Shown here one piece after another: positions 1-48,068 of a DNA stretch of 48,068 bases (within the stretch, counting starts at the first letter, position 1; every line of letters begins with the position of its first letter). Source of the DNA: Minisyncoccota bacterium (lineage in GTDB: Bacteria; Patescibacteriota; Minisyncoccia; Phycocordibacterales; Phycocordibacteraceae). The position numbers were made by a program, and so were the translations under genes. Under the pieces are notes generated by a model. The model saw only the letters and a list, made by a program, of their open reading frames with translations. It was not told the DNA's origin and did no database searches. The stretch lies in the NCBI GenBank assembly GCA_028695415.1, contig JAQVIY010000002.1, positions 68,883-116,950 on the forward strand. Reading direction: 5' to 3'.

Positions 1-698
1 TGAAATCCGTTGATATCATGGGGAACACCGAAAGCGAAGGCAGTGCACTGGTACGTTCCTGACGCTCAAACACGAAAGCCAGGGTAGCGAAGAGGATTAG
101 ATACCCTCGTAGTCCTGGCCCTCAACGTTGCTCGCTCGCTTTACGGAGTATCGACCCTCTGTGAGGCTAAGCTAACGCGGTAAGCGAGCCGCCTGGGTAG
201 TACGATCGCAAGATTAAAACTCAAAGGAATAGACGGGGACTCGCACAAGCAGTGGATTATGCGGCTTAATTCGTTGATAAACGAAGAACCTTACCAAGGT
301 TAGAAACCCAGCTGCATCCTCTCTGAAAGGAGAGGAGCCTTCGAGGGTGCTGGGCAGGTGATGCATGGTCGTCGTCAGTTCGTGGTTTGAACTGTTCCCT
401 TCAGTGGGGTAACGAACGCAACCCCCGTTGTCTGTTGCCTATATGGCCAGGCGAGACTGCTCCCTCACGGGAGAGGAAGGTGGGGATGACGCCAGATCAG
501 CATGTCCCTTGATACCTTGGGCTGCACGCATAATACAATGGGCGGTACAACGGGTCGCAATGCCGTAAGGCGGAGCCAATCCTTATAAAACCGCCCCCAG
601 TACGGATCGAGGTCTGCAACCGACCTCGTGAAGCCGGAATTGCTAGTAATCGCAGGTCAGCCAAACTGCGGTGAATACGTTCTCGAGTCTTGTACTCA
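1..698 (+). rRNA. rrs: 16S rRNA, 5'-truncated by window edge, exon A (about E. coli 690 to 1398)
   Basis: Conserved blocks ATTAGATACCCTCGTAGTC, AACTCAAAGGAATAGACGGGGACTCGCACAAGC, GAAGAACCTTACC, GTCGTCAGTTCGTG, GGTGGGGATGACG, GTGAATACGTTCTCGAGTCTTGTACTCA. AATAGACGG is a CPR-like variant. Confidence 0.97.
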
Positions 699-1535
699 TT
701 CAAAAATGTGCTTGGTAGTCATTCAATCCAGTCCGTTCAAATCGGACCCTCCTCCGGGAGCGTAGCGAACGAACAGTCGATATACCGCGAGGTTGTCGGC
801 GGAGAGATCTAGTAGCAAAAAGCAGCCCTCCTGTAGAGATACAGAGCGTATGTGGGACCCATTCTGGTGAGTAATGGGGAACTACTTCACAATCGCGTTG
901 AGCGGATGCAAGGAACGGAATGAATGATGACCCAAGGAGATCTCACAGGGATCGAGATGTTATGAACACCTATGAGAAGTCAGCTGTGTCGTAGTACCAT
1001 GCGTCAAGTTATACTTTATGCATGGAAAGGACACTTCCAGTAGTAAGTAACGAATATGTTGTCGGACTTACGGATGGCGAGGGGTGCTTCTATGTAAATA
1101 TGGGAGTTTCTTCTCGCTATCGAGCAGGATACCGCGTGCAATTGCATTTTCACCTGAAGATGCAAGAGCGCGATAGAGAACTGCTCGAAAAAGTGCGTAA
1201 CACAATAGGATGCGGCGAAGTCTACTTTCAAAAAGAGCAACGCGCCAATCACTGTCAGTGTTATCGCTATACCGTGAGTTCAGAAAAGGATATACAGGAA
1301 ACAGTAATCCCTTTCTTCAAACAATATCCGTTACAAAGTGCGTCGAAGGGTGCGAGTTTTGAGATTTTCTGCAAGATCGCTTCTCTTGTAAAAGAGAAAA
1401 AGCATCTTACACCTGAAGGTCTTGAAGAAATTCGTGAACTCAAATCGCGCATGAATCAAAAAACTGCTGGACTCGCGTAGTACGAGAAATTCGTATGCTA
1501 CGTGGGAACGCAAAGACGTCTCGGTCTATTGCAAT
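699..1535 (+). mobile_element. Intron 1 in 16S rRNA (about S1398), group II-like, with LAGLIDADG ORF; exact splice sites uncertain by a few nt
   Basis: 16S homology stops after TTGTACTCA (698) and resumes at CCGCCCGTCAAG (1536). Internal GAGAAGTCAGCTGTGTCGTAGTACC resembles the sequence just before domain IV ORFs of bacterial group II introns. A DV-like hairpin with a GAAA-containing loop and 2-nt 3' bulge lies at 1472-1506. Confidence 0.75.
1022..1480 (+). CDS. LAGLIDADG homing endonuclease, single motif (VVGLTDGEG), 152 aa
   Basis: ORF with NEYVVGLTDGEGCFYVNMG motif, located inside intron 1. Confidence 0.88.
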   Translation: MERTLPVVSNEYVVGLTDGEGCFYVNMGVSSRYRAGYRVQLHFHLKMQERDRELLEKVRNTIGCGEVYFQKEQRANHCQCYRYTVSSEKDIQETVIPFFKQYPLQSASKGASFEIFCKIASLVKEKKHLTPEGLEEIRELKSRMNQKTAGLA

Positions 1536-1622
1536 CCGCCCGTCAAGTCAAGGGAGCTGGGGGTGCCCGAAGGTCTGCCTCGCGCAGGACTACGGCAAAT
1601 TCAGTGACAAGGACTAAGTCGT
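1536..1622 (+). rRNA. rrs: 16S rRNA exon B (helix 44, about E. coli 1399-1498)
   Basis: CCGCCCGTCAAGTCAAGGGAGCTGGGGGTGCCCGAAGG...GTGACAAGGACTAAGTCGT. Confidence 0.93.
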
Positions 1623-2400
1623 TGGTGCATGCTGCACCTGTTGCGACGCTTGGGAGTAATCCCTCGAAAAATAAACTCGGCTATATGCTGGAAGACCTGA
1701 GTATCCCGCGCTACGCGGTATAATTACGATTATGCCCGTGACAATGCGTCGGGTGCAGAAAATCAGCAGGGAAGTCCTCTGTGTTAAAACGCATGACCCC
1801 TCAGAGACTACACGCCGAGCGCCGTTCAATTCGGACAAAGAAATTCAAGCATATCTGCAGGGTGCGCTCCATGATGCGTATCGTCGCGAGAATCGCATTC
1901 GGTTTTCTCAAAAAGGAACTGAATGGTTAACGACTCTCAAGGATCTTCTCGGTCAACTCGGCTATCGGTCGTGGATGTATCGGGAAGGTTCACGTGATGT
2001 ATATGATCTGGAAACCACCGCAGAATTCTTGGATTTTAAGTTCGATGTCTCGATTCTTGAGACGAGTGAAGAAAAGGCGGCGTATATTCGCGGTTTTTTC
2101 GATGCAGAGGGCGGTATTCCGCATTCGCGGGACGCCTCACTCTACATTCAGCTCGTGCAAAAGGATCTCGAGAAAATGCGATCGATCAAATCAGTGCTCC
2201 AATCGCTCGGTATCAAGACCGGTGTGCTCCACAATCCGAGCCGCAAGGTTGATCCAAATTATTGGCGCTGCTTTGTAAGCACTGAATCGCATTCAGACTT
2301 CGCGCGTATCATCGGGTCATCGCACCCGTTGAAGCGAGCACGGTTTGAAGAACGGATGATGATATAGTCCATGCCTCATAGCGATATGAGGGGGACACAG
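1623..2400 (+). mobile_element. Intron 2 in 16S rRNA (S1498), group I, with LAGLIDADG ORF
   Basis: Clean rejoining of AAGTCGT (ends 1622) with AACAAGG (starts 2401); 5' exon ends in U and intron ends in G. P4 TGCTG(1686-1690)/CAGCA(1764-1768); P7 GACTA(1806-1810)/TAGTC(2365-2369) in typical TCAGAGACTACACG and GATATAGTCC contexts; P9-like hairpin CCTCAtagcgataTGAGG. Confidence 0.9.
1732..2367 (+). CDS. LAGLIDADG homing endonuclease, 211 aa, second motif IRGFFDAEG intact, first motif (LQGALHDA) degenerate
   Basis: ORF with AAYIRGFFDAEGGI motif; located inside intron 2 and extends through P7. Confidence 0.85.
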   Translation: MPVTMRRVQKISREVLCVKTHDPSETTRRAPFNSDKEIQAYLQGALHDAYRRENRIRFSQKGTEWLTTLKDLLGQLGYRSWMYREGSRDVYDLETTAEFLDFKFDVSILETSEEKAAYIRGFFDAEGGIPHSRDASLYIQLVQKDLEKMRSIKSVLQSLGIKTGVLHNPSRKVDPNYWRCFVSTESHSDFARIIGSSHPLKRARFEERMMI

Positions 2401-2440
2401 AACAAGGCACGGGTAGCGGAAGCTGTTCGTGGAACATATC
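2401..2440 (+). rRNA. rrs: 16S rRNA exon C (helix 45 and 3' tail); 3' end not definable
   Basis: AACAAGGCACGGGTAGCGGAAGCTG keeps the h45 GGAA tetraloop. The following TTCGTGGAACATATCC replaces the expected GG-TGGATCACCTCC. Confidence 0.7.
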
Positions 2441-2639
2441 CAATTTGGAATCGCTATTGCCCGAAAGGCGTAGCATGTCGATACGATTCGCAAGAATCGT
2501 TGGAGATAGCAGTTGTCCATAAACACTGCTCGAGCGCCAGGGAACGTAATCTGGTGGTCGGTTGAGAGCCACATATGAGCTCTCAACTGGGACAGAATAG
2601 GCGGAACAAAAGAGCGCACACAAACATCTTTTCAGTGAC
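2441..2639 (+). other. Structured non-coding region downstream of h45 (spacer RNA, 3' trailer or unresolved insertion)
   Basis: Several local hairpins: GCTATTGCC-CGAAA-GGCGTAGC, CGATTC-GCAA-GAATCG, CGCCAG...CTGGTG, GTTGAGAG...CTCTCAAC. No convincing ORF. Confidence 0.45.
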
Positions 2640-2677
2640 TCAACACAAAACGCCCCTTTGGGGGCGTTTTGTGTTGA
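2640..2677 (+). terminator. Strong 17-bp perfect hairpin
   Basis: TCAACACAAAACGCCCC-TTTG-GGGGCGTTTTGTGTTGA. Confidence 0.75.
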
Positions 2678-2724
2678 GGTGGAAAGATAATGAGATTTTT
2701 GCTAGTATCAATAAGTTCTTTATC

Positions 2725-2797
2725 GCACGCTTAGCTCAGTTGGTAGAGCACTCGACTGATACTCGAGCGGTCCTAGGTTCGACTCCTAGAGCGTGCA
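2725..2797 (+). tRNA. tRNA-Ile (anticodon GAT)
   Basis: GCACGCT/AGCGTGC acceptor stem, GCTC AGTTGGTA GAGC D arm, CTCGA CTGATAC TCGAG anticodon arm, CTAGG TTCGACT CCTAG T arm. Confidence 0.95.
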
Positions 2798-2804
2798 CCG
2801 AGTC

Positions 2805-2842
2805 AAAATGAAAAACGTCTCTCTGGGGATGTTTTTCATTTT
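2805..2842 (+). terminator. Hairpin downstream of tRNA-Ile
   Basis: AAAATGAAAAAC...GTTTTTCATTTT inverted repeat. Confidence 0.65.
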
Positions 2843-2871
2843 CGGCGAGGCGCACAGGCTATATGCCTACA

Positions 2872-2933
2872 TAGAGCGTGCACCAAAAACAGAATCAAGG
2901 CCTTCAACTCGATTGATACTCGAAGCGTGCACC
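2872..2933 (+). repeat. Two truncated tRNA-Ile-derived copies
   Basis: 2872-2884 TAGAGCGTGCACC is identical to 2787-2799. 2907-2923 ACTCGATTGATACTCGA matches the anticodon arm 16/17 and is followed by AGCGTGCACC. Confidence 0.8.
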
Positions 2934-2979
2934 TGAGACTTATACCCACACCCGCAAAACGCAGGTAGCGGAAGGGGAT

Positions 2980-2985
2980 TATACT
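2980..2985 (+). promoter_or_regulatory. -10 box TATACT, 6 nt before ATG
   Basis: GGATTATACTGGAATCATG. Confidence 0.5.
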
Positions 2986-2991
2986 GGAATC

Positions 2992-3507
2992 ATGGACGCC
3001 ATGAAGCGAGATAGGCTAATCATCGTCGGCGTGGCGCTCGTTGCTGTCTGTACCGGCGTGTATCTTTTCTTGAGTGGGAAATTCTCGGATATGCCGTTGC
3101 CGTCTAATGCACCGGCGGCTGCAACTACCGTGCCTTTTACGCCGCTCGTAAGCGGTTCGCAATCTGCGGTGACCGATCGCGTGAATTATTTTATCACCTC
3201 TTCAGACCAGTTGAGCGAGCTCTGGAAGATGATCAACGCTTCGAGCACTCCTCCGAAAGTCGATTTCAACAAGGACGCAGTTATTGCAGTCTTTGCCGGG
3301 CAGCAGCCGACTACCGGCTATGTTATCAAGGTCTCAAAGATCGTAGATTCGAGTGCGCGCTTGGTCTCTATAACTATCGCCAAGCCAGCCGAGAGCTGTA
3401 TATCCGGAGAATCACTTACCGCTCCCTACGAGCTCGTCGCTGTTCCTCTGACAGCGCTTCCTCTCGCACATGAGGATCTCTTGGCGACCGCCAACTGTCC
3501 TAAATAA
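2992..3507 (+). CDS. Membrane-anchored protein with PrcB C-terminal-like domain
   Basis: N-terminal TM; 'FNKDAVIAVFAGQQPTTGYVIKVSKIV' resembles the PrcB_C core. Confidence 0.6.
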   Translation: MDAMKRDRLIIVGVALVAVCTGVYLFLSGKFSDMPLPSNAPAAATTVPFTPLVSGSQSAVTDRVNYFITSSDQLSELWKMINASSTPPKVDFNKDAVIAVFAGQQPTTGYVIKVSKIVDSSARLVSITIAKPAESCISGESLTAPYELVAVPLTALPLAHEDLLATANCPK

Positions 3508-3604
3508 ATCCTCCTCGCCGTCGCTCGTGCGAACACTATGAGGATGCGCTACGATGTGCTCAATGGACGCCTCTTCGCATTTTCGTGGAAAGAAGATAAC
3601 GCTC

Positions 3605-4948
3605 ATGCGCATCGGCCTTTTGGGTCGAGGCGTCGGTGATGCAGCATACCTCGCGAAATGCGGCGCGGAAGTACTGGTGGTTGACGACGCTCCGCAGGAG
3701 ATTATGCAGCCGTCGGTTGATGCGCTGAAAGAATTCAAGAATATCAAGTTCAAGTTCGGGAAATATGATCTCGATGACTTCAGAACATGCGATATGGTCC
3801 TCAAGGGTGCCGGTACGCCGCTCAATTCTCCGGAGATTGCTGAAGCTAAGAAGAACGGCATACCCGTGCGTATGAGCGCTGATCTTTTCGCAGAGATTTC
3901 AGGTGTTCCTGTCATTGGTGTTACCGGTACGCGCGGGAAGTCCACCGTCACGCACATGCTCCACGCCATTCTGAAAATGGCGAAGAAGAAAGTGCTCCTC
4001 GGCGGAAATGTGCGCGGTGTCTCCACGCTCGCACTTCTCGAAGAAGTGACCCCTGAGCATATCGCGGTCTTAGAACTCGACTCGTGGCAGTTGCAGGGCT
4101 TTGGCGAGGCGCGGGTAAGCCCGCACATCGCAGTATTCACCACCCTCTACCCCGATCATCAGAACTACTACAGCCGAGCGAGTGAGCGAATTGCCGAGAT
4201 AAATCTTGACAATTCCGAACGAGCGAAGGATGAAAGCTCTGCTTATAAAGGTATCTCGGGACAGTATCTCGCTGACAAAGCGAATATTTTCCAATATCAG
4301 AAGCCGAGCGATACTCTCATCATCGGCAAGCAATGCGCGGCTGTGATTGTCGAGAAGTACGGTGACAAAGTCGAATCGAAGACTATCGTTGCAGATGAAT
4401 TCAAGCTTCCCGATACCTGGATACTCAAGATACCCGGACTCCATAATCGCTACGATGCTGCTCTCGCGCTCGCAGCTGCTCGCGCACTCGACATCCCCGA
4501 CGAGACGAGTCGAAAAGCACTCGAGTCGTTTTCTGGCGTGCCCGGGCGCCTCGAGCTCGTGCGCGAGGTGAAGGGAGTGAAGGTGTATAACGACACGACC
4601 GCGACCACGCCCGAGGCGACTCTGGCCGCGCTCTCGGCGTTTAGTCCCGCACATACGGTGCTCATCATGGGCGGCGCTGATAAAGATTTAGATATGAACG
4701 CGCTCTTGCTGAAGCTTAGAGAGGTGAAGCGAGTCATATTGCTTGCTGGTACTGGTACGAATCGCGTACTTGAATATATACCGAATGCGTCGGTATTTGA
4801 TAATCTGAGTCAGGCAGTGCATGAGGCATCTAGAGCAGCAGAGTCAGGCGACACTATTCTTTTTTCGCCCGCATTTGCATCATTCGGTATGTTCAAGAAC
4901 GAATACGACCGCGGAGACCAGTTCAATGCGCTCGTACAGAAGCTATGA
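3605..4948 (+). CDS. murD: UDP-N-acetylmuramoylalanine--D-glutamate ligase
   Basis: VIGVTGTRGKSTVTHML P-loop; GVPGRLELVREVKGVKVYNDTTATTPEATLAAL; MGGADKDLD. Start at the internal ATG (MRIGLLGRG). Confidence 0.92.
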   Translation: MRIGLLGRGVGDAAYLAKCGAEVLVVDDAPQEIMQPSVDALKEFKNIKFKFGKYDLDDFRTCDMVLKGAGTPLNSPEIAEAKKNGIPVRMSADLFAEISGVPVIGVTGTRGKSTVTHMLHAILKMAKKKVLLGGNVRGVSTLALLEEVTPEHIAVLELDSWQLQGFGEARVSPHIAVFTTLYPDHQNYYSRASERIAEINLDNSERAKDESSAYKGISGQYLADKANIFQYQKPSDTLIIGKQCAAVIVEKYGDKVESKTIVADEFKLPDTWILKIPGLHNRYDAALALAAARALDIPDETSRKALESFSGVPGRLELVREVKGVKVYNDTTATTPEATLAALSAFSPAHTVLIMGGADKDLDMNALLLKLREVKRVILLAGTGTNRVLEYIPNASVFDNLSQAVHEASRAAESGDTILFSPAFASFGMFKNEYDRGDQFNALVQKL

Positions 4949-5036
4949 AGAAGGTTCATTTCATCGGCACCCCAGTAGTACAACCTCACTCCGTTCGGTT
5001 GGCTACGGGGCAGGTTGGCGGTTGCATTGACGAACT

Positions 5037-6338
5037 ATGAATAGAACACCACACATTCGTCGCGCTTATTTTATTGGGATAGGGGGAATTGGAATGAGCG
5101 CGCTTGCGCAGCTGCTCGCGCATGACGGCGTGCGGGTGAGCGGCTCGGATCGTGAAGCAAGTCCGGTGACGGCGCTTCTCGAGTCGAAAGGCATCACCGT
5201 TGCGATAGGACAGAAAGCCGATAATGTTCCTGCCGATGCGGAACACGTCGTGTACAGTGACGCGGTGCCCGAGGATAATCCGGAGCGTGCGAGAGCGAAA
5301 GAACTCGGCATCTCACAACTTTCCTACTTCGCAATGCTGGGAGAAGTGTCAAAAGGGAAGCGGACTATCGCGGTCGCGGGCACCCACGGCAAGACGACAA
5401 CGACGGGTATGCTTGCGGCGATACTGCGCGATGCGGGAGCATCGCCGACGGCGGTTGTCGGCTCTATCGTCAAGGATTTCGGTTCGAATTATCTCGCCGG
5501 CACGTCCGATGTATTCGTCGTCGAGGCATGCGAATATCGCGATCATCTTCTTGAACTTTCTCCGCACGTGTTAGTCCTAAACAACATCGAATGGGACCAC
5601 ACGGATTATTTCAAGTCGCTTGAAGCATTGCAGGAGACGTTTCGGAAGGCGATTCTGAAAGTGCCGCATGATGGTGCCATCATCACGAACCCGAATGATA
5701 AAAACATAGCCCCCCTGCTTCGCCAAGGCTACGCAGGGCAGGCGCGCATCGTTGACTACACGAGAGAGCCAGCCTACGAGCTCCGATTGCCGGGGGAATT
5801 CAATCAGCAGAATGCACGCGCCGCAGTGGCGGCGGCACGTGTCATTCTCCCACATATTTCAGACGCAACTATTTCTGAATCGCTTGCGGCGTTCCACGGT
5901 ACCTGGCGAAGATTTGAATATAAAGGGAAAACCGCAAAGGGCGCAGAGGTCTACGATGATTATGCGCACCACCCGACCGCGGTGAGAAAAACACTCGAAG
6001 CACTTCGTGCCAAGATATCGGGCAAGATTATCGTCGCTTTTCATCCGCACCTCTACAGCCGGACGCGCGATTTGCTCGATGAATTTGCAGTCGCGTTTGC
6101 CGACGCTGACCAAGTCTACATCGCGCCTATCTATGCCGCACGTGAAGTAGATGATGGGTCTATGTCGAGCGAAATACTCGCAGAACGCATTCGCGCGACC
6201 GGCATCGAGGCGATAGCGCTCGATTCGTTCGACTCTATAGAGCGCGTGCTTGCCGAGGTCGAGTCAGACGATACTATCATCACGATGGGCGCGGGCGACA
6301 TCTACAAAGTCGCCGACGCGCTCGTGGCAGATAAATAA
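5037..6338 (+). CDS. murC: UDP-N-acetylmuramate--L-alanine ligase
   Basis: YFIGIGGIGMSALAQLL; VAGTHGKTTTTGMLA; VYDDYAHHPTAV. Confidence 0.95.
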   Translation: MNRTPHIRRAYFIGIGGIGMSALAQLLAHDGVRVSGSDREASPVTALLESKGITVAIGQKADNVPADAEHVVYSDAVPEDNPERARAKELGISQLSYFAMLGEVSKGKRTIAVAGTHGKTTTTGMLAAILRDAGASPTAVVGSIVKDFGSNYLAGTSDVFVVEACEYRDHLLELSPHVLVLNNIEWDHTDYFKSLEALQETFRKAILKVPHDGAIITNPNDKNIAPLLRQGYAGQARIVDYTREPAYELRLPGEFNQQNARAAVAAARVILPHISDATISESLAAFHGTWRRFEYKGKTAKGAEVYDDYAHHPTAVRKTLEALRAKISGKIIVAFHPHLYSRTRDLLDEFAVAFADADQVYIAPIYAAREVDDGSMSSEILAERIRATGIEAIALDSFDSIERVLAEVESDDTIITMGAGDIYKVADALVADK

Positions 6339-6341
6339 AAG

Positions 6342-6364
6342 AAGGCCCCAGTATCTGGGGCCTT
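6342..6364. terminator. Bidirectional-type hairpin between convergent murC and the minus-strand gene
   Basis: AAGGCCCCAG-TAT-CTGGGGCCTT. Confidence 0.75.
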
Positions 6365-6426
6365 AAGCAGAGAGGTTCTGCCGACCGGACCGCGCGTCCG
6401 GTCGAATCTTGTTCTTCTTGTAGAAC

Positions 6427-7053
6427 CTATCGGAGCCACGCATTGTGCTTGATGGCAAGAAAGTAGCCATCTTCGGGCGAGTCCATATGCTCGTCGGAAA
6501 GGATATTCTTCACCACGGCATTTCGGACGTGATACTCGAGTGCGTGCGCCCTGAGCGTCCTTGCGTCTTCCGGGAATGCATACGGCATGACCAAGTCGAT
6601 ATTCCCGGGAGGCGTACCTCGCTTCATGAATGTCGCGATGGTAGCCCTGATCGCCTCCAGGTGCACGACGGCGAAGTTTTTTCCATCGCTCGCGAAGTCG
6701 GCTGCGAGGACGATGGGAATTCCTTTTGCCGTTTCGAGTATGAGCATATGCTCAGGCTCGAGGAACAGGCCATTCGCACGCCCTGCAGGAATCTGCCTGC
6801 TACCGAATGCGACTTCTTCAGGCAGATCCTGAGTCGTGACGATCTGTCCGTTCGGTACCTCAAAATCCAGAAGTTCGTATACCCCCTCCGGTCTGAAGTT
6901 GTAGATGAGGTGTGCGAGCATATAACCTCTGAACGCCTCGTTCCCGCCGTCGCCCGGTTTCGTTTCAAGCGGGAACGCGAGCGATTTCCTGTCCTCGGGT
7001 CTCAGTATTACGGTGGTAGCGTGCACTATCCCGCTAGACTGTTCTCGTATCAT
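6427..7053 (-). CDS. Hypothetical protein, possible divergent YfiH/laccase-fold member lacking metal ligands
   Basis: ATG start (MIREQSSG...) preceded by AAGGAG with 6-nt spacing. Pattern '..IVLAADFASDGKNFAVVHLEAIRATIATFMKRGTPPGNIDLVMPYA' aligns by eye with the YfiH DC...HAGWRG...GP region. Confidence 0.5.
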   Translation of the reverse strand: MIREQSSGIVHATTVILRPEDRKSLAFPLETKPGDGGNEAFRGYMLAHLIYNFRPEGVYELLDFEVPNGQIVTTQDLPEEVAFGSRQIPAGRANGLFLEPEHMLILETAKGIPIVLAADFASDGKNFAVVHLEAIRATIATFMKRGTPPGNIDLVMPYAFPEDARTLRAHALEYHVRNAVVKNILSDEHMDSPEDGYFLAIKHNAWLR

Positions 7054-7162
7054 GATGGTCTCCTTCGGTTGATTACTCAAGACTGCTTCCGTAATGAGTT
7101 ATATCATGTTTATCAAGTAAATCAACATGGTGCTATGGGGCACATACCGTTAGAGTGGGGCT

Positions 7163-7834
7163 ATGGGAACACTCTCAATCGTTGCGACGCCTATAGGCAA
7201 CTTAGAGGACATCACGCTTCGTGCGTTACGGACGCTCAAAGAGTGCGACGTTGTGTATGCCGAAGATACCCGCGTCATCGCGAAATTGCTCGCACGCTAC
7301 GAGATTAAGAAGCCTCTCCGACGGCTTGATGCAGCGACGGAGACGGAGAAGGCAGAGGAGGTTGTCGCACGGCTCGAAGCAGGCGAACATGTCGCATACG
7401 CTTCAGATGCCGGTACGCCCGGCATCTCTGACCCCGGACAGCGGCTGGTAGCACGCGTGCGCGAAGCAGTACCTGAAGCGAAAGTAGAGGCAATTCCGGG
7501 AGCATCGGCACTTACTGCCGCGCTCTCAATCGCAGGACTCGCCACGGGCGAGTTCGCCTTCCTCGGCTTCTTGCCGCACAAGAAGGGGAGGCAGACCGCG
7601 CTTAGAAATATCAAGGAGAGCGGCATACCGATCGTGCTCTATGAATCGCCGCATCGCATTCTGAAGTTGCTTGAAGAGGTGGGGGCGCTCGGTATCGCTC
7701 GGGTAACTATCGCTCGCGAGCTCACCAAAGTGCACGAAGAAGTCCTTTCCGGTCCGCCGGGCGAATTGCTCGAACACTTTACGGCCAATCCGGACACGGT
7801 TCGTGGCGAATTTGTCGTCATTGTAGAGCCTTGA
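7163..7834 (+). CDS. rsmI: 16S rRNA (cytidine1402-2'-O)-methyltransferase
   Basis: GTLSIVATPIGNLEDITLRALRTLKECDVVYAEDTRV; SDAGTPGISDPG; ARELTKVHEEVLSG. Confidence 0.95.
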   Translation: MGTLSIVATPIGNLEDITLRALRTLKECDVVYAEDTRVIAKLLARYEIKKPLRRLDAATETEKAEEVVARLEAGEHVAYASDAGTPGISDPGQRLVARVREAVPEAKVEAIPGASALTAALSIAGLATGEFAFLGFLPHKKGRQTALRNIKESGIPIVLYESPHRILKLLEEVGALGIARVTIARELTKVHEEVLSGPPGELLEHFTANPDTVRGEFVVIVEP

Positions 7835-7840
7835 TATACT
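7835..7840 (+). promoter_or_regulatory. -10 box TATACT, 6 nt before ATG
   Basis: TTGATATACTGCCTACATG. Confidence 0.5.
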
Positions 7841-7846
7841 GCCTAC

Positions 7847-8068
7847 ATGTCCCGTTCAAGCACACTCGTCCTCCTCGGCATTCTCACCATCCTCACTCCT
7901 TTTTCAGGGCTTCCCATAACATTCCGTTCTCTCGTTGCCGTCATATGCGGCGCGTGGGTGCTCGGTATCGGCTTCTCGATGCGTGTTCACGAAGTGCATA
8001 AGGCACAGGCACCTCTCGAGACCCCTCCGGCACCGCCTGCACCTCCGACCGGCGTCTCTCCAATCTGA
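7847..8068 (+). CDS. Small membrane protein, 73 aa, hypothetical
   Basis: Two hydrophobic segments, Pro-rich tail; promoter directly upstream. Confidence 0.55.
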   Translation: MSRSSTLVLLGILTILTPFSGLPITFRSLVAVICGAWVLGIGFSMRVHEVHKAQAPLETPPAPPAPPTGVSPI

Positions 8069-8119
8069 TCTCTACCCAGACTTTTACAAAAACAAAATCC
8101 CGTTTCAGCGTGATTTTGG

Positions 8120-8125
8120 TATACT
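8120..8125 (+). promoter_or_regulatory. Extended -10 TTGGTATACT, 8 nt before ATG
   Basis: GATTTTGGTATACTGAGGCGCAATG. Confidence 0.6.
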
Positions 8126-8133
8126 GAGGCGCA

Positions 8134-9942
8134 ATGGAGAATCCCGAGCGCGTAACCTACTTCGCGGCGACTGATGCGCGCGGTAAGCACATCCCCTTCG
8201 GCATCAAGTCAAAGGATCGCGATCGTCATATGTATGTTATCGGGAAGACCGGCATGGGTAAGTCGACCCTGCTCGAGAATCTCGCCATTCAAGATATCAG
8301 GAACGGAGAAGGGTTCGCGTTTATCGACCCGCACGGCGGGACGGTTGAGCATCTGCTCGATTTCATCCCCGAGGAACGTATCAAGGACGTCGTCTATTTC
8401 GCGCCATTCGATATGGAGCACCCCATCGCCTTCAACGTGATGGAGGACGTGGGGTATGATAAGCGCCACCTCGTCGTCTCAGGGCTCATGGCGACCTTCA
8501 AGAAGATATGGGAGGACGCATGGAGCGCGCGTATGGAGTATATCCTCACCAACACGCTCCTCGCACTCCTCGAATATCCTGACGCGACCCTGCTCGGGGT
8601 CAACCGGATGTATACCGACAAGGTATATCGGCAGAAGGTCATCGACAATGTGAAAGACCCGGTGGTGAAAGACTTCTGGACGAAAGAGTTCGCCAACTAT
8701 GGCGACCGCTATACGCAGGAGGCGACGCCAGCTATTCAGAATAAGATAGGTCAATTCACCGGCAACCCGCTCATCAGGAACATCATCGGACAACCGAAAT
8801 CCTCATTCGATATCCGCGAGATGATGGACGGGAAGAAAATACTCATCATGAACCTCTCAAAAGGCTTGGTGGGGGAGACGAATATGCGCCTCATCGGGTC
8901 TATGCTCACAACGCGTATCTTCCTCGCGGCGATGAGTCGCGCGAACCTGCCTCCGCAAGAACTGAAGAAGCTCCCCAATTTCTATTTTTACGTCGACGAA
9001 TTTCAGAACTTCGCGAACGAGACGTTCGCCGAGATACTCTCCGAGGCGCGAAAGTATAAGCTGAATCTCGTCATCGCGCATCAGTATATAGAGCAGATGG
9101 AGGAGGAGGTGCGCGATGCGGTCTTTGGCAACGTCGGCACCACGGTCGTTTTTCGCGTTGGCCCTTTCGACGCCGAAGTGCTCGAGACCATTTTCTTACC
9201 GAAATTCACCAAGGAGGATGTCGTGAGCCTCGACAAGCGGCAAATATACCTTTCGCTCATGATAGACGGCGTCGGATCGGCGCCCTTCTCTGCGATAACC
9301 ATACCGCCCATAGAGCCGCCGCCGGTCTCGCATAAGGAGCAGGTCATCGTCGCCTCGCGCGAACAGTTTACCGCGCCGCGCGCGGGTATCGAGAAAGCTA
9401 TCGTAGACGAGCTTATGGCGAGTGCGGTGTCAGAAGCGCCGTACGATGCGCGCATGAAGAAGAGGCCTGCCCCGATACAGCGAGTGAGCGCGCCCGCACG
9501 CGAGTCGGCACCGAGAGAGGAACGGCGCGAATTTACTCCTCCAGCAACCACAATACGCCCACCGACGCCAACGCCGACACCGACACCAACAGAGAGACGT
9601 CCGACACCGCAGCAAACGCGACAAGTGACATCGGTACCGGCTGCCAAGAGCCCCGACGAGCTGAAGGCGATACTGCGGAATATGACCGCTTCAAGCGGTA
9701 TAGAAAAAGAGAAGAAGCAAAAACAGAATCAGCAGTCACTCAAAGGCGCACTCGCGGAGGTACTACAGAAGAGTAAAACCGTTTCGCCAGAGTCTCAGCG
9801 AGGCGAGCAGAAAGCAGAGGGCAGCAGGCAGCCTCAACATCCAGAACGTTCAGAGCCCCAACCGCAAACATCAGAAAAAGAAAAGAAGCCGTTTGAAGTT
9901 CCTGAAGATGCGCTTCGGAAGGTGCTGAAAGGCGATTCATAG
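8134..9942 (+). CDS. VirD4/TraG/HerA-like type IV coupling ATPase with long Pro/Thr/Gln-rich C-terminus
   Basis: HMYVIGKTGMGKSTLLENLA Walker A; GFAFIDPHGG; NFYFYVDEFQNFANETFAEILSEARKYKLNLVIAHQY Walker B/sensor. Confidence 0.85.
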   Translation: MENPERVTYFAATDARGKHIPFGIKSKDRDRHMYVIGKTGMGKSTLLENLAIQDIRNGEGFAFIDPHGGTVEHLLDFIPEERIKDVVYFAPFDMEHPIAFNVMEDVGYDKRHLVVSGLMATFKKIWEDAWSARMEYILTNTLLALLEYPDATLLGVNRMYTDKVYRQKVIDNVKDPVVKDFWTKEFANYGDRYTQEATPAIQNKIGQFTGNPLIRNIIGQPKSSFDIREMMDGKKILIMNLSKGLVGETNMRLIGSMLTTRIFLAAMSRANLPPQELKKLPNFYFYVDEFQNFANETFAEILSEARKYKLNLVIAHQYIEQMEEEVRDAVFGNVGTTVVFRVGPFDAEVLETIFLPKFTKEDVVSLDKRQIYLSLMIDGVGSAPFSAITIPPIEPPPVSHKEQVIVASREQFTAPRAGIEKAIVDELMASAVSEAPYDARMKKRPAPIQRVSAPARESAPREERREFTPPATTIRPPTPTPTPTPTERRPTPQQTRQVTSVPAAKSPDELKAILRNMTASSGIEKEKKQKQNQQSLKGALAEVLQKSKTVSPESQRGEQKAEGSRQPQHPERSEPQPQTSEKEKKPFEVPEDALRKVLKGDS

Positions 9943-9949
9943 ATCTCTT

Positions 9950-11119
9950 ATGCGCGCTGTTGGTATCCTCGCGCTCGCGTTTTTCTTCCCCGTATTCGCA
10001 TGCGCAGCTGACCTCGTCAATATCAATACGGCCGATGCTACAACACTCGATACCCTTCCGCATGTCGGACCGGCTCTCGCACAAAAGATTATCGATTACC
10101 GCACTCAACACGGTTCTTATGCTCGTATCGAGGATCTTCAGAATGTGAGCGGTATCGGTTCGGGGAGTAATTATGCTGATATCGCACCACTTATCACCGT
10201 TGGTAGCGCGAACACCTCGCCTCCTGCTGATACGACCGCGACGACGACTGAAAGCGCGCCGAACGTGAGCACGACGAGTCCCCCGAGCAGCGCACCGCCG
10301 GAATATCTCCCGATACCGACTCTTGAGATACTCACCAATACTACTCGTGTTGTATCGTCTAGTGCAGAGACGGCATTCACTGCCGTGGTGTATGACAGCA
10401 AGGGTAATAAGCGCGATGATGCGATCGTGACCTGGTCGTTTGGTGATGGGATGCGTAAGACCGGCGCGAGCGTATTTCACCAGTACTACGCATCAGGAGA
10501 ATATCTTGCGGTGGTTCGTGCCACCACCACCGATGGCGGCAATGTCCAAAAAGAGGTGACAGTAACCGTGCAAGACGCGAGTATCAAGATAGTCTCCATC
10601 TCTTCTCGCGGCATTACGCTCGCAAATAACGATTCGCATACGCTCGACCTCTCGTTTTGGAAACTCTCGATGGGAGGCCGCGAGTTCAAGATACCCGAAG
10701 ATACGCAGATACTCGCTGGGCATACTATCCTTTTCCCTTTGCAGGTCATTGAGCTTCCGGTGGCAGATATCGCCGCGCTTTTGTATCCGAGCGGGGAGGT
10801 GGCGGCTACCTATGGCGTGTCTGTTGTTGCGACGCACACAAACGCAGTGCAACCGGCCGTGCAACTTTCATCGAATACAGTGAGTTATGAACAAGTACAG
10901 AAGGTCGAGCCGATTATCAGCCAAGCGGAGAATGTTCCAGCACATGAAGAAGCAGTAAGTGCCCCCGCGGCGGCGACAAAGCTCGCAGCCGCGGGGGCAG
11001 CATTGCCTCTTACCGGGACAACGATTGCCACACCCGCCTCCGGCATCTTCAAGTCTCCGTGGACGCTCGGATTTCTCGGTACCGTGCTCCTGGCTGGCAG
11101 CGCCTTTATTTTTCTCTAG
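9950..11119 (+). CDS. Secreted ComEA-like HhH protein with PKD-like and lamin-tail-like domains and C-terminal TM anchor
   Basis: Signal peptide; VNINTADATTLDTLPHVGPALAQKIIDYR; VTWSFGDGMRKTGASVFHQYYASGEYLAVVRA; TLDLSFWKLSMGGREFKIPEDTQILAGHTILF; terminal hydrophobic segment. Confidence 0.75.
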   Translation: MRAVGILALAFFFPVFACAADLVNINTADATTLDTLPHVGPALAQKIIDYRTQHGSYARIEDLQNVSGIGSGSNYADIAPLITVGSANTSPPADTTATTTESAPNVSTTSPPSSAPPEYLPIPTLEILTNTTRVVSSSAETAFTAVVYDSKGNKRDDAIVTWSFGDGMRKTGASVFHQYYASGEYLAVVRATTTDGGNVQKEVTVTVQDASIKIVSISSRGITLANNDSHTLDLSFWKLSMGGREFKIPEDTQILAGHTILFPLQVIELPVADIAALLYPSGEVAATYGVSVVATHTNAVQPAVQLSSNTVSYEQVQKVEPIISQAENVPAHEEAVSAPAAATKLAAAGAALPLTGTTIATPASGIFKSPWTLGFLGTVLLAGSAFIFL

Positions 11120-11953
11120 ATGAAAACCTTTCTCATTACGGGCGGCACTTCCGGTATCGGCAGAGAGACTGTGCGGCAGCTCGCTTTGACCGGTGCGACG
11201 GTTGTATTCACTGCGCGCGATGCCGATAAAGGAGAAGCTACAAAAAAAGACATCATTGACGAGACAGGGAACAAGGCCGTCGAGTATCTTGTCTGTGACC
11301 TCGCATCATTTTCGTCGATTCGCGCATGTGCGGAGGAGTTCAAGAAGCGGTATGCGCACCTCGACGGGCTCATCAACAACGCCGGCGTTCTACCACAAGA
11401 GCGACAAGAATCGAAAGACGGCATCGAACTGAATCTTGCGGTCAATTATCTCGCGCCCTTCCTTCTCACGAATCTTCTCCTGCCGCTCCTGAAAAGGTCT
11501 GTCCCCGCGCGCATCGTGAATGTCTCGTCCTCGCTGCATACAGAAGGACAGATTGATTTCGCAGACTTGCAAAGCGAGAAGAGTTTCGATAAGTATCGGG
11601 CGTATGCGCAATCGAAGCTCGCACTTATCCTGTTCACGAAAAAATTAGCGAAGGAACTTGCGGGTACGGGCGTCACCGTGAACGCGCTTCATCCCGGCGT
11701 TATCGGGACCGAGATGACGATGCAAAATGTCCGGAAGATGAATCCGATAGCCGCTTTCTTTTTCAAGCGGACGCTTATCTCTCCGAAACAGGGAGCCGAG
11801 ACAAGCGTATATCTCGCAACAGATCCAGCGGTTGAGGGAGTAACAGGCGAGTATTTCATCGGCAAGAAAGAAGCTGAGCCTGCCCCACAGACAAGCGATG
11901 CCGCGACCGCTAACCGGCTCTGGGAGGTCGCGGCTAAAAGAGTGGGATTGTGA
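11120..11953 (+). CDS. Short-chain dehydrogenase/reductase
   Basis: ITGGTSGIGRETV; LINNAG; YAQSKLALILF. Confidence 0.92.
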   Translation: MKTFLITGGTSGIGRETVRQLALTGATVVFTARDADKGEATKKDIIDETGNKAVEYLVCDLASFSSIRACAEEFKKRYAHLDGLINNAGVLPQERQESKDGIELNLAVNYLAPFLLTNLLLPLLKRSVPARIVNVSSSLHTEGQIDFADLQSEKSFDKYRAYAQSKLALILFTKKLAKELAGTGVTVNALHPGVIGTEMTMQNVRKMNPIAAFFFKRTLISPKQGAETSVYLATDPAVEGVTGEYFIGKKEAEPAPQTSDAATANRLWEVAAKRVGL

Positions 11954-11969
11954 TTTTTCGAGTAAATGG

Positions 11970-11975
11970 TATACT
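11970..11975 (+). promoter_or_regulatory. Extended -10 ATGGTATACT followed by a leadered, SD-bearing 5' region
   Basis: AAATGGTATACTGAAAATCGTTATTTCAAGAGGAGAAAGACATG; SD GAGGAG at 11993-11998. Confidence 0.6.
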
Positions 11976-12004
11976 GAAAATCGTTATTTCAAGAGGAGAA
12001 AGAC

Positions 12005-12220
12005 ATGATCTTTGCCGTCCCCGGTGCCGATATCGAGTGGGTTGACGTAGTTTCTCATGCCAACGGAAGTCAGGTATTTGTTGCCATGCACTTGTCCAAT
12101 GCTAACGTCCAAGTCGTGTGCGAAGCGCTTCGCCAGGCACAGCTTAGCGATGACAATTTCCGCAATGAGTACGCACGCGAGAACAACGTCAGAAACGAGG
12201 CGCTCGATACCGCTGAATAA
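12005..12220 (+). CDS. Hypothetical protein, 71 aa
   Basis: Clear SD, promoter and terminator flanking a short ORF. Confidence 0.65.
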   Translation: MIFAVPGADIEWVDVVSHANGSQVFVAMHLSNANVQVVCEALRQAQLSDDNFRNEYARENNVRNEALDTAE

Positions 12221-12239
12221 TTCCGCTTCCGCAGTACCA

Positions 12240-12263
12240 AAAGGCCAGCAACCGCTGGCCTTT
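12240..12263 (+). terminator. Rho-independent terminator
   Basis: AAAGGCCAGC-AACC-GCTGGCCTTTCTCTTT. Confidence 0.8.
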
Positions 12264-12318
12264 CTCTTTGGTTATATATAGTAATTACTGGTGATTTTGA
12301 TACAGTGAGACCCACAGC

Positions 12319-12825
12319 ATGAAAATCTCTTCTCCGGGGTTCGTGAGCTTCGCCATTATCGATCCTGCCAAAAAGATGGGGGAAGAAGGGCAGTATACGA
12401 AATATACCGTGTCTGAAACGGATGATATCGACACGCATATCGGGGAGGCTCGCAGGAATAATTTCGAGATCAGGTACCACTATGTGGATATACGAAATAA
12501 TGAAGGAGGAACCGTCCCGATGAAATTAATCCGCACCGAGATACCTCCCCGATATGTGCAGCCTTTCCATATCCATAAAAATTGCTACGAACTCACCGTT
12601 GTCGAGCAGGGTGAAGTTTCTTATCTAGAGGATGATCTCCTAGAGAGAGAAGACATTGAGAGGATACAAAAGATTTCTAGAATCCTCAGAGAAGGCGATA
12701 TGGTATTCGATAATGAGGGCAAGCGTCACACGGTCGCCAATATCTCTGATGCGTATGTACGAGTGCTGACAGTCCAAACACCGAAGCCCTACACGCAGGA
12801 TTTCATTCCCGACTGGCAGCAATAA
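12319..12825 (+). CDS. Cupin-fold protein
   Basis: YVQPFHIHKNCYELTVVEQGEVSYLED...GDMVFDNEGKRHTVANISD. Confidence 0.65.
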   Translation: MKISSPGFVSFAIIDPAKKMGEEGQYTKYTVSETDDIDTHIGEARRNNFEIRYHYVDIRNNEGGTVPMKLIRTEIPPRYVQPFHIHKNCYELTVVEQGEVSYLEDDLLEREDIERIQKISRILREGDMVFDNEGKRHTVANISDAYVRVLTVQTPKPYTQDFIPDWQQ

Positions 12826-12826
12826 T

Positions 12827-14050
12827 ATGAAGCGCATCCTCTTCTTCTCGCTCACCTATCACCCGTTCATCGGCGGGGCGGAGGTCGCTATCAAGGAGAC
12901 GACCGACCGGATAGATCCGAAAGAATATGCGTTCGATATGATTACGCTCCGTTTCGACTCGAATCTCCCGAATTTCGAGCGGGTCGGGAATATCGATATC
13001 TTTCGCATCGGTTTCGCGCGCCCCGGTGCAAACACACCCGACTTCAAGAAGTTTCCGCTGGTGCTCAATAAATACCTGTACCCCTTCTGGGCGCTCGCAA
13101 AAGCGATCGTATTGCATCGGCGCAAGCCCTATGACGCAGTTTGTTCAGTGATGACGAGCTATTCTTCGTTTGCAGCGCTCTTCTTCAAATATGTTTTCCC
13201 CACGGTGCCGTATATCGTGCGCTCGGACGATGGCGACCCGATTGATTACTTGAAGCGCCGCGTCGGGCTCCTCTACCCATTTTTTGAACGCGTATTCACT
13301 AAAGCTAATTACGCAATTGCCGCTTCGACTTACCTGGAGCGCTTCGTGCGAAGTATGGGATATCAGGGGCCGCTTGCGATAGTGCCAAACGGCGTCAACG
13401 CCGCTCATTTCTCGCAGGAATATTTGCCCGCAGAACTCGAGTCGCTCAAGCATAATCTCGGAAAGAAAGAGGACGACGTCTACCTCATCACAACCTCGCG
13501 GCTTGTGAAGAAGAATGCTTGCGATGATGTTATTCGCGCACTTCCGCTCCTGCCGCCACATGTCTCATTCCTCATTTTCGGCACCGGTCCCGATGAGGTG
13601 ATGCTTCGCGCACTCGCGAAAGAGCTCGGTGTTGGGGATCGAGCCCGTTTTATGGGTCAGATAGGACATGAAGATATGCCGAAATACCTCAAGGCGTCTG
13701 ATATTTACATCCGCCCTTCTCTGTCTGAGGGGTTCGGCATCGTGTTCATCGAAGCGATGGCGGCAGGGCTCCCAGTCATCGCGACGCAGGAAGGCGGTAT
13801 CGCGGACTTCTTGTTCGATGCGAAGCGGAATCCTGACAAGCCGACGACTGGCTGGGCGGTAGACAAGAACGCGCCCGAACAAATTGCCGAGGCGGTGAAA
13901 GACATCATCGCGCATCCCGAAGAAGTTGCGCGCGTGAGGGCAATCGCGAAGGAGATGGCATTTGAGAAGTACGATTGGGATCTTATTGCACGACAGATGC
14001 GCGAGGCTTTCGATCGTGTATTCGAAAAATCGGCTAAGATACCGGTATGA
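12827..14050 (+). CDS. Glycosyltransferase family 4
   Basis: YHPFIGGAEVAI; IVPNGVNAAHF; LFIGTGPDE-like; YIRPSLSEGFGIVFIEAMAAGLPVIATQEGGI. Confidence 0.92.
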   Translation: MKRILFFSLTYHPFIGGAEVAIKETTDRIDPKEYAFDMITLRFDSNLPNFERVGNIDIFRIGFARPGANTPDFKKFPLVLNKYLYPFWALAKAIVLHRRKPYDAVCSVMTSYSSFAALFFKYVFPTVPYIVRSDDGDPIDYLKRRVGLLYPFFERVFTKANYAIAASTYLERFVRSMGYQGPLAIVPNGVNAAHFSQEYLPAELESLKHNLGKKEDDVYLITTSRLVKKNACDDVIRALPLLPPHVSFLIFGTGPDEVMLRALAKELGVGDRARFMGQIGHEDMPKYLKASDIYIRPSLSEGFGIVFIEAMAAGLPVIATQEGGIADFLFDAKRNPDKPTTGWAVDKNAPEQIAEAVKDIIAHPEEVARVRAIAKEMAFEKYDWDLIARQMREAFDRVFEKSAKIPV

Positions 14051-15144
14051 AGCTCGTTATCGCAACGCCTCTGTATCCGCCCGAGATAGGCGGCCCGGCG
14101 ACTTACTCGCAGCTTCTTTCTGAAGAATTGCCGTCAAGAAACATCACGGTCGAGCTCGTAAAATTCGGGGAGGTGCGGCAGTTGCCGAAAGTTCTTCGGC
14201 ACCTCGCGTATTTCTGGAAGGTATTCAAGGTTGCGCGGCGAAGCGATGTCGTTTTCGCACTTGACCCGGTCTCGACGGGGTTGCCGGCGCTCCTCGCGGC
14301 ACGGTGCGCACGAAAACCGTTCATCGTGAAGATTGTCGGCGATTATGCGTGGGAACAGGGGCAACAGCGATTCGGTATCACGAAAACGCTTGATGACTTC
14401 ATCCTGACGAAGCAGGTTCCGTTCATCGTGCATCTACTTCGCAAGATTCAGAGTTTCGTAGCGCGGAATGCCGCGCGCATCATCGTCCCGAGCGAATACC
14501 TGAAGGGCATCGTATCGTCGTGGGACATGCCGCATAGGGATATCGACGTCATATATAACGCCGTACACTATGAGAACGCCGGTACCGTACCGAAATCCGT
14601 GGCACGCCTACCGCGACCGCTTGTCGTCTCGGCGGGACGACTCGTGCCGTGGAAGGGAATGGAAGGCGTTATTGAGGCGGTCGCGCTTCTACGCGAGCGA
14701 GGAATGGAAGCATCGCTTGCGATCGTGGGTGACGGGCCAGACCGTATCGCACTCGTCGCACGCGCGGAAAACAAGCTGGGAGCAGACTATGTATTCACGG
14801 GCGAGCTCTCGCACGCCGATACGCTTGCAACAGTTGGGTCTGCGGATGTATTCGTACTCAACTCGACATACGAAGGTCTCTCCCATCTCCTTATCGAAGC
14901 CGTGATGCTCGGGACGCCAATCGTAGCGACGCGTGTCGGCGGAAATCCGGAAGTTGTCACGCACAAAAAACAGGGTCTTCTGGTAGAAAGCAGCAACACG
15001 CCTGAACTTTCTGAAGCGTTGTACCATATGCTTACCGATGCAAAACTCCGTTCGCACGTGAATGCACGCGCGCGCGAGTCCGCGAAGCGTTTCTCGGTCG
15101 AAACGATGCTCGATGCGGTTGTTTCAGTAATACGGAACGTATGA
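14047..15144 (+). CDS. Glycosyltransferase family 4
   Basis: PLYPPEIGGPATYSQLL; VSAGRLVPWKGMEGVIEA; YEGLSHLLIEAVMLGTPIVATRVGG. Confidence 0.92.
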   Translation: MKLVIATPLYPPEIGGPATYSQLLSEELPSRNITVELVKFGEVRQLPKVLRHLAYFWKVFKVARRSDVVFALDPVSTGLPALLAARCARKPFIVKIVGDYAWEQGQQRFGITKTLDDFILTKQVPFIVHLLRKIQSFVARNAARIIVPSEYLKGIVSSWDMPHRDIDVIYNAVHYENAGTVPKSVARLPRPLVVSAGRLVPWKGMEGVIEAVALLRERGMEASLAIVGDGPDRIALVARAENKLGADYVFTGELSHADTLATVGSADVFVLNSTYEGLSHLLIEAVMLGTPIVATRVGGNPEVVTHKKQGLLVESSNTPELSEALYHMLTDAKLRSHVNARARESAKRFSVETMLDAVVSVIRNV

Positions 15145-16274
15145 AAGCCCTTTTTGTCTCTAATGATCCGACGATATTCGACCCGGCGAGCGCTGCGCGT
15201 GAGCGTATGCGCGCGTATGCGCGCGCGATAGGCGAGCTTCATATCGTCTCTGCGGCAGATTCTCTCGCGCGAGAGGAACAGGATGGCACGCTCTTTGTAT
15301 ACCCCGTGCGCGCTTGTAAGCTCTTTCGCATTCGTGCGCTCGCGCGAAGAGCGCATGCCCTTATCCTCGAACACGGCATCGAGATTGTGTCGGCGCAGGA
15401 TCCCTTTGAACAAGGACTCGCGGCGCTTCGCGCCGTCGCCCTCACGAGCGCGAAGCTGCATATCCAGGTGCACACCGACTTTCTCTCTCCATGGTTCGTT
15501 CGGAGCGGCAATTGGCGCTCGCCCTCCGTGCGTATGCCGCTCCTCAATCGTTGGCGCATCCGCGTTGCCGATCGCGTACTCCCTAAGGCCGTGGGCATCC
15601 GTGTCGTCTCGGAACGGGTAAAAGCATCGCTTATGGCGCATTACGGCTCCTGCATACCCGAGCCGTCGGTTATCCCGGTTGCGGTTGATCCTGCTGTGCC
15701 AGAGCCGGTGCGCTTGCCAGAGCACCCCGGGTTCACCTTCTCGCTCATCACCGTGGGGCGCCTCGAGCCCGAGAAGCGTATTGAGGACATCCTCGCCGCC
15801 TTGAAGCTCGTGGTGCCGCACTACCCGATGGCGGGTCTTTTCATCGTCGGAGATGGGAGGGAACGCAGGCGCCTCGAGCGGATGGTTCGTTCTCTCGGGC
15901 TCCGCAACAATGTCATGTTTACAGGCGAGCGCTCGGATGCTCGCTCGCTTATGGCGAGTGCTCAGGCCTTTATCCAGGCAAGCGCCTATGAGGGGTACAG
16001 CCGCACTCTTATCGAAGCAGCCTTAGCAAAAGTGCCTATCATCACGACCGATGTCGGTATTGTCGGCGAAGTGTTCAAGGGATATGAGGATGTGCTCTCG
16101 GTGCCAGTCGCTGACCCGACCGCGCTCTCTTTGAGCATCGTTGGGTTCATCGAGGATACGCGGGTCCGGCTCGAGCTCCCTGCACACGCCCTGACCGCGG
16201 TACAAGACCATCTCGCCGCACAGGGCGATATTCCCACGCGCATTAGGGAGGACCTTGTTCGCGCGAGCGCGTAA
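15141..16274 (+). CDS. Glycosyltransferase family 4
   Basis: ITVGRLEPEKRIEDILAAL; IVGDGRERRRLERM; YEGYSRTLIEAALAKVPIITTDVG. Confidence 0.9.
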   Translation: MKALFVSNDPTIFDPASAARERMRAYARAIGELHIVSAADSLAREEQDGTLFVYPVRACKLFRIRALARRAHALILEHGIEIVSAQDPFEQGLAALRAVALTSAKLHIQVHTDFLSPWFVRSGNWRSPSVRMPLLNRWRIRVADRVLPKAVGIRVVSERVKASLMAHYGSCIPEPSVIPVAVDPAVPEPVRLPEHPGFTFSLITVGRLEPEKRIEDILAALKLVVPHYPMAGLFIVGDGRERRRLERMVRSLGLRNNVMFTGERSDARSLMASAQAFIQASAYEGYSRTLIEAALAKVPIITTDVGIVGEVFKGYEDVLSVPVADPTALSLSIVGFIEDTRVRLELPAHALTAVQDHLAAQGDIPTRIREDLVRASA

Positions 16275-16325
16275 CTTCCTGAATGAGAGAGGAGTTTTAG
16301 CCCATATAGTGGTACATTCAAGGAA

Positions 16326-17186
16326 ATGACGACCAAAGAAGAAAAGAAACCGCGTATTGGGTTTATAGGGCAGGGATACATCGGCAAGAATTATGCCGAT
16401 GATTTTGAGCATCGCGGATACGCTACGGTGCGATACGCTCTCGAAGAGCCATATGCAGGCAACAAAGAAAAGATACAAGAGTGCGATATCGTCTTTATTG
16501 CCGTCCCAACGCCGACGACTCCGGGCGGTTTTGACGACTCCATCGTGCGCGATGCTATCGCGCTTACCGGAGCAGGGAAGATCGTTATCGTGAAGTCGAC
16601 TATCGTACCAGGGACAACGAGGACGTTTCAAACGCAGTATCCTGACCGCATTATTTTCTATTCTCCAGAATTCCTCTCCGAGGCGACTGCTGCTGAAGAC
16701 GCTTCGCACCCGTTCTCGAACATTCTCGGATATGCTGCCGATGATGATGCGCATCACCGTGCGGCGGAGCTCGTGCATGCGATACTCCCGCATGCTCCCT
16801 ATGCGCAGACCTGCGACAGCACCGAGGCGGAGCTTATCAAGTACGCCCATAACGGGAGCGGCTACGTCGAGATACTGTTTTTCAATCTTATGTACGAGCT
16901 CGCGAAGGAGTTGGGCGTGAGCTGGGAGCCGGTCGAACGGGCGCTCCAGGCAGACCCGTATATCGCGCATCGGTACGCGAAGCCGGTGCATAAGAGCGGA
17001 CGCGGCGCCGGCGGGCATTGTTTTATCAAGGATTTCGCGGCACTGCGCGAGTTGTATGAGAAGAAAGTCGGTGATCCTGTAGGGACTGGCGTTTTCTCCG
17101 CGCTGGAAAGAAAGAATGTCGCGTTGCTAAAGGACAGCGGTAAAGATCTGGATCTTCTCGCTGGCGTATACGGCGATATCGTATGA
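16326..17186 (+). CDS. UDP-sugar/GDP-mannose dehydrogenase family protein lacking the C-terminal domain (286 aa)
   Basis: GFIGQGYIGKNYADDFEHRG; IVFIAVPTPT; STIVPGTT; YSPEFLSE; STEAELIKYAHN; GAGGHCFIKDFAAL; ends shortly after. Confidence 0.8.
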   Translation: MTTKEEKKPRIGFIGQGYIGKNYADDFEHRGYATVRYALEEPYAGNKEKIQECDIVFIAVPTPTTPGGFDDSIVRDAIALTGAGKIVIVKSTIVPGTTRTFQTQYPDRIIFYSPEFLSEATAAEDASHPFSNILGYAADDDAHHRAAELVHAILPHAPYAQTCDSTEAELIKYAHNGSGYVEILFFNLMYELAKELGVSWEPVERALQADPYIAHRYAKPVHKSGRGAGGHCFIKDFAALRELYEKKVGDPVGTGVFSALERKNVALLKDSGKDLDLLAGVYGDIV

Positions 17187-18184
17187 AAAAGAAACAGAAA
17201 AAAGCGGTCATAACCGGTGCTGCCGGGTTTATTGGATTCCATCTCGCACAAAAGCTTCTTGAACGCGGCTGGAGCGTCGCGGGTATCGATTCGCTTACCG
17301 ACTACTACGATCCGCGCATCAAACAGAAGCGTCTCGCCATCCTCAAGAAATATCCGAAGTTCCGTTTCTATAAACTCAACATCGCGAAGTATGCGCCGTT
17401 TGAAAAAGTATTGCGGAAGGAGAAGCCGGACGACATCATTCATCTCGCGGCGCAGGCAGGCGTGCGGTACTCGCTCACGGATCCCTGGGCATATATCGAG
17501 TCGAATATGCTCGGCACGTTGAATGTATTTGAAGCAGCGAAGCGGCTCAAGCTTCCGCGTGTACTCTACGCCTCGTCAAGCTCGGTCTACGGCCTGAATA
17601 CAAAGTCGCCTATGAGCGAAGATGACCGGACAGATACGCAGATATCGGTATACGCCGCGACCAAGAAGGCGAATGAATCGCTCGCACACTCCTATAACGC
17701 ACTCTACGGCATCGAGACGGTTGGTCTCCGTTTCTTCACGGTATACGGCACCTGGGGCCGGCCGGATCTGGCGCTTTTCAAGTTCGTCAAGAAAATACTT
17801 TCCGGTGAACCGATCGATGTGTACGGTCACGGGAAGATGAAGCGGAGCTTCACGCATGTGTCCGACATCGTCGCGGGTATCGCCGCCATCCTCGACCAGG
17901 CGCCTCGCGGGCGGAATACGTTGTACAACCTTGGCGGCGCCGAAGCAGTTCCGCTTCTTGCCTTTATCAAGAATATCGAGAAGGAGGTGGGGAAGAAGGC
18001 GAAGCAACGCCTCTTGCCGATGCAAGCGGGGGATGTGCGCGAGACGATTGCGGATTGGTCGAAAGCGCACAAGGAGCTCGGATTCGTGCCGAGAACCACT
18101 ATGGAAGAAGGCATAGCAGAATTTGTCGCATGGTTCCGAAGCGAAGAGAAGTTCCTGCGTTCGCTCAAAGAGCCGAAACAATAA
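17183..18184 (+). CDS. NAD-dependent epimerase, UDP-glucuronate 4-epimerase-like
   Basis: ITGAAGFIGFHLAQKLLERGWSVAGIDSLTDYYDPRIKQKRL; SSSSVYG; YAATKKANE. Confidence 0.85.
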   Translation: MKKKQKKAVITGAAGFIGFHLAQKLLERGWSVAGIDSLTDYYDPRIKQKRLAILKKYPKFRFYKLNIAKYAPFEKVLRKEKPDDIIHLAAQAGVRYSLTDPWAYIESNMLGTLNVFEAAKRLKLPRVLYASSSSVYGLNTKSPMSEDDRTDTQISVYAATKKANESLAHSYNALYGIETVGLRFFTVYGTWGRPDLALFKFVKKILSGEPIDVYGHGKMKRSFTHVSDIVAGIAAILDQAPRGRNTLYNLGGAEAVPLLAFIKNIEKEVGKKAKQRLLPMQAGDVRETIADWSKAHKELGFVPRTTMEEGIAEFVAWFRSEEKFLRSLKEPKQ

Positions 18185-18194
18185 GCTCACCGCC

Positions 18195-19208
18195 ATGAGA
18201 TTGCTCGTCGTCACTCAGGCGGTTGACACAGAAGACCCGGTTCTCGGATTCTTCGTGCGATGGATAGAAGAGCTCGCGAAACGGGTCGAGCGCGTCGAGG
18301 TTATTTGCCTGCGGGAAGGGAGGCATGATTCGCTCCCCGCAAATGTGCGCGTCCATTCGCTTGGTAAAGAAAACGGCGTCTCCAGGGTGGCATATGTCTT
18401 TCACTTTTACCGGTATATCTCTTCGCTTTTGTATGACGCGGTCTTTGTGCATATGAACGAAGAATATGTGCTTCTGGGCGGTTTGTTCTGGCGATTGGGG
18501 TGGACGAAAGTAGTATTATGGCGCAATCATAAGAAAGGCTCATGGAAAACGCGTCTTTCGGCAGCGCTTTCTGACGTCGTGCTTTATACCTCTCCGCAAT
18601 CCTATACGGCCACATTCCCAAACGCGATACGTATGCCAGTCGGGATTGATACCGATTTTTTCACGCCCGATCAGCCGCTCGCGAGACATCCGCGCTCTAT
18701 CTTATTCGCGGGTCGCATCGCGCCGGTGAAGCATGTCGTCGAGTTTATCGAAGCACTCCATACGCTCCGTACGCTCGGGGTAGATTTTTCAGCTACCGTC
18801 GCAGGCGCCTCGTTGCCGTACGACAAGCCGTATGAGGATACGGTCCGCGCGAGCGTCGCGCGATATAACCTCGAGGATCGGGTACGGTTCGTTGGGGCGG
18901 TATCGCAGGAGGGGATGCGCGCCCTCTATCGCGAGCACGAGATCTATGTGAACCTCACACCGCCCGGCAGCATGGACAAGACCATCTTCGAGGCGATGGC
19001 GTGTGGCACAACGCCGCTTGTTGCCAATCGAGATTTGGAGGATGTCCTCGGCGTACGGAGAATCGCATCTTCGCTTGATCCGCATACTCTCGCTATGAAC
19101 ATGCGCGACCTGTTCGATTCTTCACATCAGGACGATCTGAGGGGATTTGTGGTACGGGAACACAGTCTCGCGAAGCTTTCTGATCAACTCATGGGCATTC
19201 TCATATGA
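18195..19208 (+). CDS. Glycosyltransferase family 4
   Basis: ILFAGRIAPVKHVVEFIEAL; FVGAVSQEGMRALYREHEIYVNLTPPGSMDKTIFEAMACGTTPLV. ATG start at 18195 avoids overlap with the epimerase. Confidence 0.88.
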   Translation: MRLLVVTQAVDTEDPVLGFFVRWIEELAKRVERVEVICLREGRHDSLPANVRVHSLGKENGVSRVAYVFHFYRYISSLLYDAVFVHMNEEYVLLGGLFWRLGWTKVVLWRNHKKGSWKTRLSAALSDVVLYTSPQSYTATFPNAIRMPVGIDTDFFTPDQPLARHPRSILFAGRIAPVKHVVEFIEALHTLRTLGVDFSATVAGASLPYDKPYEDTVRASVARYNLEDRVRFVGAVSQEGMRALYREHEIYVNLTPPGSMDKTIFEAMACGTTPLVANRDLEDVLGVRRIASSLDPHTLAMNMRDLFDSSHQDDLRGFVVREHSLAKLSDQLMGILI

Positions 19209-21322
19209 GAGTCTGTTATTTCGGCATCTATGACCGAGAACAAGGCAGGAATCGGATCTACCGAAAGGGTCTTTCTGAGAATGGGGTCGAGATAGTCGAG
19301 TGCCAGGACGCTACCCCAGGGTTCGCGAAATACCTGCGGCTTATGCGCAAGCATACGCGGCTCAAAGGGGAGTACGATGCGCTCATCGTCGGATATCCAG
19401 GACACATCCTCGTGCCGTTCGCGCGATGTATCTCACGAAAACGGATTATCCTCGACGCATGCGCCTCAATGTATGAGGGTGTCGTTATTTCGCGTGGGCA
19501 GTACTCACTATGGTCGTGGCGTGCGTTCCTCCTGCGACTCATCGACCGACTTGCCGTGCGCTTCGCCGATGTCGTGCTCGTAGAGAGCGAGGCGCAAAAG
19601 CAGTATTTCGAACAACACCTTGGGGCGAAAGACAAATGCCGTGTTCTCTATCACGGCGCTGATGACTCGATCTACGATCGTGACCAAAACGCGCCCGTCG
19701 CAAAACATACTGAATTCACGGTCGTATTCCGCGGGAAGTTCCTGCCCGAAGCGGGTGTGCGGCACATCATCACGGCGGCGAAGCTTCTCGAGGACGACGA
19801 GGTGCGCTTCGTTATTATTGGGAACGGCTTCCTCGAAAGGGAGATTCGCGCGCAGATAGCGCGCATAGCGCCGCGCAATCTGACACTCATCGACGCGCGT
19901 CTCAGAGATGATGAGTTGCGGCGGGAGATGCTTTCAGCACACGCGTCTCTCGGTCAGCTCGAGCGGCACCCGCGTCTTTCACGGACGCTCCCGTTCAAAC
20001 TCTTCGAATCGCTCGCACTCGGCCTCCCGTATATCACCGCGGATACTGGGCCGGTGCGCGAGATTCTCACTGATGGCGAACAGGCATTCTTCGTCCCCCC
20101 GGCGGATCCCAAGGCGCTCGCGGAGAAGATACGTTTCTTGAAAAATAATCCCGCTGTCGCAAAGCGGGTCGCGGAGAACGGACATCGCTTGTACTGCGAA
20201 CGGTTCACGCCGAAAATCCTCGGTGCGCGACTCGTGACATTTCTCGAGCGTCCTTTGAGCGTCCTATACCTCTTCAATCGCGTTCGAACCGGGCTTACCG
20301 AAGAGATTGCGCGCGGTAAGGATCATGATGGACATTTCTTCGGTATGTTCAGGCTCGCGAAATACGGCGTTCACGGCGAGTACTTCGAGATTGAACAATT
20401 CCTCCCATACCGGTTCGCACAATTCCTGCGGACGCATTTTCTGAATATCCATTTTGTGCATTTGCCGCTCTTCTTCAAGATGCGCGCGTACGATATCGTT
20501 TTCACTTCCTCGGCATTCGGGAGCCTGTTATTGAAAGCGCTTCTCGGGCTCTCGCGCCCGCGATGGGTCGTTTTCGATTTCGGGCTCGCGAGCATGCTTG
20601 GAGCGGGTGCGACGCTCAAGCAGCGCGTCCTTGCTTTTATGCTCCGAAGAGCCGACGGAATCATCACACTTTCTCCAGGCGAACGGGATAGTATGCGTGC
20701 GCGGTTCCCATCATATCTCGACGCGATACAGTATTTCCCGCTCGGCGTCGACACCGCCTATTTCGCACCCGATCGGTCGGTCGAGGAGGGAGATTTCATT
20801 TTGAGCCCGGGGCGCGACCCGAGACGGGACTTATCGACACTCGTTCTCGCGAGCGAGGGCATCGTTCCCGAGGTGAAAGTAACCTCGCGCCATTACGACG
20901 CATCTACGCTCGGCTCGGCAGGCGCGCATATTACACGGCATGAGTTCTCGCCTCTTGAGCTGCGGGAGGAGTACCGGCGAGCAAAGCTCATTGTTCTCCC
21001 TATCAGTACTGCTGATGGTCTGAATGATTCGTCCGGATGTTCGACTCTGGTCGAGGCGATGGCGATGGGGAAGGCGATTATCGCGACCCATACCGAGACG
21101 ATGGCGGCATATATCACGCATGGTGAGAACGGCTGGCTCGTCCCAGAAAAGGATGTGCAAGCGTTACGCGAAGCCGTGGAGCTCTTATGGCACGATGGCG
21201 GTCTCCGTCGCCGCCTCGGGCAAGCGGCGCGCGAATTTGCCGTGCGCGAATGCAGTGCCGATCTCTATGCGGGCCGCCTGGCTGACTATTTTAAGAAGGT
21301 TTCCGGTACGAATGGACGCTGA
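19205..21322 (+). CDS. Tandem double GT-B glycosyltransferase (two GT4-like modules, 705 aa)
   Basis: Module 1 ends LFESLALGLPYITADTGPVREIL...LVTFLERPLSVLYL; module 2 contains DFILSPGRDPRRD...GCSTLVEAMAMGKAIIATHTETMAAYI. Confidence 0.85.
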   Translation: MRVCYFGIYDREQGRNRIYRKGLSENGVEIVECQDATPGFAKYLRLMRKHTRLKGEYDALIVGYPGHILVPFARCISRKRIILDACASMYEGVVISRGQYSLWSWRAFLLRLIDRLAVRFADVVLVESEAQKQYFEQHLGAKDKCRVLYHGADDSIYDRDQNAPVAKHTEFTVVFRGKFLPEAGVRHIITAAKLLEDDEVRFVIIGNGFLEREIRAQIARIAPRNLTLIDARLRDDELRREMLSAHASLGQLERHPRLSRTLPFKLFESLALGLPYITADTGPVREILTDGEQAFFVPPADPKALAEKIRFLKNNPAVAKRVAENGHRLYCERFTPKILGARLVTFLERPLSVLYLFNRVRTGLTEEIARGKDHDGHFFGMFRLAKYGVHGEYFEIEQFLPYRFAQFLRTHFLNIHFVHLPLFFKMRAYDIVFTSSAFGSLLLKALLGLSRPRWVVFDFGLASMLGAGATLKQRVLAFMLRRADGIITLSPGERDSMRARFPSYLDAIQYFPLGVDTAYFAPDRSVEEGDFILSPGRDPRRDLSTLVLASEGIVPEVKVTSRHYDASTLGSAGAHITRHEFSPLELREEYRRAKLIVLPISTADGLNDSSGCSTLVEAMAMGKAIIATHTETMAAYITHGENGWLVPEKDVQALREAVELLWHDGGLRRRLGQAAREFAVRECSADLYAGRLADYFKKVSGTNGR

Positions 21323-22061
21323 CATTCTTACTGAGCGAATCGGGCAGGATAAGCGGCGCCGTATGTCCGAAGTCAATCAGTATCCACCCTCGCAGAGGGT
21401 CATACAGTCCCGATGCGGAATCATAGGACGGGTAATAGATCGTATACTCTTTCGTCCCGTCGAGAGAATCTTTTATGTATTCGAAGGAACATATCTGTTC
21501 ATCATAGGTCGAGTATCCGAATTGCGGTTTCCCGGGAACGACGAAATCGTCGATAAAGAGATATCCTTTCTGGAAATCGGTCGTGGCGTTCTTCACCTCC
21601 GCGCGAAGCGGCCACTTGAATCCCATGCCGTGTGAATCGAGCCAAAATGTCGTCTCGCGGGCGGTCATACCCGGATTCGCCGCTTCTATCGCGTAGAGAA
21701 ATTCAGGAGAGGTCTTCTTGAGGAGTGTCACGTTCGGGAACGGGGCAACCTTCCCCGAAGTGAACTCGAACGCTTCCTTGTCTGGTTCGCAGCTATAAAG
21801 AGCGATGGAGGGGAATGATTTCGCGACGTGCACGAGCGATGAGCCGACGGAGGAGCCGGTCTCGATAAACTGCTCTGACTTTCCGATGCAGTGGAATATG
21901 AGCTCGGTCAGGTATCCATCACCATGGAACCCCGTCTCGCGATAGGGATTGCGCGCGCGTGTGCGGAAACCGTTCAAATAATTATAGACCGGGTCGTCCT
22001 TCGGGACGATATTCTTCACAAAATTACGCAGTCGTTTGAGCATATTGGGGTAGGAAACCAT
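21291..22061 (-). CDS. SAM-dependent methyltransferase-like protein
   Basis: FIETGSSVGSSLVHVAKSFPSIALYSCEPDKEAFEF; start at internal Met (MVSYPNMLKRL). Confidence 0.6.
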   Translation of the reverse strand: MVSYPNMLKRLRNFVKNIVPKDDPVYNYLNGFRTRARNPYRETGFHGDGYLTELIFHCIGKSEQFIETGSSVGSSLVHVAKSFPSIALYSCEPDKEAFEFTSGKVAPFPNVTLLKKTSPEFLYAIEAANPGMTARETTFWLDSHGMGFKWPLRAEVKNATTDFQKGYLFIDDFVVPGKPQFGYSTYDEQICSFEYIKDSLDGTKEYTIYYPSYDSASGLYDPLRGWILIDFGHTAPLILPDSLSKNVSVHSYRKPS

Positions 22062-22124
22062 AGTATCATATCGGCGGTTCTCTTTGGCAAAGACTGCCTC
22101 GACCAAGTATGATGAGGCTACCCT

Positions 22125-23075
22125 ATGACTACTGCAACACCACGCCACAAAATCGTTGACGGCATCCCCTGCTTCTCCGAAGACCGATATTGGGGCAAGG
22201 CTCCGAAGGAGGAGCTCGAGAAGGCGCTCGCTGTCATCCAAGAACAGGGTTGGGACGAATTCAGACGCCGGTATAAAGACGCGTTCGATGCGACATTCGA
22301 AGAAAATCGAGCTGACTGGCGCTTCCCGATCCCGCTCTCCCGGGATTCGGTCGTTCTTGATGCTGGGGCGGGCATGGGCAGGAGCAGCATCCCGCTTGCG
22401 CGCGTCGTCGGGAAAGTGGTAGCCGTCGACCCATCGTTCTTGCGCATGAAGTTTCTAAAGTTGCGCGCAGAGAAGGAAGGTCTCAAAAACATCGATGTAT
22501 ATGTCGGCGACCTGTTCGATGTTCCGTTCGAAAAGGGAAGTTTTGACTTGATTGTTATGAACGGCCTTCTCGAATGGATTGGCGCAACCGACAAATATAC
22601 TGAACCGCGCGAAGCACAGCTCGCCGCGCTTCGGCTCGCGAAGGATCTCCTCAAAGATGGCGGACATCTCTATATTGGCATCGAGAACCGCGCGGCATTT
22701 GCCTATCTCTATGCGCTCGACCACTCGGGTCTGCGGTTCACGAGCTACCTGCCGCGCCCTATGGCCGATTGGTATTGCCGGCTTCGGAAGGGTGCGCGGT
22801 ATGATACCTATACCTACACGGCGCGCGGGTATCGGAAGCTGCTTTCCGAAGCCGGCTTTGGCGCGGCAGACTTCTATCTGGTCTATCCCGGATATAACTG
22901 TCCGCGGATAACGATACCGTATGGCGACTTGAATCTTCTCGCGTATGTCATACGGCGACTTATGCCTCAGAATTCATGGCGCCGCCGTCTCGCAAGCCGT
23001 CTCGCGGGAGTTCGACCGCTTCTTGTTCTCTACCGGAGCATCTTCTTCAGTTTCAATATCATCGCTAAAAAATGA
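22125..23075 (+). CDS. Class I SAM-dependent methyltransferase
   Basis: VVLDAGAGMGRSSIPLARVVGKVVAVDPS; FDLIVMNGLLEWIG. Confidence 0.88.
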   Translation: MTTATPRHKIVDGIPCFSEDRYWGKAPKEELEKALAVIQEQGWDEFRRRYKDAFDATFEENRADWRFPIPLSRDSVVLDAGAGMGRSSIPLARVVGKVVAVDPSFLRMKFLKLRAEKEGLKNIDVYVGDLFDVPFEKGSFDLIVMNGLLEWIGATDKYTEPREAQLAALRLAKDLLKDGGHLYIGIENRAAFAYLYALDHSGLRFTSYLPRPMADWYCRLRKGARYDTYTYTARGYRKLLSEAGFGAADFYLVYPGYNCPRITIPYGDLNLLAYVIRRLMPQNSWRRRLASRLAGVRPLLVLYRSIFFSFNIIAKK

Positions 23076-23953
23076 TTCCACTCATACACAAGGTCATACG
23101 GCAGGAATCGCTCGCGCTCGAGAGCGCGCGCGAACCGTTCTCGTTCCTCAAATACAGCACGCCGAATTCCGGGAAGCGGTTTGATGACAAGGTCATCTTC
23201 CTTGTATTCGGATCGGGAGCGGACGAACCTTTCCTGTGTGTGAAAACCGTCCGAAGCTATCAAGCGAAAGATGTTGTCATCCGGAATTACGAGAACCTAA
23301 AGAAACTCAACCAGCTTGCCGAGGGAAGCGCGTATGCGGGCCTCTTCGCCACAGCTCGCCACCTTTTCGATGATGGCGAGCAGATCTTTAGCATCGAGAC
23401 TGCTTGCTCGGGGAGAAGACTGAAGCTCGATGAGGAGATGTTGCGGCATATCGCCTCGACCTATGCGAAGTTCCATACGCATCTTGCTAAGAACGCGCCA
23501 CCGGTAGACCTCCTCCGGTTTGCCGAAGGGATTGTCGACGCTTCCGGTTTCGGCGCCGATGACCAAGAGAAACTTCTCGCGCACATCAAATCGCTCTCGA
23601 GTCTTGCCGTCTCCTTGCCGCGCATAATGCAGCATGGCGATCTGACGGAAGACAACATACTCATATCAGATCGCGGATTCCAAATCGTCGATTGCGATTT
23701 TATCGGCACCACCGACCTCCCCGGATTCGATCTCTTCGGTCTCTTCCGCCGCCACAATCCGAAACAGGCGAAAGAACTCTCCCGACGATACCTCCCCGAT
23801 TATTTCAAGAGTGTCGGCGCCACGGTCCCTCCGGAAGAGTATGAGACGCTCTTTTTCCTGTATTACCTCATCGAACGGCTTCGTAAGTCGGCGTCGGGAC
23901 GGGGACAGACCGTCGCCGGTATCGTAGCGGACTACGAATCGTCTCTCGTATGA
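23072..23953 (+). CDS. Aminoglycoside phosphotransferase/choline kinase-fold phosphotransferase
   Basis: IMQHGDLTEDNILISDRGFQIVDCDFIGTTDLPGFDLF. Confidence 0.75.
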   Translation: MIPLIHKVIRQESLALESAREPFSFLKYSTPNSGKRFDDKVIFLVFGSGADEPFLCVKTVRSYQAKDVVIRNYENLKKLNQLAEGSAYAGLFATARHLFDDGEQIFSIETACSGRRLKLDEEMLRHIASTYAKFHTHLAKNAPPVDLLRFAEGIVDASGFGADDQEKLLAHIKSLSSLAVSLPRIMQHGDLTEDNILISDRGFQIVDCDFIGTTDLPGFDLFGLFRRHNPKQAKELSRRYLPDYFKSVGATVPPEEYETLFFLYYLIERLRKSASGRGQTVAGIVADYESSLV

Positions 23954-25053
23954 AAGGGTTGTATTTCATCGACACTGATGTGCGTAACACTCGCGCGCAT
24001 ACGAGCCAGATACTGCACACCGTCGCCGCACTCGATCCGTATGTCGAGGTCGACATCGTTGCGCCCCGTTATGACGGCCCGGTCGATCTCGAAGGCATAC
24101 GAGACCGGCATGGCTTGGCGGCAGCGCCGCGGGTGATACGCATTCCGGTTTTTGGATTCAAACACCCGGGGAGCCTTGCGTTCGCGTGTTTCAATATCCC
24201 CGCCATCGTGTTCCTCGTGCGACATCGGAAGGAGACATCGTTTATCTACATCCGGTCGAATTTGCTATTTCCCATAGCTCTCTCAGCCGCGTGTCTCCGC
24301 ATCCCGCGCTACTACGAGACACACCGGAAGCCGCTCACCTGGACGGCGCGTTTGTATGATTATCTTATGACCAAGACAGCGACCGGAATCGTCGTGATTA
24401 GCGAGCATCTTCGCGCGCGCTATGCCGCATACGCGAAGCGGATCCTGGTTGCGCACGACGCCGTATCGTTCGGGCGGTTCGGGGACACCCTTCAGAAGGC
24501 CGAAGCACGAAAGAGATGCGGCATAACCGATGCTCATCCGGTATGCGTATACGCCGGAACCGTGAGTCGGCTCAAAGGCGCTGATGTCGCCATCGCTGCC
24601 GCACGGCTTATGCCGGATATCGATTTTTATCTCGTGGGACAGGTCGAGCCCGCTGTTGCCGCCCTCGATCTTCCGGCGAACATCATCCTGACAGGGAGGA
24701 AGGAACAGGAGGATGTTCCCGTGTTCTTGCGAGCTGCCGATGTGCTCCTCTTGCCGCACCCAAGAGGCGAGTACTCGCAATCGCCTATGAAGCTCTTCGA
24801 GTATATGGCGTCCGGCGTGCCGATTGTCGCTTCGCGCTTGCCATCGGTATGCGAAGTGCTCGACGATACGAACGCAATTCTTGTCGAGCCCGAAGATGTT
24901 CATTCGCTCGTCGAAGGCATCCGACAGGTCGTTGCTGATCCGCGCCGCGCCGCGCCGCGTGCCGAGAAAGCGCGACAAGATGTTGAGGCATATACCTGGG
25001 AGAAGCGCGGCGCGGCAATCGCGCTATTTATCAAGGATACCCTGTCGGTATGA
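23950..25053 (+). CDS. Glycosyltransferase family 4
   Basis: CVYAGTVSRLKGADVAIAAARLMPDIDFYLVG; LLPHPRGEYSQSPMKLFEYMASGVPIVASRLPS. Confidence 0.9.
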   Translation: MKGLYFIDTDVRNTRAHTSQILHTVAALDPYVEVDIVAPRYDGPVDLEGIRDRHGLAAAPRVIRIPVFGFKHPGSLAFACFNIPAIVFLVRHRKETSFIYIRSNLLFPIALSAACLRIPRYYETHRKPLTWTARLYDYLMTKTATGIVVISEHLRARYAAYAKRILVAHDAVSFGRFGDTLQKAEARKRCGITDAHPVCVYAGTVSRLKGADVAIAAARLMPDIDFYLVGQVEPAVAALDLPANIILTGRKEQEDVPVFLRAADVLLLPHPRGEYSQSPMKLFEYMASGVPIVASRLPSVCEVLDDTNAILVEPEDVHSLVEGIRQVVADPRRAAPRAEKARQDVEAYTWEKRGAAIALFIKDTLSV

Positions 25054-26189
25054 GACATCTCTCGGGACGATTGAAACGGTTCGTGCTATTCACGCGATGT
25101 CTTCTCGCAGCGCTCATTCGCGGTGCGGCTGACATGCCGCCTACAAACCCGGCGACAATCATCGTTGTCCCGACAGGGAAGCTAGGCGACATTGTGTGCT
25201 GTACGCCGGTCTTCCGCGCGCTTCGCGCGCGATTGCCGCACGCGCGTCTTGTCGCTCTTGGCCCAAAGCTTGTCGAACCGCTCCTTGAGCATAGCGGCCT
25301 CGTCGATGCGCATATCGACATCGGCGCAGATAACGCGATCGATCACATACGCGCGGAACATGCCGATGCGGCGGTCGTTCTCGGGCCGTCATTCGGCTCT
25401 GCTGTGCTTTTGTGTCTCGCGCACCTACCGCTTGTCGTCATACCGAAGGTCGTTGGCGGTTATTCTCCAAACGAGACGCGCTTGTACAAGCTCTTGTCGC
25501 GATTTGTCGCGACCTATCCGTATCATAGGGGAGAGTACGCGCCGCGTGAGCGGCTTCGCGCGCTCGAACCGCTTGGCATCGTTATCGATGATACGACAAA
25601 GAAACTCGGATTTTCTGATGCGGGTGCCGCAACGGCGGCACAGTTTCTCGCTGACAATAGCATTGACCCGAAAAAGGATTTTGTTGTCGGCATATCGCCC
25701 TCAGCAGGGAACAAGATAAAGGAGTGGCCGGCGGAGCGATTCGCACAGGTTGCTGATTATTTGATTGAGAAGTATGACGCGAAGATTGTCATCATAGGAA
25801 GTGCCGCTGATGCCGCGAAAGCGGCGGAGATGAAACAATACCTGCATACGCCCGTCGCGGACGCGACCGGCGCGTTCGATCTCGATACGCTCAAGGCAAG
25901 CATCTCGAAATTATCACTTTTCATATCGGTCGATACGGGGCCGATTTATATCGCGGAGGCGTTCAATGTCCCGACTATCGATATTGTCGGACCAGTCGAT
26001 GAGAAGGTGCAGCCGCCGCGCGGACCGCTCCACCGGAATGTTATACCCGAAAGGACACATCCCATGCTCTCTATTCTCAATGCTCGTTCGTATGACGAAA
26101 CCGAGGCCGTGCGCCAAGTCAATTCAATAACCGTTGCAGCCGTGACGCACGAACTCGACTTGCTCATCGCGGCAATGAGAGGGGTGTAG
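25050..26189 (+). CDS. Glycosyltransferase family 9 (heptosyltransferase-like)
   Basis: IIVVPTGKLGDIVCCTPVFRALRARLPHARL; VGISPSAGNKIKEWPAERFAQVADYL; FISVDTGPIYIAEAFNVPTIDIVGP. Confidence 0.9.
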   Translation: MRHLSGRLKRFVLFTRCLLAALIRGAADMPPTNPATIIVVPTGKLGDIVCCTPVFRALRARLPHARLVALGPKLVEPLLEHSGLVDAHIDIGADNAIDHIRAEHADAAVVLGPSFGSAVLLCLAHLPLVVIPKVVGGYSPNETRLYKLLSRFVATYPYHRGEYAPRERLRALEPLGIVIDDTTKKLGFSDAGAATAAQFLADNSIDPKKDFVVGISPSAGNKIKEWPAERFAQVADYLIEKYDAKIVIIGSAADAAKAAEMKQYLHTPVADATGAFDLDTLKASISKLSLFISVDTGPIYIAEAFNVPTIDIVGPVDEKVQPPRGPLHRNVIPERTHPMLSILNARSYDETEAVRQVNSITVAAVTHELDLLIAAMRGV

Positions 26190-26224
26190 CACCACACAGG
26201 ATTCTCAAGTAGGTTATTTTATGG

Positions 26225-26230
26225 TATAAG
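26225..26230 (+). promoter_or_regulatory. -10 box GGTATAAG, 8 nt before ATG
   Basis: TTTTATGGTATAAGCAATCAACATG. Confidence 0.5.
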
Positions 26231-26238
26231 CAATCAAC

Positions 26239-27156
26239 ATGATATCGGTCGTTGTGACGGTTTTTAACGAGAAAGAGAGCGTCGCGACGCTCCATGCTGA
26301 GCTCATTACGGTTCTCACGGAGCTCCGAGAGCCGTTCGAAATCATATTCGTCAATGACGGGTCGACCGACGGAACACTCGATGAATTGAAGAAACTCACT
26401 CCCGTTCGCATTATTTCGTTCGCAAGGAATCTCGGCAAGAGCCAAGCGTTGCAAGCAGGATTCGCGGCTGCGCACGGGGAATACATCTTTACGATGGACG
26501 GCGACTTGCAAGATGATCCTGCCGAAATACCCCATTTCCTCAAAACGCTGCGAGACGGGTGCGATCTCGTCGTCGGATGGAAACAAAACCGGCTGGACGG
26601 TGTGAGCAAGAATGCGGTGTCGAAGATTGCGAATCGCATCACCGGGTGGGCAACGGGTGCTTATGTACACGATATGAATTGCGGGTACAAGCTGTATAAG
26701 AGCGAGGTCGCGAAGAACCTCGTGCTGACGGGCGACCACCATCGTTTCATTCCGGCACTCGTTGCGAGCAAGGGGTATCGCGTCTGCGAACAGAAAGTGC
26801 GGCATCGCCGCCGGAAGTTTGGCGAAAGCAAATATGGGAATTTCGGTCGGTTTTTCAAGAGCTTCTTCGACTTCGTGACCGTCATTCTTCTTGGTCGGTA
26901 CGGGCGTCGACCGATGCATCTGTTCGGTATTTTCGGTTTCATCACCGCAGCAATCGGCTTCATCATTCTTATCTACCTCAGCTGGCTTATCGTCGTACAG
27001 AATGAAGTCGTCGGCGATCGGCCGCTCCTGTTGCTCGGGGTGCTGTTGGTCGTAGTCGGTTTCCAGTCATTTGTCTCCGGTTTCTTGGGCGAGCTTTTTG
27101 TCCGCCAGCAGGAGGGTCGACAATCTCCTATCGTAAGCGAAGAAATAACCCATTGA
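26239..27156 (+). CDS. Glycosyltransferase family 2 with C-terminal TM helices (DPM1/ArnC-like)
   Basis: ISVVVTVFNEKESVATL; IIFVNDGSTDGTLDEL; FTMDGDLQDDPAEIP. Confidence 0.93.
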   Translation: MISVVVTVFNEKESVATLHAELITVLTELREPFEIIFVNDGSTDGTLDELKKLTPVRIISFARNLGKSQALQAGFAAAHGEYIFTMDGDLQDDPAEIPHFLKTLRDGCDLVVGWKQNRLDGVSKNAVSKIANRITGWATGAYVHDMNCGYKLYKSEVAKNLVLTGDHHRFIPALVASKGYRVCEQKVRHRRRKFGESKYGNFGRFFKSFFDFVTVILLGRYGRRPMHLFGIFGFITAAIGFIILIYLSWLIVVQNEVVGDRPLLLLGVLLVVVGFQSFVSGFLGELFVRQQEGRQSPIVSEEITH

Positions 27157-27163
27157 TTCCTAA

Positions 27164-27565
27164 ATGAACAGCAGACAGAGCACTATAGCGAGGTATCTCA
27201 TTTCCGGCTCGATTGCATCGGCGGTTATGTTTATAGCGCTCGTCGTGTTCCGTGAGTTTTTCGGCCTGTGGTATCTGACAGCATCGACGTTCGCTTTCGT
27301 CCTCTCGTTCGTGACAAGTTTCGTGATGCAGAAGTTCTGGACATTTGAGGATGCAAGCCGTGCTCGCGCGACAGGGCAACTCATATCCTTTTTTATCATC
27401 AGTCTTGCCAATCTGGGTCTTAACGCGGCTTGGATGTTCATTCTGGTGGATATGATCGGTTTGTGGTATCTCGGAGCGCAGGTCATCGTCACGGCAAGCA
27501 TCGCCGTATGGAGTTTCTTCGCGTATCGCCGCATATTTGCCCGCCGCGACGACAGGCGCGCATAA
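27164..27565 (+). CDS. GtrA-family membrane protein
   Basis: RYLISGSIASAVMFIALVVFREFFGLWYLTASTFAFVLSFVTSFVMQKFWTFED. Confidence 0.88.
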   Translation: MNSRQSTIARYLISGSIASAVMFIALVVFREFFGLWYLTASTFAFVLSFVTSFVMQKFWTFEDASRARATGQLISFFIISLANLGLNAAWMFILVDMIGLWYLGAQVIVTASIAVWSFFAYRRIFARRDDRRA

Positions 27566-27568
27566 GCT

Positions 27569-29437
27569 ATGTGCGGCATCGCCGGATTCGTCGGGACAGG
27601 CTCGAGGAGTGAACTCGAGAGGATGGCGACGGCGCTGCGGCACCGCGGCCCGGACGACGCGGGATTATTTATAGAGAACGGAGTTGCGCTTGCGCATACG
27701 AGATTGAGTATCATCGATCTTTCGTCCGCGGGACATCAGCCGATGTTCGATGACGAGCGGACCGTGGGCATCACCTTCAATGGAGAAATTTATAACTTCA
27801 AGGAATTACGCGAGGATCTTGCTCGCCAGGGATGCACCTTCAAGAGTCGATCGGATACGGAAGTCATCATTCAGCTCTATAAGGTCTACGGAGAATTATG
27901 CTTCGAGAAACTCTCGGGTATGTTCGCTATCGCGTTGTACGATTTCACTTCGCACAAGCTCTTGTTGGCGCGGGATCGGATGGGGGAGAAGCCTCTCTAC
28001 TGGTCGCTCGCAGATGGCTCGCTCACCTTCGCCTCGGAGCTCGGAGCGCTTATGGTTTCTGGACGTATTAGGAAAGAGCTTGATCTCGATGCGCTCAATA
28101 CCTACCTCCTCTTCGATTGCGTGCCGACACCGGCAACTATCCTAAAAAATGTCTATAAGCTTGAACCCGGAACCTTTCTTCGTTTCGAACGGGGAGTCGT
28201 GCATAAGAGTGTGTTCTGGCGACCGCCTTCGTCGCTCTTTGACGGAGACGAGGCTGCAGCGGTTTCGCAACTTGATCGTTTGGTGAGCGAAAGCATTGCC
28301 GCAGAGCTCGTGTCGGACGCCCCGCTCGGCATATTTCTCTCCGGAGGTATCGACAGCTCGACGGTCGCTTGGTATGCGGCACGGCAGTCCGGACGCCCCG
28401 TCGATACCTTCTCCATCGGATTTCAGGATGCCAATTTCGATGAATCGGAATACGCGCGCGAGGTCGCCGCGCACTTGGGAACGAATCATCACGAGAAGAT
28501 AGTCACGCCGCATGATGCTCTCGATGTCGTCCCCGTGATACCGGAGGTCTTTTCCGAACCGGTTGCCGATGCCTCGGTTATACCAACGCTCCTGCTCTCG
28601 TCATTTGCGCGGGAACGGGTCAAGGTGAGTCTCGGCGGCGACGGCGGCGACGAGCTTTTCGCCGGGTATCCGACATTTCATGCTGAACAAGCTTATGATG
28701 CGTATGCGCGTCTGCCGAAGACGATGCGTATGGCGGGCGAACGCATCATCGCTTCGCTTCCTGCGAGCGACAAGAATTTTAGCCTCACATTCAATCTGAA
28801 GAAGTTCATCTCAAGCGACAAGGAGCAGCGCGAGCATCGGCACGCCGAATGGCTCGGTTCGTTCCCCGAACATGAGCGGCTTGCCCTCGCAGGGGAAGGG
28901 CTTGGTTCGGTCGTGCGACACGGGAATGCACTGCAGGATATCGATCGATACATAGCCGAGTATACGCAAGCGGATCCGCGCAATCGGCTCCTCTATACGT
29001 ATCTCCGTTCCTATCTGATGGATGTCGTACTCGCAAAGGTCGACCGAGCCAGTATGCATCACTCGCTTGAGGTCCGAGCGCCGTTTCTTGATCATCGGCT
29101 CGTTGAGTTCGTTTTCTCGCTCCCCTACGAGATGAAATACCGGCATTTCCAGACGAAACACCTTCTGAAAAGGCTTATGGCCGATCGTTTGCCGGACCAT
29201 ATCCTGCATCGGAAAAAGAAAGGGTTCGGCATACCGCTCTCGCGATGGCTTAAAAATGAGTTGCGCGAGCTCTGTGACGATCTTCTATCAGAAGAAACCT
29301 TGGGGCAGCACGATTTGTTTAATGTAAGGTACGTGACTAAGCTGAAAAATGACCATTTCGAGGGGCGTACCGATAATCGCAAGCAATTGTGGAATCTTAT
29401 GGTGTTCCAGATGTGGTATAAGAAATGGATGCTATGA
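27569..29437 (+). CDS. asnB: Asparagine synthase (glutamine-hydrolysing)
   Basis: MCGIAGFVG; LRHRGPDDAGLF; TFNGEIYNFKELR; GIFLSGGIDSSTVAW; RAPFLDHRLVEF. Confidence 0.95.
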   Translation: MCGIAGFVGTGSRSELERMATALRHRGPDDAGLFIENGVALAHTRLSIIDLSSAGHQPMFDDERTVGITFNGEIYNFKELREDLARQGCTFKSRSDTEVIIQLYKVYGELCFEKLSGMFAIALYDFTSHKLLLARDRMGEKPLYWSLADGSLTFASELGALMVSGRIRKELDLDALNTYLLFDCVPTPATILKNVYKLEPGTFLRFERGVVHKSVFWRPPSSLFDGDEAAAVSQLDRLVSESIAAELVSDAPLGIFLSGGIDSSTVAWYAARQSGRPVDTFSIGFQDANFDESEYAREVAAHLGTNHHEKIVTPHDALDVVPVIPEVFSEPVADASVIPTLLLSSFARERVKVSLGGDGGDELFAGYPTFHAEQAYDAYARLPKTMRMAGERIIASLPASDKNFSLTFNLKKFISSDKEQREHRHAEWLGSFPEHERLALAGEGLGSVVRHGNALQDIDRYIAEYTQADPRNRLLYTYLRSYLMDVVLAKVDRASMHHSLEVRAPFLDHRLVEFVFSLPYEMKYRHFQTKHLLKRLMADRLPDHILHRKKKGFGIPLSRWLKNELRELCDDLLSEETLGQHDLFNVRYVTKLKNDHFEGRTDNRKQLWNLMVFQMWYKKWML

Positions 29438-31170
29438 AACGATTTCTCAAAGAACACTGGATCGCACTCCTTCTTGCCGTTCTCACCTCGGTGATTGTCG
29501 CCGCTCCTCAGGTATATTTCCGCATCGAACACCGGAATGATGGGGTCTATCAAGGCATAGAATTATTGCCCGATTCTCCTCGTTCTGCGCTCACCCGCGA
29601 GATTATGGACGGTCATCCGAATCTCGGGAATGTGTATTACAAGGACGGTAAGGATGATCCGTATCTGTGGCAGCCGTTCCAGCCCATGGCGGTTGCCTAT
29701 ATGGGAGAGTTGTTCGGCTTGGATATCAATAACACATTCCTGCTCTCACGAATCGTTCTGCCGTTCCTTGCGTTTATGCTTATTTACGGCTTCGCTCTGC
29801 TGGTATCGAGAGACAAGCTAGTTGCGCTCTCAAGCGCCGCGCTGCTCCTTCTCGCCGATCTTCTCTTGAGTTTCGCGGGTCTCTCGGGATTGCTTCAGGG
29901 TGCGAGTCCGAGCACCTTTATCCAGATTGCGCGGCCGGTCAATCCGGTGATGACCTATATACCATTGTTCGCATTCCTCATCGCGTTCTGGCTGTGGTAT
30001 ACGAGACAGACAAAGGGATGGTGGTTCGCGAGCACGGTACTTCTCGGCGCGACATTTTATACTTATTTCTATGCCTGGTCATATCTCTATGCGTTCGGGG
30101 GCATTCTCGTCGCTATCCTGCTCATCGGGAGAGAGTGGCGGCAGGCTCTGGGACTCGCGAGCGTATATCTCGGGGGACTCGTCCTGGCGATTCCCTATGG
30201 CATCAACCTGTACCGAGCATCGCTCTTCCCTAATTATGTCGAGGTGAGTGAGCGGTTCGGTGTCGTGGCGACACACGCTCCGCTCTTTGTCGGCGTCCTG
30301 TCTGTCGCAGCGCTTCTCATCTTCCTCATCGGGTTCCCGAGAAATGATCGACGGGTATTCTTCTTCGGACTCGCGCTTCTTGTGACGCCGCTTTTGACGA
30401 TGAACCAGCAGATCATCACCGGTAAGATTATGCAGCCCGATCATTATCATTGGTTCTTTCATAAGCCGATCGGCATCATATTCATCCTCACGACGGTCTT
30501 CTATCTGCTCTCGCGTTGGCGGCTCGATTTTTACAAGAAGGCTCTTGCTGTCGGCATTGTTGCGGCGAGTGTTTTGACGGGTGCTTTGGCGCAAGCCTCG
30601 GCGTATCGCAATGATCCGCGCGATGGCGGCGCTATCGCTATCGAGCGACAGCAGTACGGCCCGGTTATGAAATGGTTGAGCGCTCATGCGGAAAAAGAAG
30701 CGGTCGTATTCGCGAATAATGAGATCTCTCATCTGACGGTCATCTATACGCCGCAAAATGTCTTTTACCATCGCGTGGTAGGGAATTCGCTTGCGGCGAC
30801 GAAAGAGCGCCTTCTCGAAGTGGTCTCCACCTTCTATCGGTTGCGCGGGGTCGGTGCGAGCGATGCGCGGCGGATCTTCTTCGATGAACGGGGCTATCTG
30901 TCGACGAATATATACGGCATTTATTACCGGGAAGCGCTCGGGTCGTATGAGGCGATTCCCGATGATAAGATAGCGGAAGCTCTCTCGTTCTATACGGCGA
31001 CATTGTCGGTCCCGACCGATGAATGGCTGCAGAGCATCTTCAAGAAATATGAGGTCGAGTATCTCGTGTGGGACAAGGAAGCTGATCCGACCTGGAATCT
31101 GGACCGGTATGCCTTTCTAGAAAAAGCGGCAGAATTCGGCACGGTGGCTATCTACCGTTTTAATCCGTAA
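29425..31170 (+). CDS. Polytopic membrane protein (possible GT-C-like), 581 aa
   Basis: About ten hydrophobic segments followed by a soluble C-terminal domain; coupled to asnB by a short overlap. Confidence 0.6.
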   Translation: MDAMKRFLKEHWIALLLAVLTSVIVAAPQVYFRIEHRNDGVYQGIELLPDSPRSALTREIMDGHPNLGNVYYKDGKDDPYLWQPFQPMAVAYMGELFGLDINNTFLLSRIVLPFLAFMLIYGFALLVSRDKLVALSSAALLLLADLLLSFAGLSGLLQGASPSTFIQIARPVNPVMTYIPLFAFLIAFWLWYTRQTKGWWFASTVLLGATFYTYFYAWSYLYAFGGILVAILLIGREWRQALGLASVYLGGLVLAIPYGINLYRASLFPNYVEVSERFGVVATHAPLFVGVLSVAALLIFLIGFPRNDRRVFFFGLALLVTPLLTMNQQIITGKIMQPDHYHWFFHKPIGIIFILTTVFYLLSRWRLDFYKKALAVGIVAASVLTGALAQASAYRNDPRDGGAIAIERQQYGPVMKWLSAHAEKEAVVFANNEISHLTVIYTPQNVFYHRVVGNSLAATKERLLEVVSTFYRLRGVGASDARRIFFDERGYLSTNIYGIYYREALGSYEAIPDDKIAEALSFYTATLSVPTDEWLQSIFKKYEVEYLVWDKEADPTWNLDRYAFLEKAAEFGTVAIYRFNP

Positions 31171-31173
31171 CTC

Positions 31174-32190
31174 TTGTCTATGGAGGAATTCAATGCGATG
31201 CAGGTGTCCTTCAACACCGCACTCCGGATATTCATGAAGTCTCCTGGAGCTGATGCGGCGGCGCTCATCGAACAATTCAATCATTTGAAGCGAATGAGGC
31301 CGACAGGTACGCATGGGACGCACCCGCACATCGTCACTGTCGCACATCGATTTGACCCTGCGGGACTGAGCGCCGTCAGTCCCGCATACCGAATTCTGGA
31401 GGTTATGCGCGATGTCGTGCTACCCATTGAGCGGTACGTCCATTCTTTCATCGTCCATGGCAGTTATGCGACACAGGATTTCATATCGAGTTGGAGCGAT
31501 GTGGATACGATGATTGTTCTTACCGACGACGTTTTCAATTCCGCAGAGACGCTCTTGAGAGTGCAAAAGACTTTCTTGAAAGCCGGACTATTGTGTTACT
31601 GGATTGATCCGCTCGCGCATCATCAGCTTTCATTTATGACAGAGCTGGATTTGACTTGGTACCCGCAATCGTTCCTCCCGTTGTCGTCATTTGAACAGGG
31701 CATGCTTCTTCTCGGGCAACCGCGTCTGCAATTTATGGTGCGTGATGACGCTATCGAGCGTAAGGCAATCGTCGAACGATTCGCGGGCCGATTCAAACGG
31801 AAGGTTGCCGCCAATGATTGGAGCCGCACGCTCTATGACTGGAAAAACGACCTTGCTCATATCTTTCTGTTACCGTCGCTCCTTCTGCAGTCGGCAGGAA
31901 TCTTCGTGCATAAAAAGGACTCATTTTCTGAAGCTGAACGGCGGTTCAGCGATATCGATATGCGACCGATTCGCGAAGCGACCCGTATTATGCGAGCGTG
32001 GGACACGTCCAATTTCGTAAGATATCTCCCGCCACGGCTCATGATGCGTCTCCCCTATAAGGTGGCAAGTGCGGCGGTGCGGCTCACCCGGGAGCCATCC
32101 CGAGCGGCGCTTCCCGCGCAAGACCCGTCGGTTGTCGAACGCTTGACGCGTGAGTTCAACGACCTTTATACCTATGCCGCAACACCATAA
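31174..32190 (+). CDS. Nucleotidyltransferase-fold protein
   Basis: VHGSYATQDFISSWSDVDTMIVL (GS...DxD motif); ATG alternative start at 31180. Confidence 0.65.
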   Translation: MSMEEFNAMQVSFNTALRIFMKSPGADAAALIEQFNHLKRMRPTGTHGTHPHIVTVAHRFDPAGLSAVSPAYRILEVMRDVVLPIERYVHSFIVHGSYATQDFISSWSDVDTMIVLTDDVFNSAETLLRVQKTFLKAGLLCYWIDPLAHHQLSFMTELDLTWYPQSFLPLSSFEQGMLLLGQPRLQFMVRDDAIERKAIVERFAGRFKRKVAANDWSRTLYDWKNDLAHIFLLPSLLLQSAGIFVHKKDSFSEAERRFSDIDMRPIREATRIMRAWDTSNFVRYLPPRLMMRLPYKVASAAVRLTREPSRAALPAQDPSVVERLTREFNDLYTYAATP

Positions 32191-33289
32191 TCTGCCGCGG
32201 CCGTTAGAACAGTCAGAGTACGAACGATGCGTCGATCTTGTGAAAGAAGATGTAAGCCGCAATCCAACCGTGCAGTCGGCGTATCTTATGGGAGGGGAGT
32301 GGTGTCCCGGCATATCCGATCTTGATATCGTAATTGTATATAAGGACGGTGTGCCGCCGAAGCCGCTCCGCAGCCCCTGGACTCTGTCAGAACAAGCCGC
32401 GTTTATATTCACCCATCGCTACTTGAGTTTTAGCGAGAGCGCTGCCGACCTTTTCTATTTTCTTTATCCAAAAGAGACAGCGCATCTGCGGCGCATCGCT
32501 GGCAGCGACCATTCGTTTATGGAAGTTCCGGAGGCAAATCGTCAGTGGATCTTGGCCGCCATCTTGTTCGACGTGCTAGTCAATAAGCTGTTGCTTTTAA
32601 GGCGTTCCAAGAAGGGGCCGCTCCACATCCGTCAATTGCTTGGCGAGCTGTATTCGCTCGTCTATACGGCGTGGATTGTCCGCGAGATCGGAGGAGTCGA
32701 TATCGATCAGGGATTCGGGGAGCGCATACAGGCATTGCGCACGAACTGGTTCGCGCAGGACGAAACAGCTGCCATACAGACGCTTATGACCCTTCTTGAC
32801 GAAGGACTCGAGCTCGTCGCGAGAGCCGTCGTAGAGCTGGATCGTTTCGTCTCTCGCTCCGGCGGCGCATCCGTGCCGAATGCAGTGTTCTCGAATGATA
32901 CCTATGCAGTAACCGGTATCGACAACTGGTCGTATGATCGGTTCTGTCTCGAATTCGATCGGTCGGTACTGTGGAATGTGCGGCTATTCGGGAAGCGGAT
33001 AGCATCGTATCGGCTCGTGGTGCCGCGCTCGCTCTCGATATTCTTTCATGCGTATATTGGCGGAGAAGGTCCTTTCTCTGAAGCGATGCGTCGACAGGTA
33101 AAGGTCGCCGGAGTTTTGCGCGAGGCTGTGCCGCTTGAAGGGCATGTGCGCGCGGTGAATAAGGCATACGAATCCTCGATAGCAAGCGGGGGATTATTCA
33201 AAATACCATATACCTACGGGCTCGCAGCGAAAAGGACGCTTCGGAGTCGCGTGTTCTGGGGCGCTGTCAGATTCTTGAGAGACCTATGA
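32174..33289 (+). CDS. Nucleotidyltransferase-fold-like protein (paralogue-like)
   Basis: AYLMGGEWCPGISDLDIVIVY (GG...DxD). Confidence 0.55.
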   Translation: MPQHHNLPRPLEQSEYERCVDLVKEDVSRNPTVQSAYLMGGEWCPGISDLDIVIVYKDGVPPKPLRSPWTLSEQAAFIFTHRYLSFSESAADLFYFLYPKETAHLRRIAGSDHSFMEVPEANRQWILAAILFDVLVNKLLLLRRSKKGPLHIRQLLGELYSLVYTAWIVREIGGVDIDQGFGERIQALRTNWFAQDETAAIQTLMTLLDEGLELVARAVVELDRFVSRSGGASVPNAVFSNDTYAVTGIDNWSYDRFCLEFDRSVLWNVRLFGKRIASYRLVVPRSLSIFFHAYIGGEGPFSEAMRRQVKVAGVLREAVPLEGHVRAVNKAYESSIASGGLFKIPYTYGLAAKRTLRSRVFWGAVRFLRDL

Positions 33290-34038
33290 ACAAATTTTCA
33301 TTCACAACAAGCTGGGACGACGGTTCTGTCCACGATCTTAAGGTGGCCGAATTGTTGTCGCGCCACGGCCTCAAGGGTACATTCTACATACCGGAGACAT
33401 TCGATGGCGTAGGGGGGAAATACGCGTCCTACGATCGACGACTCACAGAGAGCGAGATACACTCTCTTGCTCAAACGCAGGAGATAGGCGGACATACGAT
33501 GAGTCACCGCCGCCTGACCTCTCTCCCTCTCGAAGAAGCATCGCGCGAGATCAGTGACTGTCGGGATTTTATTCAAGGCATTACCGGTGAGGCCCCGAAG
33601 ATGTTTGCCTTTCCTGGCGGCGCGTTCAACGAGTCTCTCGTTGAGATTGTGCGGGAAGCGGGGTTTATCGCCGCTCGCACGACAAGGAAAGGGGTTACCA
33701 GAATCGCGGAGTCAGCGCCGCAGGTGATGGATGTAACGATTGTCTGTCAGCCGTACCCTTTCAGGCGGGTAGACAAGAATCACTACTATTGGGGAAAGCT
33801 TCTCGAGCCTCTTGCTCTGTATTCGCCGCGCCGCTATGCGCTCTCGTGGCAGAGTCTGGCGCGCGCCTGGTTCAAGAAAGCGTATGCTGACGGCGATTAT
33901 TTTCATCTATACGGGCACTCGTGGGAGATAGAGAAATATGATATGTGGCATGAGCTCGACTCGTTCTTCGCGTTTGTGCGCGAACATAACGACATCATTT
34001 TGGGTTCAAATAGCGAGGTGGTACCATCGAGAAAATGA
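33286..34038 (+). CDS. Polysaccharide deacetylase (NodB family)
   Basis: TTSWDDGSVHDLKVAELLSRHGLKGTFYIP; EIGGHTMSHRRLT; FAFPGGAFNE. Confidence 0.9.
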   Translation: MNKFSFTTSWDDGSVHDLKVAELLSRHGLKGTFYIPETFDGVGGKYASYDRRLTESEIHSLAQTQEIGGHTMSHRRLTSLPLEEASREISDCRDFIQGITGEAPKMFAFPGGAFNESLVEIVREAGFIAARTTRKGVTRIAESAPQVMDVTIVCQPYPFRRVDKNHYYWGKLLEPLALYSPRRYALSWQSLARAWFKKAYADGDYFHLYGHSWEIEKYDMWHELDSFFAFVREHNDIILGSNSEVVPSRK

Positions 34039-35270
34039 AAATCGCCTTCGTACATGACAACCCTCCGGCGCGCGGGTTCGCCGGGGCTACCAACTCCACC
34101 TACGACCTCGCGCTCGGTATGCAGAAAGCGGGACACGATGTCACCATTATCACGACCTGTCGAGACGCAGGTGAGGCGGGAGAGAGCACCTTTTTGGGAA
34201 TGAGGGTATTCACAATCGCGAGCGATTATTCCGGGAAGTGGCGCAGCTATGTAAGCCTGTATAACCGACCGGTTATCCGGCGGGTCAAGAGCATCCTTGA
34301 AGAAATCAAGCCTGATATCGTGCATATAAATAATATCCACTTCTACCTGTCCTATCATATTCTCAAGGTTGCGAAGCGGTATGCAGGATCGGTTGTGATG
34401 ACATTCCGCGATGTGATGCCATTCAATTTCGCGAAGCTGACCACGAAACGGTATCTCGAACATTTCGACTACCATACGACATGGCTCGATCATCTCGAAC
34501 AGGCCGGAAAACGCTGGAATCCGATCCGCAACTTCTGCATTAGGCGGTATGTGAGATTCCCGGACAAATTGTTCGCGGTGAGCGGCGCGCTTCGCGACGC
34601 ACTCGCCGCGAACGGTATTCCTGGCGTGACGGTGGTACATACGGGCGCTGATATCGCTGACTGGCAGGTTGAGCCTGCTGAAACAGCTCGGCGCAAAGCA
34701 TCCTTTGGTGTCGAAAACCAGAAGGTTATTCTCTTTAGCGGTCGTTTGAGCGACGCGAAGGGCGGTCGACCGTTACTCGAGGCAATGATTACCATCGCCG
34801 CAGCTGTTCCGGACGCTGTCCTGCTCGTTGTAGCAAAAGATGATGCTCATACTGAAGTGCTGAAGCAGAGAGCATCTGCACTCGGTATCGGTAATCGTCT
34901 GCAGGTGACAGGATGGATTGATTCGAGAGATATGAAATACGCGTATGCCTGTGCGGACGTCGTCGTGGTGCCCTCCATCTGCTTCGACTCGTTCCCGCGC
35001 GTGGTGCTTGAGGCGATGGCGTCGGGGAAACCGGTTATCGGCACCTGCTTCGGAGGCGCACGCGAGATTATTCAGGATGACGAGACGGGGTATGTCGTCA
35101 ATCCGCTTCATCCCGATGAGATCGCCGAGAAAGCAATCGAGCTGCTGCAGAATCTCGAGAAAAGGGAGCGGTTTGGACACGCCGGCCGCGAACGGGTCAA
35201 GAAAGAATTCAGTCTGGAGAAATCTATAGAGGCATATCTCTCGTGGTATAAACGATTGCTGAAGGTATGA
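34035..35270 (+). CDS. Glycosyltransferase family 4
   Basis: ILFSGRLSDAKGGRPLLEAM; VVVVPSICFDSFPRVVLEAMASGKPVIGTCFGGAREII. Confidence 0.92.
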   Translation: MKIAFVHDNPPARGFAGATNSTYDLALGMQKAGHDVTIITTCRDAGEAGESTFLGMRVFTIASDYSGKWRSYVSLYNRPVIRRVKSILEEIKPDIVHINNIHFYLSYHILKVAKRYAGSVVMTFRDVMPFNFAKLTTKRYLEHFDYHTTWLDHLEQAGKRWNPIRNFCIRRYVRFPDKLFAVSGALRDALAANGIPGVTVVHTGADIADWQVEPAETARRKASFGVENQKVILFSGRLSDAKGGRPLLEAMITIAAAVPDAVLLVVAKDDAHTEVLKQRASALGIGNRLQVTGWIDSRDMKYAYACADVVVVPSICFDSFPRVVLEAMASGKPVIGTCFGGAREIIQDDETGYVVNPLHPDEIAEKAIELLQNLEKRERFGHAGRERVKKEFSLEKSIEAYLSWYKRLLKV

Positions 35271-36403
35271 ACGTAAAGACTCTTTTCCAGAAGATTCTGA
35301 AACGATTGCGTGGCGGGAGAGTCATCTTGCGTCCTTCGGTAGTGTCGCGCGGCCGGGTCCTGCTCTCCTATAAGACCGATCCGTTCTTCGATTTCGATAA
35401 GAAAGAGGCGTACCACAGCAATATGTGGGAATGCCGCGAGATTGCAAACATCTTTCTGCGACTCGGGTACACGGTCGATGTTATCGACTGGTTCGACTAC
35501 CAGTTTGTGCCGCACGAGCGCTACGACTATTTCATTGACCTTGGGTTGCAGATGCGGCGGATAGGCGGGCGGCTGAACGCAGATTGCGTGAAAGTCTTTC
35601 ATACGACGACCTCGCACTGGCGCTTTAATAATGCGGCGGAGAGAGAGCGGCTCGCTGCGCTCGCCGCAAGACGCGGTGCGGAGCTCAAACCGCGCCGGCT
35701 GTTGGCAGAATCGTTCGGCGTCGAAGACGCCGACTTTTGTACGCTCATCGGGAATGGAGCGACCGAGAGTACCTATGCGTTCGCGAACAAGAAGATGCAT
35801 CGCATCCCCGTCTCGACGGCGCGCACGCACCCCTTCCCGGATAAGAGAGATATCGAGAGAGCGAAGAAGAATTTTATATGGCTCGGCGGTGTCGGCGCGG
35901 TGCATAAGGGCCTCGATCTCGTGCTCGAAGCGTTCGCCTTGATGCCCGAATACCATCTCACGGTCTGCGGAGATGTGGCAACAGAGACGGATTTTGCAGA
36001 CGAATATCGCCGCGAGCTCTACGAGACGGAAAACATAACCTATAGGGGCCGGGTGGATATCGGCGGAGATGCTTTCAGTGCTCTAGCAAATACGGCTATC
36101 GCCGCGATAAATCCGTCTTGTGCGGAAGGACAGAGTGTCACCGCGATCGATTGTATGCACGCAGGGCTTATCCCGGTGCTTACGGCAGAGACGGGCGTCG
36201 ACACGGGCGATTTTGGTGTGCGGATCGACGAACCGACAGTTGACGGAATCGTGCGGGTCGTCCGCACGATTGCAGCTATGGAGAACGACGAGCTTGTGCG
36301 GCGTTCGAGAGAGGCGTGGAAATACGCAAGGAAGAACAATACCCGGGAACGATTTTCTGAAGAGTTCACAAAATTTGTTACAATGCTTGAGAAAGACACT
36401 TAA
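35267..36403 (+). CDS. Glycosyltransferase, GT-B-like
   Basis: FIWLGGVGAVHKGLDLVLEAFALMPEYHLTVCG; AINPSCAEGQSVTAIDCMHAGLIPVLTAETG. Confidence 0.75.
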   Translation: MNVKTLFQKILKRLRGGRVILRPSVVSRGRVLLSYKTDPFFDFDKKEAYHSNMWECREIANIFLRLGYTVDVIDWFDYQFVPHERYDYFIDLGLQMRRIGGRLNADCVKVFHTTTSHWRFNNAAERERLAALAARRGAELKPRRLLAESFGVEDADFCTLIGNGATESTYAFANKKMHRIPVSTARTHPFPDKRDIERAKKNFIWLGGVGAVHKGLDLVLEAFALMPEYHLTVCGDVATETDFADEYRRELYETENITYRGRVDIGGDAFSALANTAIAAINPSCAEGQSVTAIDCMHAGLIPVLTAETGVDTGDFGVRIDEPTVDGIVRVVRTIAAMENDELVRRSREAWKYARKNNTRERFSEEFTKFVTMLEKDT

Positions 36404-36406
36404 TAT

Positions 36407-37201
36407 ATGGAATCTTCTACTCACGAGTCTGTGCTTTCCGTTGATACGCAAAAATGGCTTGATGCGCAGGCATTCGAGAGTCGATGTTGGGTCGTTGATA
36501 ACCAGAAGAATTCGCGGCTCCAGGTAGTCATGAAGTTCTTGAGAGCTTTGAAAAAAAGTCCGCGCCATTTCTTCGAACTGCTTACCTTCCGCGATTTCTA
36601 TGCGGGCGACGACTGGAATTTCTGGTGGAAGGAGAAATTCGACGAATACCGGGTGCTTCCGGCGCATCTGCACAAAGCGCTTGAGGTCGGCAGCGGCCCC
36701 TATACCAATATTCGTCTCATCAGTAAGTTGAAGCGTATCGATGAGATACACTGCGTCGATCCGCTTATGGAGCTGTATAAAAGCTTCAAGTTGAATTGGC
36801 TTGCGGAGATGGTGAAGAAGGGGAGGGTGCATGCGCATACCGGCAAAGGCGAATCACTCGATTTTCCGAATGATTCGTTCGACCTTGTAGTGTGCAATAA
36901 CGTTCTCGATCACGTGCAGGATGCATCTGCGTGCCTTTCCGAAATCCATAGAGTCTTGAAACCGGGCGGCTGGTTCGTTTTCGGCCAGGACTTGAGCAAT
37001 AAGGAGGATATCGAAAGACAACATCGAGAAGACAGGGGATATGTCGGTCACCCGATAAAACTTAATGAAAAGACACTCGACACGCTTCTTTCTGACAATT
37101 ACGATATCAAACTGAAAAAAATCCTGCCGCGCGAAGCGGGCCGTAACCCACGCCATCACTGCGGCACCTATCTGTCTATAGGGGTAAAACACAGCAAGTA
37201 A
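36407..37201 (+). CDS. Class I SAM-dependent methyltransferase
   Basis: ALEVGSGPYTNIRLI; FDLVVCNNVLDHVQDASACLSEIHRVLKPGGWFVFG. Confidence 0.87.
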   Translation: MESSTHESVLSVDTQKWLDAQAFESRCWVVDNQKNSRLQVVMKFLRALKKSPRHFFELLTFRDFYAGDDWNFWWKEKFDEYRVLPAHLHKALEVGSGPYTNIRLISKLKRIDEIHCVDPLMELYKSFKLNWLAEMVKKGRVHAHTGKGESLDFPNDSFDLVVCNNVLDHVQDASACLSEIHRVLKPGGWFVFGQDLSNKEDIERQHREDRGYVGHPIKLNEKTLDTLLSDNYDIKLKKILPREAGRNPRHHCGTYLSIGVKHSK

Positions 37202-37216
37202 CTTCTTATCCTAAAG

Positions 37217-37222
37217 TATAGT
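37217..37222 (+). promoter_or_regulatory. -10-like TATAGT ahead of the NulO cassette
   Basis: CTAAAGTATAGTTACTACTATTGAATATCATG. Confidence 0.4.
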
Positions 37223-37239
37223 TACTACTATTGAATATC

Positions 37240-37926
37240 ATGAATATTTACGCCATTATTCCCGCACGGAGCGGTTCAAAAGGGGTACCGGACAAAAACA
37301 TCAGGAAGGTGGCTGGCAAGGAGCTGATCGGTCATGCGATTGAGTTCGCCAAGAAGCTGCCAGTCACGAAGATTATCTGCTCCACCGACTCAGAACACTA
37401 TGCAGAGATCGCACGCCAATACGGAGCAGAAGTGCCGTTTCTTCGATCTGCTGCCGCATCGCACGATACCGCTATGGAACAGGACATCCTCGAGGACTTG
37501 TATAACAAGTTCGATGAGCATGACATTGCATATCCGGACATATTCGTTTGGTTGCGTCCGACATTTGTCTTTAGAGATGTCGACGACGTGACGGAATGTA
37601 TCACCAGGCTTCGCAATGAGCCGCAATTGACGTCCTGCAGGGTAGTCGTTGAGGCTGAGTCGCGTCTATATCATGATGAGAACGGGTTGCTGAAACCAAA
37701 TTTCGATGACAAGGGAAAATCTATGATACGCAGGCAAGAGGTCGAGAAAGCATACCGGGTATATCTCACGGATGTTTTCAGGGGTGTGCCGAAAAATTGC
37801 GGGGCGGATTTTTTGGGCAATCGCGTTGGTTATGTCGTCGCGAACAAGCTTTGCGGCATCGATATCGATGATGAACAAGACTTGTTTATAGCGACAAAAA
37901 TGATAGAGTCACTTTCTCATGAATAA
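37240..37926 (+). CDS. Acylneuraminate cytidylyltransferase (NeuA-like)
   Basis: MNIYAIIPARSGSKGVPDKNIRKVAGKELIGHAIEFA; ICSTDSEHYAEIARQYGAEVPFLR. Confidence 0.9.
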   Translation: MNIYAIIPARSGSKGVPDKNIRKVAGKELIGHAIEFAKKLPVTKIICSTDSEHYAEIARQYGAEVPFLRSAAASHDTAMEQDILEDLYNKFDEHDIAYPDIFVWLRPTFVFRDVDDVTECITRLRNEPQLTSCRVVVEAESRLYHDENGLLKPNFDDKGKSMIRRQEVEKAYRVYLTDVFRGVPKNCGADFLGNRVGYVVANKLCGIDIDDEQDLFIATKMIESLSHE

Positions 37927-38782
37927 CGACAAGGTTGTCATTGTTGCAGAAATAACGACCAATCATCTCGGCGATGTCGAGCGCCTCAAGCGCATGGTGC
38001 GCCTTGCCAAGGAGGCGGGTGCCGATCTCATCAAGATACAGAAAAGGAACGTCGAAACGTTCTATCCGGCAGGGAAGCTCGATGAACCATACGAATCGCC
38101 GTTCGGCAGCACGTGGGGGCACTTCAGACACGGGATTGAGCTGTCGCTCTCCGACATCGAGGAGCTTGATAAGGAATGCAAAAAGGTCGGGATTGACTGG
38201 TTCGCATCGGTCTTGGATATGCCGTCATTCGATCATCTGGGACCGTTCAAACGGAATCTCCTGAAATTACCGTCGACCATCTCTGAACACACTGATCTCC
38301 ACGCGAAGGTCGCCGAACGGCATCGCGGACCCGTTGTTATATCGACCGGATACACCTCACCCGATTACGAGCAATACATCCAAGACGTTTTCAAGGAGAA
38401 CGAGAAGATTTATCTGTTGCAATGCACCTCGGCATATCCGGTGCCGCCGGAAGATTGTTCCGTGTCTGTCGTCCGGCACTACCACCATTTGAGCAAGAAA
38501 AATCCGCAAATCGTACCGGGCTACTCAAGCCACGATAACGGCTCGCTTGGCTGTATGCTCGCCGTTGCGGCGGGCGCAAAGATGATTGAAAAGCATGTGA
38601 AGATAGGCGACACGCCATGGATGCATTTTCAGGATGTGGCGCTTGATCTTGAAAACGGCGAATTCGCTCAATTCGTGAAAGACATTCGTATGGCGGAACG
38701 CATGTGCGGAGACGAGACTAAGACAATCAAGGCGAGCGAGTGGCATAAGTACACTCACATTCCAAAAATACCCGGGCAGTAA
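37919..38782 (+). CDS. N-acetylneuraminate synthase family protein (NeuB-like) without SAF domain
   Basis: VVIVAEITTNHLGDVERLKRMVRLAKEAGADLIKIQ; VISTGYTS; LLQCTSAYPVPPED; GYSSHDNG; GAKMIEKHV. Confidence 0.87.
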   Translation: MNNDKVVIVAEITTNHLGDVERLKRMVRLAKEAGADLIKIQKRNVETFYPAGKLDEPYESPFGSTWGHFRHGIELSLSDIEELDKECKKVGIDWFASVLDMPSFDHLGPFKRNLLKLPSTISEHTDLHAKVAERHRGPVVISTGYTSPDYEQYIQDVFKENEKIYLLQCTSAYPVPPEDCSVSVVRHYHHLSKKNPQIVPGYSSHDNGSLGCMLAVAAGAKMIEKHVKIGDTPWMHFQDVALDLENGEFAQFVKDIRMAERMCGDETKTIKASEWHKYTHIPKIPGQ

Positions 38783-38790
38783 GGACCGCT

Positions 38791-39492
38791 ATGCCGAACC
38801 AAACGATCTCAAGGAACATTGCAGATATCATCGCACAGAATCTTCCCGAGATTTGCCGGCTTCGTGCGATGCGGGTTATGAAAGAAGACGGGAGTTATGT
38901 GACGGAGGGCGACGTATTGTGCGAGCGGCTAGTTGCCGATTATGTTCGGACAATGCCGAGAGACTTCGAGCTCATCTCGGAAGAGATGGATCTCTCGGCA
39001 TTCACCTATGACCCGACGAAGAGCTACATCGTGCTTGATCCGGTCGATGGTACGGAGAATTTTACGAGCGGTCTCAAGGAGTGGGGCGTTTCGGTCTCTG
39101 TCTACGTCGCGGGGGCGCATACCGAATCGATGCTCCTATTGCCCGAGCTCGGTCTGCAGATGGTGACGGGGGATGAGTTCGTGCGGCGCGAATCAAGAAT
39201 ACATGGGCTGTCTTCGACTTTGGACAAGAAGTATTTTCTTACTCTCTCAGACGGCAGGGAATACCGTATCACCGGATGCTGCGTCTTCAATATGTACAAT
39301 GTCATCTCGGGCTCATTCGCAACCTTTGAGAATCCGAAAGGTGCTCGCGTTTGGGACATTCTCGCCGGTCTGAATCTCGCGCTCGAACACGATCTCGCCG
39401 TGACCGTGGATGGGAAGCCGTACACGGGCGAATTCCTGCCGGATCTGTCGAAGAAGTATCGCTTCAAGGTCGAGGGTAAACAGGGTTCGTGA
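38791..39492 (+). CDS. Inositol monophosphatase/CysQ-family phosphatase
   Basis: LISEEMD; YIVLDPVDGTENFTSGLKEWGVSVSVY. Confidence 0.8.
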   Translation: MPNQTISRNIADIIAQNLPEICRLRAMRVMKEDGSYVTEGDVLCERLVADYVRTMPRDFELISEEMDLSAFTYDPTKSYIVLDPVDGTENFTSGLKEWGVSVSVYVAGAHTESMLLLPELGLQMVTGDEFVRRESRIHGLSSTLDKKYFLTLSDGREYRITGCCVFNMYNVISGSFATFENPKGARVWDILAGLNLALEHDLAVTVDGKPYTGEFLPDLSKKYRFKVEGKQGS

Positions 39493-39510
39493 TACGATGC
39501 GCTAATCACT

Positions 39511-41298
39511 ATGGAACAGCGATCGGCGCTTGTCGTCTTTGGTAACAAGCTTCCTCGGAGGTGGACACAAACCCGTCATCGGTACGACACTGTCGTGGCG
39601 CACGAGACATTGCGGAACGAGATAGAAGCGCGCGGCGAAGAATGGATTGATCTCGACGGGTTGATCGGGGCAGGGAGTATTTACGAAGCGAGCGTCATGC
39701 TCGAAGAACTCTCCCGATTGACATTTCCAGACGGAACGCGCGTCGCGAAAGCGTGCGTCTATGAAGGGTACGAATTGTGGTGGATGAATTACAACAGCCT
39801 CTTCCGTTTCTATTGTCTGCCCTATACACAACACCGGAAGCTTCTTGAATACCTGCGAGAGTTTCGCCGCGTACATTTTTATCGACCTCCGTATCAGAAT
39901 CTTTTTTTGCACTATCTCCGTGCGCACGGGTGTGAGACGGAACTTCTTCCCGAACCGGAACTGACGAGCCCATCTCTCCTTCCGTTCGGCGTTGCTATCC
40001 AAATCGCGCTTACGCTCCTATTTCTCCCGATACTCGTGATACGGCGGCATCACCTCATGGTATTCATCGGCGACAAGTTCGAAAAGGGAAAAGACTACGA
40101 TTTCAGATTGAAGTTCATCTATCAGGAATTGCGACAAAAGAGCATTGTTTTTGTCGAATTTGTCAGGAGCTTGGAGTCGTGGAAGACCATCATCCAGCAT
40201 GCGTTCATACGAAGACGCCCCGTCATTTATTCAGAAGCGATAGCCTTCGTCGGACGCTTCGCGAGCTTCATCACAGGCGGACGCCGTCGCGGCTTGCGTG
40301 AATTCGGACCGCACCTGTTCCGGTCAGTGACAGACCCGGACGCCCGATTCAGATTCTTGATTGCGACCCAGTATCTTCATACCGTCTACGATGATATTTG
40401 GGCGATACGCATCATGGCGAGACTCTTGAGAGCGATTGGTATTCGCACAGCGATTATAGAAGTGGCTTCGGAACGCACCTTTCATTCGGTGCTTGGTTGC
40501 AAGATGGATGCAATACCGACGGTCGGCATCCTGCATGGCGTCGTTTCTCGACAGTACATTCCGCACGATTTTATGCCTTGCTTTGATGGAGAAAAATCGA
40601 TGTCTATCGATAGGTATGGCGTTTGGAGTGAATGGTGGAAGGAGTATTACGAGAAAAATGGAAAGGCATATCGCCCGGAGCAGCTATTCGTATCCGGCCC
40701 AATGCGTCCTTTGGAAGCAGGCTCAGAACCGGAGCTCGGCACGACTTCAGGCGGGGAAGATCTTCTCAAGGTCTTGTTCATCAGCGAACAGATGGGCTAC
40801 TCGCCTGAAGTTGTGCCGTACCTGAAGAAGCTCGTCGAAACGAAGGATATCGATTTGTATGTGAAATTCCGCCCCTATCGCGATGGTTTTGAGACATGGA
40901 TTACCAACCATGAGCCTGAGCTTCTTCGCAATGTGAAGATATTGCGCGGGAGCGTGTCAGAGGCTGTCGCACAATGCGATGTCGTTGTCGGTTCGCACAG
41001 TACGGCGGCACTCGAGGCGCTCCTTAAGCTTAAACCGCCGATTTTCTACGCGACGGAGAAGTGGGGCGACTACTTCAATCTCGAGGGGTATGACTATACA
41101 TACCGACTGTTTGCTAAGACGCCGGAAGATCTAGTGGCGTGTCTTATGAAGAGCAGGCAGATTCCTCTGGAAACACTCAAGGAACTTCGCGAGAGATTCT
41201 TCGGCGATCCTTATCGAAACGGCAGTGCGTGGGTCGTCGACCAGGCGGAACAACTTCTCAAGAATGCAGAGAAGTCTCGCGGTTTTTTCGGACGATAA
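39511..41298 (+). CDS. Large GT-B-like surface carbohydrate biosynthesis protein (candidate NulO transferase)
   Basis: C-terminal half VLFISEQMGYSPEVVPYLKKL...LYVKFRPYRDG...DVVVGSHSTAALEALLKLKPPIFYA; TVGILHGVVSRQYIPHDFM. Confidence 0.6.
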   Translation: MEQRSALVVFGNKLPRRWTQTRHRYDTVVAHETLRNEIEARGEEWIDLDGLIGAGSIYEASVMLEELSRLTFPDGTRVAKACVYEGYELWWMNYNSLFRFYCLPYTQHRKLLEYLREFRRVHFYRPPYQNLFLHYLRAHGCETELLPEPELTSPSLLPFGVAIQIALTLLFLPILVIRRHHLMVFIGDKFEKGKDYDFRLKFIYQELRQKSIVFVEFVRSLESWKTIIQHAFIRRRPVIYSEAIAFVGRFASFITGGRRRGLREFGPHLFRSVTDPDARFRFLIATQYLHTVYDDIWAIRIMARLLRAIGIRTAIIEVASERTFHSVLGCKMDAIPTVGILHGVVSRQYIPHDFMPCFDGEKSMSIDRYGVWSEWWKEYYEKNGKAYRPEQLFVSGPMRPLEAGSEPELGTTSGGEDLLKVLFISEQMGYSPEVVPYLKKLVETKDIDLYVKFRPYRDGFETWITNHEPELLRNVKILRGSVSEAVAQCDVVVGSHSTAALEALLKLKPPIFYATEKWGDYFNLEGYDYTYRLFAKTPEDLVACLMKSRQIPLETLKELRERFFGDPYRNGSAWVVDQAEQLLKNAEKSRGFFGR

Positions 41299-41920
41299 GG
41301 AGATAACCGTGCGTGAAGAGCTTGTTGGCGCGGCTCGTGTCGTGGCGATCGCGAAGTCGCGCCCACGCACCGAGGATGCGCAGCGTAATGCTCATTGGTC
41401 GTGCGAACCATCTCCTATGTGCGGCAAGCCGCTCAATCCAATAACGGGCGCGCATCTGTGCTATGACGCTGTGATATCCGCCGCGCCGCTCAAGCGTCTC
41501 GATTGCGAATCCCGCGTCTTCGGCGAGACGGCGGAAGCTGTGCTCGGTGAATCGCCAGTAGTCGTGCGGCTCGCCATGGAGCGAATCGTAGAGATTTTCC
41601 GTAATGAGTGCTACGCCTCCCGGAGTGATGACGCGATAGAACTCACGAAATGCCGCACGGAGATCATACACATCGCCAAGCACTTGGGTGCACACGATAG
41701 CGTCGAACGATGCGTCAGGGAAGGGGATCGCTTCTGCGCTGCCCTCGACATCCGCTCCGGGCGCGACATCCATCGTGACATATTCAGTAAAATCAAAAAG
41801 ATTCTTATAGCGCGGGAATGAACTCGAGCCGACATCAAGCACGCGTCCCCGGACAACGCCCGCATAATTCTTGATTTGTTCGTAGAGCTCTCTGCGCCCT
41901 GGTTTATAGATATAAGACAT
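41258..41920 (-). CDS. Class I SAM-dependent methyltransferase
   Basis: VRGRVLDVGSSSFPRYKNLFDFTEYVTMDVAPGADVEGSAEAIPFPDASFDAIVCTQVLGDVYD. Confidence 0.88.
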   Translation of the reverse strand: MSYIYKPGRRELYEQIKNYAGVVRGRVLDVGSSSFPRYKNLFDFTEYVTMDVAPGADVEGSAEAIPFPDASFDAIVCTQVLGDVYDLRAAFREFYRVITPGGVALITENLYDSLHGEPHDYWRFTEHSFRRLAEDAGFAIETLERRGGYHSVIAQMRARYWIERLAAHRRWFARPMSITLRILGAWARLRDRHDTSRANKLFTHGYLLIVRKNRETSLHS

Positions 41921-41929
41921 ACGGAGGGG

Positions 41930-43192
41930 TTAGGCCGCTCTCGTGGCGAGCCGCCAGGTAATGATATTGACGAACATTCCAATCATAGCAATCAATATCT
42001 GGGCGATAATGAGACCGAGTATCCCGCCCCAGATACCGAGAACGACATACAAAGCGATTCTGATAAGAAGCTGTGTCGTATTACTGATGAAAATCAGCCG
42101 TGAGAAACGCTGTGAGGACATAAGAAGGCTGATGAAGCGGTTCGGCATGCCGAAAATAAAGATAAGGGAAAGCAGTTGTGAATAATAAAGGGCATCGAGA
42201 TATTTCGGCAACAGGTAGGTGAACACATAGGGAGCGAGAATGATATACCCAATCGTGAAGAATGAGCCAACGGCGAGACCTTGGAAAATCCGCAGATAAA
42301 ACAGCCGGTTTAGCTCCTTGGGCGCTTTCGTCGAGAACTTCGGCAGGGCGATGCCGAGCAGATTCTTGATGGCGATGGAGGCGCGATTCGGTATCGCCAT
42401 CGCGAGCGTGTAGACGGCGAGCTGCGAAGCGCCCCAGAAGTGCGTGAGGAGTATCTTGTCTACCTGTGAGACAATCGGACCCAAAAAACCGATGAAGGTA
42501 AGTTCGCGTCCGTACTGGAGGGCGTCATGCGCTTCTTGGGTAGGCGGATTGAAGCGTTGCAGCGTCACTCGATAGAAGAAGAAAGTGGTGATAAGTGTCG
42601 AAAGGGAATACACAAGGACGAGCCAGGTGACTTCGCCGTTCGCAATGACGATGGCCATCATGCTCACGGCATAGACCGCGGTCGAGATGATGCTGAAGAT
42701 GGTGTTGAGGCGGAATTCCTTTTTGCCGGCGAGGTACGCGCCATAGGTATTGAATGCGGCGGTGAGCGGCGCGCATATGCCCATAATAAGGAGCGATAGT
42801 GCAACGATTGTGTTGTCCTGGAGAGCGTAATACGCCGCGGCGATGCACGACATGCCGAATTGCAGCATGTTCCATTTCAGTTGATACCGGACTGATGCGC
42901 GAAGAGCGCCTTCATCGCCTGCGGCCGTCGCCTGACTGACCGCCTCGTTCATACCGATGAGAGAGAAGATGCTGAAGACACCCGCTAAGGACAGGATATA
43001 GGTATAGAGACCATAAGTTTCTCTCGGCAGGTAATTCGCGAATACCATCGTGAGCGCGAGCGAGAGAAATGCGGTGATGATTTGTCCAAATATTCCCCAG
43101 AAATTCCCGTGCGCGATATAGACCATATCGGTCTTGGTATATCTCTCACTGAAACGGAGAAAAGAAATAAGGTTTTTCTTGATGCCGGGCAT
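41930..43192 (-). CDS. Polysaccharide flippase (Wzx/MOP superfamily)
   Basis: GNFWGIFGQIITAFLSLALTMVFANYLPRETYGLYTYILSLAGVFSIFSLIGMNEAVSQ; about 12 TM segments. Confidence 0.88.
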   Translation of the reverse strand: MPGIKKNLISFLRFSERYTKTDMVYIAHGNFWGIFGQIITAFLSLALTMVFANYLPRETYGLYTYILSLAGVFSIFSLIGMNEAVSQATAAGDEGALRASVRYQLKWNMLQFGMSCIAAAYYALQDNTIVALSLLIMGICAPLTAAFNTYGAYLAGKKEFRLNTIFSIISTAVYAVSMMAIVIANGEVTWLVLVYSLSTLITTFFFYRVTLQRFNPPTQEAHDALQYGRELTFIGFLGPIVSQVDKILLTHFWGASQLAVYTLAMAIPNRASIAIKNLLGIALPKFSTKAPKELNRLFYLRIFQGLAVGSFFTIGYIILAPYVFTYLLPKYLDALYYSQLLSLIFIFGMPNRFISLLMSSQRFSRLIFISNTTQLLIRIALYVVLGIWGGILGLIIAQILIAMIGMFVNIITWRLATRAA

Positions 43193-43300
43193 ACGCAGCG
43201 TAGAGGGATGTCGCTCCCGTACTGTACCATGTAAGAACCCTCCAGAGCGCGTGAAAGTTGCTATACTGGAAACATATCAGCAATAACCGGTAAAATGTGT

Positions 43301-44098
43301 ATGAAAGACATTTTCACTAAGTTCGGGGCAGTGGCAGTGGCGCTCGCCATGAGCGGGTTGCCGGCAGTCGCGTTCGCCGAAGATGGCGGACAGGAGCAGA
43401 GCGGTGACATACAAGTGACAAGCGTGCAGGCAGAACAGGTGCAGCAAGTTGGTGAAGTAAATCGCGAAGCGCAGAAGCAGAGCGTGGAAATCTCACGCGA
43501 ACAAGAGAAGCAGCAGCTCGAAGCATCAAGCTCGCTTCAGCGAGAGGAGCGGGACAACGGCCAAGAGATCGATTTTGATCTTGAGGACGATTCAGACCGG
43601 GCTGTCTCGATTGCGGATTTGAAGCAGAAGATAGAGATGCGCAAGCAGGAGCTTGATCAGGAGGAAGCAAGCACAACCGAATCTCGAAAGGACATCATTA
43701 AGAATGCGAATCCGGTTCGCCTCGCGGTGCACGCGCTCCTCGCTTCTAAAGACCTTGTCGACGGCATCGGGCAGCAAGTGTCGGAGATAGCGAAGCAGAT
43801 GAACGATTCGGTCGCGACGACGACGAATGTTGAGGCGAAGGTGCAGGCGCGCGGCTTCATCACACGTCTCCTCTTCGGCGGCGATAAGGCATCGGGCGAG
43901 GCGATAGCGAAAGCGGTTGAGAAGAATCAGGAGAATATTGCGAAGCTCACCGAACTTCTCGCCCAAGCGAACATCGGAGCAGATGTGCAGGCGACCCTGA
44001 ACGCTCAGATAGCAGCGCTCAAAGACGCACAGACGCGCCTCCAGGCGCTCGCCGATAAGGAGCGAAATACGTGGGGTCTCTTCAGTTGGAGGTTCTGA
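43301..44098 (+). CDS. Secreted coiled-coil protein, hypothetical
   Basis: Signal peptide MKDIFTKFGAVAVALAMSGLPAVAFAEDG; long charged Gln/Glu-rich heptad-like stretch. Confidence 0.7.
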   Translation: MKDIFTKFGAVAVALAMSGLPAVAFAEDGGQEQSGDIQVTSVQAEQVQQVGEVNREAQKQSVEISREQEKQQLEASSSLQREERDNGQEIDFDLEDDSDRAVSIADLKQKIEMRKQELDQEEASTTESRKDIIKNANPVRLAVHALLASKDLVDGIGQQVSEIAKQMNDSVATTTNVEAKVQARGFITRLLFGGDKASGEAIAKAVEKNQENIAKLTELLAQANIGADVQATLNAQIAALKDAQTRLQALADKERNTWGLFSWRF

Positions 44099-44121
44099 AA
44101 GGGAGAGCGAAGGTAGATAGA

Positions 44122-44153
44122 CGCACAAACGCCCCGAGAGGGGCGTTTGTGCG
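44122..44153 (+). terminator. Strong 14-bp perfect hairpin
   Basis: CGCACAAACGCCCC-GAGA-GGGGCGTTTGTGCG. Confidence 0.75.
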
Positions 44154-44160
44154 CTTGTGG

Positions 44161-44166
44161 TATAGT
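44161..44166 (+). promoter_or_regulatory. -10 box GGTATAGT, 9 nt before ATG
   Basis: TTGTGGTATAGTTTCGTCATTATG. Confidence 0.5.
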
Positions 44167-44175
44167 TTCGTCATT

Positions 44176-46344
44176 ATGACCAACGAAAATACTGTGAAGA
44201 ATATAGCGAAATGGACAGCACTCGGAGCGTTCTTTCTGGTACCGCTTACACCCCTTATCGTCGCCAATTCTTATTTCTTCCCTTTCATTACGGGCAAGGC
44301 ATTCTACTTCCGCATCCTTATCGAGATAGCGGTCGCGGGGTGGGCAGTGCTCGCGCTTCTCGATAAGGAGTATCGTCCGCGCTTCTCATGGATCGGCGCG
44401 GCCGTCACCGCGTTCGTTGTCTGGATGTTTGTCGCCGACGCGTTCGCACCAAACGCCGCAAAGGCGTTCTGGAGCAACTTCGAGCGTATGGAGGGTTGGG
44501 TGCTTCTCATCCACCTGCTCGGATTCTTCTTCGCCGCAAGCGCGGTGCTGCGGAAAGAGGTGAAGTGGCGAGCGTGGTTCCTCACCTCGCTCTGTGCCTC
44601 GCTCGTCATTTCCGGATACGCGCTCCTCCAGATCTCCGGTTCGCTCGCGATACACCAAGGCTCCACGCGCATCGACGCGACATTCGGCAATTCCGCATAC
44701 CTTGCTATCTACTTCCTTTTCAATGTGTTCATCGCGCTCTGGCTCGCGCTCACGGAGAAGATCTCGTGGCTCAAATGGTCGCTCGTCGCGCTCGCTGTCC
44801 TCGAAGGGGTACTCCTGTTTTTCACTGAGACGCGCGGTGCGATACTCGCGCTTCTTGGCGCTCTCGCCCTCGCGGCGCTTCTTACCGTTTTCACCGCAGG
44901 GAAGCGCGCGCGCCGCTTCGCGGTAATCGGGCTCACGCTTCTCGCGCTCGCGTCAGCTGCGTTCTATACGGCGCGTACTTCGACCTTTGTACAGAATTCT
45001 CCAGCGCTCGCGCGTATCGCCGCTACCTCATACGCCGATGGGTCGACTCGCTTTACGATCTGGCAGATGGCGCTTCGGGGAGCACTTGAGCGGCCGCTCA
45101 CCGGCTGGGGGCAGGAAGGATTCAACTATGTGTTCAATAAATATTATGATCCGTCTCTCTACCAGCAGGAGCCGTGGTTTGATCGAGCGCACAACGCTTT
45201 CATCGACTGGCTCTCGGCCGGCGGTCTGCCGGGCTTCCTGCTCTATCTCTCGCTCTTCGGTTCGGCGCTCTGCCTCCTCTGGCGACACTCCGAACTTTCG
45301 CGTCCTGAGCGCATCGCGCTTACCGCAGCTGTCGTTGGCTACGCGATACATAACCTCTTCGTCTTCGACAATCTCTACTCGTACATATATTTCTTCGCAC
45401 TCCTTGCTCTCGTCGACTCGCAGGTCGCGCGTCCCATTGCGAAATTAGAACGAGCGCCCGAACTCGACTCGTCGCTCGGTACGGCGTATGCGCTTCCGGT
45501 CGCCGCGGTTGCCGCAATCGGACTTATATGGTTTGTGAACGTATCGGGCATGCAGACCGCGAGCAGGCTCATCACTGCGATGACGCCGACGTCTGCCGGC
45601 ATCAAGGCGAACATTGCCGCATTTACCGACCTCGCTGCGCACTCATCGTTTGCAGGACAAGAGGTTCGCGAGCAGATCGTCAGTTTCGCGGCAGCCGTCT
45701 CGCAGAGCACGCAGGCGACGAACGAGGAGAAACAGCAGGCCGTTACGCTCGCGATAACTGAGATGCAGAAGCAGGTGGCCGCATATCCGCTCGATGCGCG
45801 CGAGCATCTGCAACTCTCCTATGCGTATCGTGCCGCTGGCGACGGAGCGAACGCGCTCAAAGAGATAGAAAGCGCGATTGCGCTCTCACCAAAGAAGGAG
45901 GGTTTCTGGATAGAGGCGGGTGCACTCGCGTGGGATATCGGGGATGCCAAAGCGGCACAGACAAGCTTTGCTACTGCATACAAACTTGGCCCGCAGTTCC
46001 CCGCGCTCGCCGTATATGCTGCTGCCGGTAATCTCGCCGTGGGAGACACCGCCGCCGCTGATGCAATTCTTCTCAAGACATTCGGCACCACCGAGGTAGA
46101 CAACGATGTTCTTGCGGTGGCGTACTACCGCACCAAGGATTGGCCGCGCCTCATCGGTCTCTGGAAGGCGCGCGCGACGAAGCCGGGCGCCCCAGTGGAG
46201 AGCTGGTTCTCGCTCGCCGCCGCCTACTATATGTCAGGAGACAAGGCGGATGCCGTCGCAACCATCACTAAGGCGGTCGCTTTGTATCCCGCCGCTGCCG
46301 CCTCCGGCGCTGCTGCCATCAAACAGATAGAAGCAGGGAAGTAA
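44176..46344 (+). CDS. O-antigen ligase (WaaL)-like polytopic protein with C-terminal TPR-like domain
   Basis: Multiple TMs, TGWGQEGFNYVFNKYYDPSLYQQEPWFDRAHNAFIDWLSAGGLPGFLLYL; LQLSYAYRAAGDGANALKEIESAIALSPKKEGFWIEAGALAWDIGDAKAAQTSF. Confidence 0.85.
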   Translation: MTNENTVKNIAKWTALGAFFLVPLTPLIVANSYFFPFITGKAFYFRILIEIAVAGWAVLALLDKEYRPRFSWIGAAVTAFVVWMFVADAFAPNAAKAFWSNFERMEGWVLLIHLLGFFFAASAVLRKEVKWRAWFLTSLCASLVISGYALLQISGSLAIHQGSTRIDATFGNSAYLAIYFLFNVFIALWLALTEKISWLKWSLVALAVLEGVLLFFTETRGAILALLGALALAALLTVFTAGKRARRFAVIGLTLLALASAAFYTARTSTFVQNSPALARIAATSYADGSTRFTIWQMALRGALERPLTGWGQEGFNYVFNKYYDPSLYQQEPWFDRAHNAFIDWLSAGGLPGFLLYLSLFGSALCLLWRHSELSRPERIALTAAVVGYAIHNLFVFDNLYSYIYFFALLALVDSQVARPIAKLERAPELDSSLGTAYALPVAAVAAIGLIWFVNVSGMQTASRLITAMTPTSAGIKANIAAFTDLAAHSSFAGQEVREQIVSFAAAVSQSTQATNEEKQQAVTLAITEMQKQVAAYPLDAREHLQLSYAYRAAGDGANALKEIESAIALSPKKEGFWIEAGALAWDIGDAKAAQTSFATAYKLGPQFPALAVYAAAGNLAVGDTAAADAILLKTFGTTEVDNDVLAVAYYRTKDWPRLIGLWKARATKPGAPVESWFSLAAAYYMSGDKADAVATITKAVALYPAAAASGAAAIKQIEAGK

Positions 46345-46350
46345 CCCTCT

Positions 46351-47439
46351 ATGGAAATTCGAGAACACGTCCCGCTCGCGTCCTTCACGACGCTCGGCGT
46401 GGGCGGTGAGGCGCGATTCTTCGCCGAACCTCGCTCGCTTGAGGATGTGCAGGAGGCGGCCGCATTCGCGCGTGCTCGAGATCTCCCGCTCTTCGTGCTT
46501 GGCGGGGGCTCGAATGTCGTTGTGAGCGATGAGGGGTTCAGCGGGTTAGTGCTCCGCATGCGCTCCACTCAGCTCTCGACCGAAGAGCGCGGCGATATGG
46601 TATTTGTAACCGCTGGTGCGGGCATGGTATGGGACGACTTTGTCGTCTATGCCATCAAGCACAATCTTTTCGGTATCGAGTGCCTCTCCGGTGTGCCCGG
46701 GACTGTCGGCGGTGCAGTAGTTGCAAACCTTGGTGCATACGGAGCGCAGGCGAGCGACACGTTTGTTCGTGCGGACGTGCTTGATACGCGCTCGGGAGAA
46801 CCGGCTCTCAAGGTATTTGAAAATGAACAGTGCGATTTCTCATACCACGACAGTTTCTTCAGCCGGGAACCGGGCAGGTATATCATCATTCGTGCGACCT
46901 TCGCGCTCTCGCGTGACGCAGGGGCGATTCCTGCATACCGGGATAATCGTTTTGATATGACATCGCTCGCCGTGTCGCTCGGTCGTGCGCCGACGCAGAG
47001 TGAGGTTCGCGCCGAGGTGCTCCGCATGCGCGAAGAAAAAGGCTCGCTTATCATGCCTGGCCGGATTTCGTTCAAGAGCGCCGGCTCATTCTTCCATATG
47101 CCATTTGTCTCGGAAGAACAGTATGCGCTCGTGGCTGCGAAAGCGCAGGAAATCGATGCTGCAAAAGAAGAGCGGCTGCGCCCGTGGGCGTGGCGCCAAA
47201 AGAACGGCAGTTACAAAGTGGCCCCCGGCTTCTTGCTCGAGTACACCGAATTCAAGAAAGGGTATGTACGAGGCGATGTCGGCATCTCGCCGCGGCACAC
47301 GCTCTCTATTATCAATGTCGGAGAGGGGAGTGCGCGTGATATTGCAGCGCTCGCACGTGATATGCAAGACGCAGTTGAAAAAATATTCGGCATTCGCCTT
47401 GAACGCGAGGTGGAATACATCGGCACGATTGAAGGATAA
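46351..47439 (+). CDS. murB: UDP-N-acetylmuramate dehydrogenase
   Basis: PLASFTTLGVGGEARFFAEPRS; LPLFVLGGGSNVVVSDEGF; GIECLSGVPGTVGGAVVANLGAYG; SAGSFF. Confidence 0.95.
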   Translation: MEIREHVPLASFTTLGVGGEARFFAEPRSLEDVQEAAAFARARDLPLFVLGGGSNVVVSDEGFSGLVLRMRSTQLSTEERGDMVFVTAGAGMVWDDFVVYAIKHNLFGIECLSGVPGTVGGAVVANLGAYGAQASDTFVRADVLDTRSGEPALKVFENEQCDFSYHDSFFSREPGRYIIIRATFALSRDAGAIPAYRDNRFDMTSLAVSLGRAPTQSEVRAEVLRMREEKGSLIMPGRISFKSAGSFFHMPFVSEEQYALVAAKAQEIDAAKEERLRPWAWRQKNGSYKVAPGFLLEYTEFKKGYVRGDVGISPRHTLSIINVGEGSARDIAALARDMQDAVEKIFGIRLEREVEYIGTIEG

Positions 47440-47477
47440 CTTGCAAAAAATTTTTTCAAAAATATTTTTTGCAAGTT
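47438..47477 (+). terminator. A/T-rich perfect inverted repeat after murB
   Basis: AACTTGCAAAAAAT...ATTTTTTGCAAGTT (14 bp arms), overlapping the murB stop codon. Confidence 0.65.
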
Positions 47478-47484
47478 ATCCACA
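47476..47484 (+). promoter_or_regulatory. Consensus-like DnaA box TTATCCACA
   Basis: Exact match to TTATNCACA in an AT-rich intergenic segment. Confidence 0.35.
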
Positions 47485-47613
47485 CATAGATATTTTTTTT
47501 CACCCGAAATATTTTTTACGAGTGATAATGATGTGTAGAAACGTTTGAGCACGAAAAATATTTCGAGCACAGACGGGTCGACTTATAAGTCAAACTTTCT
47601 AATCACAACCACC

Positions 47614-47697
47614 ATGGCAGCAAAGAAGCGAAAGGCAGCAAAGAAGGCAGTGAAGAAGGTCGCAAAGAAGCGAAAGGCTTCGAAGAAGCGCGCCTAG
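47614..47697 (+). CDS. 27-aa Lys/Ala/Arg-rich histone-tail-like peptide MAAKKRKAAKKAVKKVAKKRKASKKRA
   Basis: Complete ATG-to-TAG ORF with upstream TATAAG and a downstream terminator; below the length cut-off of the ORF track. Confidence 0.7.
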   Translation: MAAKKRKAAKKAVKKVAKKRKASKKRA

Positions 47698-47710
47698 TTT
47701 CGTAAAAAGA

Positions 47711-47741
47711 AAAATCCCGCTCCGGCGGGGTTTTTCTTTTT
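47711..47741 (+). terminator. Rho-independent terminator
   Basis: ATCCCGC-TCCG-GCGGGGTTTTTCTTTTTT. Confidence 0.85.
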
Positions 47742-47768
47742 TTAGATGCTTCAGACTTCGAATTTTGG

Positions 47769-47774
47769 TATACT
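47769..47774 (+). promoter_or_regulatory. Extended -10 TTGGTATACT, 8 nt before secA ATG
   Basis: AATTTTGGTATACTGCCTGTCAATG. Confidence 0.6.
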
Positions 47775-47782
47775 GCCTGTCA

Positions 47783-48068
47783 ATGTTCACCCTCTCTCAT
47801 TTCTTCTCAAAGAACCAATCCGCAGGCTTTTTGCGGGCCGCGACATCTATCGTTTCGGCGATAAACGTGCATTCAGGCGAGCTCGTCGGTTCTTCCGATG
47901 AGGCGGTGCGCGCCCGCTTTGAAGCAGTACGCATCCAGGCAAAGGAAGCAGGCAAGGCGCAAGAGTCCGATCTGCCGCTCGTCTTCGCGCTTGTGCGCGA
48001 GGCAGCACGCCGTACCCTGCATCAGCCGCACTTTGATGTACAACTCATCGGCGGTCTCGCGCTTCTGC
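47783..48068 (+). CDS. secA: Preprotein translocase ATPase SecA, N-terminus (truncated by window end)
   Basis: Reading from ATG 47783: ...LPLVFALVREAARRTLHQPHFDVQLIGGLALL, matching the SecA FAxVREAxxRxxGMRHFDVQLIGG signature. Confidence 0.9.
   Translation, partial: MFTLSHFFSKNQSAGFLRAATSIVSAINVHSGELVGSSDEAVRARFEAVRIQAKEAGKAQESDLPLVFALVREAARRTLHQPHFDVQLIGGLALL

Follow-up and report, generated by a model that had tools for sequence, protein, structure and literature searches.

Which kinds of intron can share one bacterial 16S rRNA gene, and how does each of them find its place? The question is raised by a stretch of 48,068 nucleotides (hereafter, the window) from a small-genome CPR/Paceibacteria metagenome-assembled genome (MAG; 16 contigs totalling 728 kb, completeness 96.8%). 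The window starts within a 16S gene, the 3' part of which is present and interrupted twice. A first-pass annotation, made from the letters alone, had read the two interruptions as introns of different ribozyme classes, each bearing a LAGLIDADG reading frame, and had called such a mixture rare in bacteria. We consider it highly probable that the gene indeed carries two independent homing introns of different classes, namely group II and group I, each with its own LAGLIDADG homing endonuclease (LHE). This two-class arrangement is real but already known in relatives; the newer detail is how intron 1 appears to find its splice point.

Borders of the interrupted 16S gene

Homology to 16S rRNA (RF00177, cmscan) extends from the window start to about position 698, and two further exons follow. 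Their borders are given in E. coli numbering (A1398/C1399 and U1498/A1499), which follows 16S landmarks.

1..698 (+): 16S exon 1 (3' part), last base A1398; RF00177 629 bits and empty sites in same-genus loci
699..1535 (+): intron 1, group II, 837 nt; Rfam matches in relatives, relatives-only DV-DVI model, and empty-site borders
1536..1622 (+): 16S exon 2, C1399-U1498; sequence reading and relatives with an empty 1498 site
1623..2400 (+): intron 2, group I, 778 nt; RF00028, 55.4 bits
2401..2432 (+): 16S exon 3, from A1499; sequence reading, 3' end putative

Read directly, the gene restarts at 1536 with CCGCCCGTC and at 2401 with AACAAGG. The breaks originally placed at 698/1536 (after A1398) and 1622/2401 (after U1498) prove exact, as intron-free relatives of the same genus join precisely there. 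In a survey of 58 same-genus genomes (the window's own included), 36 matched a query of 449 bases from exon 1, and the reading covers 30 loci. At 1398, 22 of the 30 are uninterrupted, reading TTGTACTCACCGCCCGTC, and the remaining eight hold an insertion at 1396-1399. Among the 22 loci that are empty at 1398, 19 are also empty at 1498, two are filled there, and one ends too early. Taken by site, three loci have both filled (the window, L135, and L141), five the first alone (L133, L142, L149, L158, and L160), two the second alone, and 19 neither (one more being unreadable at 1498), so that all four combinations of filled and empty sites occur within one genus. The two loci with only the 1498 insertion (L147 and L154; RF00028 50.2 and 41.9 bits) encode in it relatives (80-81%) of P0002, the endonuclease of intron 2. 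Locus L040, whose 16S is 97.9% identical to that of the window over 575 nt, carries intron 1 but not intron 2. The assembly is metagenomic, and introns of the same family recur in independent MAGs.

Shortly past the 16S gene, a near-perfect inverted repeat (CACAAAACGCCCC...GGGGCGTTTTGTG, window 2643-2678) resembles a terminator, and a tRNA match at 2725 (cmscan) marks a tRNA-Ile gene (2725-2799). The 3' end of the latter, AGCGTGCACC, recurs near 2875-2884 and 2924-2933 (region 2780-2935), with an anticodon-arm-like stretch preceding the last copy; these downstream repeats may be tRNA remnants, possibly from integration or duplication. The 23S gene of the same genome (L035, contig C2) is 3544 bases long, at a distance of roughly 13 kb from the 16S gene. 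Between the 23S and the 5S gene, about 1.3 kb downstream of the former, there is a weak match to group I (29.2 bits).

Ribozyme class and endonuclease of each insertion

For intron 2, RF00028 matches positions 1614-2391 above its curated cut-off of 50 bits, and the group I core that had been described (P4, P7, a U at the exon end, and a G at the intron end) is present. The final exon base, U1622, is paired to G1643, and the final intron base is G2400.

1618-1622/1643-1647 (+): P1 of intron 2, by eye, with the splice-site pair U1622-G1643
1686-1690/1764-1768 (+): P4 of intron 2, sequence reading
1806-1810/2365-2369 (+): P7 of intron 2, sequence reading
1732..2367 (+): P0002, two-motif LAGLIDADG homing endonuclease with an I-DmoI-like fold, start codon tentative; profile match and predicted fold

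Group I matches also occur outside the rRNA genes of this genome, on contig C8 (L001:1501-1751, 66.5 bits; L003:1501-1786, 38.2 bits). The one in L003 adjoins a LAGLIDADG-like ORF (L003:1726-2403, - strand), and the frames on either side of these matches resemble halves of tRNAs, which hints at introns located in tRNA genes.

Intron 1 yields no RF00028 match within 699-1535. The Infernal search that the first-pass annotation had proposed as a check thus came out as expected for intron 2 (RF00028, 55.4 bits) and not for intron 1: RF00029 finds no match in the window stretch 600-1640, even at E 10, and RF01998 stays below its curated cut-off, which is a matter of score and not a structural trait. 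Since the Rfam signal in the window alone is weak, relatives of intron 1 were collected through its endonuclease, P0001, which has protein matches in 90 of the 379 genomes of the phylum. With 80 named loci taken, 83 distinct introns were mapped at the intron 1 site, rising to 89 once the same-genus loci were added; six duplicate copies of introns already in the set were left out. The RF01998 cut-off is exceeded in nine of the 20 relative loci scanned at this site, and L141, L142, and L158 likewise lie above it. L018 has an RF00029 match of 34.3 bits.

959..1032 (+): RF01998 (group-II-D1D4-1) match, 26.8 bits, E 0.014, cut-off 35
1022..1480 (+): P0001, single-motif LAGLIDADG_1 homing endonuclease, I-OnuI-like; profile match, PDB match, and predicted fold
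1472..1506 (+): domain V (DV), lower helix 1472-1481/1497-1506, upper helix 1482-1485/1491-1494; covariation and model match
1474-1476 (+): CGC triad of DV, from the DV structure
1495-1496 (+): 2-nt bulge of DV, from the DV structure
1510..1532 (+): domain VI (DVI), with a bulged A at 1528, the eighth base from the intron end and putative branch point

As a group II intron should, intron 1 has a DV with the catalytic triad and a 2-nt bulge, and it terminates in AU, which confirms the earlier reading of its 3' end. The DV pattern was found in 73 of the 83 introns. The other ten, examined by eye, comprise L017 (boundary), L019 and L025 (a different DV loop), and seven with an extra stretch beside DV. 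In these seven (L026, L031, L049, L050, L061, L100, and L112), a hairpin-rich insert of about 40 nt lies in or beside the 3' strand of DV, a domain usually intolerant of insertions.

Covariation was measured in an alignment (A2) of 34 of the 43 introns in the 1398 bin, 31 of them distinct. A2 omits the window's own copy (L005), five introns with boundary differences or extra hairpins (L017, L031, L049, L050, and L061), and three of the 1397 type (L020, L027, and L033). The DV-DVI structure tested on it, which was written from one of its own rows (L036), is filled with standard pairs in 94.0% of cells, compared with 30.0-43.0% in slid controls. Two-sided changes occur at 15 of the 22 pairs, and covariation reaches 0.482 against a shuffled mean of 0.183, with none of 500 shuffles as high. 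The innermost DVI pair is weakly supported (columns 56/66 unpaired in 19 of 31 rows). The triad pairs C-G, G-U, and C-G are kept in 31, 30, and 31 of the 31 distinct rows, respectively, and every one of the 34 rows has the bulged A of DVI, while its flanking pairs covary. Inspected by eye, the DVI of the main 1399 clade (alignment A3) looks less regular. A model (R1) built from A2, and thus without the window, matches window positions 1465-1539 with 86.2 bits and an E-value, rough as such values are for R1, of 9.6e-23; the next best match scores 11.3 bits. As judged from these alignments, the signal in intron 1 is not a chance one. The assignment to group II made at first sight is borne out by this relatives-only model, with DV, the bulged A, EBS1, and the splice sites all placeable. 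A single class for both introns, which would have overturned that annotation, is ruled out by RF00028 on intron 2 and by DV/DVI covariation and model R1 on intron 1.

Both introns hold a LAGLIDADG ORF in a CPR bacterium, as had been claimed, and both products combine a profile match (PF00961, E 1.8e-23, for P0001; PF14528, LAGLIDADG_3, E 8e-16, for P0002) with acidic motif residues. P0001 has its best PDB match (E 3.1e-47) in the second half of aHE15, a two-motif LHE of solved structure, engineered I-OnuI is matched at about 4e-43, and the predicted fold has a pLDDT of 91.9. P0001 resembles I-OnuI-type halves by sequence but is a single-motif protein, and analogy suggests that it acts as a homodimer; I-ShaI, another CPR LHE, is reported to dimerize and to cut its insertion site (PMC11270868). 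In P0002, the two motifs are conserved across ten aligned sequences, with conservation beginning at about residue 20-40. Its predicted fold (mean pLDDT 83.7) is closest to I-DmoI (E 3.3e-10), a likeness of fold only, as no PDB sequence matches at E 0.1. Relatives of P0002 occur in 14 of the 379 phylum genomes, the window's own included. The two LHEs are thus of different families, one I-OnuI-like with one motif and one I-DmoI-like with two. Both ORFs overlap the ribozyme cores, P0001 having its stop codon within DV and P0002 within the 3' strand of P7. In L081, on a contig labelled Spirochaetia, the LHE of the intron nests within CPR sequences, by horizontal transfer or through a binning error.

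Splice junctions and the guide loop of intron 1

Two further elements bear on where intron 1 is cut out.

699..707 (+): 5' linker, 9 nt, from the exon to the GUGC motif at 708; sequence reading
858..878 (+): EBS1 hairpin, loop 865-873 complementary to exon positions 1393-1398 (6 nt) and 1399-1401 (3 nt)

Within this loop, UGAGUA (868-873) complements the six bases that end the 5' exon, UACUCA, and the last complementary position (1401) is a G-U pair. Among the relatives, the loop base facing 1396 agrees with the host in all 67 parsed introns (A-U 12, U-A 52, and U-G 3; 16 of the 83 were left unparsed, and 1397-type rows were placed within the 1398 bin), a complementarity that supports IBS1-EBS1 pairing for intron 1. 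Position 1396 of 16S rRNA is usually A; in the window (position 696) and in many related CPR genes it is U, and the guide loop is changed to match.

Insertion registers were assigned from the junctions that restore conserved 16S sequence, without use of the guide loop. Of the 89 introns, 32 fit only after 1398, 38 only after 1399 (L076, L103, and L111 being read in this register), and nine after either, with five after 1397 and five after 1395/1396. The linker is mostly 7-11 nt long in 1398-type relatives and 5-8 nt in the 1399 type. The 1397-type introns (L142, L158, L020, L027, and L033) apparently have no 5' linker and form one clade of the LHE tree (support 83).

The loop was compared with the register in 79 introns, nine of which were left unparsed, while the nine either-register introns were parsed but stand outside the fractions. 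Opposite A1394, the loop has U in 23 of the 25 parsed introns of the 1398 type versus none of 36 of the 1399 type; opposite C1402, it has G in all 36 of the 1399 type versus 10 of 25 of the 1398 type; and opposite G1401, it has a pyrimidine in 24 of 25 and in 36 of 36, respectively. The bases of the loop follow the register. The complementary stretch thus seems to measure about 8 nt, 2-3 nt of it in the 3' exon, and to shift by one base together with the junction. In both the 1398 and the 1399 type, some 5 nt of the 5' exon and 2-3 nt of the 3' exon would then face complementary loop bases. Because the 3' exon is invariant, the 3'-exon half of this complementarity rests on conservation. Loops of the 1397 and 1395/6 types are fewer and less clear.

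Register labels are clustered on a quick LHE tree of 88 rows, where they need 16 changes versus 41.4 when shuffled, and among the 60 rows of the tree-controlled test there are at least six changes of the 1398/1399 label. That test holds four independent supported-branch pairs, of which on average three go the same way and none the opposite way (median sign test p 0.25, underpowered); for the G opposite C1402, the corresponding average is 1.2 of four pairs, again with none opposite.

Two-sided EBS1 pairing marks IIA introns, with IIB and IIC loops pairing with the 5' exon only, and the DV triad is AGC or, for some introns, CGC, according to the parts of PMC4424553 drawn on here. As that source gives CGC for just "some introns", the CGC triad is not decisive for IIC. 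Intron 1 looks to join a IIA-like trait, the two-exon guide, to a core resembling the IIC Thiomargarita family. A 5' linker is accompanied by branch-point loss in many IIB1 families (Liu et al. 2026, PMC13190283, as far as consulted); such a coupling finds no support among 1398-type introns, whose bulged A does not vary. We put forward tentatively, and with slightly less than even confidence, that one LHE-bearing group II lineage has repeatedly slid between the bonds after 1395/6, 1397, 1398, and 1399 by re-spacing a single guide loop, which in the 1398 and 1399 types would hold both exons, thus combining IIA-like recognition with a IIC-like core and a 5' linker with an intact branch-point A. 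A limited search of titles and abstracts in open-licence PMC found none on sliding registers or two-exon guide loops at 16S position ~1400.

Proposed excision and homing, and known counterparts

From these features we infer how splicing and DNA cutting would proceed. Intron 1 is a small group II ribozyme in which an LHE gene, probably in domain IV, replaces the reverse transcriptase. With its EBS1 loop (UGAGUA, 868-873) paired to UACUCA at the end of the 5' exon, the DV triad and the bulged A1528 in DVI would excise it by branching or, if the 9-nt linker (unusual for a branching intron) blocks this, by hydrolysis, leaving an intact TTGTACTCA-CCGCCCGTC. Intron 2 would act as a group I ribozyme, with guanosine attack at U1498. 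Each LHE would act at its own site and cleave 16S alleles that lack the intron there, P0001 as a homodimer and P0002 as a two-motif monomer, so that repair would copy the intron in.

Three other accounts of intron 1 deserve weighing. Group II introns usually begin at GUGYG, and one could therefore place the 5' splice site at 707/708, before the GUGC motif, with nine extra bases kept in the 16S rRNA. We regard this as highly improbable, because those nine bases are absent from empty relatives, the EBS1 loop pairs with the bases preceding 699, and a 5' terminal linker is found throughout the Thiotrichaceae rns-1396 family in the account of Liu et al. (2026, PMC13190283). It is very unlikely, too, that the intron is a splicing-dead passenger in a cell that relies on 16S rRNA in fragments or on a second gene copy without introns. 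The extra stretch of about 40 nt beside DV in some relatives would suit such decay, but the 96.8% complete genome gives a single match to the 16S exon query and a single DV-DVI match, the catalytic pairs are kept while their neighbors vary, and fragmentation at an insertion in the decoding center would presumably be costly.

The last account sets group II aside altogether. Intron 1 would instead belong to group I in a divergent form, be a bulge-helix-bulge intron of the archaeal type, or represent an intervening sequence that RNase III cuts and that is left unspliced. Short intervening sequences do occur in CPR rRNA genes as well (PMC11270868, in part), and the Rfam matches of the window alone are weak. 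Against this stand the absence of RF00028 from 699-1535, the covariation of DV and DVI, the relatives above the RF01998 cut-off, the conserved complementarity between guide and exon, and a ligated product that equals intact 16S sequence, which together leave it next to no chance.

The closest counterparts of intron 1 are found in CPR bacteria themselves. Tsurumaki et al. (2024, PMC11270868) count 53 of group II in a total of 378 insertions from 16S genes of the CPR, mostly at one site (16IS9, position 1400); 39 of the 53 have an LHE and none a reverse transcriptase. Intron 1 shares with 16IS9 the gene region, the host radiation, the Rfam assignment to group II, a LAGLIDADG_1 gene, and the absence of a reverse transcriptase. 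The main text of that paper makes no mention of EBS, exon-binding, branch point, or splice site; exact junctions, EBS/IBS pairs, and a branch point, absent from its consulted parts, are proposed here for intron 1. The same paper reports LHE-coding insertions at CPR 16S position 1498 (16IS10), which resemble intron 2 in site, internal LHE, and group I class. They carry LAGLIDADG_2 in that description, whereas P0002 is a two-motif LAGLIDADG_3 protein.

Outside the CPR, 16S genes of Thiomargarita combine an LHE-bearing group II intron with group I introns (PMC4853749), the subclass of the former being disputed between sources seen in part (IIB1 in PMC4853749, IIC in PMC13190283). Liu et al. (2026, PMC13190283) describe rns-1396 as a IIC-LHE family with a 5' linker, present in all its Thiotrichaceae members and, in bacteria, known from Thiotrichaceae only, as far as their survey was consulted. 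Compared by description only, intron 1 is like rns-1396 in 16S region, single-motif LHE, missing reverse transcriptase, and 5' terminal linker (9 nt before GUGC), and differs in its host and in its insertion after 1398.

The claimed rarity of the mixed arrangement does not survive these comparisons or our own sample. The distance to exon 3 is readable for 80 of the 83 distinct introns, and 22 of these 80 have a 1498 insertion (spacing above 150 bases versus the usual 83-92). In 14 of the 80 genes, the 1498 insertion has an RF00028 match (L005, which is the window, L006, L008, L014, L015, L019, L020, L023, L025, L027, L039, L065, L066, and L076), although 10 of these 14 matches fall below the curated cut-off and some are weak (L065, E 0.011; L019, E 0.002; L027, E 0.019). 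The 1498 insertion of L048 was scanned and gave no group I match. At 14 of 80, group I and group II introns in one CPR 16S gene are not rare, and CPR as well as Thiomargarita examples were already on record in the parts consulted of Tsurumaki et al. 2024 (PMC11270868) and PMC4853749.

For the biology of this group, the locus means that unrelated ribozymes and unrelated endonucleases coexist in one CPR 16S gene, with exact borders and empty sites at hand. Such introns bias PCR-based 16S surveys, and bacterial group II-LHE introns extend beyond the Thiotrichaceae, contrary to the 2026 survey (PMC13190283, as far as consulted). The sliding guide loop, if confirmed, would provide a natural series of introns placed one bond apart on one target, and this series would offer a direct test of how the splice bond is chosen and of whether a linker is compatible with branching.

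Follow-up and report, generated by a model that had tools for sequence, protein, structure and literature searches.

The stretch of DNA analysed here (the window, 48,068 nucleotides; G000:C2:68883-116950) belongs to a Minisyncoccota bacterium with a genome of 728 kb, whose assembly is rated 96.8% complete and 0.3% contaminated. The host is a very small bacterium of the candidate phyla radiation (CPR), and its sole 16S rRNA gene, the only one found in a genome-wide search, is cut by two unrelated introns. All features described below lie on the + strand. The window opens within the 16S gene: the 3' part of exon 1 (positions 1-698, E. coli ~690-1398) matches the Rfam model RF00177 with 629 bits, maps base-exactly onto E. 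coli rrsH and is mostly 93-98% identical to same-genus relatives. It is followed by intron 1, a group II intron of 837 nt (699-1535), an 87-nt exon 2 that corresponds to the decoding-site helix of 16S rRNA, helix 44 (h44; 1536-1622, E. coli C1399-U1498), intron 2, a group I intron of 778 nt (1623-2400), and exon 3, the 16S 3' end with helix 45 (2401-2436, E. coli 1499-1534), placed by rrsH mapping and intronless relatives. The difference in class between the two introns is a distinction that an earlier note on this DNA did not draw.

A pairwise alignment of the spliced exons with rrsH of E. coli K-12 equates position 698 with A1398, 1536 with C1399, 1539 with C1402, 1622 with U1498 and 2401 with A1499. 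Intronless relatives read TTGTACTCA-CCGCCCGTC and, further on, AAGTCGT-AACAAGG, with no insert at either junction. Because these relatives read straight across, both junctions are base-exact, and the intron positions 1398/1399 and 1498/1499 given in the earlier note hold to the base (A1398/C1399 and U1498/A1499). The same alignment bears out its statement that the exon carries C1402, the equivalent of which is window position 1539.

The assignment of exon 2 to h44 draws on the rrsH alignment, on intronless relatives and on pair covariation. One intronless relative has an h44 with 97.7% identity to the 87-nt segment, and a search for h44 hits exon 2 separately, at the place where it lies (36.1 bits). 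The h44 pairs covary across 12 relatives, spliced or intronless: for example, G-C at pair 1405-1496 gives way to A-U, and both strands of the apical helix vary. In the standard E. coli model, basal h44 pairs link 1399-1402 with 1500-1504. These basal pairs span exons 2 and 3, and therefore exon 2 comprises the hairpin from about C1404-G1497 upwards plus the basal 5' strand. Structure mapping agrees with the earlier equation of the exon with h44, as it puts the junctions at the two ends of the helix. An h44 exon between two inserts has been assembled independently in more than 10 other genomes, and hence the arrangement can be put down neither to chance nor to faulty assembly.

At the 16S 3' end in exon 3, the anti-Shine-Dalgarno motif CCUCC is absent (window 2424-2450 reads GUGGAACAUAUCCAAUUUGG). 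Intronless family relatives have the same or a similar 3' end, and accordingly the loss of CCUCC seems to be a change of the whole lineage. The absent motif had raised the suspicion of a third intron near 2436, which was discarded, since intronless relatives have the same 3' end. Downstream of the 16S gene (2640-2799), a terminator-like hairpin is followed by tRNA-Ile(GAT) and no 23S gene; the sole 23S match lies ~13 kb upstream of the 16S gene on the same strand (G000:C2:51945-55488). Upstream of the window, at ~1824-1920 of locus L003, an insertion of ~87 nt relative to L024 is located near 16S position 170, and L032 carries a similar insertion at another point. Finally, the gene at 7163, which the earlier note had connected with the h44 exon, indeed encodes RsmI (TIGR00096, 217 bits). 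Of the 73 family genomes with both genes mapped, 57, intronless ones included, have rsmI 1-12 kb downstream of the 16S gene and on the same strand. The linkage reflects a conserved gene order irrespective of introns and was set aside.

Intron 1 is delimited by the intronless-relative junctions and is recognized as group II by a match to domains D1-D4 and by covariation in domains V and VI. The D1-D4 match scores 26.8 bits, below the family cut-off of 35, and copies at the same site in L042 (37.2 bits; intron 74% identical to intron 1) and L053 (35.1 bits) score above it. A group I assignment was rejected, as the core match is group II and the region yields no group I match; a search of positions 1440-1560 alone against Rfam returned a single chance riboswitch match. 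The intron ends in AU, and its group II 5' motif (GUGC, 708-711, continuing as GUGCU) is preceded by 9 nt of intron, a 5'-terminal linker that can be read directly at 699-707. Homologous introns at the same site possess a leader of similar length ahead of G(C/U)GC. An intron start at GUGC (708), with the 9 bases kept in the rRNA, was likewise dismissed, since the exon-intron pairing stops at 698 and the 9 bases do not occur in intronless relatives. This pairing comprises the last six bases of exon 1 (IBS1 UACUCA, 693-698) and EBS1 UGAGUA (868-873), which form six of six pairs; among the remaining group A introns listed, the equivalent EBS1 site yields 5-6 pairs.

Domain IV of intron 1 harbours a LAGLIDADG_1 homing endonuclease ORF of 152 aa with a single motif (1022-1480; Pfam PF00961, 83.8 bits), for which profile matches to solved LAGLIDADG endonucleases are obtained. 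The ORF lies between the D1-D4 match and domain V, and its stop codon falls inside the latter. The domain V hairpin (1472-1506; fold z = -3.9) features a 2-nt bulge and the triad CGC at 1474-1476. Across 24 same-site introns, its 14 pairs are formed in all 336 of 336 cells and 7 pairs are altered on both sides, and no shuffle matches either the percentage paired or the covariation score. Domain VI (1510-1535), supported by fold and covariation, contains a bulged A1528, which is the eighth base from the 3' end and sits where a branch point is expected (7-8 nt from the 3' splice site). In 15 copies, which were chosen for keeping the bulged-A form, 95% of the domain VI cells are paired, 7 of 8 pairs are altered on both sides and the bulged A is invariant. 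Most of the same-site group II introns L055-L068 lack this form of domain VI, yet have the 5' linker, and this set offers a natural comparison of branching and hydrolysis.

Intron 2 is defined by the intronless-relative junctions and by an RF00028 covariance match of 55.4 bits over 1614-2391 (cut-off 50), and it carries a terminal G at 2400. Its internal guide sequence UGUUGCGAC (1639-1647) forms nine of nine pairs with the ligated junction GUCGU^AACA. In P1, GCGAC pairs with the exon 2 end GUCGU, with U1498 in a G-U pair, and in P10, UGUU pairs with the exon 3 start AACA; none of 500 shuffles does as well. P1 folds in structure prediction, and GCGAC is present in most other introns at the 1498 site. 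The intron encodes a LAGLIDADG_3 homing endonuclease of 211 aa (1732-2367; Pfam PF14528, 58.5 bits in two stretches), and the reading frames of both intron ORFs are open. In mature h44, the exon bases of P1 (1618-1622, E. coli 1494-1498), which form the 3' strand of the decoding pairs, have 1404-1407 as their partners. As the same bases are used in both structures, P1 cannot coexist with the base of h44 until splicing has taken place.

The guides of the two introns distinguish the available splice sites. The internal guide sequence of intron 2 forms five of five pairs with its own exon and one of five with exon 1, and EBS1 of intron 1 forms six of six pairs at its own site and two of six with exon 2. 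Given the different classes and the non-overlapping guides, each intron should use its own splice sites, and we predict that skipping of the h44 exon is rare.

The distribution of the two insertions was assessed by searching a model of h44 plus flanks in 106 genomes of the family and in 297 sampled genomes of the order, and by searching the same 297 genomes for the uninterrupted 5' and 3' junction patterns. Usable information at both sites was available for 226 order genomes, with G192 (divergent 16S) and G299 (contig end) set aside. The intact 5' junction is missing in 55 of these, the 3' junction in 18 and both in 9, and the bracketed h44 exon occurs in about 4% of the sampled order genomes. 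In related genomes each site is mostly filled without the other. The nine co-occupied cases compare with about 4.4 expected (odds ratio 3.5, Fisher p = 0.018, uncorrected for ancestry), an excess that arises partly from contigs ending at the intron; in some 5'-absent cases the contig begins with exon 2. Among the nine, G283 (L175, G283:C29) shares 16S-intron sequence identical at 1004 of 1004 nt with G099 (L173, G099:C1) from a different family; this identity across families suggests that G283 may contain a misbinned contig. Genome G022 (L042, L174) has two 16S copies with introns flanking h44 in both, the second of which ends at a contig edge inside the 3' intron.

Two lineages of the 5' intron, termed A (this genome and G047) and B (G124 and G134), occur in the bracketed genomes, and both combine with diverse 3' introns. 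Lineage B is inserted one base upstream of the lineage A site at 1398/1399. The closest relative of intron 2 (87%) resides in G062, whose 5' intron is not of lineage A. Similarity among introns is also out of step with similarity among hosts as judged by RsmI: G047, which has the closest relative of intron 1, shares it at 85% DNA identity but has an RsmI that is only 58% identical, and G046, the closer host with an RsmI that is 79% identical, has a less similar intron (79%). This discrepancy fits horizontal homing. The closest intron relatives in named collections are from Patescibacteria, including Kaiserbacteria and Nomurabacteria. At nearly the same site a second group II lineage is found (L153, L071, L074, L156, L159, L152 and L160), which starts G-rich followed by GUGCGAUC and ends in AUA or AAA before CCGCCC. 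Members L071 and L074 match RF01998 with 53 bits, and the LAGLIDADG ORF of this second lineage, as measured in L070-L076, is ~33% identical to that of intron 1.

Taken together, it is very probable that two independent mobile self-splicing introns homed to highly conserved 16S stretches flanking h44, with the 87-nt exon as a by-product. The single filling of the sites and the combination of 5' lineages with varied 3' introns make a by-product of homing the best reading of the h44 exon. The group II ribozyme of intron 1 would find exon 1 through the EBS1-IBS1 pairing and, as its anatomy suggests, leave either through hydrolysis or through a branching reaction at the bulged A; a 5' linker is not typical of branching introns, which counts against this reading. 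The group I ribozyme of intron 2 would use a single guide sequence to align exons 2 and 3, and would presumably leave by guanosine attack after U1498. A whole 16S rRNA would require the removal of both introns, and the order of removal is probably free or simply led by transcription. The earlier note had proposed that 16S function depends on two splicing events in order. Two removals are indeed to be expected if the introns splice as their anatomy predicts, but the fixed order is unsupported, since the sites occur singly and the guides show no cross-recognition.

Other readings of the locus have to be weighed against this one. The inserts might be cut out, or kept, without ligation, such that the 16S rRNA would be split into two or three fragments, with h44 on its own as an 87-nt RNA. 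Bacterial 23S intervening sequences removed without ligation are described (PMC11270868), and h44 is a self-contained hairpin. Yet both inserts retain the parts needed for ligation, namely EBS1, domains V and VI with the bulged A, the P1/P10 guide and the terminal G, and the covariation argues that these parts are under selection. To our knowledge, the 16S region 1398-1408 is continuous in known ribosomes, which also speaks against fragmentation and leaves it a very improbable account. A non-functional locus, i.e. a decayed or chimeric 16S copy, would explain the odd structure, the 5' linker and the absent anti-Shine-Dalgarno motif. However, this is the only 16S gene in a genome rated nearly complete, exon 1 is conserved within the genus, the h44 pairs are intact and the identical arrangement recurs in other genomes; as the absent motif and the rsmI order are common to intronless relatives as well, decay is extremely unlikely.

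The two introns could also be functionally coupled. If splicing were ordered and served as a checkpoint of assembly, h44 could close only after the exit of intron 2, and intron 1 would leave in a fixed order relative to it. The competition of P1 and the h44 base for 1494-1498 and the slight excess of co-occupancy are in line with such coupling. This competition, however, is inherent to any group I intron at 1498 and gives no clue to when intron 1 leaves relative to intron 2. Most genomes that carry one intron are without the other, and the lineages assort freely, so that ordered splicing is scarcely to be expected. Somewhat less improbable, though still unlikely, is a version in which the intron pair renders formation of the decoding site dependent on splicing, with P1 occupying 1494-1498 and the two ribozyme classes preventing the skipping of h44, and thereby acts as an assembly checkpoint. 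The lineage is reported to lack many ribosome-assembly factors (PMC12641178). Independent homing remains the preferred explanation for the intron pair, and the anatomy of the gene indicates that the 16S rRNA of this lineage appears to need two ribozymes, one of group II and one of group I, that both act on this 87-nt exon.

Both insertion sites have been listed for CPR 16S genes by Tsurumaki et al. 2024 (PMC11270868). According to that study, site 1400 is occupied by group II introns with LAGLIDADG_1 ORFs and no reverse transcriptase, the 3'-most site (1498) by group I introns with LAGLIDADG_2/_3 ORFs, and inserts in CPR rRNA are removed from the transcripts (PMC11270868). Judged by position and ORF type, the site of intron 1 is the published 16IS9 ("position 1400") and the site of intron 2 the published "position 1498"; both positions and ORF types recur here. 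Since both sites are published, this gene is a clear further example rather than a new system. The published sites were located relative to E. coli and, as the authors state, may differ from the spliced regions; the main text makes no mention of helix 44 (PMC11270868). In contrast, the present gene provides base-exact junctions, guide pairings and both sites filled in one gene. Beyond these, the analysis adds covarying domains V and VI with a bulged A beside a 5' linker, the mutual exclusion of P1 and h44, and occupancy counts. The interrupted sites are spanned by 16S primers near 1392-1407 and 1492-1510, and such genomes will be missed.

A bacterial rRNA mini-exon between two self-splicing introns has a precedent in the 23S gene of Coxiella burnetii, where a 34-nt exon sits between two group I introns and was seen to be skipped (Raghavan et al. 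2007; Hicks et al. 2011, cited in PMC11270868 and PMC10136302). Skipping at short exons flanked by two group I introns is documented for the Coxiella 23S gene and for phage Twort (PMC10136302). At the locus described here, self-splicing is read from the sequence, and the combination of a group II with a group I intron, unlike the two group I introns of Coxiella, should prevent skipping.

The 5' linker has a parallel in mitochondrial rRNA group II introns, which likewise possess extra bases ahead of GUGYG at the 5' splice site. Li et al. reportedly described these 5' insertions in 2011, and the insertion is said to go along with loss of the branch-point A; they are also discussed in PMC13190283. 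Unlike those introns, lineage A keeps its bulged A.

A further counterpart of intron 1 is the bacterial group II-LHE family rns-1396 of group IIC, which is named for E. coli position 1396 and described as occurring only in Thiotrichaceae (Liu et al. 2026, PMC13190283). Like that family, intron 1 is a group II intron in the 16S gene near 1396-1399 with a single-motif LAGLIDADG ORF in domain IV, a 5' linker and IBS1 recognition (PMC13190283). Unlike that family, it resides in Patescibacteria and is inserted at 1398/1399 (lineage A) or one base upstream (lineage B) rather than at 1396, although naming conventions may differ. Salman et al. 2012 is said to be a further source for rns-1396. These features point to an intron that would work like the rns-1396 family, and we do not file it as a member. 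In domain V, the CGC triad points to group IIC. Patescibacteria or Candidate Phyla are not mentioned in the description of the family (PMC13190283). The survey shows that group II introns with LAGLIDADG ORFs, whose bacterial range was described in 2026 as limited to Thiotrichaceae, occur commonly in the present CPR order.
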